Source of the DNA: Gammaproteobacteria bacterium
GTDB lineage: Bacteria > Pseudomonadota > Gammaproteobacteria > Pseudomonadales > Halieaceae
Direction of reading: 5' to 3'
Assembly (NCBI GenBank): GCA_009937065.1
Contig: JAACDF010000159.1
Span: 1 to 39,242, forward strand
DNA: 39,242 nucleotides
Below, piece by piece: positions 1 through 39,242 of the stretch (within the stretch, counting starts at the first letter, position 1; the number at the start of each line of letters is the position of its first letter). The notes below the pieces were generated by a model. It did no database searches and was not told the DNA's origin. It saw only the letters and a program-made list of their open reading frames with translations. A program made the translations under genes and the position numbers.

Positions 1-141
1 GAGCTTGAAGAAGATTATCTCGATAAGGCATGGGGATTAGAGCCCGAGTCCAGATTGTCGTGTCAGGCCATTGTCGGTGATGAGCCTCTGGTGGTCGAAA
101 TTCCGAAATACACGATCAATCACGCCTCCGAGAAGCATTAA
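1..141 (+). CDS. fdx: ISC-type [2Fe-2S] ferredoxin, C-terminal part
   Basis: The reading frame is open from the first base and gives 46 residues before TAA. The translation contains [16 protein letters not shown] and [12 protein letters not shown], which matches the C-terminal third of the adrenodoxin-type ferredoxin of the ISC iron-sulfur assembly operon, including the last cluster-ligand cysteine in RLSCQA. The protein supplies electrons for Fe-S cluster assembly in the cytoplasm. The start and the other ligands lie outside the window. In related genomes fdx is followed by the small gene iscX. Here only 118 bases separate it from ndk, and no iscX frame is present. Confidence 0.93.
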
Positions 142-160
142 AAAGCACACTTTTGTTGCC

Positions 161-189
161 ATGACAGGCTGAGTCAAAGGCCTTATACT
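161..189 (+). promoter_or_regulatory. sigma70-type promoter of ndk
   Basis: ATGACA (161-166) and TATACT (184-189) each match the -35 and -10 consensus at five of six positions and are 17 bases apart. The predicted transcript starts near 196, about 64 bases before the ndk start codon. The site lies in the only sizeable gap of the block, so ndk and the genes behind it probably have their own transcription start, separate from the ISC operon. Confidence 0.65.
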
Positions 190-259
190 CCGCGCGCGCT
201 AACAGGTAGGCCCTCTATCAACCCGGTTGGCGACACTTATTTATCATCAGGAGACATTC

Positions 260-685
260 ATGTCGGTTGAACAAACTCTTTCGATCATTAAGCCAGATGC
301 CGTTGCTAAAAACGTCACTGGTCAAATCAACTCGCGCTTTGAAGCTGCGGGGCTACAGATTGTTGCTCAAAAGATGCTTCGATTGTCTGATGAGGTCGCA
401 GGTGGGTTTTATGCCGAGCACAAGGAACGACCTTTTTACCCAGATCTCGTGGCATTTATGACTTCAGGACCGGTAGTTGTTCAGGTCCTCGAGGGAGAGG
501 GCGCAATCCTGAAAAACCGCGAGCTGATGGGGGCGACTAACCCGGCAGACGCCGATGCAGGAACGATTCGTGCAGACTTTGCTAAATCAATCGACGCTAA
601 CGCAGTCCACGGATCAGACTCACCCGCATCAGCGGCAAGAGAAATAGCGTACTTCTTCGCTGCCAGTGATCTTTGCAGTCGATAA
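260..685 (+). CDS. ndk: Nucleoside diphosphate kinase
   Basis: This 141-residue protein is full length for bacterial Ndk. It transfers the gamma phosphate of ATP to other NDPs through a phospho-histidine and balances NTP and dNTP pools in the cytoplasm. The start [15 protein letters not shown] is typical, and the catalytic His117 lies in the signature NAVHGSDSP. The frame stays open upstream to a TTG at 227, but the ATG at 260 has a good ribosome binding site (AGGAGA at 249-254) and gives the family's normal N-terminus. It lies between fdx and rlmN as in Pseudomonas. Confidence 0.96.
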
Positions 686-704
686 GTAGCCAAGACTGAT
701 TCGT

Positions 705-1853
705 ATGCCGGACGCGCTCATTGCAACAACCGCTCCGGCCAGCAAGGTCAATCTGCTGGGCATGACACGTGCCCAGCTCGAATCTTTTTTTACCGATATT
801 GGCGAGAAGAAATTTCGCGCCCAGCAGGTGATGAAATGGATTCATCATCAGGGCGTGCGCGATTTTCAAGATATGACTAATCTTGGAAAGGCGCTCCGCG
901 ATCGACTTTCTCAGTCAGCGGAAATCACCCCACCAATCATCGACAGCCAGCAGGATTCAACGGATGGGACTCGAAAATGGGCCGTTAAGGTCGCTGGTGG
1001 TTCGCTTGTGGAGGCTGTCCTCATCCCGGAGGGGGATCGAGCCACCTTGTGTGTATCTTCTCAGGTGGGTTGTAGCCTAGATTGCAAGTTCTGCTCTACC
1101 GGTAAACAGGGGTTTCAGCGCGATTTAACAGCCGCTGAAATCATTGGTCAGGTTTGGTTGGCCATCGATTCTTATAACGGCTGGCAATCAGGGAAGGGTC
1201 GTGTGGTCACCAATGTTGTGATGATGGGTATGGGTGAGCCGCTGCTGAATTTCGATAACGTGGTGTCCTCCATGGAACTCATGTGTGACGATCTGGCTTA
1301 TGGACTATCCAAGCGTAAAGTAACTCTCTCTACGTCAGGCGTAGTGCCGGCTCTAGACCGGCTTGCAGACCTTTCGGATGTCAGCTTGGCGATATCGCTG
1401 CACGCACCAAATGATGCAATCCGCGATCAGATCGTTCCGATCAACAAGCGCTACCCCATCGCAAAGTTACTATCGTCGGCACGCGCCTACATTGACGCGC
1501 AGACCGATAAAAAGCGGGTCGTAACGATCGAGTACACCTTATTGGCGGGCGTAAACGACCAAGTGGAGCACGCGCAAGAATTAGCGCAGCTACTGGATGG
1601 TTACCCCTGTAAAATTAATCTCATTCCTTTCAACGACTTCCCCAACTCCGGTTTTAAACGACCCAGCGGGAATGCAGTTTCGCGATTTTGGAAGGTCTTG
1701 ATGGAAGCGGGATTCATCGTCACAGTACGGACAACACGGGGTGACGATATTGACGCAGCTTGTGGGCAGTTGGTGGGTGAGGTGAACGACCGAACCAAAC
1801 GTTCGGCCCGATATCGTGCACAATACGAAGACATAGACACTGCTGAGGGGTAG
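705..1853 (+). CDS. rlmN: Dual-specificity 23S rRNA A2503/tRNA A37 C2-methyltransferase
   Basis: This 382-residue radical-SAM enzyme methylates C2 of A2503 in 23S rRNA and of A37 in some tRNAs, which supports ribosome fidelity. The cluster motif CSLDCKFC gives ligands Cys123, Cys127 and Cys130. Cys353 in AACGQL corresponds to the methyl-carrying cysteine near the C-terminus. The N-terminal helical domain ([27 protein letters not shown]) is the usual one. The ATG at 705 lacks a clear Shine-Dalgarno sequence, but no better start precedes the conserved region. It sits 19 bases after ndk and 8 before pilW, so it is probably cotranscribed. Confidence 0.96.
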
Positions 1854-1861
1854 ACAACCCT

Positions 1862-2623
1862 GTGAAACATCTTTGCTCATTACTGATAATCGCGCTACTT
1901 GCTGGCTGTGTTGTCGAAACGAGTGGGCCTGAGCCTGCGGCGATCGATCCAGAGCGGGCCCTAGAACAGCGCGTTAGTCTTGCCCGACAGTACATAGGCA
2001 CCGGCGATTGGGAGAATGCCAAGCGCAACCTAGAGCTCGCGGCGGCGATTGATGCCGATAATGCGAATGTGCTTGAGGCCTTTGCGCTCGTTTACCAAAG
2101 CACCGGCGAATTTGAACTTGCTGAATACAATTTCAAAGAAGCATTGGATGCTGGGGCCGGATCCCGTGCGCTCAACAATTATGCTGCTTTCTTGTACGCT
2201 CGAGGTCGCTATCTTGAAGCGGCAGAGGCCTTTCGAGAGGTGACCACCGATACGCTTTACAGTGGACGCCCCAGAGCTTTTGTGAACCTTGGTTTGGCCG
2301 CGTTGCAGACTCAGCAGTTAGAAGAAGCAAAGTCGGCCTTTAGTCGAGCGCTTTCGATGGAGCCGCGAAACAGCACTGCGCTCCTCGAACTCACCCAAAT
2401 CGAAGTCACTAAGGGTGATGTAGCGGCCGCGAGTGGGTATTATGATCGCTACAGAGTAGGTACACGCAGACAGACTGCGCGTGCACTGATTCTCGGTGTG
2501 GAGATTGCGCGCTTAAATGGCGATGCAAACATGGAGGCCAGTAATATGTTGGCGCTCCGAAATCTATACGCCGAGACGCCGATATATAAGGCGTGGACAG
2601 CTGCCCAGAAGGAGCAGCGTTAA
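1862..2623 (+). CDS. pilW: Type IV pilus biogenesis/stability lipoprotein PilW (PilF), TPR protein
   Basis: This 253-residue protein starts at GTG. A short lipoprotein signal ends in LLAGC, so Cys16 is the predicted lipid anchor. The rest is a series of tetratricopeptide repeats (for example ANVLEAFALVYQSTGEFELAEYNFKEAL, written here only as its hallmark A-x-L-x-x-x-G pattern). PilW/PilF is an outer-membrane lipoprotein that helps the PilQ secretin assemble and stabilises type IV pili. Its place directly after rlmN is the conserved position of this gene. Normally rodZ follows; here ispG follows after only 30 bases. Confidence 0.9.
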   Translation: MKHLCSLLIIALLAGCVVETSGPEPAAIDPERALEQRVSLARQYIGTGDWENAKRNLELAAAIDADNANVLEAFALVYQSTGEFELAEYNFKEALDAGAGSRALNNYAAFLYARGRYLEAAEAFREVTTDTLYSGRPRAFVNLGLAALQTQQLEEAKSAFSRALSMEPRNSTALLELTQIEVTKGDVAAASGYYDRYRVGTRRQTARALILGVEIARLNGDANMEASNMLALRNLYAETPIYKAWTAAQKEQR

Positions 2624-2653
2624 TACGATAAGAACAATGTAGGGGAACTCTCG

Positions 2654-3781
2654 ATGAGTCAGGCTTCACCCATTAAACGCCGCAAGAGTCGTCAGATTAT
2701 GGTTGGCACTGTGCCAGTGGGTGGCGACGCCCCGATCAGTGTTCAGAGTATGACTAATACCGAAACCTGCGATGTCAACGCGACCCTGGCACAAATCAAT
2801 GCTATTGCTGAGGCGGGCGCTGATATCGTGAGGGTCTCAGTGCCTAGCATGGAGGCGGCTGAGGCCTTCAAGTCGATCCGACAACAGTCGCCGGTACCGC
2901 TGGTTGCCGATATCCATTTTGATCACAAAATTGCACTCCGGGTTGCCGAGTACGGAGTCGATTGTCTGCGCATCAACCCAGGTAACATAGGTAAAGAGCA
3001 AAAAGTTCGAGAGGTCATTGCCGCGTGTAAGGATAGGGGTATCCCCATTCGTATCGGTGTCAACGCGGGTTCGCTTGGAAAAGAATTGATGCGGAAGTAT
3101 CCCGAGCCCACTTCAGAAGCACTTATCGAATCGGCCCTGAAGAACGTGGATATTCTCGATCGCCATAACTTTCCGGACTTTAAGGTTAGTGTGAAAGCAT
3201 CCGAGGTATTTATGGCGGTGGCTGCCTATCGCGGTCTTGCTCAGCAGATTGAGCAGCCCCTGCACCTTGGCATCACGGAAGCGGGCGGTTTGCGTGGAGG
3301 CACCGTCAAGTCAGCGGTTGGTCTCGGCATGCTTCTCATGGAGGGTATTGGTGACACTCTGCGGGTTTCGCTTGCTGCAGACCCGGTTGAGGAGGTCAAG
3401 GTAGGCTTTGAGATCTTAAAAAGCCTGAAATTGCGCACTAACGGAATTAATTTTGTCGCCTGCCCAAGTTGTTCACGCCAAAACTTTGATGTTATCGGTA
3501 CAATGAACGAACTGGAGCGGCGATTGGAGGATATCCGAACGCCGATGGATGTGGCTGTTATTGGATGCATCGTCAACGGACCGGGAGAAGCGAAGGAAGC
3601 TGACGTTGGTTTGACAGGCGCAACCCCCAGTAATTTGATTTACCTCGATGGCGAGCCCGATCACAAAGTCAGCAATACAGATTTTGTTGATCATTTGGAG
3701 TCGGTCATCCGTAAGCGAGCCGAGAACCTGGAAGCCCAGCGTGCTCGAGAAGAAGCTGAGATTATTTCCAGCAGTCACTAG
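2654..3781 (+). CDS. ispG: 4-hydroxy-3-methylbut-2-enyl diphosphate synthase
   Basis: The penultimate enzyme of the MEP isoprenoid pathway. It converts methylerythritol cyclodiphosphate to HMBPP using a [4Fe-4S] cluster and a flavodoxin or ferredoxin donor. The 375-residue protein has the three ligands Cys270 and Cys273 (ACPSCSR) and Cys305 ([10 protein letters not shown]) at the same numbers as in E. coli, with Glu312 nearby. The N-terminal TIM-barrel begins after a basic stretch ([11 protein letters not shown]). AGGGGAAC at 2641-2648 serves the ATG. HisS follows 12 bases later, so the two are cotranscribed. Confidence 0.97.
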
Positions 3782-3793
3782 GACAAATAGTCA

Positions 3794-5074
3794 ATGAGTC
3801 AGTACCGCGCTATTCGGGGAATGGTTGATGTTCTACCCGACGAGACACCGCTGTGGCAGATGCTTGAGCAAACTGCCCGTGACGTGTTGGCTGCTCATGG
3901 GTATGCCGAGATTCGCACTCCGATCGTAGAAAATACGGAACTATTTGCCCGTTCAATTGGCGAAGTGACCGACATTGTCGAGAAGGAGATGTACTCATTT
4001 CCCGACAGAAATGATGACAGTCTATCGCTTAGACCGGAGGGGACTGCCAGTACCGTTCGTGCCGCGGTTCAGCATAACTTGATTCAGTCACCGCAACGCG
4101 TTTGGTATATGGGACCGATGTTCCGATATGAGCGACCTCAAAAGGGCCGTCAGCGTCAGTTTCATCAGTTGGGGGTTGAGACCTTTGGAGTCGCGGGACC
4201 CGAGCAAGATGCCGAGTTATTGCTGATGTGCCGGCAGTGGTGGACACGACTCGGTATCAACGACGAACTGACTCTGGAGCTGAACACCATTGGCAGTCCC
4301 GAGGCACGGGCCTCTTACAAGGCGGCGTTGACAGAGTACCTGCGCGAGCGCTTTGATGCGCTGGACGAGGACAGTCAGCGCCGATTAGATACCAATCCCC
4401 TGAGGATTCTGGATAGCAAATCAGCCAGCACGCAGGCGATATTAGATGATGCACCGTCAATGACGGACCACTTGGATGAGGAGTCCAAGGCGCATCATGA
4501 ACGTCTTTGCCAGCTTTTGGATATGGCGGGTTTGTCCTACTCCATCAATACTCGTCTTGTGCGAGGCTTGGACTATTACAACAAGACGGTTTTTGAGTGG
4601 ACAACCGAGAAGCTTGGCGCACAGGCGACGGTCTGTGGCGGTGGGCGCTACGACATGATGGTGAGCCAGTTTGGTGGCAGAGCGACACCAGCCTCAGGAT
4701 TTGCTGCCGGTCTTGAGCGTCTGGTATTGCTCATGCAAACGCTCAACCTCGATGCAACATTCGATCCCGATCTGTACATCGTGAGTTCTGACGAAAATGC
4801 CTTTGGCCAAGCGATGCTCGAGGCAGATAGAATACGCGCTGAATTTCCCGGACTGGGTGTTGTCCAACACCTTGGAGGCGGCAGCTTCAAGAGTCAGTTC
4901 AAGCGAGCTGATAAAAGTGGAGCCGCGTGGGCAATGGTATTTGGCGAGGAGGAGATGGTCTCAGGCAAGGTGACCTTGAAACCTCTGCGAGCCAATGAAC
5001 AGCAAATGACTCTCTCGAGAGAGGAGTTGGATACATTTTTGGGTCAGTTAGAACGGCTGACGAATGAGTATTGA
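3794..5074 (+). CDS. hisS: Histidyl-tRNA synthetase
   Basis: A class II aminoacyl-tRNA synthetase of 426 residues, the normal length. The N-terminus AIRGMVDVLPDETPLW, the motif 2 region (GPMFRYERPQKGRQRQFHQ) and the histidine-specific loop LVRGLDYYNKTVFEW are all intact. The C-terminal anticodon-binding domain starts at about residue 325 (PDLYIVSSDENAF). The gene lies between ispG and yfgM, as is standard. The stop codon overlaps the Shine-Dalgarno sequence of yfgM. Confidence 0.97.
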   Translation: MSQYRAIRGMVDVLPDETPLWQMLEQTARDVLAAHGYAEIRTPIVENTELFARSIGEVTDIVEKEMYSFPDRNDDSLSLRPEGTASTVRAAVQHNLIQSPQRVWYMGPMFRYERPQKGRQRQFHQLGVETFGVAGPEQDAELLLMCRQWWTRLGINDELTLELNTIGSPEARASYKAALTEYLRERFDALDEDSQRRLDTNPLRILDSKSASTQAILDDAPSMTDHLDEESKAHHERLCQLLDMAGLSYSINTRLVRGLDYYNKTVFEWTTEKLGAQATVCGGGRYDMMVSQFGGRATPASGFAAGLERLVLLMQTLNLDATFDPDLYIVSSDENAFGQAMLEADRIRAEFPGLGVVQHLGGGSFKSQFKRADKSGAAWAMVFGEEEMVSGKVTLKPLRANEQQMTLSREELDTFLGQLERLTNEY

Positions 5075-5084
5075 GGAGTAGGTA

Positions 5085-5750
5085 GTGGCTGATCATCTTC
5101 AAGAAGAAGAGCAGTTAGAGGCAATTTCCCAATGGTGGCAAGAGAATCGCGTATCAGTGATTGCAGCAGTTGTGCTCACTCTCGGGGGCACCATTGGCTG
5201 GTCGCAGTATGAGGACTACATCAGTGAGAATGCGGTGGCTGCCGCAGACGCTTACGACAGTCTTTTGCAGGAGCGGGAGTCGGGAGAGGCGGCAGAGGAG
5301 CTAGCCCTAATCAGTGCTGGACTGCGAGAGTCGCATGCGGGTGAGACCTTTGCAGACTTTGCTTCGCTTCAGGTCGCAGCGGCCGCCGTCGAAGCAGGCA
5401 ATCTGGTGCTGGCCCGTGCCGAACTCGAATCGGTCATGGCGAGTGTGGAATTAGACTCAACTTTGGGTCAGTTGGTCCAGCTGCGACTGGCTCGTGTCAT
5501 GGCAGCGTCCGGTGACGAAGCGGGAGCAGTCGCCATTCTCGTACAGGGGAGTAGTTCTTTTCCTGCTAGTTACGCCCAGGCACTAGGCGATATCCATTTA
5601 GCGGCTGGGCGAGAGGCTGAGGCGTTGCTCGCCTATGAGTCAGCCCAGACCGAATCGTTGGCGCTAGGCGGTCAACTGGGTCTTGTGGATCTTAAAGTGA
5701 GCGGGCTTTCGCTCCGTGATGCGGACGATTCCGTTGAGGATTCACAATAA
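5085..5750 (+). CDS. yfgM: YfgM/UPF0070 family inner-membrane TPR protein
   Basis: A 221-residue bitopic membrane protein with a short acidic cytoplasmic N-terminus (HLQEEEQLEAISQWWQEN), one helix at about residues 24-42 (VSVIAAVVLTLGGTIGW), and a periplasmic TPR-like domain rich in Ala and Glu. In E. coli YfgM sits at the SecYEG translocon with PpiD and hands proteins to periplasmic chaperones. The GTG start has GAGGAG at 5073-5078. Its TAA overlaps the ATG of bamB by one base, so the two are translationally coupled. A link to outer-membrane protein export follows from the neighbour. Confidence 0.87.
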   Translation: MADHLQEEEQLEAISQWWQENRVSVIAAVVLTLGGTIGWSQYEDYISENAVAAADAYDSLLQERESGEAAEELALISAGLRESHAGETFADFASLQVAAAAVEAGNLVLARAELESVMASVELDSTLGQLVQLRLARVMAASGDEAGAVAILVQGSSSFPASYAQALGDIHLAAGREAEALLAYESAQTESLALGGQLGLVDLKVSGLSLRDADDSVEDSQ

Positions 5751-6922
5751 TGAAGTTATGTAGGCTACTGACAACTAGCTTGTTGATGCTACTTATCAGC
5801 GGATGTAGCACGATTCAGGAATGGTTTGACTCCGAGGATGTAGACGTAACTGCGCCTGTCGAGCTCGAGCGAATCGATGCGAAGGTTGCTGTTAAAAAGC
5901 GGTGGTCAACGAAGATCGGTGATGGTCAGGGTGACGGATTCTACAAAATAACGCCCACGTTAATCGATGGGGTACTTTACGTCGCCTCTAGCGACGGCGA
6001 GGTTGCCGCTGTCAGTGCTGCCAACGGTGATCGACTGTGGCGTGTTGAATTGGAACGCCCCTTGTCTGGTGGCGTGTCGTACCATAATGGCAGTCTCTAT
6101 CTCGGGGGAGCTGACGGTTCCGTACTGCAGCTTTCCGCAGATAACGGTACGGTTGAGTGGGAAGCAGCGGTGTCAGGTGAGGTTCTTGCAGCCCCAGCAG
6201 TTTCTGACGATTGGATCATTGTGCAGACCTATGACGGTAAGTTGCTGGGTTTCCCTCCCGGCGCTGACCAGCCCTCTTGGACGTTTACCAGTGATGTACC
6301 AGTCCTTACATTGCGGGGCACCTCAACTCCCATCCTAGTGGGTGGTAATGCTGTCGCCGGGTTTGGCGATGGCAAGGTTGTCGCTGTCGATGTCAATTCT
6401 GGCAATATTTCTTGGGAGGCGCGCATTGGTGTACCGCAAGGTAGTTCCGAGATAGATCGCATCGTCGATGTGGATGGCGCTATGACACAGCAAGGCATTG
6501 AGCTTTTTGTCGCTAGCTATCAGGGGCGCGTCGCAGCGCTGGATAGTCGCACCGGACGTAAACTGTGGCAGCAGAATGTGTCGTCCGTGACCGGCACGCA
6601 CGTGGGCTTCGGAAACGTATATGTGGCGGACGTTGATGGGACGTTAAGCGCCTTTCTGCGTACCGGACAAGGTGTCAGATGGCAAAATATTGAACTTGGT
6701 TATCGAGAATTATCGCGACCGACACCCGTTAGCAGCTATGTAGCGACGGTAGATTTTGAGGGCTATTTGCACCTTCTCTCTCAAGTCGATGGACAAATTG
6801 TTGGTCGAGCCAAGATTGGTGGCGATGCGGCGCGTGCCGACATGATTGCCGACAGTGGACGCCTTATTATTTACGCCGACAATGGCCAATTGCTCGCCTA
6901 TGAGCTAGAGACCCTGGACTAA
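5750..6922 (+). CDS. bamB: Outer-membrane protein assembly factor BamB (lipoprotein)
   Basis: The 390-residue protein carries a lipoprotein signal ending LLISGC, with Cys19 as anchor. It then has PQQ-type beta-propeller repeats recognisable by blades such as DGVLYVASSDGEVAAV, GSLYLGGADGSVLQL and GNVYVADVDGTLSAF. BamB is part of the BAM complex on the periplasmic face of the outer membrane and assists BamA in inserting beta-barrels. Length and gene order (yfgM-bamB-der) are standard. Confidence 0.94.
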   Translation: MKLCRLLTTSLLMLLISGCSTIQEWFDSEDVDVTAPVELERIDAKVAVKKRWSTKIGDGQGDGFYKITPTLIDGVLYVASSDGEVAAVSAANGDRLWRVELERPLSGGVSYHNGSLYLGGADGSVLQLSADNGTVEWEAAVSGEVLAAPAVSDDWIIVQTYDGKLLGFPPGADQPSWTFTSDVPVLTLRGTSTPILVGGNAVAGFGDGKVVAVDVNSGNISWEARIGVPQGSSEIDRIVDVDGAMTQQGIELFVASYQGRVAALDSRTGRKLWQQNVSSVTGTHVGFGNVYVADVDGTLSAFLRTGQGVRWQNIELGYRELSRPTPVSSYVATVDFEGYLHLLSQVDGQIVGRAKIGGDAARADMIADSGRLIIYADNGQLLAYELETLD

Positions 6923-6927
6923 CCCTC

Positions 6928-8346
6928 ATGCTTCCCGTCATTGCGTTGGTAGGACGCCCCAATGTAGGGAAGTCTACGCTGTTCAATCAGCTCACAAAGA
7001 CCCGCGATGCCCTCGTGGCTGACTACTCTGGTCTGACCCGTGATCGAAAGTATGGTGAAGGCCGCTGCGACGAGCAGCGTTTCATGGTGATTGATACCGG
7101 CGGCATCACCGGAGAGGAAGACGGAATTGACGCTGCGATGGCAGCACAGTCGTTGGCTGCCATCGACGAGGCCGATGTCGTTTTGTTGATGGTTGATGGC
7201 CGCGCGGGCTTGCAGGTGGGAGACCAGAGTCTGGTTAAATTACTTCGTGAGCGAAATAAACCGTTTGAGCTTGTGGTGAACAAAATTGACGGTGTTGGCG
7301 AGGACGTCGCTGCGAGCGACTTCCATAGCTTAGGGATTGCGCAGTTACATACTATTGCCGCGACCCATAACCGTGGTGTGCGGACGATGATCGCTGAGGT
7401 GATGGCCCCGTTTGGTGACACTGATGCCGAGTCGGATGAGGCAGGTTCCGGTATTCGAGTTGCCGTGGTTGGTCGGCCTAATGTGGGTAAGTCGACCCTA
7501 GTAAACCGTCTATTAGGTGAAGATCGTGTGGTTGTTTTCGATCAACCTGGCACAACACGCGACAGTGTCTTTATTGAGTACGAACGACACGGTCATGCCT
7601 ACACTCTGATTGATACGGCAGGCGTGCGGCGGCGCAAAAACGTTAAAGAGACGGTTGAGAAATTTTCGATCGTTAAAACCCTCAAAGCTATAGATCAAGC
7701 AAACGTTGTGATTCTGCTGATGGACGCTCACGAGGGTGTGGTGGAGCAGGATCTGCACCTCCTCGGTCAATGCATTGAGGCGGGCCGAGGACTGGTGGTC
7801 GCTCTTAATAAATGGGACGGCATGGAGTCAGATGAACGTGAGCGTGTGAAAGTTGAACTTCAACGTCGCCTGCTCTTCGTGGATTATGCTGATATCCACT
7901 TCATCTCAGCGTTGCATGGGACGGGCGTCGGACACCTCTATGAGTCGATACACGGTGCCTACGAGTCTGCGACACGCAAACTAACGACACCACGATTGAC
8001 GCAGTTATTGGAGGATATTGTCTCTAGTCATCCTCCCCCTGTTGTAAGTGGTCGACGTGTAAAGCTCCGCTATGCACACATGGGTGGCCATAATCCACCG
8101 CGTATTGTCATTCACGGTAACTCCACTGATAACCTACCGCAGAGCTATGTCAAATACCTTGAGAACGCGTTTCGGCGTCACCTTGAGTTATCCGGGACAC
8201 CCATACGCATTGAGCTGCGAACCGGTGATAACCCCTATGCAGGGCGCCGGAACAAGTTGACCGAGCGCCAGGTTCAGCGCCGCCGCCGCATGGTGTCGCA
8301 TATCAAGAAGTCCGAAAAGAAGCGAAAACACAAGAAAACCCAATAG
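6928..8346 (+). CDS. der: Ribosome-associated GTPase Der (EngA)
   Basis: The protein has 472 residues and two tandem GTPase domains, the hallmark of Der. GRPNVGKS occurs at residues 9-16 and again at 182-189. The G3 motifs DTGG and DTAG and the G4 motifs NKID and NKWD are present. The C-terminal KH-like domain (about 360-440) ends in a very basic tail (KKSEKKRKHKKTQ). Der is needed for 50S subunit maturation. It closes the block. I see no convincing intrinsic terminator in the 139 bases before aceA. Confidence 0.96.
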   Translation: MLPVIALVGRPNVGKSTLFNQLTKTRDALVADYSGLTRDRKYGEGRCDEQRFMVIDTGGITGEEDGIDAAMAAQSLAAIDEADVVLLMVDGRAGLQVGDQSLVKLLRERNKPFELVVNKIDGVGEDVAASDFHSLGIAQLHTIAATHNRGVRTMIAEVMAPFGDTDAESDEAGSGIRVAVVGRPNVGKSTLVNRLLGEDRVVVFDQPGTTRDSVFIEYERHGHAYTLIDTAGVRRRKNVKETVEKFSIVKTLKAIDQANVVILLMDAHEGVVEQDLHLLGQCIEAGRGLVVALNKWDGMESDERERVKVELQRRLLFVDYADIHFISALHGTGVGHLYESIHGAYESATRKLTTPRLTQLLEDIVSSHPPPVVSGRRVKLRYAHMGGHNPPRIVIHGNSTDNLPQSYVKYLENAFRRHLELSGTPIRIELRTGDNPYAGRRNKLTERQVQRRRRMVSHIKKSEKKRKHKKTQ

Positions 8347-8485
8347 CTTTTTAGCAGGTCAGTTTCTCGCCCAGTTATTCAAGTAGATTATGAGCGAGAT
8401 ACAAGTCATTTATTTCACAAATATAAGTGAGTGTCTCATAGTTCGCCCATCAACAATGACGCCGTAAAACGCGCGGGGATGGACC

Positions 8486-10072
8486 ATGAGTAATTATCTA
8501 GAGCAGGTTGAAAAACTACAGGGTGTGGCAACAGCTGCAAATGGCGTCAATGCCGAGCATGCCGTCCGAATGCGCCTGCAGAATCAATTTAAAACCGGTT
8601 TGGACGTGGCGAAGTACACCGCGGACCTTATGCGTCGTGATATCGAAAACTACGAGGCAGATACCTCGCAGTACACGCAGTCACTGGGTTGCTGGCACGG
8701 GTTCATTGGTCAGCAGAAGATGATTGCTATCAAAAAGCATTTTGGTGATACCAACCGGCGCTACTTGTATCTATCAGGATGGATGATTGCGGCATTGCGT
8801 TCAGAGTTCGGTCCACTGCCTGACCAGTCGATGCATGAAAAAACATCAGTATCTTCACTGATCGAGGAGCTCTATACATTCTTGCGTCAGGCTGATGCGC
8901 GTGAGCTAGGAGGTCTTTTCCGTCAGCTCGATACAGCACGTGCTACCAGTAATGACGTCCAAGAGCGGGCGATCATCAATCAGATCGATAATTTCCAGAC
9001 ACATGTGGTCCCCATTATCGCCGACATCGATGCCGGGTTCGGTAACGAGGAAGCTACCTATCTCCTCGCAAAGAAAATGATAGAGGCGGGCGCCTGTGCC
9101 ATACAGATTGAGAATCAGGTATCCGACGAGAAGCAGTGTGGCCACCAAGATGGGAAGGTCACGGTTCCACACGCTGATTTCCTCGCGAAGATCCGGGCAG
9201 TGCGCTACGCGTTCATTGAACTGGGTGTCGAGAACGGCATCATTGTTGCGCGCACAGACTCACTGGGCGCAGGCCTCACCAAGCAAATTGCGGTGACAAA
9301 TGAACCCGGCGATCTGGGTGATCAGTACAACAGTTTCATTGACGGAGATGTGATTCAAACTGCCGATGATCTTGCGAATGGCGATGTCGTAGTTAAGGCC
9401 AATGGCCAGCTGTTGCGTCCTAAGCGCCTGGCATCGGGTTTGTTTCGATTTAAGCCCAATACAGGAGAAGATCGGGTTGTTCTGGATTGCATTACCTCCT
9501 TACAGAACGGCGCAGATCTTCTGTGGATTGAGACCGAGAAGCCCCACGTCGGCCAAATTGCGAGCATGGTTAACCGTATTCGTGAGGTGGTCCCTAATGC
9601 GAAGCTCGTTTATAACAACAGCCCCTCATTTAACTGGACATTGAGCTTCCGACAGCAAGTATTTGATTCATGGGCTGAGGAAGGTCAGGACGTGGCGGCG
9701 TATGTTCGGGATGACTTGATGTCAGCCGAGTACGATGAGACCGATTTAGCCATCGAGGCCGATCATCGAATTCAGTGTTTCCAGGCGGATGCGGCGCGCG
9801 AGGCAGGCATTTTCCACCATTTGATTACCCTACCTACTTACCACACTGCAGCACTATCAACGGATAATTTAGCCAAGGAGTACTTTGGTGAAGCTGGTAT
9901 GCTCGGCTATGTCGCCGGTGTTCAGCGCAAAGAAATTCGTCAGGGCATTGCCTGTGTGAAACACCAGAATATGGCGGGGTCGGATATGGGTGATGACCAC
10001 AAGGAGTACTTCTCTGGTGATGCAGCGTTGAAGGCAGGTGGTGCCGACAACACCATGAATCAGTTTGGATGA
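8486..10072 (+). CDS. aceA: Isocitrate lyase, long (about 530-residue) form
   Basis: Cleaves isocitrate to glyoxylate and succinate, the first step of the glyoxylate shunt used for growth on acetate or fatty acids. At 528 residues it belongs to the longer isocitrate lyase type seen in Pseudomonas and Acinetobacter rather than the shorter E. coli type. The active-site loop reads EKQCGHQDGK with catalytic Cys218. The family usually has KKCGH, so Gln replaces the second Lys. Other landmarks are DIDAGFGNEEATYLL, VARTDSLGA and YNNSPSFNWT. The gene stands alone, with GGGGATGG before the ATG and a strong terminator behind. The FadD and MaoC genes 17 kb away fit a fatty-acid-using lifestyle, but no malate synthase gene is in view. 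Confidence 0.95.
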   Translation: MSNYLEQVEKLQGVATAANGVNAEHAVRMRLQNQFKTGLDVAKYTADLMRRDIENYEADTSQYTQSLGCWHGFIGQQKMIAIKKHFGDTNRRYLYLSGWMIAALRSEFGPLPDQSMHEKTSVSSLIEELYTFLRQADARELGGLFRQLDTARATSNDVQERAIINQIDNFQTHVVPIIADIDAGFGNEEATYLLAKKMIEAGACAIQIENQVSDEKQCGHQDGKVTVPHADFLAKIRAVRYAFIELGVENGIIVARTDSLGAGLTKQIAVTNEPGDLGDQYNSFIDGDVIQTADDLANGDVVVKANGQLLRPKRLASGLFRFKPNTGEDRVVLDCITSLQNGADLLWIETEKPHVGQIASMVNRIREVVPNAKLVYNNSPSFNWTLSFRQQVFDSWAEEGQDVAAYVRDDLMSAEYDETDLAIEADHRIQCFQADAAREAGIFHHLITLPTYHTAALSTDNLAKEYFGEAGMLGYVAGVQRKEIRQGIACVKHQNMAGSDMGDDHKEYFSGDAALKAGGADNTMNQFG

Positions 10073-10090
10073 TCACGCCCAGTAGTTTTC

Positions 10091-10121
10091 AAAGCCCAGT
10101 CAATTGACTGGGTTTTTTTTT
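10091..10121 (+). terminator. Rho-independent terminator of aceA
   Basis: A perfect 18-base palindrome, CCCAGTC-AATT-GACTGGG, at 10095-10112 is followed directly by nine T (10113-10121). It begins 19 bases after the aceA stop. This is the clearest intrinsic terminator in the window. Confidence 0.93.
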
Positions 10122-10166
10122 GCGCGGTGACTTGCCAAAGTCGCGTGACCGACGCACAGTTCCATA

Positions 10167-10715
10167 ATGAAATGGGAAAATATAGACGAGCAGGTGTGTT
10201 CAGTCGCGCGAGCACTCTCCATTGTGGGGGAGCGCTGGACCTTGCTGATCATTAGAGATGCTTTTAAGGGAACCCGTCGTTTTGAAGGTTTTCATAAAAA
10301 CTTGGGTGTGACTCGCCATCGACTCACGGAGCGGCTGAATAACCTGGTGGAGTCTGGTGTCATGACCAAAGTACCCTACAGTCGAAATCCCGAGCGCTTC
10401 GAGTACCGGTTAACACGCAAGGGGCTGGGGCTCTATCCTGTTCTTGTCAGTTTGAGTCAATGGGGTGATCAGTGGTTAGCGGACGAGAAGGGACCGCCAA
10501 TGACCTATTGGCACAGCCGCTGTGCGAAACACTGTGAGCCTCAGTTGGCCTGTAATGAGTGTGGTGAAGCCCTGAAGCCAGAGGAGGTTTCGGCAAAACT
10601 GGGAACCGAGCTTAGGAATTATGTGGCACACTTGAAAGATCACGGGTTACCCATACCCAGTGATGCTGAATTACCCAAGCGCGCGGGCGAATACCGAAAA
10701 ACAAGGACGCGATAG
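10167..10715 (+). CDS. HxlR-family transcriptional regulator with C-terminal Cys cluster
   Basis: A 182-residue winged-helix regulator. The HxlR core covers about residues 10-105: a conserved N-terminal Cys11, then ALSIVGERWTLLIIRDAF, the recognition region LGVTRHRLTERLNNL, and the wing FEYRLTRKGLGLYPVL. After the core comes CAKHCEPQLACNECG, with Cys119, Cys123, Cys129 and Cys132 spaced like a small zinc ribbon. That extension is not part of the minimal HxlR domain. HxlR proteins often respond to aldehydes, redox or aromatic compounds. The effector here is unknown. The stop is 11 bases before the aldolase-type gene, which suggests a joint transcript. Confidence 0.87.
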   Translation: MKWENIDEQVCSVARALSIVGERWTLLIIRDAFKGTRRFEGFHKNLGVTRHRLTERLNNLVESGVMTKVPYSRNPERFEYRLTRKGLGLYPVLVSLSQWGDQWLADEKGPPMTYWHSRCAKHCEPQLACNECGEALKPEEVSAKLGTELRNYVAHLKDHGLPIPSDAELPKRAGEYRKTRTR

Positions 10716-10726
10716 GAGCTGAGCTT

Positions 10727-11512
10727 ATGAACCAGCAAGTCAACAATCTGATCATGAATGCCGATGAGAATATGGGGCAGGTGGAGCGCAGTCCGCTAGA
10801 TGAGCAATTGTTTCGTAAACAGCGTTTAGCCGCCGCCTTGCGCATTTTTGGGCGATTTGGGTTCGATGAAGGCGTTGCTGGACACATTACAGTGCGAGAC
10901 CCACTCGACTCTGAAACATTTTGGGTTAACCCCATGGGACGCTCATTCAAAATGATGCGTGTATCCGACTTGATTCGCGTAGATCATGACGGGAATATTG
11001 TTGAGGGTAGCGGCATTTTGAACGGCGCCGCATTCACTATTCACAGCCAGATTCATGCTGCGCGCCCCGAAGTGACAGCTGCGGCGCACGCACACTCCAT
11101 TTATGGCAAAGCATGGGCCTCACTTGGCCGTCTGCTGGATCCTCTGACTCAAGACGCTTGCTCGTTTTATGGCGATCACGCGTTGTTAGATGATTACACC
11201 GGAGTGGTTGTTGATATGGATGAGGGAGAGCGACTGGCTCAGACACTCGGAGATAAAAAGGCCATTATCCTGAAAAATCATGGACACCTCACCGTCGGCC
11301 AATCTGTTGAGGAGGCGACCTGGTGGTACGTGACTATGGAACGGTCCTTTCAGGCACAGCTGCTTGCAGAGGCTGCGGGCGAGCCGAAGCCCATTCCACA
11401 CGAAATGGCTGTTCACACGCAAAAGCAGGTTGGAAGTACGTTGTCAGGCTGGTTCAGTGGTCAGCCGTTATTTGAAGTAATTATGAGTGAGCAGCCAGAG
11501 CTTCTAGACTAA
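10727..11512 (+). CDS. Class II aldolase/adducin family protein
   Basis: A 261-residue protein of the class II aldolase/adducin N-terminal fold. Visible parts are the N-terminal GFDEGVAGHITVRDP, the metal-site motif AAHAHSIYGKA with two His, and the downstream LKNHGHLTVGQS, which supplies a further His. In enzymes of this family these residues hold a divalent metal for aldol cleavage or decarboxylation. Many members of this subgroup have no known substrate. GGAG at 10713-10716 precedes the ATG. The pairing with an HxlR regulator suggests induction by a carbonyl or sugar-derived compound, which is inference. Confidence 0.85.
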   Translation: MNQQVNNLIMNADENMGQVERSPLDEQLFRKQRLAAALRIFGRFGFDEGVAGHITVRDPLDSETFWVNPMGRSFKMMRVSDLIRVDHDGNIVEGSGILNGAAFTIHSQIHAARPEVTAAAHAHSIYGKAWASLGRLLDPLTQDACSFYGDHALLDDYTGVVVDMDEGERLAQTLGDKKAIILKNHGHLTVGQSVEEATWWYVTMERSFQAQLLAEAAGEPKPIPHEMAVHTQKQVGSTLSGWFSGQPLFEVIMSEQPELLD

Positions 11513-11532
11513 AGAGCTTCCGCGTCTCCTGG

Positions 11533-12129
11533 TTACAGCGGATGGTTGAATTTGTCTCGATCGAATGATGCGATGAGTAGGGACAAATTACTCAACTGCA
11601 CGACCAGTAAAGGGTAGTGCAGGTATTGGATTAGTACGAGAGAGTCATCGGTCTCAAGCCAGGTACGCGCCCACTGATAAAACCCGAGCGCAAACAGTGC
11701 GCCAGCCAGAGCGCCAAGCGTTTTACCAATATCCACCGGTTTAAAACTCTCCTTCGCGATGACCAGAGTTTCTAGCCTGACAAGATAGTTGCCGAATATG
11801 AGCGCTAGCTGGAAGCCAAGGTAGACGCCGGCAGCGAGCAAAAAGCTCTGCGGATAAAGTAAAACCGCGACGACACTGAGCAGCGCAATTACCTCAACGC
11901 TCACTGATATTCGGAAAAACCAACGCAGGTTCAAGAGTCGAGAGTAGGCAAGTGCAACCAATAGAGGTCCTACGCTGAATGCTAGCGGTCCAGCTGAAAA
12001 TGCCTCAGGGGGTAAAGGCGCCATCAGAGCGACGTACGCTGTTCCCCAGACCCCTTGAAAAAACGCGTTGACCGATTTGTAGGCGACGAAAGGTTTTAAA
12101 CGAAGGGCTGGGTGACTAGCATCACGCAT
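11533..12129 (-). CDS. Six-helix membrane protein of unknown function in the cobalamin operon
   Basis: The protein has 198 residues and I do not recognise a family. About six hydrophobic segments are visible near residues 19-39, 44-66, 71-92, 95-119, 133-157 and 163-188, with a conserved-looking loop FGNYLVRLETLVIAKESFKPVDIGKTLG. There is no cysteine anywhere. The ATG follows the cobO stop codon with no spacer (TGA|ATG), so translation is probably coupled. The gene also lies in the unit downstream of the B12 riboswitch. The context suggests a role in cobalamin or corrinoid uptake across the inner membrane. The solitary B12 transporter BtuM has similar size and topology but uses an invariant Cys, which is missing here. 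Confidence 0.8.
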   Translation of the reverse strand: MRDASHPALRLKPFVAYKSVNAFFQGVWGTAYVALMAPLPPEAFSAGPLAFSVGPLLVALAYSRLLNLRWFFRISVSVEVIALLSVVAVLLYPQSFLLAAGVYLGFQLALIFGNYLVRLETLVIAKESFKPVDIGKTLGALAGALFALGFYQWARTWLETDDSLVLIQYLHYPLLVVQLSNLSLLIASFDRDKFNHPL

Positions 12130-12738
12130 TCAGTAATCGACGCCTTTTCTCGCTTTGATACCTGAACGAAAGGCGTGTTTGACCTCTTTTACCTCGGATA
12201 CCGTGTCCGCAAGCGCTTGTAAGCCGCTACCGCCACCGCGTCCCGTCATAACGACGCTCTGATGGTCAGGTCGCGCCTCGATAGCCTGAATAACACGACC
12301 TTCGTCGAGGTAGTCAAATGCCAGCATATAGGTGATCTCATCGAGCACCACTAGATCAAATACCGGGTCTTGCAGCATGCGCGCCGCCTGTTCCCAAGTG
12401 CGCTCCGCAGCTTCGATGTCGCTTTGACGGTTCTGCGTATCCCAGGTAAATCCAGTACCCATCTGATAAAAATCAGACGGCGGGAGATGCTCACGAGCAA
12501 ATAGCTCTTCCCCTGATAACTGTTCGCCTTTAATGAACTGAACAATACCGACGCGTTGACCGTAACCCATCGCACGCATGACCATGCCAAATGCGGAACT
12601 GGTTTTACCCTTACCGTTTCCAGTCAGGAGCAGAACGATACTTTGTTCCGTATCAGCAGCAGCAATTGATGCGTCGACGCTGGATTTCTGTTTCTCCATC
12701 GACGCTTTGTGTTTGGCGTCTTTACTCACATTAGTCAC
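12130..12738 (-). CDS. cobO: Corrinoid adenosyltransferase (CobO/BtuR type)
   Basis: A 202-residue enzyme that transfers the adenosyl group from ATP to reduced cobalamin or cobinamide, making the coenzyme form. The P-loop TGNGKGKTSS is at residues 39-48, and VLDEITYML is the following acidic motif. The N-terminal 30 residues are polar and charged, a little longer than in some relatives. It follows the TonB receptor with one base between them and is coupled to the next gene. A receptor plus an adenosyltransferase points to salvage of external corrinoids. No de novo B12 synthesis gene is present in this window. Confidence 0.92.
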   Translation of the reverse strand: MTNVSKDAKHKASMEKQKSSVDASIAAADTEQSIVLLLTGNGKGKTSSAFGMVMRAMGYGQRVGIVQFIKGEQLSGEELFAREHLPPSDFYQMGTGFTWDTQNRQSDIEAAERTWEQAARMLQDPVFDLVVLDEITYMLAFDYLDEGRVIQAIEARPDHQSVVMTGRGGGSGLQALADTVSEVKEVKHAFRSGIKARKGVDY

Positions 12739-14598
12739 CTAGATAGATACATTTAGACCGAGGTAGAGGGTTCTACCTGCGCTGCGATAGCCGACAATAT
12801 CAGAGTAAGCCTTATTAGTGAGATTCTCTGCGCGCATTGAGACGCTCAGATCATCCGTTACTGCATAACTGAATGAGCCGTCCATGACGGTGTATTCGTT
12901 TAGCGTTGTGCCGAAACCGTCGCTTCGATCACCCACGTATCGAGCGAGTAATAGCCAGTGTATGTTGGCGCCCCTGAACCGTGCCGTGACCTGCGCTGTA
13001 GTCTCGGGTCGGTAAGGTAGTTTGCTGCCCGCTGCGTTTTCCGCACTTAGATCGGTAACAAAACCCTCTAACGTAACGTCGTCACTAACCGGCCATGCGA
13101 CTGACGCTTCGATACCGCTGAATTCGCTGGTGCCCGGTACCTGGATATATCCGCCTGCAAACAAAGCAGGATTGTAGCTGTATATGATGGCATCGCTTAC
13201 TTCTTGATCGAAATACGTAAGCTCCCAAGAAACATCGTTCTGATTACCCCGCAGTCCCATCTCCCATCCTTGGCTTTGCTCCTCCTTGAGCGCAGTGTCT
13301 CTTGCTTCGGGCAGCGCGAAAGGCGATTGATTTGAACCTACTTCGTAGGGTGATGGCGCCCGAAATCCAGTGCCGTAGGCTGCCTTGAATGCGACACCTT
13401 CAAGTCCTGTATCGGTCAAGGCCGTGAGTCGCCATGACGTGTAACGACCGAAGTCTTCGTTGTCATCACTACGAACAGCGGCTGAAAGCGTGACCGTCTC
13501 GCTGGCACGCCGGACGTTCATGAACATCCCATCATTATCACGACTTCTCGCTGTGCCAAAACCGTCATCGTAGCTTTGGGTATCGAGGTCGATACCCACA
13601 GTGACATCCATATTGTCATTTAAGGCCCGATTGTGTGTTAAGGACAATTGTTCGTTCGACCCCTTCAGCGCGAACTGAAAAATGCCATCGGTAAAGTAAG
13701 CGCGATCGCTGTCGCTCTCGCTGACGCTTAACCGGGTTGAATTCCCGTTTCCTCGGTGACCCAAGACGATACCTTGCGTTTCATTTTTGTAGCCATCAGA
13801 GCAATCGTTACTTGATATGAAGCTAAAGTTTTCGTCGAATCGTCCACAGCTATCGTAATCAGCAGCTGCGTCTACCTGGCGCGCACTCAATGTGGCGGAC
13901 CAGCCGCCCAACTCCGGCGTTGTGTAGCTCAGCTGATAGCTGTCGTTGTCGTAGCCATCATTATCGGCGAGTTGTGTATCGCTTTTTAAGGCGTTGTAAC
14001 CATCCATTCCGACCTGATTAAGAACCGCTGTAATCTCACCAAATGCCATTGCACCCGAGTTTGCCACTATGGATTCAGCTTCAAAACCATAGCCACCGCG
14101 CTCTGCTGAAACGTCAATACTGGGCCGATCGTTTCCGCGTCGACTAGTCAGCGCAATAACACCGCCCGCATCTGCTCCCCACAATAGCCCCTGAGTGCCG
14201 CGCAGTATTTCAACGCGCTCTAGTGAGCTTGCCAGGATATGTTCCATTCTCGGCGCTACTTGTGGTGAGGAAGGGTCGCTTATATCGATACCGTCGATTA
14301 GCACGCGTGTTCTAAAGGCATCTTGTCCTCTTACACGGATACCGCTGACCGCACCGATACCACCCGTCTGTGTTGTTGAGATTCCGACTTGAGATCGCAG
14401 CAACTGGGGTAATGTGGCTGACCCCAATGCAGAAATGAGCTCGCGATCCATCACATTTACCGAGACAGCAAGAGACTCGATAGCTGTGTCGACGCGATCG
14501 GCAACGACGACGGTTTCTTCAAGCTCAACGGCTAGCGCGGTGTGGGAGGCAAGAATAATGGATACCGCGAGGGTAAATGGTTTTCTTAGGTCGTTCAT
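12739..14598 (-). CDS. btuB: TonB-dependent outer-membrane receptor, probably for cobalamin (BtuB-like)
   Basis: The 619-residue protein starts at the ATG at 14598. A signal peptide (LRKPFTLAVSIILASHTALA) is followed by a TonB-box-like EETVVVADR. Next come the plug domain (about 40-150, with GIRVRGQDAFRTRVLIDGI and LERVEILRGTQG) and a 22-strand-type barrel ending in a final aromatic-rich strand (RTLYLGLNVSI). The frame is open for another 57 codons upstream, but that stretch is riboswitch DNA, and the ATG at 14598 has GGAG at 14607-14604. The B12 riboswitch and cobO behind it make cobalamin the likely ligand. The inner-membrane BtuCDF genes are not adjacent. Confidence 0.9.
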   Translation of the reverse strand: MNDLRKPFTLAVSIILASHTALAVELEETVVVADRVDTAIESLAVSVNVMDRELISALGSATLPQLLRSQVGISTTQTGGIGAVSGIRVRGQDAFRTRVLIDGIDISDPSSPQVAPRMEHILASSLERVEILRGTQGLLWGADAGGVIALTSRRGNDRPSIDVSAERGGYGFEAESIVANSGAMAFGEITAVLNQVGMDGYNALKSDTQLADNDGYDNDSYQLSYTTPELGGWSATLSARQVDAAADYDSCGRFDENFSFISSNDCSDGYKNETQGIVLGHRGNGNSTRLSVSESDSDRAYFTDGIFQFALKGSNEQLSLTHNRALNDNMDVTVGIDLDTQSYDDGFGTARSRDNDGMFMNVRRASETVTLSAAVRSDDNEDFGRYTSWRLTALTDTGLEGVAFKAAYGTGFRAPSPYEVGSNQSPFALPEARDTALKEEQSQGWEMGLRGNQNDVSWELTYFDQEVSDAIIYSYNPALFAGGYIQVPGTSEFSGIEASVAWPVSDDVTLEGFVTDLSAENAAGSKLPYRPETTAQVTARFRGANIHWLLLARYVGDRSDGFGTTLNEYTVMDGSFSYAVTDDLSVSMRAENLTNKAYSDIVGYRSAGRTLYLGLNVSI

Positions 14599-14602
14599 GT
14601 TG

Positions 14603-14621
14603 GCTCCATTTTTGTAGGAGC
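14603..14621 (-). promoter_or_regulatory. Hairpin that can mask the btuB ribosome binding site
   Basis: On the minus strand GCTCC (14621-14617) can pair with GGAGC (14607-14603) across a nine-base A-rich loop. The GGAG in the second arm is the only good Shine-Dalgarno sequence for the ATG at 14598. The hairpin lies downstream of the riboswitch aptamer, so it is a natural candidate for the off-state that blocks translation when coenzyme B12 is bound. The pairing is seen in the sequence; the switching role is inferred. Confidence 0.55.
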
Positions 14622-14703
14622 GGTGAACAGGCAAAGAGGCTAGCAACGCAGACAGCACGGAGCGGCTTCCCTGCTGGAGCCCACCGCGCCATTGGGTTGT
14701 TTT

Positions 14704-14816
14704 ATAGGCAGGTATCGGGCTCTGATAGCCGTGGCTATCTTTACCGTTGCGGGGGCAGCGCTGGCTCATCCAGACTTCCCTTTTAACCTACCCTGGTGAA
14801 ACACCTGTAGGCACCT
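14704..14816 (-). promoter_or_regulatory. Cobalamin (AdoCbl) riboswitch
   Basis: Read on the minus strand, the hallmarks occur in the right order. GGTGCC lies at the 5' end (14815-14810). AAAAGGGAAGTCTGG follows at 14784-14770, then the core GCTGCCCCCGCAACGG (with TAA after it, 14759-14741). The B12 box GAGCCCGATACCTGCCTAT is at 14722-14704. These are the conserved parts of the coenzyme-B12 aptamer that normally lowers expression of B12 uptake genes when the cofactor is plentiful. It sits about 105 bases upstream of the btuB start. Confidence 0.95.
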
Positions 14817-14825
14817 AAGGCGCGC

Positions 14826-14854
14826 AAGGTACGCGCATGATAGCGGCGAGTCAA
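14826..14854 (-). promoter_or_regulatory. Probable promoter of the B12 riboswitch-btuB-cobO unit
   Basis: On the minus strand TTGACT (14854-14849) is followed after 17 bases by TACCTT (14831-14826). The -35 matches at five of six positions; the -10 is weak (three of six, including the first two and last bases). The expected start near 14819 falls a few bases before the first conserved riboswitch element, which supports the assignment. Confidence 0.5.
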
Positions 14855-14880
14855 TGGTCTTTTATGCTAGGGTTGCGCGC

Positions 14881-15423
14881 ATGATTAAAGTGGTGAAAAG
14901 TGATGAACGTGTTGCTCGTTGGCGGGAGTTTGTCACTGAGCAATTGGGCCGAAACCCGCGGGGGTTTCGCGACGTTGCTGCCTTCAATAAAGAAGGCTTA
15001 CCGGCAGCCATTCGAGTGAGTTCAGTCGTTGACGGCAAGCCTTTCCCGACGCTCTACTGGTTGATTGACGCCGAGCTGTCACTCAACATCGATCGTTTGG
15101 AAGCGGCCGGATGGATAGCGCGGCTGCAGTCTGAAATTGCTACCAATGACGTCTTTAGGCGGCGTATGCAGCAGGATCATGAGGCCCACGTGGAACATCG
15201 TGACAGCTTCTTAATTGATGAGGAGCGAGAGCTTCTTGTATCAAAAGGCATGTTATCCGCGCTGTCTGATCGAGGCATTGGTGGAATAAGTGAGCCCGAT
15301 CGTATCCGCTGTTTTCACACCTGGTACGCCGCTCACCTGGTGATGCCAAACTGTGTGGGTGAAATCGTTGACCAGCTACTCGCAGATGCGACACCGAGGC
15401 TTTTACTCAACGATTCACCCTAG
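14881..15423 (+). CDS. DUF501 family protein
   Basis: The 180-residue protein resembles the DUF501 family, which is best known from Actinobacteria next to cell-division genes. Visible family features are LGRNPRGFRDVAAF at the N-terminus, GKPFPTLYWLIDAELS, a charged helix with HEAHVEHRDSF, and a C-terminal part with GIGGISEPDRIRCFHTWYA. No activity is known. An ATG at 14854 would add nine residues, but it overlaps the likely -35 of the divergent B12 promoter. The ATG at 14881 has AGGG at 14869-14872. It is transcribed away from the B12 unit and towards the VOC gene. Confidence 0.82.
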   Translation: MIKVVKSDERVARWREFVTEQLGRNPRGFRDVAAFNKEGLPAAIRVSSVVDGKPFPTLYWLIDAELSLNIDRLEAAGWIARLQSEIATNDVFRRRMQQDHEAHVEHRDSFLIDEERELLVSKGMLSALSDRGIGGISEPDRIRCFHTWYAAHLVMPNCVGEIVDQLLADATPRLLLNDSP

Positions 15424-15439
15424 TTGAGATCTCTGATCT

Positions 15440-15811
15440 CTACCCAAAATGGCAAAAGCAAAGCTTATTCCCTTCAGCGTCTCTCACATAGGCGCCGTAG
15501 AAGACGTCAGGGATGCGTTGGCCGGGCTCGCCATCACAGGTCGCACCCAGAGAAATTGCCTTGGCATATAGCGCGTCTACCCCTTCTTTGCTGCCCCCAT
15601 GGAACGCCACCATAACCCCATTGCCTGATGTCGGCGCTTGCTCGTCGTACGGAGTACACACAGCAAGACAGGCCTCGCTCATGGATGAGCCAAAGAAGAC
15701 GATCCGGTCAGTTCCCATAATCCTCTTCCAACCCATGGTTTCCGTGAGTGCACCATAAAATTCGACCGCGGCCTCAAGATCTGATGCGCCAAGCGTGGTA
15801 TATGCCAACAT
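15440..15811 (-). CDS. VOC/glyoxalase-like family protein
   Basis: A 123-residue single-domain protein of the vicinal-oxygen-chelate fold. It shows the paired beta-alpha-beta-beta-beta pattern: YTTLGASDLEAAVEFYGAL in the first half and a second half ending DVFYGAYVRDAEGNKLCF. Members include glyoxalase I, dioxygenases and resistance proteins, and the substrate cannot be told here. The frame continues six codons up to 15829, but AAGGA at 15824-15820 favours the ATG at 15811. It is convergent with the DUF501 gene, with 16 bases between the stops. Confidence 0.83.
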   Translation of the reverse strand: MLAYTTLGASDLEAAVEFYGALTETMGWKRIMGTDRIVFFGSSMSEACLAVCTPYDEQAPTSGNGVMVAFHGGSKEGVDALYAKAISLGATCDGEPGQRIPDVFYGAYVRDAEGNKLCFCHFG

Positions 15812-15958
15812 ACGTTTATTCCTTGTCATTTAATAAATTGAATCGCTGAGCTTGCGAACCTGATCATAGTGGTTACTAGCATGCTTCGCGAACCCTCTAT
15901 TTCAATTGTCCAGCTCGAGGAATTAGCGGTATTCTCCACCTATGGGGCAGGGGCTGTA

Positions 15959-17677
15959 ATGGATACGTTTTACGCAGGAGCAATTTTAGCGGCGCTGTTA
16001 TGCGGGCTCGTTTTTTCGCGCCGCAGCGCTACCGTGCTTTTTTTGATGGCCGCGGTCGCCTGTCTGATTACCGGTTTGATCGAGCCCAATACCTTTTGGG
16101 CGAAAGCGACGAATGAGGGCTTAGTAACGCTTATGTTGCTTATGCTCTGCGCTGTTGCGCTGGAGCGTTTGCCTTGGTTGGGCTTACTCTCAAGAGGCAT
16201 TGATTCGCCCAATCGCTACCTCGCAGTGGCACGCATAACCGCTGTCGCTGCGTCTACATCCGCCTTTCTGAACAACACGGCCATCGTCGCGGCCCTTGCA
16301 CAGGTAATGAGACGCAGCCGCTATCATCTACCGTCGCAGTTATTATTGCCCTTGTCATACGCTGCAATTCTCGGTGGCACGCTGACTCTCATCGGTACGT
16401 CAACCAACTTGATTGTCAGTAGCTTTTTGGCTGATCGACGAGGTGCCGGCTTGGCATTTTTTGATTTCCTCTGGGTTGCGGGCCCCGTGGTCCTCGTGGT
16501 TTGTACGCTGTTGGTAATGCTATCGTCCCGACTGCCCAAACGCGCAGTCGCACAAGAAGAGAGAAGTGAATATGTTCTCGAAGCGGTCGTAGAGCGCGAG
16601 GGTGGTTTGGTGGGCATGACGGTTCGCGAAGCTGGACTGCGTGAGTTGGAGTCGCTTTACCTCAGTGAAATCGTGCGCGGAGAGCAAGTCATTACCGTCG
16701 TCTCGCCCCTTGAGGTCTTGCAGAGTGGCGATCGGCTTAATTTTGTCGGGGACATCAGGGATGCATCACGGCTGACCCAGATTAAAGGCCTAACCACCTT
16801 TGCGAGCGAGCAGGGACTAATGCAGCCCGCGCTGACGGAAGTAATCGTTGCGCCTGGCTCGGTGCTTAATGGAAGAACACCTAAAGAAATGGGGTTCAGG
16901 GCTCGCTTTGACGCCGCGATTGTTGGCTTGCAGCGCGACGGTGAGACGGTGAGCGGAAAGTTGGGTCGTACTTCACTGAAGGCGGGTGACCTGCTGGTAT
17001 TGGCGACAGGTGAGGACTTTGCCCAGCGGAAAAACCTCGGTAGAAACTTCTATGTGTTGTCAGATGACCTAGATGTCCGACTTATGGACTCAAAGCAGGG
17101 TGTTCTGGTGACTCTGGCGTTGATCGCGGTCATCGCTTTTTCGGCTCTGGGTGGACTCAGCTTGTCCGTCGGCTTGTTGGCCTTGTTAGTAGGGTTTTGG
17201 CTCAGTGACGTTGTTAGTGTGGATGACTTGCGCCGACGTTTTCCGTTCGATATCTGGATCCTGGTTGCCTCGGCTTTGGTGCTCGCCCAGTCACTGGTGG
17301 ACGCTCAACTCATCGGTACGGTTATGTCTTTTATAATACCAGCGGTAGACAATCAGACGCCGCTGATAGGACTCGCATTAGTCTTTCTCCTGACCTTAAT
17401 GCTGACCGAATTAGTTACCAATAACGCGGCGGCGGCTTTAATGTTCCCCATTGGCTATGGACTGGCAGAGAGCTTGGGTATCGATGTAATGCCCTTTGTA
17501 CTGGCCGTGGCTTTTGCGGCTAGCGGTTCCTTTTTAACGCCCTATGGCTACGCCACGAACTTGATCGTTCAGAATATTGGCGGCTACACACGCGGAGACT
17601 ACCTGCGTTTTGGTCTACCCATCTCGGTCGCCTACTCAGTCGGCATCCTATTCATGTTGAGCCTAATCTACCTCTGA
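15959..17677 (+). CDS. DASS/SLC13-type anion permease with two RCK_C (TrkA-C) domains
   Basis: An integral membrane transporter of about 572 residues. Hydrophobic helices occupy the first 200 residues and the last 190. Between them are two soluble RCK_C domains (about 205-290 and 295-375; LEAVVEREGGLVGMTVREA and TEVIVAPGSVLNGRTPKEM). The motifs NNTAIVAAL and IGTSTNLIVS, repeated near the C-terminus as NNAAAALMFPI and YGYATNLIVQ, are the SLC13 helix-break signatures that bind Na+ and a carboxylate or sulfate. The frame is open to 15869, but the extra 30 residues look polar, and MDTFYAGAILAALLC is a natural membrane start. Sulfate or a dicarboxylate is a possible substrate; the sequence does not decide. 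Confidence 0.86.
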   Translation: MDTFYAGAILAALLCGLVFSRRSATVLFLMAAVACLITGLIEPNTFWAKATNEGLVTLMLLMLCAVALERLPWLGLLSRGIDSPNRYLAVARITAVAASTSAFLNNTAIVAALAQVMRRSRYHLPSQLLLPLSYAAILGGTLTLIGTSTNLIVSSFLADRRGAGLAFFDFLWVAGPVVLVVCTLLVMLSSRLPKRAVAQEERSEYVLEAVVEREGGLVGMTVREAGLRELESLYLSEIVRGEQVITVVSPLEVLQSGDRLNFVGDIRDASRLTQIKGLTTFASEQGLMQPALTEVIVAPGSVLNGRTPKEMGFRARFDAAIVGLQRDGETVSGKLGRTSLKAGDLLVLATGEDFAQRKNLGRNFYVLSDDLDVRLMDSKQGVLVTLALIAVIAFSALGGLSLSVGLLALLVGFWLSDVVSVDDLRRRFPFDIWILVASALVLAQSLVDAQLIGTVMSFIIPAVDNQTPLIGLALVFLLTLMLTELVTNNAAAALMFPIGYGLAESLGIDVMPFVLAVAFAASGSFLTPYGYATNLIVQNIGGYTRGDYLRFGLPISVAYSVGILFMLSLIYL

Positions 17678-17687
17678 TAGGCAGTGG

Positions 17688-18506
17688 TTAGTTTTCACTG
17701 GGGGTTATCAAAAACTTTCTAACCCGCTCTTTTCTCTTGTCTGCATTAAGCTGCTCCTGAAGTCGAACTTCAGTGATATCGCCTGCCAACCGCCTACGGT
17801 CATCAACTTCTGGGGTTGCCGAAAGAAGTTTTAATAAGGGCAAACGCACATGCGACTGATGCCAGAAGCGGATGTTTGATTCGATATCGGTTAACAAATG
17901 CACATGAGCCTGATGACCGTTATTTGTGGTTGTGGATAATGACATGATGGCCTTGAGCTCACCGGTGGCCTCTTCAAGTTTGAGCCAGTCCTTGTCGTTA
18001 TCATGTTTCAGAACGCGTTTTTGTATTTTGTGGAACCGATGCTCTGCGCGATCAATCATGGCGACAGTGATCGCCTCTTCAGAATCCAGTAATGGTAATG
18101 ACTCAAGGTAGCCGAACCACCAGCGTCTTATTCGAACCCATTCGGGCTTCGCCATGAGCTTGTGACACTTATTGACAGGCTTCGCCGACAGCCTCGCGAC
18201 CGCGCCTGCGATTTTGTCGAGATCTGGATCAGCGAGTGACTCTCTCAAAAGGTCGATCGTTCTCAACCAAGCCACACCCTCGCCTAGTTTTTGTTGCAGC
18301 TTCATCCATCGCTGGCGGTGCTTTTTCGCCTCGGGACTATCTAATGTGGCCAACAGGTAGCCAATATCACTGACCCCATAATTGAGTTGCCACAGGGGAG
18401 ACCCGATAAGACTGTCTTTCAGCCACTCTTTGCGTGACTGCTCGAGGCTATCGCTAAGCTCTCTGAGCATCATTTGCTGCGACTTTGGGTGATCAACTTC
18501 TGACAT
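17688..18506 (-). CDS. Hypothetical helical protein, faintly CHAD-like
   Basis: The 272-residue protein is highly charged and predicted alpha-helical, rich in Arg, Lys, Trp and Leu, with no signal peptide or membrane segment. Parts such as RAEHRFHKIQKRVLKHD and WLKLEEATGELKAIMSL recall the paired helices of CHAD domains, which bind polyphosphate with basic residues. The conserved histidines of that domain are mostly not in place, so the match is weak. It stands alone, convergent with the permease gene and divergent from the desaturase gene. The ATG at 18506 is the first good start. Confidence 0.72.
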   Translation of the reverse strand: MSEVDHPKSQQMMLRELSDSLEQSRKEWLKDSLIGSPLWQLNYGVSDIGYLLATLDSPEAKKHRQRWMKLQQKLGEGVAWLRTIDLLRESLADPDLDKIAGAVARLSAKPVNKCHKLMAKPEWVRIRRWWFGYLESLPLLDSEEAITVAMIDRAEHRFHKIQKRVLKHDNDKDWLKLEEATGELKAIMSLSTTTNNGHQAHVHLLTDIESNIRFWHQSHVRLPLLKLLSATPEVDDRRRLAGDITEVRLQEQLNADKRKERVRKFLITPSEN

Positions 18507-18608
18507 CGTTGGCTTTTGTGTGACGCAACGGCCTTCGGCTCGGGGAAGATTATGTTAGCATTTTGCGGCGGGGTAACCAGTGACAAGCTGTAGTACCGAG
18601 GAACAATT

Positions 18609-19514
18609 ATGAGACCCAATGAGGTGCTTACATCGCAAGAGCGTGAGCTGGTGCTAAAGCGCAGCGACTTCAGAGCCTGGCTCATGGTTGTTAGGACGTG
18701 GGCACTCACTTTTGGGATTCTATGGGTCGTAGCCGCCTTTCCCAGTCTAGTCACCTTGTTATTTGCTTGGCTGGTCCTTCCTGGCCGTCAGTTGAGTCTT
18801 GCTGTTCTGATGCACGAGGCAGGGCACGGCAGTCTATTCAAGACCCGTGTTTACAATCAATGGGTGGGTCAATGGCTCTGCGCATTGCCCACGCTTGGCG
18901 ATCTCCATTCCTACGCTCGAGGCCATTCGGCGCATCACAAATTCGCCGGTAGCCATGATGATCCTGATCTACCGAACTATGGTGCGTATCCAATATCACG
19001 TGAGAGTTTGTACCGTAAGTGGCGCAGAGATCTATTTGGTGCGACAGGACTGAAATTGTTGCGGGCGCTCGCGAGTGGGACATCGAGCCAAATGAGTCGC
19101 GAGACCCATGGGTCCAGTCATTTGGTTGCCAAGCAAATTTTGTCACACCTGATCTTCATTGCCGCGCTTTCAGCCATGGGGATCGGATGGACATGGTTTG
19201 TTTGGATGTTCACGTTTCTCACGTCCTACATGTGGGTTGTTCGGTTGCGTCAGGTGGGAGAACACGCAGCGGTGACGAACCTCTACGATCCTGATGTACG
19301 ACTGAATACACGAACGGTGGAGGCGCCGTTTTGGCAGCGATTCTTACTGGCACCGAATAACGTTAACTACCACATGGAGCATCACTTCATGGCGGGAGTT
19401 CCCTGTTATAACCTGCCCAAACTAAGGACACTACTAAAGCAAAAAGGGGTCCTCGACGAGGTGCCGGTGGTCTCTGGCTATGGGCAGGTATTGAAGATGG
19501 CGGTTGCTCCGTAG
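18609..19514 (+). CDS. Fatty acid desaturase family membrane protein
   Basis: A 301-residue membrane di-iron enzyme of the fatty-acid-desaturase superfamily. The three histidine boxes are HEAGH (residues 69-73), HSAHH (106-110) and HMEHH (about 257-261). Hydrophobic segments lie around residues 28-60 and 160-205. Such enzymes desaturate, hydroxylate or ketolate lipids or carotenoids in the membrane. The substrate is not decided by the motifs. GAGGAA at 18598-18603 precedes the ATG. It is divergent from the CHAD-like gene. A probable terminator lies 21 bases behind it. Confidence 0.88.
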   Translation: MRPNEVLTSQERELVLKRSDFRAWLMVVRTWALTFGILWVVAAFPSLVTLLFAWLVLPGRQLSLAVLMHEAGHGSLFKTRVYNQWVGQWLCALPTLGDLHSYARGHSAHHKFAGSHDDPDLPNYGAYPISRESLYRKWRRDLFGATGLKLLRALASGTSSQMSRETHGSSHLVAKQILSHLIFIAALSAMGIGWTWFVWMFTFLTSYMWVVRLRQVGEHAAVTNLYDPDVRLNTRTVEAPFWQRFLLAPNNVNYHMEHHFMAGVPCYNLPKLRTLLKQKGVLDEVPVVSGYGQVLKMAVAP

Positions 19515-19534
19515 TGGGTTGAAACTGACATCAA

Positions 19535-19565
19535 CAGTCAAGTATGACCTTGACTGACGGTTTTT
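19535..19565 (+). terminator. Probable terminator of the desaturase gene
   Basis: CAGTCAAG (19535-19542) and CTTGACTG (19549-19556) form a perfect eight-base stem with a six-base loop. ACGG and then five T (19561-19565) follow. The four bases between stem and T-run make it less than ideal. Confidence 0.5.
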
Positions 19566-19583
19566 GATGTTCCTGATCGAGCA

Positions 19584-19640
19584 AGCCTCTGAGAGGCTGG
19601 TTAAGTCCCAGAAGGGATTTTCTAAACCTGACCAAGGAGG
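19584..19640 (+). promoter_or_regulatory. Structured leader and very strong Shine-Dalgarno of the small peptide gene
   Basis: Two short hairpins follow each other. The first is AGCCTC-TGA-GAGGCT (19584-19598). The second is AAGTCCC-AGAA-GGGATTT (19603-19620), with one G-T pair and one T beyond it. AAGGAGG (19634-19640) then sits six bases before the ATG and is fully complementary to the 16S rRNA tail. The leader suggests high and possibly controlled expression of the peptide. I could not find a convincing promoter. Confidence 0.5.
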
Positions 19641-19646
19641 GTCTTT

Positions 19647-19904
19647 ATGCGTCATTTCACTCAATCCGTTGTCGTTATTTTTGTATCACTCACCGCATTT
19701 CCCGCGGCAGCTACACCTCCCGATGCCCTTATAAACAACACGTTGTCACTTCCCGCTGAGCTCAATAAGACCATTATTGTTGACGAGGACCTCGGCGAGG
19801 TTAGAGGTCAGCTCTGGCCCTTTATTCTGGGTGTCGTCGCCGTTGACCTCGCCATTCAAACCTACTTTTACGGGGTGTACATGCCCCAAACCCGTGGGCA
19901 CTAA
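19647..19904 (+). CDS. Small exported peptide with double-glycine-leader-like motif
   Basis: The 85-residue product matches no family I know. A Sec signal peptide (SVVVIFVSLTAFPAAA, likely cut after Ala22) is followed by a polar stretch to VDEDLGEVRG (residues 45-54). That stretch resembles the end of a double-glycine leader (pattern L-x-x-x-E-L-x-x-V-x-G), with Arg-Gly in place of Gly-Gly. The remaining 31 residues begin QLWPFILGVVAVDLAI and form one hydrophobic segment with several aromatic residues, ending TRGH. The downstream C39 peptidase is the kind of enzyme that cuts after such leaders. It could instead be a small membrane-anchored protein. The AAGGAGG site supports it as a real gene. 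Confidence 0.75.
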   Translation: MRHFTQSVVVIFVSLTAFPAAATPPDALINNTLSLPAELNKTIIVDEDLGEVRGQLWPFILGVVAVDLAIQTYFYGVYMPQTRGH

Positions 19905-19949
19905 ACCTACAGCGACGAGGGTCAGACCCGAGGGCATTGCCAACACACC

Positions 19950-19973
19950 GCCGCCCTCAGGGCGGCTTGATTT
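19950..19973 (+). terminator. Intercistronic hairpin, possible attenuator
   Basis: GCCGCCC-TCA-GGGCGGC (19950-19966) is a perfect GC-rich seven-base stem with a three-base loop, followed by TTGATTT. It lies 45 bases after the peptide stop and 13 before the next start codon. It could partly stop transcription or protect the upstream mRNA end, so that the peptide is made in excess over the two downstream proteins. The short T-run argues against complete termination. Confidence 0.6.
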
Positions 19974-19985
19974 AGGGAATAGCGT

Positions 19986-20243
19986 ATGACGTTAACAAGA
20001 CCGACGTCCAGACAGACACTGGATGACAAACTCAAAAGAGGGCTTCTCACAAAACAACGTCAACGTCTGTTCTTGTTTGGAATGATTCAGCCATCGCTGA
20101 CTTGGTGCGCCCTTGGCTTATCGTATTTGCTTCTAAAATCGTCACAAGCGAATGATGCTATCTGGTTGAGCGGTATATTAGCGCTCTACGCACTGCAAAT
20201 TATAGCGGTGTGGCATCGGTCCGAGTCTCTCTTGCAACGCTGA
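19986..20243 (+). CDS. Small two-helix membrane protein of the C39 cassette
   Basis: This is an 85-residue protein of unknown family. A basic N-terminus (DDKLKRGLLTKQRQRL) precedes two hydrophobic segments at about residues 32-50 (MIQPSLTWCALGLSYLLL) and 58-75 (AIWLSGILALYALQIIAV), ending WHRSESLLQR. The charge pattern predicts both ends in the cytoplasm. AGGGAA at 19974-19979 serves the ATG. The TGA at 20241-20243 is eight bases before the ATG chosen for the peptidase, so the two are likely cotranslated. It might anchor or assist the peptide or the peptidase; nothing in the sequence proves this. Confidence 0.7.
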   Translation: MTLTRPTSRQTLDDKLKRGLLTKQRQRLFLFGMIQPSLTWCALGLSYLLLKSSQANDAIWLSGILALYALQIIAVWHRSESLLQR

Positions 20244-20251
20244 CCATCCTG

Positions 20252-20821
20252 ATGTTCGTCCAACACTTGGTGTCTTTACATATAAGCCGATTAAGGTCGC
20301 AGCTCCCTCTAATCCTCATTGTCATTGCCCTTTTTGGCCAGGTGCATCAAACATCGGCAGCCCCCGCACATCCAGTTTTAGAGCCCGTGATAAGACAAAC
20401 ATCGCTCACAGATTGCGGTCTCGCTGCGCTCGCCATGCTCCTGAGAGACAAGGCCTTGATACGGTCATCGGTAGCGACCTTGGATAACTTAGCCGCTGTC
20501 CTTATTGACCCTAAGACCCAGCGTCATAGGCGAGAGGGCTACTCGGTTAGCGAGTTGCAAACGCTTACCAGTGCATTCGGCTACTTACTAAAGGCTCAGA
20601 AGCTAACCCTCAAGGAGTTCTATGCAAAATCGTTTCCCGTAATGGTATGGATTGATCTTGGCGATGGAGGTCACTTCACGCTGGTGGAGAAAGTGACCGC
20701 CACATCTGTATCGCTAGCAGACCCGACCCGCGGGCGGCTGACGATTGATTATCAGACATGGCGGGAGCTATGGCTTGAGAGAACCACAGGCATAGCATTT
20801 GTGTTGGAACGACCTCTCTAG
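20252..20821 (+). CDS. Stand-alone secreted C39 (bacteriocin-leader-type) cysteine peptidase
   Basis: A 189-residue protein with a signal peptide (h-region PLILIVIALFG, likely cut after QTSAA). The C39 papain-like domain follows: Gln49 and Cys55 in RQTSLTDCGLAALAM (the Q-x5-C spacing of the family), His141 in GGHFTLV, and Asp157 in SLADPTRGR. All catalytic residues are present. C39 domains usually sit at the N-terminus of ABC exporters and cut double-glycine leaders in the cytoplasm. This one has no ABC part and should act outside the inner membrane, like the C39-type FapD of the Fap amyloid system. The frame opens at a GTG at 20210, inside the previous gene, but the ATG at 20252 gives a better signal peptide. 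Confidence 0.86.
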   Translation: MFVQHLVSLHISRLRSQLPLILIVIALFGQVHQTSAAPAHPVLEPVIRQTSLTDCGLAALAMLLRDKALIRSSVATLDNLAAVLIDPKTQRHRREGYSVSELQTLTSAFGYLLKAQKLTLKEFYAKSFPVMVWIDLGDGGHFTLVEKVTATSVSLADPTRGRLTIDYQTWRELWLERTTGIAFVLERPL

Positions 20822-23760
20822 GTGAGGTCGTAGTGAGTCCAGCCCAGGTTGACGAGCGAATCGCTGGCCGCTGTTTTTGCGTCGGTGAGGATCACCGAGG
20901 TACCAGCATCAGATCTCAAGTAGGTTGACGCGACTCGTTGCAGGTCTTCAACCGTCGTTGAAATGATCGTGTCTCGCAGTTCCCGTTTGTGCTCAGCAGT
21001 TCGGCCATAAAGTTCGTCGTAAAACGCTTTCTTAACCTCACCAGCAGGAGATGCTGGTTTATCAAGGCTCGACATGACGCTGAGGATCGCCTCTTCAAGT
21101 GCGAGCGCGTCGTGATTTGCCGTTAGTAACCAGTCGATGGAGGCATCAAAATCAGAGAGTGTTTCGAGATTACGCGGGTCACGGTATGAGAAAAATCGGA
21201 AAGCGCCCACATTCGCATCATGACTGGCTCCGCCACCGTATGCACCACCTTGTTCTCTGATACTTCGATGCAGGAAGCCGTTTCGCAGGTAGGCACCCAG
21301 TACCGATAGAACCGGCGCGTCCGGATGACCACTGGGTACGGTTGGGTATGCTTTCGCACAGAAGTTGACCTGCGTATTGGCAGCCCAAACCTGATTGTCC
21401 GCGCGGCTTTGTTCTATCAGCGACCAGGCACCCACCGTGTTGTCAGTCGAAAGACGAGCTGCTGCTCCTGATAAGGATCGCATAGCTTCATCGATATGGT
21501 TTGAATCGGCAACTGACAGCAGATTAATCGAGGGCGTTGACAGCACTTGATCTCGAAGAGCCGTAAGCGAGGCACCCAGCGCCTCGACCTCCCCATCATG
21601 GGCTAAACGGTCGTCCATTTGGCGTAATCGCTGGATGCCTTCAAGGCCACTTTGCCGGTGATAAAGTGCGGCAAGGGGACTCATACCGGCGCTAGCCGCT
21701 GTCATCGCCAAGCTATGACCTGCACCGCTGATACTTTGATCTCGGCGAGCTCGCATCTGACTGATGAGCTCTTTAATACGCCCCCCTTCGTGAAATGAGG
21801 CCGATGTCAGAGTGTCGATCATCAATTCCGACTGTTCGGACATACGGTTCGCCAAGGCTTTTGACGACATGACGAGGAACCCGGAAGCCTGATTTACATC
21901 GGTGCGCGACGCTCGAGTCGATACGCTCATACCCAAGCTGCCCACACTGGCTGATTGCCGGTCTTGTACCGCCAGGTAAGAGGCGTCGTTGATGCCCACT
22001 TCTGAGGCCAGCGCACAGAGCAGCGGTAGCTCACTTTGCTCCTCTTCCCGCAGGGTCGGCAGGGCGAGTGCTATTTGCTGGTAAACCAGACCATTCGTCC
22101 CCGCTTTTCCAATGATGTGTCGGGCACCTTTATTCTGAGACTTTGATTCGAGAGCGGGTGTTGAGACATCCTTTGGAATGTCAGCAAGACCTACCTTTGG
22201 CAGGATACTGGCATCGTCCACCTGGTTTTGCCGCTGCTCTAAATCGCGAGCCAGCTGGCGCACATTGGCAAGGGCATCGTCGTCCAGACTCGCACGCATA
22301 TCCGCGAGTCGTTGGGCCTCACGCTCCTTTCTGAGCCGATCTAGGTCGGGGTTTGGCGCCACGACCAAGGTGATGCGGTGGGGGTTATCAAGAACCAGTG
22401 CGTTCAGTCGTGCTTTGATGAAGTTGGGCTCACTCATCTTTTTTCTCAACCGCTCCACAGCCGGACTTAAGTCGAGGGCTGCAACAGCGTCCCCATTGTG
22501 GGTCGCAGCACCCAGTGCGCGAAGCATGAGGTTGAGGCCGTAAGGCATGCCGTCACCCGTAACTTCTCGCTGATGAAGCTCAATTTGGTGCAGAATCGCC
22601 TCAAGACGATCCAAGCTCACGCCTTCCTCAGCGGTTTTGTGGATGACCTCTAACACTTGTGATTCAAAGTCATCTACGCGGCTGTGGTTGCTTCCTTCAA
22701 TGCCACAGCAGAGCACCATTTCTCGCATCGAATCTTCAAGCCCGCACAAGGGGGATGGTGCTGATCCAAGATCATTCGTCTCTAACCATTGCATCAGTGG
22801 TGAGGCGCTATTTTCCATGAGTATGGATGACAATAGCTGGGCCTCCAGCATCGCATCGAGATCTGAACTCTCGCCTAGCTTCCAGCCCATGATTAGGTGT
22901 GTTTTGTTGTCGGTATCCGCGTCCTCGAGCGCATAGTGATGCACAGCGCGTTTGGGCTCATCGAAGGCTTGTTCGAGCGTGACTTCAATGTGCTCCTCGG
23001 AGCGTTCAAATCGGCTCAATGCCTCCCGTTCAAATACGTCATGGTGCTGAGATACTGGGAGATTACCAAAGGTTAACAAAATGGCATTGCTGGGATGATA
23101 GTGACCTTTGTAGAAGGCCATTAGCTGATCGTAGCTGAGATCCGGAATTGTCTCGGGGTCACCGCCGCTGTTGTGGTGGTAAGTGCTGGTGGGAAAAAGT
23201 TCATAGCACAATCGATCCCAGAGGACCGATGAAATCGATGACATCGCTCCTTTCATCTCATTAAACACTACGCCTTTGTACACCAAGGGTGCATCAGCAT
23301 CTTCTGAGGCTAACTCGACACGATGCCCTTCCTGAGCGAAGTCGAGAGGATCTAGGCGAGAGAAGAAAACTGCGTCGAGGTAAACGGAGAGCAGATTGTC
23401 AAAGTCCTTCGGATTTTGAGTGGCGAAGGGATAGGCCGTCCAGTCTGAGCTGGTAAAGGCATTCATGAAGGTATTTAGCGATCGCCTAAGCATCATGAAG
23501 AAGGGGTCCCGCACGGGATACTTTTCGCTACCACAGAGAACCGTGTGTTCAAGTATGTGAGCGACCCCAGTTGAGTCTTCAGGGACTGTTTTCAGGGCCA
23601 CCATAAAGACATTTTCGTCCGAGCTGGTCGCCATATGGAGATGTCTGGCCCCCGTCGCTTTATGAACGTATTCCTGTACTTCCAATCCCAGCGACTCTAT
23701 CGGTACGCGGCGAGTCAGCTCAAAGGCTGGGTGAGTGGATGGCGTTACGACTGCGTTCAT
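20818..23760 (-). CDS. M16C zinc metallopeptidase, presequence-protease-like
   Basis: The 980-residue protein has the inverted zinc motif HILEH (His68, catalytic Glu71, His72) and the third ligand Glu168 in VFNEMKG, at the same distance as in plant and mitochondrial PreP. HTVLCGSEKYPVRDPFF and SSDWTAYPFATQN are typical of the M16C branch, which degrades free peptides inside a closed chamber formed by two halves. No signal peptide is visible, so it probably acts in the cytoplasm. It ends tail to tail with the C39 gene, with a four-base overlap of the coding regions. It lies 14 bases behind the glutaminyl cyclase gene. Confidence 0.92.
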   Translation of the reverse strand: MNAVVTPSTHPAFELTRRVPIESLGLEVQEYVHKATGARHLHMATSSDENVFMVALKTVPEDSTGVAHILEHTVLCGSEKYPVRDPFFMMLRRSLNTFMNAFTSSDWTAYPFATQNPKDFDNLLSVYLDAVFFSRLDPLDFAQEGHRVELASEDADAPLVYKGVVFNEMKGAMSSISSVLWDRLCYELFPTSTYHHNSGGDPETIPDLSYDQLMAFYKGHYHPSNAILLTFGNLPVSQHHDVFEREALSRFERSEEHIEVTLEQAFDEPKRAVHHYALEDADTDNKTHLIMGWKLGESSDLDAMLEAQLLSSILMENSASPLMQWLETNDLGSAPSPLCGLEDSMREMVLCCGIEGSNHSRVDDFESQVLEVIHKTAEEGVSLDRLEAILHQIELHQREVTGDGMPYGLNLMLRALGAATHNGDAVAALDLSPAVERLRKKMSEPNFIKARLNALVLDNPHRITLVVAPNPDLDRLRKEREAQRLADMRASLDDDALANVRQLARDLEQRQNQVDDASILPKVGLADIPKDVSTPALESKSQNKGARHIIGKAGTNGLVYQQIALALPTLREEEQSELPLLCALASEVGINDASYLAVQDRQSASVGSLGMSVSTRASRTDVNQASGFLVMSSKALANRMSEQSELMIDTLTSASFHEGGRIKELISQMRARRDQSISGAGHSLAMTAASAGMSPLAALYHRQSGLEGIQRLRQMDDRLAHDGEVEALGASLTALRDQVLSTPSINLLSVADSNHIDEAMRSLSGAAARLSTDNTVGAWSLIEQSRADNQVWAANTQVNFCAKAYPTVPSGHPDAPVLSVLGAYLRNGFLHRSIREQGGAYGGGASHDANVGAFRFFSYRDPRNLETLSDFDASIDWLLTANHDALALEEAILSVMSSLDKPASPAGEVKKAFYDELYGRTAEHKRELRDTIISTTVEDLQRVASTYLRSDAGTSVILTDAKTAASDSLVNLGWTHYDLT

Positions 23761-23774
23761 GACATTTCCTAAAT

Positions 23775-24569
23775 TTATTGGGTTTTGCGCTCAATGAGCT
23801 CAACGTTGAATAGCGAGGGCCAGCGTTTACCACCCAACCAAATCGCATCAGTCTTTGGATCTACCGCTATGCCATTTAAAACGTCCGTACTGCTTCGGCG
23901 CTCACTGCGAGGAAGTAATCCTCGAAGGTCTATGATACTGGTGATTATGCCCGAAGTGGGGTCTATTCGAACGATCTGATCGGTCAGCCATACATTTGCC
24001 CAGATTTCCCCGTTTATCCATTCGAGTTCATTGAGTCTAGAGACACGCTTGCCGTCGTAAGTCACATTGATGGTCCGCGTCACCGTGTTGTTTTCCCATA
24101 CGGATAACCGATGTGTGCCATCCGAAATCCAGAGTTGGTTACCGTCGCTGGTGATGCCCCAGCCCTCACCACGTAGGCTGAGCGTATCGATAACCTTCAT
24201 CGAATCGGGATCTAAAACGAGTAACTCTTGAGATCGCCAAGTGAGGACATAGATTCGCCCATCAAGCTCAGTAAGGCCCTCCGAAAAATATCGATCAGGC
24301 AGTTGAGTGACCCTTCGATTCTTCAGTGATGGCCAGTCATAGCGAGCAATGAATGATTCTCCATACAAGCCTGAACTCACCCAAAGCGCGTCGTCCCAAA
24401 TCAACAAGCCTTGTGTGAAGTTATTGCGATCGATGTTTCGAGTCTCTTTCACGTGGTAGTCGAATATCACTGGCGGCTCTGCCAGAGCCGCTGGCGCTAA
24501 AGCGAGGAAGGCAAACAAAAAGGCAAACAAAGGGAGCGAGAGGGGACTCAGTGTCGTTATGAGCTTCAT
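23775..24569 (-). CDS. Secreted glutaminyl-peptide cyclotransferase (plant/bacterial QC type)
   Basis: The 264-residue protein has an N-terminal signal peptide (LPLFAFLFAFLALAPAALA). It is built of beta-propeller blades with the motifs NFTQGLLIWDD, YFSEGLTEL, GEGWGITSDG, RLNELEWING and VLNGIAVDPKTD of the Glu_cyclase_2 family. These enzymes turn an N-terminal Gln of peptides and proteins into pyroglutamate, which protects against aminopeptidases. The location should be periplasmic. Its ATG overlaps the mnmC stop by four bases (ATGA), so the two are translationally coupled. An M16 peptidase gene follows. Confidence 0.9.
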   Translation of the reverse strand: MKLITTLSPLSLPLFAFLFAFLALAPAALAEPPVIFDYHVKETRNIDRNNFTQGLLIWDDALWVSSGLYGESFIARYDWPSLKNRRVTQLPDRYFSEGLTELDGRIYVLTWRSQELLVLDPDSMKVIDTLSLRGEGWGITSDGNQLWISDGTHRLSVWENNTVTRTINVTYDGKRVSRLNELEWINGEIWANVWLTDQIVRIDPTSGIITSIIDLRGLLPRSERRSSTDVLNGIAVDPKTDAIWLGGKRWPSLFNVELIERKTQ

Positions 24570-26611
24570 TTGGCATCTCCCTTGATCAACCGGCGCCTCA
24601 AAAATCGAGCGGGCGATATAGCCTGATGTAAGTAGCGAGTCACGGGAGGTGGAGATTTCATCATCTGAGAGACAAGTATCTCCGATAGAAGAGGGGCCGA
24701 GGTTAAACCGCGAGAGCCGAGGCCAGTGAAAACATACAAGCCCTTAATATTCGGCTGTTTCTCTTCGATGAGGCGCTTTCGATCGTGTCTCAGGCCGTCA
24801 TAGGTCACTTGGAATAGGGTCTCGTCCGGCACTGGACCCGCAATGGGTAGGTAGTCGCTGGTAGCGCAGCGTATTGCCGCTTGTCCTGTGACTGTTTGAG
24901 ACGCAACCGCCGATTCAAGCACGGGAAGATGTGAAATCAGCTGTTGTATATTGGTCGCGTGATCTGCTTCGCGCTCCTCTGTTGAGGTTTCATTCAATCC
25001 GTAAGTGGCGCCAATACAGTGCTGGCCACCTTTGGCGGGCGGTGTATAACCCGCATGGCAGACCGTGCACTTCAGATCGGTCAATTCTTTTTGGGACTGA
25101 AGCATGGTGGTCTGTCCTCTAATGGGTTGCAGCGGCAACCAGTCCAACCTCGCATCTCTGACAGCTTCCCAGGCAGTGGTGATGACCGCTGTATCACCCA
25201 AAGCGATGCAGTCGCCGCAGGCATTCATTGCAAACCATTGATTACCGTCACTCTGGCGCAGTGTTACATCTCCCAGACCTTCGATCACGGTGATATTAGG
25301 GTGATCTAGGAGCTCAGAACAAATAGCTTGGGTGTGCAGCCAGCCCGAGCGGGGGTAGTGCTGCGCGCCTCGGGGTAACGCCACCCCCGCGATCGCCGAC
25401 GCCTCCTCGCGACTCACGACCTTCAGGGGACTGTCCTCATCATTGAATGCGATTGCTAAACGTTCGAGGGCATCGTCCGATGCTAATTGCAGATAGCCGG
25501 ATAGCTCACCGTCAGTACCTGACTTTAGCGAGCCCTCACGGAACTTGCGGTGATGGTGATCAACGGAAAATTCGTACGCGGTGAGTGAAAAATCGGCCAA
25601 CTTCCCATGTTTGTGGGACGGTCGTGTGTAAATCACGCCTTGTGGCTGCGTGGAACCACCGGCGCCAATGGCGCTTCTCTCCAGAACCGTTACTTTGCAA
25701 CTACGCTCTGCAAGTCGCCTGGCGATGTGACTACCCGCGAGACCTGCGCCCAGCACCAGGCAAGCCTTTGGCTGTTGAACGTGCATAGGTTGATCCCAGG
25801 CTGTGGTCTTTACGCGACCCTGTCGCTCCTCATGACGACGCTCTGACGTGTTTTGAGATGCCGCGGAAGTTTGATCTAAACGACCATGTAAACACTCTCG
25901 TTTTGGGCCAAAGCCGGGTCGCTTGGACATGGTGAAGCCGCAACGCTCCAGCGATCGGCGAACATCGCTCGAGGCGGTAAACGTGGTTACATGCCCCCCC
26001 TCGCGAGTCAGGTTGGCAGCGCTATGCAGTACGTCGTAAGTCCACATAGCTTCATTTCTTGTCGGCGTAAAGCCATCGAGAAACCAGATATCCACCCACC
26101 GGTGTCCATAAGAGTCGAGATCATCCAGTGCATCGGAGACATCCTCCCACCAAAAGTCGACGGTTAATCCATCAATGAGCTCAGATCTTCGGTGACATCC
26201 TGGAATCGGCGACGGCCAGCGCTCTAGGATGGTGCCAAACTCCTGGCTTAGCGATGTCCACCGTGCATTAGCCGATCGCAACTGCGACTTTGAGAGGGGG
26301 TGTTTTTCGATGGTGATGACATGGCAATGCGCTCCAGCCGGTCCGTTCTCCGACCACGCCTGCATCACCAGAGCTAGGTTGAGACCAGTTCCTAGGCCCA
26401 ATTCACCGATAACAAGTGTCTCTCCAGGGTTGAGAGATTGCATGCGGTTTATCACGTCACCACCCTCAATGAAAACGTAGGCGCTCTCCGCTATGCCGTC
26501 CTCGGAAGAGTAATAATCATCGTCAAATTCACCAGATCTCGGCGTTTCTTTCCCAAAATCGACACGCGGGCGACGCATTAAGCGCCAATCTTTGTTGCCA
26601 CGCTCTATCAT
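24566..26611 (-). CDS. mnmC: Bifunctional tRNA mnm5s2U34 biosynthesis enzyme
   Basis: The 681-residue protein has both MnmC modules. The N-terminal SAM-dependent methyltransferase covers about residues 1-250 (VIGELGLGTGLNLALV, DIWFLDGFTPTRN). The C-terminal FAD-dependent demodification oxidase begins at about residue 280 with the dinucleotide-binding motif LVLGAGLAGSHIARRL and ends near GLYVFTGLGSRGLTSAPLL. Together they complete the wobble-uridine modification of tRNAs for Lys, Glu and Gln. The linker of about 30 residues between modules is polar and rich in Arg and Glu. It is the first gene of a unit with the cyclase and the peptidase. Confidence 0.95.
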   Translation of the reverse strand: MIERGNKDWRLMRRPRVDFGKETPRSGEFDDDYYSSEDGIAESAYVFIEGGDVINRMQSLNPGETLVIGELGLGTGLNLALVMQAWSENGPAGAHCHVITIEKHPLSKSQLRSANARWTSLSQEFGTILERWPSPIPGCHRRSELIDGLTVDFWWEDVSDALDDLDSYGHRWVDIWFLDGFTPTRNEAMWTYDVLHSAANLTREGGHVTTFTASSDVRRSLERCGFTMSKRPGFGPKRECLHGRLDQTSAASQNTSERRHEERQGRVKTTAWDQPMHVQQPKACLVLGAGLAGSHIARRLAERSCKVTVLERSAIGAGGSTQPQGVIYTRPSHKHGKLADFSLTAYEFSVDHHHRKFREGSLKSGTDGELSGYLQLASDDALERLAIAFNDEDSPLKVVSREEASAIAGVALPRGAQHYPRSGWLHTQAICSELLDHPNITVIEGLGDVTLRQSDGNQWFAMNACGDCIALGDTAVITTAWEAVRDARLDWLPLQPIRGQTTMLQSQKELTDLKCTVCHAGYTPPAKGGQHCIGATYGLNETSTEEREADHATNIQQLISHLPVLESAVASQTVTGQAAIRCATSDYLPIAGPVPDETLFQVTYDGLRHDRKRLIEEKQPNIKGLYVFTGLGSRGLTSAPLLSEILVSQMMKSPPPVTRYLHQAISPARFLRRRLIKGDAK

Positions 26612-26731
26612 ACTGATAAGCTCTCACCTCGGAGTAACGCTACTACTTCTGGCTGGAGTCCCGGCTGGAAATAATAAGAAAGCGGCGCGTCTACACTATT
26701 CATTATTCAATCTATTTGTTGGGAAGTAATC

Positions 26732-27232
26732 ATGGCGTTGGGTAATTCTACGATGACATACGACCAGTTGGGCCAGCTAACGGCGCACTTGTTGCACAAA
26801 GCGTTCATCGAGACGACACGTACAGTCTCAAAAGGCGTCTTTCGGCGTCTTGTCGATGGCGAGGTGGTTCCCATTACCCAACTCGAATTCGAAGGCGATG
26901 AAACCGCACAGCTAAATATGAAGTTACACATGTCAGCCTATCGCGGTGACATCAACTACACGCGATTCAGGGACGGAGTGGTGGCACTGCTTCAGGAGCT
27001 TCTTACAGCTCTGGGTAAAGAAGGTGCGCTTAAAACGTTCACGGCCAACGACTCGGATGGGGTTGCAACCGACACACGACTCCTCGGTGCCTCGGGTCCG
27101 ACGCAACACGGCGAAGACATCAATGTGCTCATGGTCGCAATGACGCCCTCGCAAAGTGAGCCCAAGATTCTTGTCGAGTTGATGTATATGGACCCGGATC
27201 AGTTCGCTTCAGCCAAACGTGGCGAGTCGTGA
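26732..27232 (+). CDS. Conserved-looking protein of unknown function
   Basis: The 166-residue protein is not a family I recognise. It has no signal peptide or membrane helix. The first half looks helical with basic residues (LTAHLLHKAFIETTRTVSKGVFRRLVDGEVV). The middle has a mixed segment (MKLHMSAYRGDINYTRFRDGVVALLQELLTALG is its helical core) and the end is beta-like (INVLMVAMTPS, KILVELMYMDPDQF). GGGAAG at 26720-26725 precedes the ATG. It is divergent from mnmC, and its 3' end overlaps the MaoC gene end by 34 bases on the opposite strand. Confidence 0.75.
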   Translation: MALGNSTMTYDQLGQLTAHLLHKAFIETTRTVSKGVFRRLVDGEVVPITQLEFEGDETAQLNMKLHMSAYRGDINYTRFRDGVVALLQELLTALGKEGALKTFTANDSDGVATDTRLLGASGPTQHGEDINVLMVAMTPSQSEPKILVELMYMDPDQFASAKRGES

Positions 27233-27702
27233 TCTAATAGTTCTACCGATGGTGGTGGCACCACGGTAACGGTCTTCTTTTCAGTGGGGGCAATGACACG
27301 AGATTCGCCCCGACATACCTCTTTCCCGTCCTGGTTCTTAACCGACAGCGCCATGGTGACCCAGGGTTTGCGCGCATGCTTATCGGTCACGGTTAGTCCA
27401 ATGGTGAGTGTATCCCCCAGAAAAATAGGTGACCGGAACTCGAGATTCTGGCCCAAGTAAACAGTACCCGGCCCCATGAACTCGAGCCCGATTACGGCAC
27501 TCACAAATGCACCAATGAGCATTCCATGACCGATGCACTCACCGAACTGTGTCGTTGCGGCATAGTCGGGATCGAGGTGTAAGGGATTGTGATCGCCGGA
27601 AACGACAGCAAAAAGTTCGACATCCCGCGCTGTGACTAGGCGGCTAACTTCGATACCATCGCCTAGCGAGAGTTCGTCGAACGTTATGTTGGTGATGTCC
27701 AT
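27199..27702 (-). CDS. MaoC-family (R)-specific enoyl-CoA hydratase-like protein
   Basis: The 167-residue hot-dog-fold protein has the hydratase-2 motif SGDHNPLHLDPDYAAT, with the catalytic Asp-x-x-Pro-x-His pattern, and GECIGHGMLIGAF. Members such as PhaJ hydrate trans-2-enoyl-CoA to (R)-3-hydroxyacyl-CoA and link beta-oxidation to polyhydroxyalkanoate or other lipid pathways. The tail after about residue 140 (TEKKTVTVVPPPSVELLD) is longer than in minimal PhaJ. It is divergent from the acyl-CoA ligase gene, with 71 bases between starts, which suggests joint control. Confidence 0.88.
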   Translation of the reverse strand: MDITNITFDELSLGDGIEVSRLVTARDVELFAVVSGDHNPLHLDPDYAATTQFGECIGHGMLIGAFVSAVIGLEFMGPGTVYLGQNLEFRSPIFLGDTLTIGLTVTDKHARKPWVTMALSVKNQDGKEVCRGESRVIAPTEKKTVTVVPPPSVELLDHDSPRLAEAN

Positions 27703-27773
27703 GGGGGTACCTCGCGGAAACGACTGCTATGTCGTTGCAAAATACCATAATCAAAAAAAACGGGGTTAACTGA

Positions 27774-29459
27774 ATGCAAGCCGATATTTCCGCGGCGATT
27801 GCCGCGCGCTACGACGAGCTCAATATTGAATGGAACGTTGACGTTACCGCTTATTCGTCGATCGTCGCTCTGTTTGAAGAGGCAATGACCGATTTTGCGG
27901 ATATGCCGGCCTGCTCGAGTGTTGGGCACGCGCTCTCGTACGCAGAGTTAGATACGTTATCGGCTAATTTTGCTAGCTGGTTACAAAATGAGTCGGGCCT
28001 AAACAAAGGCGATCGTGTCGCCATACAAATGCCGAATCTCATTCAGTACCTTGTGGCTTGCCTGGGGACGCTACGTGCCGGCATGGTGGTGGTGAACACA
28101 AACCCTCTCTATACAGAGCGCGAACTTGAGCATCAGTTAAATGATTCGGGTGCCCGTATCCTCGTCCTTCAAGCGAACGTAGCTGAAACGGCGGCGAATG
28201 TCGTTTCAAATACAGACATCGAGCAAATCGTACTGACCGAGATAGCTGACCTTCACCCAGCACCCAAGCGCTGGCTATTGAATGCTGCGGTCAAATACGT
28301 AAAGAAAATGGTTCCAAAGGTCACGCTGCCCAATATGATCAAGTTCAATGACGCACTAAAACGCGGTGCTCAAAGCCAGTTCGTGCCTGTAGAGTTGAGC
28401 CTCGATGACCTGGCCATGTTGCAGTACACCGGCGGAACTAGCGGTGTTGCGGAGGGGGCAATGCTGTCTCACGGCAATATTGTGGCGAACGTCATGCAGA
28501 TTGACGGATTTTTTGAAACCTTCGGGATTGATGCCAAAGGCAGTGTGTTTATGCAGCCGCTGCCTGTTTATCACATCTACGCCTTCACAGTGTCCATGTA
28601 TTCCCTCCGCAAGGGGGCGCACACATTGTTTATCCCCAATCCACGCGATCTGGGCTCCGTTGTTGAGGCCTTTGAGAAGTACCAGCCGACCGTATTTGCG
28701 GGACTCAATACGTTATTTGTCGCCCTGTGCAACGATGAGCGATTTAGGCGTATTACCTTTGAGAATCTGCAACTCACAATGTCGGGTGGTATGGCGTTGA
28801 CTCAAGCCGCTGCCGAGCGATGGGCGGACGTTACGGGCTGTAATGTTTACGAGGGTTACGGACTGACAGAGACCTCACCAACGGCGACCACCAATCCTGG
28901 AAACGGCCGTCAGCTGGGTACGATTGGCATTCCTGTGCCACAGACCTATGTCAAAACGGTGAATGATACCGGCGAGACCTTAGGCTTCGATGAGGCTGGC
29001 GAGCTGTGTATTAAAGGGCCTCAAGTGATGCAGGGCTATTGGCAACGACCCGAGGCGACGGCCGATGTGCTTGATTCGGATGGTTGGTTTTCAACAGGCG
29101 ACGTGGCCGTGATACAGCCCGATGGATACATAAAAATTGTCGATCGCATTAAGGACATGATCATTGTCTCCGGGTTTAATGTGTACCCCAATGAGCTGGA
29201 GGACGTCTGTGCCAAGCACCCGGGTGTTCTCGAGTGTGCCGCTGTGGGCGTGCCGTCAGAGGCGACGGGGGAGGCTATCCGTCTTTACGTTGTAAAGGCT
29301 GATGATGCTCTGACTGAGGATGAGGTCATCGCTTATATGCGCGAGCAGGTCACTGCCTACAAAGTGCCAAGATCTATTGTTTTCAAGGATGATCTACCCA
29401 AAACCAATGTTGGTAAAATCCTTAGACGGGAGCTGAGAGACTTAGCTACCCAAGGTTGA
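27774..29459 (+). CDS. fadD: Long-chain acyl-CoA ligase (FadD-like)
   Basis: The 561-residue AMP-forming ligase activates fatty acids to acyl-CoA. Visible motifs are LQYTGGTSGVAEGAMLSH (A3, P-loop), VYEGYGLTETSPTATTNP (A5), GWFSTGDVAVIQPDGYIKI (A7), VDRIKDMIIVSGFNVYPNE (A8) and the catalytic lysine in KTNVGKILRREL (A10). In A3 the near-invariant lysine (V-A-K-G-A in E. coli FadD) is Glu227, encoded by a plain GAG. Length and all other motifs are normal. It is divergent from a MaoC hydratase gene and 27 bases ahead of hrpA. The symbol rests on family resemblance; a paralogue with other chain-length preference is possible. Confidence 0.88.
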   Translation: MQADISAAIAARYDELNIEWNVDVTAYSSIVALFEEAMTDFADMPACSSVGHALSYAELDTLSANFASWLQNESGLNKGDRVAIQMPNLIQYLVACLGTLRAGMVVVNTNPLYTERELEHQLNDSGARILVLQANVAETAANVVSNTDIEQIVLTEIADLHPAPKRWLLNAAVKYVKKMVPKVTLPNMIKFNDALKRGAQSQFVPVELSLDDLAMLQYTGGTSGVAEGAMLSHGNIVANVMQIDGFFETFGIDAKGSVFMQPLPVYHIYAFTVSMYSLRKGAHTLFIPNPRDLGSVVEAFEKYQPTVFAGLNTLFVALCNDERFRRITFENLQLTMSGGMALTQAAAERWADVTGCNVYEGYGLTETSPTATTNPGNGRQLGTIGIPVPQTYVKTVNDTGETLGFDEAGELCIKGPQVMQGYWQRPEATADVLDSDGWFSTGDVAVIQPDGYIKIVDRIKDMIIVSGFNVYPNELEDVCAKHPGVLECAAVGVPSEATGEAIRLYVVKADDALTEDEVIAYMREQVTAYKVPRSIVFKDDLPKTNVGKILRRELRDLATQG

Positions 29460-29486
29460 TACCAGACGTCTTGAATTGAGGAACGC

Positions 29487-32400
29487 GTGAGCAAAAGTCA
29501 TGAGGGCCGTGTCGAGCGGCTAGTTCCTCAACATATCTCCTACCCAGAGCAACTGCCGGTTGTCGCGCGCAAAGACGAGATCATGCGCGCTATTGCCGAG
29601 AGCCAGGTTGTTGTGATCGCCGGTGAGACGGGCTCTGGTAAGACCACGCAACTCCCCAAAATGTGTCTTGAGCTGGGTCGTGGTCGTGAAAAGCGAATAG
29701 GGCATACCCAACCGCGTCGCATTGCCGCCCGTGCTGTGTCCAGTCGAATCGCAGAGGAACTGAATTCTCAGGTTGGTGGGCTCGTAGGTTATCAGGTGCG
29801 TTTCAATGACGACGTCACCGATCAGACCGCTGTAAAGGTCATGACCGATGGCATACTTCTAGCGGAGCTTTCCCGAGATCGTCAGCTTCAGGCTTACGAT
29901 ACGCTCATTATTGATGAAGCCCATGAACGTAGCCTCAATATCGACTTTATTCTTGGCTATTTGAAGCGCTTACTGCCGAAACGCCCTGATTTAAAAATTA
30001 TCATTACGTCGGCAACCATCGATGTAGAGCGTTTCAGTCAGCACTTCAATGATGCCCCCATTGTCGAGGTGTCCGGACGCACCTACCCGGTTGATGTGCA
30101 TTATGTTGATAGCGTTGAAGACCGCGATCGCGGTTTACAGCGTCAGGTGTCCCAGCTTGTCGATGAGATTGAGGCTGAGCGGCACGGGCCGCGTGGCGAT
30201 GTATTGGTTTTTTGTCCGGGAGAGCGGCAAATTCGCGACCTGGCAAAGGAGCTCCGTGGTCGAGAGCGTGTTCAGGTACTGCCGCTCTATGCCCGTTTGA
30301 GTAACGCCGAGCAAAATCGCGTCTTCAACCGATCGGGTGCAGGTATGCGGGTTGTACTCGCGACCAATGTGGCGGAGACATCGCTGACCGTGCCGGGTAT
30401 TCGATACGTCATTGACCCGGGTGATGCGCGCATCAGTCGATACAGTCATCGATCCGGATTACAGCGTCTTCCCATCGAGTCAATTTCCCAGGCAAGTGCC
30501 AATCAGCGCAAGGGCCGCTGTGGTCGGATAGCGGACGGTGTTTGTTTTAGGCTCTATTCAGAGCAGGACTTCCTGTCACGTCCAGAGTTTACTGATGCCG
30601 AAATTCTGCGAACTAATCTGGCATCGGTCATCCTCAGAATGCTGGAGCTTGGCTTGGGGGACGTACGTCAGTTTCCATTTGTTGATCCGCCGGATCCCAA
30701 AATGGTCCGCGATGGATTTCGACTGCTGACGGAGTTGGGCGCGGTTGATGGTAATGCCAAGCTCACGCCCCTGGGTCGTGCCATGGCAAAGCTACCCGTT
30801 GATCCAAAGTTGAGTCGAATTTTATTAGATGCTGCCAGCCGAGACTGCTTGAATGAGGCGCTGGTCATTATTAGCGCGCTTTCTGTGCAAGACCCGCGCG
30901 AGCGCCCGCAGGAAAAACGTGCTCAATCGGACCAGCAGCACGCACGATTTAATCATGCCCAATCTGATTTCATCGCCTGGCTTAACTTATGGCAGTACCT
31001 CGAGCAACAACGGCAAGACCTGAGTCAAAATCAATTTCGGAAGTTGTGCGATCGGGAGTTTCTCTCTTATTTGCGCATCCGGGAGTGGCGAGAGGTCCAT
31101 TATCAACTCGTGGTATCGTGTCGTCAGATGAAATTTCGTGTGACCGAGCTTAAATCTTACGACGATAAGTATGAGGCCATCCACAGAGCACTTTTATCTG
31201 GATTGTTAGGCAACATTGCCCAGCAAGATGAGGGTCGACGGTTTAATGCGACCCGAAATCGAAAAGCACACATATTCCCTGCTTCCGGACAGTACAAAAA
31301 GCCACCTAAATGGTTGGTTGCGGCTGAGCTTGTGGAAACTTCCCAAGTCTTCGCTCGACAATGCGCCGCAATAGAACCCGCTTGGTTGCTTGATATCAAC
31401 CCAGCGTTGCTGAAGCGGCATCACTACGAACCCGCATGGAATGCGCGATCGAGCCGTGTGATGGCGAAAGAGCGTGTGTCGCTGTTTGGTTTGACCATCA
31501 GTGATGGCCAACGGGTGCACTATGCAGGCATCGACCCTAAAACATCCCGATCCATCATGATTCGCCATGGGCTGGTATCTGGAAATTACCGCCAGCCGCC
31601 GGACTTCCTCAAACACAACTTAAAGCTGGTGAGTGATGTCATGGAGCTTGAGTCGAGAGTCAGGCGGCGCGATCTTCTGGTCGATGAGGAGTCGATGTTT
31701 CGTTTCTATGATGAACGACTCCCACCAGACTGTGCGAGCGGTGTGGCGCTCGACAAATGGTTGCGTCGTGATGAGACGACCAATCACAGCCTAATGATGA
31801 AGCGAGAACAGGTGCTGACGCGCGATCCTGGAGGCGAGGTCGAGGCCCAGTTCCCGAAGACACTGGCCTTGGGAGACATCAGCTTTCAGCTGTCCTATCA
31901 ATTCGAGCCAGGTGGTAATCGCGACGGGGTCACAGTCACTATTCCGCTCGCACTGTTAAATCGTGTGCCGCGATATCGCTTCGAATGGTTAGTCCCCGGT
32001 CTGCTGAGAGAGAAGTTAATCGCCATGATCAAGGGGCTTCCCAAACAGCTACGCAAACAACTTGTGCCAGCCCCCGACATTGCGGACGAGTTGCTCGAGC
32101 GTCTGACGCCTGCGGATGAACCGCTAGCTCATGCGATGAGCCGGGAAATTAAGGCTATCCGCGCGGTCACCATTGCGACCAATGATTGGGCGCAAGTGGA
32201 TATAGAATCATTCTATCTAATGAATATTCGAGTGGTTGACGATCGTAAGAAGCTCTTGGGTGAGAGCCGTCACTTGGCATCGCTGGTGTCAGAGTTTAGG
32301 AGTAATTCACCGGTTGAGGTGGTGACCACTCGGAACAATGTCGAGAGGGTCAACGTAACACGCTGGGATTTCGATGACCTGCCGACCGAGTGGAGGGGTA

Positions 32401-33233
32401 AATCAGCAGGATCCGAGGTATTGGCTTACCCAGCTATTATCAAGGAAGGATCGGGGCAGTTGTCTGTGCGTCTCCTCGACTACCCGGTAGAGGCGGATCG
32501 CCAGCACAGACTGGGTGTGGCTGGGCTATTACTGCAAAGCGATCTTAAGACCGCGAAATATCTAAAGAAACAGCTGTTTGTCGACAACATGTCGAAACTG
32601 TCACTCGCTGGCGCTCGGTTGGAACGAGAGTCATTGGTAGACGCCATCATTGAGGGTGGTCTGTGGCAACTACTGCACGGTGTCACCTTGCCGAGGTCGC
32701 AAGATCAATTTGCTGTTGTTCAACAGTCCGTGACAGCACAGTGGGTGCCCCACGTATTGGAGATGGGAAATCACTTGGCGCAGGCGATTAAGATCGCGTC
32801 TGATACATGGACCCTGATCTCGCGCTACGAAGCGAATGCATATTCGGAGGCGAGGGCGGATATGGAGCACCAGCTGCAGCTGCTATTTAGTCCCAGCAGC
32901 CTTACCGAGACGCCGTCGGAGTGGATAACGTATTACCCGCGCTATCTCAAAGCCTTGGCATATCGTGTCGAGCGCCTCTCAGCGCAAGGCGGGAAGGATG
33001 AGAAGTCCATGTCCATGTTGTCGCCGCAAATCGAGCGATTACTTGATGGTAACGAGCGCTATCCCAGGCTGGATGTTCTTTGTCCGGAGGCGGTTCGCTT
33101 CCGATGGATGCTGGAAGAATTTCGCGTATCCTTGTTCGCCCAGCAACTGGGTACCAAATTGCCTGTGTCGTCCAAGCGCCTTGATCAGCAATGGCAATCG
33201 GTTGAGGCGTGGATGACAAATAATCCGCGTTGA
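29487..33233 (+). CDS. hrpA: DEAH-box ATP-dependent RNA helicase HrpA
   Basis: The 1248-residue protein matches the long HrpA type. Walker A GETGSGKTTQ is at residues 46-55 and the DEAH box at 143-146 (LIIDEAHERS). SATIDVERFSQ is motif III, and QRKGRCGRIADGVC lies in motif VI. HA2 and OB-fold regions follow, and a long C-terminal HrpA-specific domain (DUF3418) runs from about residue 650. HrpA unwinds RNA and in E. coli helps rescue stalled ribosomes. The start is GTG with GAGGAA at 29478-29483. The last codons lie in an imperfect tandem duplication shared with the mlaA upstream region. Confidence 0.95.
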   Translation: MSKSHEGRVERLVPQHISYPEQLPVVARKDEIMRAIAESQVVVIAGETGSGKTTQLPKMCLELGRGREKRIGHTQPRRIAARAVSSRIAEELNSQVGGLVGYQVRFNDDVTDQTAVKVMTDGILLAELSRDRQLQAYDTLIIDEAHERSLNIDFILGYLKRLLPKRPDLKIIITSATIDVERFSQHFNDAPIVEVSGRTYPVDVHYVDSVEDRDRGLQRQVSQLVDEIEAERHGPRGDVLVFCPGERQIRDLAKELRGRERVQVLPLYARLSNAEQNRVFNRSGAGMRVVLATNVAETSLTVPGIRYVIDPGDARISRYSHRSGLQRLPIESISQASANQRKGRCGRIADGVCFRLYSEQDFLSRPEFTDAEILRTNLASVILRMLELGLGDVRQFPFVDPPDPKMVRDGFRLLTELGAVDGNAKLTPLGRAMAKLPVDPKLSRILLDAASRDCLNEALVIISALSVQDPRERPQEKRAQSDQQHARFNHAQSDFIAWLNLWQYLEQQRQDLSQNQFRKLCDREFLSYLRIREWREVHYQLVVSCRQMKFRVTELKSYDDKYEAIHRALLSGLLGNIAQQDEGRRFNATRNRKAHIFPASGQYKKPPKWLVAAELVETSQVFARQCAAIEPAWLLDINPALLKRHHYEPAWNARSSRVMAKERVSLFGLTISDGQRVHYAGIDPKTSRSIMIRHGLVSGNYRQPPDFLKHNLKLVSDVMELESRVRRRDLLVDEESMFRFYDERLPPDCASGVALDKWLRRDETTNHSLMMKREQVLTRDPGGEVEAQFPKTLALGDISFQLSYQFEPGGNRDGVTVTIPLALLNRVPRYRFEWLVPGLLREKLIAMIKGLPKQLRKQLVPAPDIADELLERLTPADEPLAHAMSREIKAIRAVTIATNDWAQVDIESFYLMNIRVVDDRKKLLGESRHLASLVSEFRSNSPVEVVTTRNNVERVNVTRWDFDDLPTEWRGKSAGSEVLAYPAIIKEGSGQLSVRLLDYPVEADRQHRLGVAGLLLQSDLKTAKYLKKQLFVDNMSKLSLAGARLERESLVDAIIEGGLWQLLHGVTLPRSQDQFAVVQQSVTAQWVPHVLEMGNHLAQAIKIASDTWTLISRYEANAYSEARADMEHQLQLLFSPSSLTETPSEWITYYPRYLKALAYRVERLSAQGGKDEKSMSMLSPQIERLLDGNERYPRLDVLCPEAVRFRWMLEEFRVSLFAQQLGTKLPVSSKRLDQQWQSVEAWMTNNPR

Positions 33234-33242
33234 ATCTATACT
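33213..33242 (+). promoter_or_regulatory. Probable sigma70-type promoter of mlaA
   Basis: ATGACA (33213-33218) and TATACT (33237-33242) are separated by 18 bases. The two hexamers are identical to those proposed for ndk at 161-189. The site covers the hrpA stop codon, and the predicted start near 33249 is about 65 bases before the chosen mlaA start. Confidence 0.5.
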
Positions 33243-33280
33243 TTTCAGTAATAATCCGCGGTGGTTTCGATACTTTTGTT
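33219..33280 (+). repeat. Imperfect 31-base tandem duplication
   Basis: Units 33219-33249 and 33250-33280 both begin AATAATCCGCG (11 of 11 identical) and both carry ATACTTTT, shifted by one base. The middle has diverged. The first unit contains the hrpA stop codon; the second is non-coding spacer. It looks like an old local duplication. Confidence 0.6.
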
Positions 33281-33313
33281 AAAGTGGCGTCGCTGAAAGG
33301 AGACAAAACCACA

Positions 33314-34039
33314 GTGTTATTCGCATCTAATCCAATTATGTCGACAGTACTCGCGATGTGGCTTGCGATAGCGGCAACGCCTGCCCTTGCGAATGATGAC
33401 CCCTTCGAGTTACTCAATCGCGAGATCTTGGAGTTCAACGACGCAGCTGACGCAGCGATATTGAGACCCATCGCCGTGGCGTATGACGACACAGTGCCGA
33501 CACCCATCCGTCGTGGGTTAATGAATGCTTACGATAACCTGACCGACGTGAACGCGGCAGTTAACGCCTTGCTTCAAGGAAGGCCGGTGCGGGCAGTGAA
33601 AAATACGGGGCGTGTGCTGGTCAATACCACGTTTGGTCTGCTGGGCGTTATAGATGTCGCCAGTGATATGGGTATTGAGCGCTACGAAACGGACTTTGGT
33701 CACACACTAGCTCGCTGGGGCGCGCCTGAGGGGCCGTATGTCATGGTGCCTTTCCTCGGACCACGGACATTCCGATCAGGTATTGGCGACATTACAGATA
33801 GTTTTATGTCTGCCAACGATTATGTGTTCGAAGACGATCTCGTCACCTGGGGATCTCGTGGATGGCGAGCGTTAGAGTACCGTGCAGACCTTCTTGATGC
33901 TGAAGAACTCATCACCGGAGATCGCTACGTCTTTATCCGCGATGTGTACCTTCAAAACCGAGAGGCCTTGGTGAATGATGGTGTGGTTGAAGATACGTTT
34001 TCTGATTTCGAAGAAGACGAGTGGGACGAGGATTTTTAA
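33314..34039 (+). CDS. mlaA: MlaA/VacJ family phospholipid-asymmetry protein without lipobox
   Basis: The 241-residue protein has the MlaA core: DPFELLNREILEFNDAADAAILRPIAVAYD, NAYDNLTDVNAAVNALLQG, VNTTFGLLGVIDVASDMG, FGHTLARWGAPEGPYVMVPFLGP. With MlaFEDB and MlaC it removes misplaced phospholipids from the outer leaflet of the outer membrane. The signal (STVLAMWLAIAATPALA) ends in an ordinary signal-peptidase-I site, and there is no cysteine in the protein, so it is not a lipoprotein as in E. coli. It ends in an acidic tail (FEEDEWDEDF). AAAGGAGA (33296-33303) supports the GTG at 33314, with somewhat long spacing. An ATG at 33338 is the alternative. A TTG at 33230 is unlikely. Confidence 0.88.
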   Translation: MLFASNPIMSTVLAMWLAIAATPALANDDPFELLNREILEFNDAADAAILRPIAVAYDDTVPTPIRRGLMNAYDNLTDVNAAVNALLQGRPVRAVKNTGRVLVNTTFGLLGVIDVASDMGIERYETDFGHTLARWGAPEGPYVMVPFLGPRTFRSGIGDITDSFMSANDYVFEDDLVTWGSRGWRALEYRADLLDAEELITGDRYVFIRDVYLQNREALVNDGVVEDTFSDFEEDEWDEDF

Positions 34040-35049
34040 GCGCTTCGACGGGCTATTTGCGCCTCTGTCGCATCCACCGCAGCTTTAAAGAGCGCACTAT
34101 CCGCTCCTGACTTGTGCATGCCCTCACTCAGCAGTCTGCGGAATAACTTTCCACCCGGTTGACGCTGATACAAGCCCAGTACATGGCGAAGTACATGATT
34201 CACTCTGCCACCTTCTGCGAGCACACCCTCTAAGTAGGGCATCAATGCCAGTGCGACTTCATAACGAGACAGGTCCCGCTCGGTGTCGGCAAACAGCTTC
34301 GCGTCCACTTGAGAAAGCAACCATGGGTTTTGATACGACTCCCGCCCCAGCATGACGCCATCAACATGGTCTAGGTGCTGTTCACAGGCATCAAGCGAGG
34401 TAACACCGCCGTTTAGCACAATGGTCAAGTCGGGGAAGTCCCGTTTTAGCTGGTATACCCAGGGGTATTTAAGCGGAGGGACTTCTCTATTTTCTTTGGG
34501 TGACAGTCCTTGTAGCCAGGCGTTACGGGCATGTGCAATGAAGACTTCACTACCTCCTTCAGCTACGGTACCGACAAAATCGCGGACAATGTCATAGCTA
34601 TTGTCATCATCAATGCCCAGCCTGTGTTTGACAGTCACTGGCAGATCGACCGCATCATTCATTGCGGCAACGCAGTCTCGTACGAGCTCAGGCTCTCGCA
34701 TCAAGCACGCGCCGAAGGCCCCGTTTTGAACACGATCAGATGGACACCCACAGTTGAGATTAATTTCGTCATAGCCATAGCTAGAACCCATTTTGGCAGC
34801 GACGGCAAGGTCAGCGGGGGAAGACCCACCTAATTGGAGGGCAACCGGGTGCTCCTCTTCGTTAAATCTGAGGTGCCTGTCCTTGTCACCGTGAATTAAC
34901 GCCCCAGTGGTGACCATTTCGGTGTAAACACGGGCGCGCCGTGTTATCAGTCGCCAAAAATATCGGCAGTGCCGGTCGCTCCAGTCCATGCAGGGTGCCG
35001 TGCTGAAACGCCATGGGCTGTATATATTTGGCTTGCTCGAATCATTCAT
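34036..35049 (-). CDS. dusA: tRNA-dihydrouridine(20/20a) synthase
   Basis: The 337-residue FMN enzyme reduces uridine 20/20a in the tRNA D-loop. The N-terminal STAPCMDWSDRHCRYFWRL, the active-site segment INLNCGCPSDRVQNG with the presumed catalytic Cys102, FGACLM, and VTVKHRLGIDD are DusA signatures. HARNAWLQGLSPKENR is also characteristic of this subfamily. It converges on mlaA with a four-base overlap of the reading frames at the stops. Upstream (35050-35182) is shared with the divergent PhoD gene. Confidence 0.95.
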   Translation of the reverse strand: MNDSSKPNIYSPWRFSTAPCMDWSDRHCRYFWRLITRRARVYTEMVTTGALIHGDKDRHLRFNEEEHPVALQLGGSSPADLAVAAKMGSSYGYDEINLNCGCPSDRVQNGAFGACLMREPELVRDCVAAMNDAVDLPVTVKHRLGIDDDNSYDIVRDFVGTVAEGGSEVFIAHARNAWLQGLSPKENREVPPLKYPWVYQLKRDFPDLTIVLNGGVTSLDACEQHLDHVDGVMLGRESYQNPWLLSQVDAKLFADTERDLSRYEVALALMPYLEGVLAEGGRVNHVLRHVLGLYQRQPGGKLFRRLLSEGMHKSGADSALFKAAVDATEAQIARRSA

Positions 35050-35182
35050 TCCGTTATTGTCGCATAGTGAACGAGAGACTCATTACTCTCCTTTCAAAGC
35101 AACGAAAACAATATAAATAATTCATCAGTATGTAGTCAGGTGCCCTAACACTTCGACGATTCAGTGAGAGAGTTTAATCATC

Positions 35183-36817
35183 ATGACGTTGGATCGAAGA
35201 CAGATACTCAAGGGATTTGGCTTGGGCGCGGGCGCCTTAACTGTGCGGAGCGTGGGAGCTGAAGCCTCTTCCAAAACAGGCTTTACACACGGCGTCGCGT
35301 CAGGGGATCCGCTGGGTGACCGCGTGATCATCTGGTCGAGGTACGTACCCGCGACCGGTAGCGAGCGAGTCGAGAATATTATTTGGCAGGTGGCTTACGA
35401 CAGATCCTTTGGGGACCTTGCCGCGAGCGGTGTCACCAAGACGTCTGCCAAAAGGGACTATACGATCAAGGTCGATGCCACTCGCTTGAAGCCTGGTCGA
35501 CACTACTTCTATCGCTTTGTTGTCAACGGACAACGCTCTGATATTGGGAGTACCAAAACCTTACCTAGAGGCGCTGTCAGCCAATTCCGCATGGGTGTCG
35601 CGTCCTGCTCAAACTACCCACAAGGTTACTTTCATGCCTATGACGATATGGCAAAGACCGACCTTGATGTGGTGCTTCACCTCGGTGACTACCTCTACGA
35701 ATACGCGAGGGGCCGCTATGTAAACCCCATTGCAGAGGAAACACTCGGACGAGCTGTAACGCCCGTCAATGAGATCGTCTCACTCGCGGACTACCGAGAG
35801 CGATATGCGGTCTATCGTTCAGATAGGGACCTACAAGCCGCTCATGCAGCGCATCCATGGATTTGTGTTTGGGATGATCACGAACTGACCAACAACACCT
35901 GGAAAGAGGGTGCGGAAAATCACAACGAAGGTGAGGGTGATTTTGATGAACGCATTGCGATAGCGCGGAGGGTGTATCACGAGTGGATGCCCATTCGAAC
36001 GGCTGCTCAAACCGATCAAGCACCTATTTATCGTGCCTTCGAGATAGGGCAGTTGGCGGATCTGATCATGTTAGACACGCGACTTCACGGACGTGATGAG
36101 CAGTTTATCTACCAGCGTGACCTCGAGAAATTCGGGGGTGCAGAGGCATTCGTCATGGAGCAGCTTATGAATCCTGAGCGGACCATCCTGGGTGCGGATC
36201 AGGAGAATTGGCTTGGTTCTCAATTGGCGGCGAGTCATGATCGTGGCAGTGTCTGGCAGGTCATAGGTCAGCAGGTGTTGATGGGTAAGCTCACCACGCC
36301 ATCGATCCCTCAGGAGACCATCGACAAGATGGAGCTGCCCGAACGATACAGCAAGCGTCTAGAGGGGCTTCAACAAATCGCCGAAGCGAAACTGCCCATG
36401 AATCTTGATGCTTGGGACGGCTACCCCGCCTGTCGTGAGCGTATTCATGGCCTGTTTGCGCAGTTTGCAAAAAACCCTGTTGTACTTGCCGGTGACACGC
36501 ACAATGCCTGGGCGTTCAATATGAGAAATAGCTCAGGCGATGCCGTTGGCGTGGAAATTGGTACGCCTGGCGTCACGAGCCCCGGTATGGAAGCGTATTT
36601 GCCAGCACCGCCGGAGATGATGCGTGAAGCATTACTGAGCAGCAGTGCCGAGCTACACGATGTCGATACATCGCGACGCGGCTGGACGGTGGTTGAGTTA
36701 ACACCAGAGCGGATGACGTCGTCCTGGCGCTTTGTCTCGACCATTCTGGAGAGTCAGTACTCAGTAGCGGAGAGCGCGCCTATCGTTTGCATGGCAGGTG
36801 ACAAGCGCTTCAGCTGA
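35183..36817 (+). CDS. PhoD-like alkaline phosphatase/phosphodiesterase, Tat-exported
   Basis: The 544-residue protein has a twin-arginine signal at the N-terminus (TLDRRQILKGFGLGAGALTV). The PhoD N-terminal domain follows (GFTHGVASGDPLGDRVIIWSR, FYRFVVNGQRSDIG). The catalytic metallophosphatase domain has MGVASCSNY, LHLGDYLYEYA, WDDHELTNNTWKEGAENH and LAGDTHNAWAF. PhoD enzymes bind Fe and Ca and release phosphate from phosphomono- and diesters in the periplasm, often under phosphate limitation. I looked for tandem Pho-box repeats in the 133-base upstream gap and found none. Only a weak GAGAGAG precedes the ATG. Confidence 0.93.
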   Translation: MTLDRRQILKGFGLGAGALTVRSVGAEASSKTGFTHGVASGDPLGDRVIIWSRYVPATGSERVENIIWQVAYDRSFGDLAASGVTKTSAKRDYTIKVDATRLKPGRHYFYRFVVNGQRSDIGSTKTLPRGAVSQFRMGVASCSNYPQGYFHAYDDMAKTDLDVVLHLGDYLYEYARGRYVNPIAEETLGRAVTPVNEIVSLADYRERYAVYRSDRDLQAAHAAHPWICVWDDHELTNNTWKEGAENHNEGEGDFDERIAIARRVYHEWMPIRTAAQTDQAPIYRAFEIGQLADLIMLDTRLHGRDEQFIYQRDLEKFGGAEAFVMEQLMNPERTILGADQENWLGSQLAASHDRGSVWQVIGQQVLMGKLTTPSIPQETIDKMELPERYSKRLEGLQQIAEAKLPMNLDAWDGYPACRERIHGLFAQFAKNPVVLAGDTHNAWAFNMRNSSGDAVGVEIGTPGVTSPGMEAYLPAPPEMMREALLSSSAELHDVDTSRRGWTVVELTPERMTSSWRFVSTILESQYSVAESAPIVCMAGDKRFS

Positions 36818-36865
36818 CTATGTATTTGTTTATCCGCCGATAAAGTGACCGCGCCTTCTAAACTC

Positions 36866-38413
36866 TTACAGTCCGTCGATCGCTTCGGCTAACCAATCCA
36901 TTCGCGTGTCGAGCCACTCAACTAAATGCTCAACTTCCTCTTCGTAGGTGTCGTAGACAACCGGGTTTGGCCAAACGTAAGTACCTATCGTTTGCCAGAT
37001 AGAGTCGTTTTCTGACTGAGACAAACTAAGGTGTTCTGACCATGCGCTGATGTCGGCCTTTATCTCCGGACGCTGGGCATCGATTTGCGCGTAGCGCTCT
37101 TTCACTCGTTGAGCAAAATATGGATCCTCCAGCATTCGATCGATCCAGGTGTTCCAGCGAACCCACCAGCCCTCTGGATAGGTGGCATCGGCGTAATCAA
37201 CGTTTCCGAAGCCCAAATCGAAGTCCCAAATAGGCCCCATCCGAATTTTTTCACCCGGTATCCAGTGGAGGAAAATGCTCGAATACCACTGGGCGTCAAC
37301 GTTCTTCGCAATTTCATTCACCAAGAACCAGTCAATGAAGCTATCGACATCCGCGTAAGCGCGATAGCCATTAGTCGGGTCTGCAAACTCGCTGCTAAAA
37401 AGGACAGTCTCAAATTCGTTAATGTGTTGCCGAACTTGAGCGAATTCGGGATCGGAATAGGCAAGTCCTGGCTCTTTGATATTGATGAGATAAGTATCGG
37501 TTTGAAACGAGACATCATCGGGATCTAATCGATTGGGTTGGTCGATCTCTAGAAGAAAACCGGTATCGCCAATATCTACTCGGTTACTGCCATCCTCTAC
37601 TTTTTCAGTGATGTGGTAGAAGCCATCATGCTCGCCATTGACAAAAACTTCGGCAAAATGGCCACTTGGGGTCCACCTGAGCGTCGTTCGGCGACCGAGT
37701 GAAAAGGCCAAATGATTCCTTACTAAGGTTTTATCGGAGTACTCGGCGAGAAAAAGCCATTTTTTGTCCTCGAGCATGCCAAACAAATCTCGCTTGGAGT
37801 CGAGTTTCATTTGATAGGGCTTTTTGGGATGGACCCAGGTTGAGTTACCCCGGCCTCGAATCTCCATCACCATTTCATCTACAGAATCGTAGTCCCTACC
37901 ACCGTCTAGTCGGAAAGTGCCGGTCACGTAATCATCTTTTGAAACGATAGCGGAGTCGGTAGTCAGATAAATGATGGGGAGTCCTGTGAATCGGGTTAAA
38001 TCGACCTGATAGCTCTGAGTGGTTCCAGCCTCGTTAGCAACCGTGTAATTCAAGATGGGCGTGAAATCTTGGCTCGATGTGCCAGAGGTCTGCTGAACAC
38101 CGTCCAAAGAAACTTCGGTACCGGTAAAGGAAAATGAAGGGATCATTGACTGCACTGATATGTCAGTTGTTGTCCTTGCCGAAAACGTGTCTCCCTCCAA
38201 AACGAATTCAATATCCGCATCGAGCTCTGGATTGTGTTCCTTGAGTAGCGTAAAGGACTCTAATACAGGTGCTGGCGGGGGAGGGGGAGCAACTGTGATG
38301 GGGTCTGAAGTACCCCCAGACCCTCCTCCACAAGAACCCAGAAATATCACGCCCGCAAAAATAGCAGAGAAGCCCAAAGCCCTTGTAATCGTCACGATTT
38401 CCCCCAATGTCAT
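36866..38413 (-). CDS. CotH-kinase domain lipoprotein
   Basis: The 515-residue protein carries a lipoprotein signal ending LGSCGGG (anchor Cys28), then a proline linker (VAPPPPPAPV). A beta-type domain to about residue 140 follows, and then a CotH kinase domain from about residue 145. Signatures are RGRGNSTW (186-193), KKPYQMKLD (197-205), KWLFLAEYSDKTLVRN (219-233), GFYHITEKVE and GPIWDFDLGFGN with Asp397 and Asp399. CotH proteins of Bacillus spores are atypical protein kinases, but the targets of surface versions in Gram-negative bacteria are unknown. It converges with the PhoD gene. The 154 bases upstream hold an inverted repeat. Confidence 0.88.
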   Translation of the reverse strand: MTLGEIVTITRALGFSAIFAGVIFLGSCGGGSGGTSDPITVAPPPPPAPVLESFTLLKEHNPELDADIEFVLEGDTFSARTTTDISVQSMIPSFSFTGTEVSLDGVQQTSGTSSQDFTPILNYTVANEAGTTQSYQVDLTRFTGLPIIYLTTDSAIVSKDDYVTGTFRLDGGRDYDSVDEMVMEIRGRGNSTWVHPKKPYQMKLDSKRDLFGMLEDKKWLFLAEYSDKTLVRNHLAFSLGRRTTLRWTPSGHFAEVFVNGEHDGFYHITEKVEDGSNRVDIGDTGFLLEIDQPNRLDPDDVSFQTDTYLINIKEPGLAYSDPEFAQVRQHINEFETVLFSSEFADPTNGYRAYADVDSFIDWFLVNEIAKNVDAQWYSSIFLHWIPGEKIRMGPIWDFDLGFGNVDYADATYPEGWWVRWNTWIDRMLEDPYFAQRVKERYAQIDAQRPEIKADISAWSEHLSLSQSENDSIWQTIGTYVWPNPVVYDTYEEEVEHLVEWLDTRMDWLAEAIDGL

Positions 38414-38524
38414 TGTCGTTGGCGCCTTTCGCGCTCTACGTGTTTTTACGCCTCATTGCAGCGTCTCATCCGTAGCGTAGCGGGATACTGAGCTACATCA
38501 AATGCAACTCTTGTGATCACTCAT

Positions 38525-38545
38525 TCTCAGTTTAGATAACTGAGA
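38525..38545 (-). terminator. Inverted repeat behind the ABC gene, terminator or operator
   Basis: TCTCAGTT and AACTGAGA form a perfect eight-base inverted repeat around a five-base spacer (38533-38537). It lies 22 bases behind the stop of the ABC gene and 112 before the CotH-lipoprotein start, both on minus. No T-run follows on either strand, so the terminator call is uncertain and it may be a binding site instead. Confidence 0.35.
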
Positions 38546-38567
38546 CGAATTCGCCACCCGCACAGAG

Positions 38568-39242
38568 TTAGGCCGCAGATTGACCTGGTATCGCGGCCAG
38601 CAAACGCTGGGTGTAATCGCTCTGAGGCGAGTTGAATACTGCGCTCGTATTGCCGACTTCTTCTAGTTTGCCCCGGTACAACACCGCTACACGGTCAGCA
38701 ATTTGCCGAATCACAGCCAGATCGTGAGATACGAATAGCATAGTGAGTCCGTACTCGTCCTTCAGGTCTTTGAGTAGATCTAAAATCTGCGCCTGAATGG
38801 TCACATCGAGTGCCGAGACTGGCTCATCCGCGACAATAAACTCGGGCTTTGTTGCCAGTGCCCTGCCAATCGCAATACGTTGTCGTTGACCGCCTGAGAA
38901 TTCGTGGGGATATTTCTTAGCAAAGCCTCGCGCTAAGCCCACGTTGTCCATGAGTTCTCTAATCGCGTTATCGAGACCCGATCGGTCGACAATCCTGTGC
39001 AGCAGTAGAGGCTCAGCCAGCGTGTCATAGACGGTCATGCGGGGATTCAGCGAGGCGTATGGGTCCTGGAAAATCATCTGCATGCGCCGTCTAAGCGCTT
39101 TGAGATTATTGCGGTCGAGTCCGCCTACATCGGTGCCATCAAAACTGATCTGACCGGCTGTAATGGGCGTCAATCGCAGCAATGAGCGGCCAAAGGTCGA
39201 CTTGCCACTCCCTGACTCACCAACAAGCCCCAGAACCTCGCC
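38568..39242 (-). CDS. Oligopeptide/dipeptide-type ABC transporter ATP-binding protein, 5' truncated by window end
   Basis: The frame is open to the last base and gives 224 residues to the stop. It begins GEVLGLVGESGSGKST (Walker A). The Q-loop MIFQDPYASLNPRMTVYD, the signature EFSGGQRQRIAIGRAL, Walker B FIVADEPVSALD and the H-loop LFVSHDL follow. The Q-loop sequence is typical of DppF/OppF/GsiA-type ATPases of the peptide and nickel uptake family, or of the second half of a fused YejF-type protein. It ends IPGQSAA without the long C-terminal domain of some OppF proteins. The transporter partners lie beyond the window, so the substrate is open. Confidence 0.92.
   Translation of the reverse strand, partial: GEVLGLVGESGSGKSTFGRSLLRLTPITAGQISFDGTDVGGLDRNNLKALRRRMQMIFQDPYASLNPRMTVYDTLAEPLLLHRIVDRSGLDNAIRELMDNVGLARGFAKKYPHEFSGGQRQRIAIGRALATKPEFIVADEPVSALDVTIQAQILDLLKDLKDEYGLTMLFVSHDLAVIRQIADRVAVLYRGKLEEVGNTSAVFNSPQSDYTQRLLAAIPGQSAA

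Follow-up and report, generated by a model that had tools for sequence, protein, structure and literature searches.

We asked whether a short peptide encoded beside a free-standing C39 peptidase in Luminiphilus (Halieaceae), the source genus of the window (the whole stretch of 39,242 nucleotides that was analyzed), is a precursor that could be exported by Sec and then matured in the periplasm. The first-pass annotation of this DNA had proposed that substrate and peptidase meet there, with FapD as the parallel. It had also placed three genes in a row on the + strand, and the ORF listing confirmed this: three small open reading frames follow one another in the order peptide (19647–19904), two-helix membrane protein (19986–20243), and C39 peptidase (ending at 20821). 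The features of the cassette are as follows.

19634–19640, + strand: Shine-Dalgarno-like AAGGAGG 5' of the peptide gene (read from the sequence)
19647–19904, + strand: peptide precursor gene, 85 aa (ORF, conservation, dN/dS)
19647–19715, + strand: Sec signal peptide, residues about 1–23 (read from the sequence)
19776–19811, + strand: double-glycine-type leader motif IVDEDLGEVRGQ, residues 44–55 (family profile, leader matrix)
19812–19901, + strand: predicted mature hydrophobic tail, residues 56–85 (alignment, dN/dS)
19950–19966, + strand: GC-rich terminator-like hairpin between the peptide and membrane-protein genes (weak)
19986–20243, + strand: small membrane protein, 85 aa, with a basic N-terminus and two hydrophobic helices (ORF, profile, hydropathy)
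20252–20821, + strand: free-standing C39 peptidase with its own signal, 189 aa (Pfam, AlphaFold2, Foldseek)
20396, 20414, 20672, and 20720, + strand: C39 catalytic codons for Gln49, Cys55, His141, and Asp157, respectively

The longest C39 open reading frame begins at an alternative start, GTG at 20210; the ATG at 20252 leaves an 8-nt gap after the second gene and gives a 189-residue product with a signal-like N-terminus and the catalytic Cys as residue 55. A hairpin search found four terminator-like sites in 1.5 kb versus 1.4 expected. Stems similar to the intergenic hairpin were seen by eye in near relatives, but its z score was only −0.7 in the window, and we do not claim it as an attenuator.

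The peptide, its leader, and the C39 peptidase

Relatives of the peptide were found in 42 of 57 Luminiphilus genomes (16 of the 17 high-quality genomes of the genus) and in 63 of 140 Halieaceae genomes; within the genus they lie mostly at one syntenic site. The peptide had no match in Pfam, NCBIfam, or PHROGs. It is under purifying selection, with a dN/dS of 0.16 overall, 0.07 in the tail, and 0.49 in the signal peptide, which is the fastest-evolving part of the precursor, the tail being among the slowest. Tail residues P58, G62, D67, G76, Y78, and P80 do not vary among 18 aligned relatives. Repeats like those of the amyloid subunits FapB and FapC are absent from the peptide, and the cassette contains no other cargo gene.

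The tail holds a 19-residue stretch with a mean hydropathy of 1.66, and in the window clade the C-terminus of the peptide is basic. These properties would suit a single-pass inner-membrane protein with its N-terminus out, a small subunit or regulator whose tail is the membrane helix; C39 cleavage is compatible with such an arrangement and would only expose or release the peptide. However, membrane insertion is uncertain because the tail is only moderately hydrophobic and contains an invariant central Asp, and the crude insertion energy was poor. In addition, 18 of 19 non-Luminiphilus peptide loci encode C-terminal Cys pairs (read from the sequences), which fit an oxidizing compartment better than the cytoplasm. 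We therefore regard a single-pass protein as possible but rather unlikely.

Classical double-glycine leaders have L at −12, S at −11, E at −8, L or M at −7, a hydrophobic residue at −4, and G at −2, and the −1 residue of a classical C39 site must be Gly, Ala, or Ser. The peptide family carries the leader pattern (L−12, S−11, E−8, L−7, G−2): among 45 unique family windows, L was found at −12 in 27, S or D at −11 in 30, E at −8 in 21, L or M at −7 in 29, and G at −2 in all 45. The leader of the window peptide has I−12, V−11, D−8, L−7, and G−2, and scored 12.3 by the leader matrix (see below) with its own sequence left out of training. Two features of the classical systems are missing. The classical precursors have no Sec signal and are exported by an ABC transporter, whereas this one has signal-like residues 1–23 and the cassette has no ABC gene. 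Position −1, which is Gln in the window, varies among the 45 windows (R in 14, G in 11, E in 7, K in 6, Q in 6, and A in 1), and Arg precedes the invariant Gly in 31. The VRG-Q motif emphasized by the first-pass annotation is thus not conserved literally, since R and Q both vary; the Gly itself is invariant (45 of 45), and the leader pattern that surrounds it persists.

By the canonical register, we predict a cut after Gln55, with Leu56 as the first mature residue. The earlier proposal of a mature peptide starting at Gln55 is less favored by this register, and a cut after Gly54 is retained as the alternative. The variability of −1, set against the classical Gly, Ala, or Ser, implies either a different pocket or a cut one residue earlier. 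A glutaminyl cyclase (PF05096) encoded two genes downstream was considered as a general modifier of an N-terminal Gln55 and was rejected, because Gln follows the Gly in only 6 of 45 windows.

The third gene was described from the start as a C39 peptidase with Gln, Cys, His, and Asp in place, its own signal peptide, and no ABC domain, and this description held. The protein matched PF03412 with an E value of 2.4e-17 (63.4 bits against a cut-off of 22); the presence of Gln49, Cys55, His141, and Asp157 together with the fold match places it in peptidase family C39. No ABC domain was present among the Pfam matches of the 189-residue protein, and it is not a peptidase-containing ABC exporter (PCAT), in which ABC transmembrane and ATPase domains are fused to the peptidase. 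The AlphaFold2 model (mean pLDDT 86.6, pTM 0.75) matched PCAT1 (E 1.6e-8) and the double-glycine protease 6mpz (E 1.8e-7) in Foldseek, and the best solved-structure match of the C39 profile was a double-glycine protease (E 6.5e-13). The enzyme scored 30.7 bits against the FapD equivalog (cut-off 330; the Haliea C39 scored 62.1) and 24.7 bits against the FilB model (cut-off 475), and it falls in neither family.

The catalytic Cys, His, and Asp are present in 56 of 56 aligned C39 proteins, and the Gln in 49. The oxyanion Gln is missing from one Luminiphilus group, comprising the other 7 aligned proteins plus one read by eye (locus L064); this group is also without a detectable membrane gene, and the enzyme may therefore be inactive or different there. 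The loss of Gln in this group and the variable −1 residue would both be accommodated if the C39 protein served the peptide as a chaperone or scaffold without cutting, a role that C39-like domains play in some type I systems. Against such a role are the invariance of Cys, His, and Asp and the report, in excerpts of PMC5557850, that FapD is periplasmic and needs its Cys for secretion; we consider it improbable.

Linkage, joint decay, and the neighboring genes

Of 60 fetched loci, 57, the decayed locus L045 among them, have the C39 gene downstream of the peptide gene and in the same orientation; in the remaining 3 the contig ends 426–498 nt past the peptide stop. This linkage spans 10 genera, and the expectation that homologues of the peptide should lie near C39 genes was thereby borne out. 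All 42 genomes of the genus that have the peptide also have a C39 match, and in one (G041) the two matches look like halves of one locus on two contigs. Five genomes of the genus have a C39 match without the peptide. Two of these (G020 and G029) contain degenerate C39 remnants; in G026 the locus is cut by a contig end; in G021 the matching frame is 824 aa long, about the size of an ABC exporter; and in G027 the C39 frame is intact while the peptide body and membrane gene are deleted. In G018 both the peptide and C39 are broken.

A profile built from the two-helix membrane proteins of the window and of four of the loci concerned detected relatives between the peptide and C39 genes in 27 of 31 loci (L033–L064). 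Inspection of the loci ORF by ORF, with hydropathy, identified such a gene in 18 of 18 non-Luminiphilus loci with peptide and C39, and in 42 of 57 of all loci. The two groups of membrane proteins match each other (hhalign probability 95). The window protein had no Pfam, NCBIfam, or PHROGs name, and those of other genera had only sub-threshold Pfam matches. Neither the profile nor the ORF and hydropathy approach detected the two-helix gene in one set of Luminiphilus loci in which the peptide is retained.

In other Halieaceae genera that have the peptide, a gene for a distant FapF-like outer-membrane barrel lies directly upstream of the peptide. By profile A3 this barrel was present in 20 of 21 non-Luminiphilus genomes with the peptide and, among Luminiphilus, in L. 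syltensis only; the same profile, which does detect L. syltensis, found no FapF-type barrel in the window genome. A second FapF-like profile, A5, gave 0 of 57 Luminiphilus genomes and missed the barrel-bearing L. syltensis too; because this empty result lacked a positive control, the claim of absence rests on A3. Homology of the barrel was supported by alignment of profiles A6 and A5 (hhalign probability 98.5) and of A5 to FapF (E 9.8e-53); A6 itself matched FapF only, at E 0.014, a direct match that is weak by itself. The structural model of the barrel was poor (pLDDT 58.5) and gave no Foldseek match at E up to 0.001, FapF being absent among the 50 matches listed; for this reason its kinship rests on the profiles. 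The first-pass statement that no Fap genes are present therefore holds for the window and fails for the orthologous loci of other Halieaceae genera, which makes the parallel with Fap tighter than it first appeared.

These gene contents recall the gonococcal nap island, which according to excerpts of PMC11798529 encodes peptides with a C39 site, NapP, the FapF homologue NapF, and the immunity-like NapI. A peptide matured in the same way could act on the membranes of the producer or its kin, by autolysis or killing, with the two-helix protein as its immunity partner; the small hydrophobic tail and the adjoining two-helix gene are consistent with this. However, the presence of the peptide in nearly all high-quality genomes of the genus, mostly at one site and with a slowly evolving tail, differs from the laterally acquired nap island; the tail has few charges, unlike the cationic Naps; and one group of loci keeps the peptide where no two-helix gene was found. 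We judge such a membrane-active peptide unlikely. For the mature peptide we tentatively prefer a structural or surface role, as a conserved component of the envelope, over that of a competitive bacteriocin.

The leader rule at other C39 loci

The leader matrix was trained on these Halieaceae peptides alone, with no Fap data. An earlier count with a loose regular expression gave 33 of 87 near versus 27 of 251 far genes at peptide loci and 10 of 22 versus 13 of 68 at independent loci; this count was blurred and was therefore replaced by the matrix test. The transfer test used 34 loci picked solely by similarity to FilB, 33 of them outside Halieaceae; the sample covered 36 of 41 FilB-similarity matches, 26 of 30 genomes, and 19 of 20 genera. 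At these free-standing C39 loci from other parts of the order, a leader score of at least 8 was reached by 17 of 66 nearby secreted genes and by 5 of 114 others, with duplicates removed. The differences gave p values of 4.3e-5 (Fisher) and 0.0011 (Mann-Whitney), which are optimistic because the signal-peptide and gene calls were crude and the loci are related. None of 200 column-permuted matrices reached the real count. A neighbor scoring at least 8 was found at 14 of the 34 loci, and one scoring at least 4 at 19; matches at the five additional loci (L204, L206, L210, L212, and L218) were not leader-like. Many FilB-like loci thus show no leader-bearing neighbor. At loci L238 and L230 the leader is kept with a different cargo, namely Gly/His/Tyr-rich or glycine-rich proteins.

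In a Fap operon (locus L200), where NCBIfam names exceeded the cut-off for FapA, FapB, FapC, FapE, and FapF, the matrix picked a single site among the six Fap proteins. This site is in FapE and scored 18.1; the next best was in FapB at 3.3, and none of 300 shuffled Fap sets reached 18.1. Excerpts of PMC5557850 describe FapE as the sole Fap protein with complete N-terminal processing, and the target of FapD as unclear, with the Fap proteins lacking canonical C39 sequences; in excerpts of PMC6173800 the substrate of the periplasmic C39 is still to be determined. By the leader rule 39 residues would be removed from FapE, fewer than the gap of about 70 that has been published. If the rule holds, it predicts cleavage of FapE by FapD at LRG/R and of FilA by FilB at VTG/Q. 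In a literature search that covered few subscription papers and no preprints, we did not find the cassette, a FapE or FilA leader, or the rule named.

A reading in which the leader-like motif is a coincidence, the C39 protein being merely a neighbor that acts on another substrate, would be in keeping with a −1 residue that is not Gly and a leader known here from sequence alone. Linkage in 10 genera, joint decay, and transfer of the matrix to other loci and FapE all argue against it, and it is very improbable. We consider it somewhat more likely than not that there is a general Gram-negative route in which, after Sec export, a free-standing C39 peptidase in the periplasm would remove the leader before the cargo passes through a FapF-like barrel. 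The leader behind the Sec signal would be portable and the cargo interchangeable (the Halieaceae 30-mer, the L238 and L230 proteins, FilA, and FapE); the Halieaceae cassette would be the minimal form of the route, and FapE, cut at LRG/R, would be the FapD substrate.

Proposed pathway and comparison with known systems

We propose that a small envelope peptide is matured by two successive proteolytic cuts, both at the outer face of the inner membrane. After export of the precursor by Sec, signal peptidase I would remove its signal peptide. The co-encoded exported C39 peptidase would then read the leader (hydrophobic at −12, acidic at −8, Leu or Met at −7, hydrophobic or Thr at −4, and Gly at −2) and make its periplasmic cut at RGQ|LWPF, or alternatively RG|QLWPF, releasing a hydrophobic product some 30 residues long. 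Most likely, the two-helix protein would be a partner in the inner membrane, either holding the peptide or giving protection against it. In most peptide-bearing Halieaceae genera the upstream FapF-like barrel may pass the peptide through the outer membrane; in Luminiphilus other than L. syltensis, which has no detectable barrel, the peptide therefore probably stays in the envelope or exits by another way. We consider maturation of a Sec-exported, double-glycine-type precursor by a periplasmic C39 peptidase quite likely, a judgment that applies to the mechanism and not to the role of the mature peptide. Conservation, linkage, joint decay, and transfer of the leader model all support the core of the original proposal, as far as sequence comparison can reach.

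From one enzyme and one short substrate, a recognition rule could be derived from sequence. It picks one site in six Fap proteins, in the one for which N-terminal processing has already been reported; with it the FapD and FilB questions become directly testable, and the cargo of many uncharacterized C39 loci can be sought. It also assigns a conserved peptide from coastal marine bacteria to a defined pathway.

The nap island of Neisseria gonorrhoeae (napP, napF, napABC, napI, and napH) is similar in its peptides of 16–36 residues after a C39 site, its free-standing C39, FapF homologue, and small membrane or immunity-like genes, and its authors' model of periplasmic cleavage (PMC11798529, in excerpts). 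It differs in the cationic nature of the Naps, in its lateral acquisition, and in being partly phase-variable. The terms "signal peptide" and "Sec" do not occur in the main text of PMC11798529, whereas the signal peptide of the cassette is explicit and its genes are near-core in the genus. By the published description, then, the short C39-site peptide and free C39 resemble those of nap, and the barrel is absent in the window and present in its relatives.

The Fil operon of Acinetobacter and relatives (FilA/DUF6160, the C39 FilB, and the barrel FilC) is similar in pairing a free-standing C39 with a Sec-exported protein, whose leader is, for example, MDDAALSGVTGQ, and in including a barrel-like gene. 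Its cargo is large (about 280 aa) and of little-known function, and the window C39 falls far below the FilB cut-off. With Fap of Pseudomonas the cassette shares a Sec-exported cargo, a periplasmic C39 with a signal peptide, a FapF-like barrel in orthologous loci, and, as found here, the same leader motif in FapE. It differs from Fap in having no FapA, FapB, or FapC match or amyloid repeats, a single short hydrophobic cargo, an extra two-helix membrane gene, a C39 far below the FapD cut-off, and no barrel match in the window genome. With the PCAT1 and ComA exporters and double-glycine bacteriocins it shares the C39 fold, the catalytic residues, and the general consensus leader register (L−12, E−8, L−7, G−2). 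Those enzymes cut in the cytoplasm during ABC export, whereas the cassette has no ABC domain and both of its partners carry signal peptides.

Organization and conservation of the cassette

The cassette consists of three genes on the forward strand, which lie in the window with their neighbors as follows:

18609–19514, fatty-acid-desaturase-type gene (PF00487), flanking the cassette on the peptide side
19647–19904, + strand, peptide precursor gene (85 aa)
19986–20243, + strand, two-helix membrane protein gene (85 aa)
20252–20821, + strand, C39 peptidase gene; best start ATG 20252, 8 nt behind the membrane protein gene
20818–23760, convergent gene beyond the C39 gene, which we tentatively take from its sequence and length to encode an M16-type peptidase

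Translation of the C39 gene from ATG 20252 gave a signal-like N-terminus and placed the catalytic Cys at residue 55. The match to the Pfam C39 family was strong (63.4 bits vs. a cut-off of 22), and the genome's sole other PF03412 match lay in a frame of 724 aa, which is ABC-exporter size. Neither the peptide nor the membrane protein had a match in Pfam, NCBIfam or PHROGs. Between their genes lies a GC-rich hairpin (19950–19966) whose T tail is weak; it recurs, as judged by eye, in near relatives and is possibly an attenuator, yielding more peptide than enzyme. Next to the desaturase gene is a gene for a 272-aa protein (17688–18506) that has no Pfam match and is conserved at this place beside the desaturase gene among the window's close relatives.

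A search with the single peptide sequence matched 33 of 97 genomes (its own included), all within the genus Luminiphilus. A collection of 84,980 species yielded 59 pattern matches and 35 confirmed relatives; the latter were labeled Halieaceae, Luminiphilus, Haliea, Parahaliea or HTCC2080, with one MAG labeled Alteromonadaceae. Of the 57 genus genomes, 42 had the peptide by profile search (16 of 17 among those of high quality), as did 63 of 140 family genomes, representing 10 of 28 genera, and 8 of 390 genomes sampled across the order, all 8 of them in the family. Among 18 aligned sequences, M1, G54, P58, G62, D67, G76, Y78 and P80 were invariant. For the window and five close sequences (L033–L037), dN/dS (Nei-Gojobori counts with Jukes-Cantor correction) was 0.16 overall: 0.49 in the signal peptide, 0.08 in the spacer, 0.17 in the leader motif, and 0.07 in the tail. 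From these values we conclude that translation of the peptide is very likely and that constraint on it is strongest in the spacer and tail.

A C39 gene was found downstream of the peptide gene on the same strand in 57 of 60 fetched loci, one of which (L045) is decayed; in the remaining three (L053, L057, and L115) the contig stops 426–498 nt past the peptide stop codon. Each of the 42 genus genomes that have the peptide also had a C39 match; G041 had two, apparently the two parts of a single locus divided between contigs. Five further genus genomes had a C39 match without the peptide. Two of these (G020 and G029) contain degenerate C39 remnants, in G026 the locus is cut by a contig end, and in G021 the match sits in an 824-aa frame. 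In the fifth, G027, the C39 gene is intact and the peptide body and membrane gene are deleted, which counts against strict dependence. In G018, the genome of the decayed locus, the peptide gene is broken, as is the C39 gene, and no membrane gene was detected there.

The membrane protein was found with a profile seeded from five members in 27 of the 31 loci in L033–L064 (L045 excluded). A hydropathy scan of 57 loci placed such an ORF between the peptide and C39 genes in 42, among them every one of the 18 non-Luminiphilus loci having both genes. These two sets of membrane proteins, represented by 8 members each, matched each other in a profile comparison (probability 95, E = 3.7e-8).

The leader and its probable peptidase

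Peptide leaders were aligned on the invariant Gly (−2) and compared with the register of the double-glycine leader consensus. The alignment contained 45 unique windows drawn from 56 of 60 sequences (59 loci plus the window); L098, L099, L125, and the window itself were missed by the search pattern and so are not included. Leu was present at −12 in 27 windows, Ser or Asp at −11 in 30, Glu at −8 in 21, Leu or Met at −7 in 29, and Gly at −2 in all 45; position −1 was R in 14, G in 11, E in 7, K in 6, Q in 6, and A in 1. Judged by sequence, the Halieaceae peptide leader is thus of the double-glycine register with position −1 relaxed. The window motif, IVDEDLGEVRGQ, scored 12.3 under a matrix built without it.

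In the proposed mechanism, Sec would export the precursor, signal peptidase would remove the signal, and the C39 peptidase would then cleave in the periplasm; we regard this route as quite probable. The leader register favors Gln55 as the last residue before the predicted cut. Cleavage one residue earlier, behind Gly54, is possible, because the invariant Gly would then be P1. A glutamine cyclotransferase gene (23775–24569; PF05096, 256 bits) lies two genes downstream of the cassette, and similar genes were seen by eye close to the locus in L098, L122, and L124; the enzyme could act on an N-terminal Gln55, a residue that is itself not conserved.

The catalytic Cys, His, and Asp were present in all 56 aligned C39 proteins (L064 and L045 left out), and the Gln in 49. 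The proteins without Gln, all from Luminiphilus, are those of L061–L063, L102, L103, L105, and L107, plus L064 by eye; at these loci no membrane gene was detected and the peptide leader has a literal GG. A GG peptide without a detectable two-helix gene was observed at ten Luminiphilus loci (L061–L064, L102–L105, L107, and L108), and the oxyanion Gln is missing in 8 of these 10, being kept in L104 and L108. In the GG-leader loci, enzyme and site have changed in correlation.

The leader at other C39 loci

FilB-like C39 genes (E up to 1e-6) occurred in 30 of 194 order genomes and 20 of 97 genera, none scoring above the curated FilB cut-off. The 34 loci fetched cover 36 of 41 matches, 26 of 30 genomes, and 19 of 20 genera; L201 alone belongs to the window's family, the others to other families. 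Secreted proteins at these loci were scored with a matrix trained on Halieaceae peptide leaders only, and those within 1.2 kb on the C39 strand were classed as near. After removal of duplicates, scores of at least 8 were obtained for 17 of 66 near proteins vs. 5 of 114 elsewhere (Fisher p = 4.3e-5; Mann-Whitney p = 0.0011), p values that are optimistic because related loci are non-independent samples. Fourteen of the 34 loci contributed these 17 proteins. Four of the five far scorers come from the same loci and sit, slightly more distant, on the strand of the C39 gene, so the contrast may be understated; the fifth (L220) is on the opposite strand. The real count of near genes exceeding the 95th percentile of the far ones was 18, which none of 200 column-permuted matrices reached (mean 4.6, maximum 17). 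At a threshold of 4, 19 of 34 loci had a hit, five resting on sequences unlike leaders. At L196 (4988–10370) a C39 cassette with repeat proteins rich in Asn, Asp and Ser is duplicated in tandem, and each copy includes two proteins that bear a leader.

Two loci carry the leader on other cargo. L238 (3786–5758), from another family of the order, has a barrel gene matching the Halieaceae barrel profile A3 (E = 4.9e-42), then a gene for a secreted protein of 112 aa that combines the leader VLSQEEMQNTEGA, a Gly/His/Tyr-rich body and a PCGC end, and then the C39 gene. In L230 (Halieaceae; 2227–6712), barrel and C39 genes flank one for a secreted protein of 218 aa, which bears the leader DLSPAEMAATEGD and has a body rich in glycine; the locus also contains a 107-aa membrane-like ORF and, as judged by eye, a hydrolase-like gene. 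Because both loci keep the leader with different cargo, it behaves, at the sequence level, like a portable address.

Upstream barrel, peptide role, and known systems

The peptide occurs in 21 genomes outside the genus, and loci were fetched from 19 of these, one of them (L125) without upstream DNA. In the other 18, and in L. syltensis, a protein of 244 to 313 aa is encoded directly upstream of the peptide; most of these proteins show a signal and end in Phe. Its profile, A3, matched 24 of 140 family genomes. Among them are 20 of the 21 peptide-bearing genomes outside the genus (the exception, G448, has a short contig) and three in which the peptide was not detected; within the genus, only L. 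syltensis matched. Direct comparison with FapF, the Fap outer-membrane barrel, gave weak matches (best E-values: A3, 0.68; A6, a second Halieaceae profile whose hits were FapF chains only, 0.014). Profile A5, built from five barrels that neighbor FilB/FapD-like C39 genes in other genomes, matched FapF (E = 9.8e-53) and aligned with the Halieaceae profile A6 (probability 98.5, E = 2.3e-15). The predicted structure had about 12 long strands at low confidence, and a Foldseek search with it was uninformative. We conclude with moderate confidence that the upstream barrel is a distant FapF relative. The ancestral order was probably barrel, peptide, membrane protein, C39, and the barrel, where present, would likely export the peptide.

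For the mature peptide, we lean tentatively to a conserved envelope or surface component, because the gene is near-core and mostly in one syntenic place in the genus, the tail is constrained, and a C-terminal Cys pair is present (18 of 19 non-Luminiphilus loci; 14 CxxC and 4 CxxxC). FapC likewise has a C-terminal CxxC (PMC5135000). The main rival reading of its role, a membrane-active peptide of the nap kind for which the two-helix protein would serve as immunity partner, appears rather unlikely to us.

L200 is a Fap operon, with FapA, B, C, E, and F above NCBIfam cut-offs and a C39 gene between FapC and FapE that is FapD by position. The sole matrix site among its six Fap proteins was in FapE (L200 5134–5904), LKDQELATLRGR, with a score of 18.1; the next-best score was 3.3, and none of 300 whole-set shuffles reached 18.1. 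A second FapE (L223 5649–6509) contained LKDQELAQLRGK, scoring 20.4. In both, the leader lies directly behind the signal peptide, making it a named candidate site for FapD. FapE had been suspected from its GG and GA motifs, in a section that names no such site (PMC5557850). The leader rule would take about 39 residues off FapE, so the published FapE gap exceeds the prediction. Beside a FilB-like C39 gene, a FilA-like protein (DUF6160, 155 bits, below the FilA cut-off of 220) contained MDDAALSGVTGQ, scoring 12.9.

By membership tests the Halieaceae cassette is not a Fil system; nor is it a Fap system, although it works alike. It also works like the gonococcal nap island, as far as the latter is described in PMC11798529, and possibly belongs to that type. 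No description of the leader recognition rule was found in the literature searched.
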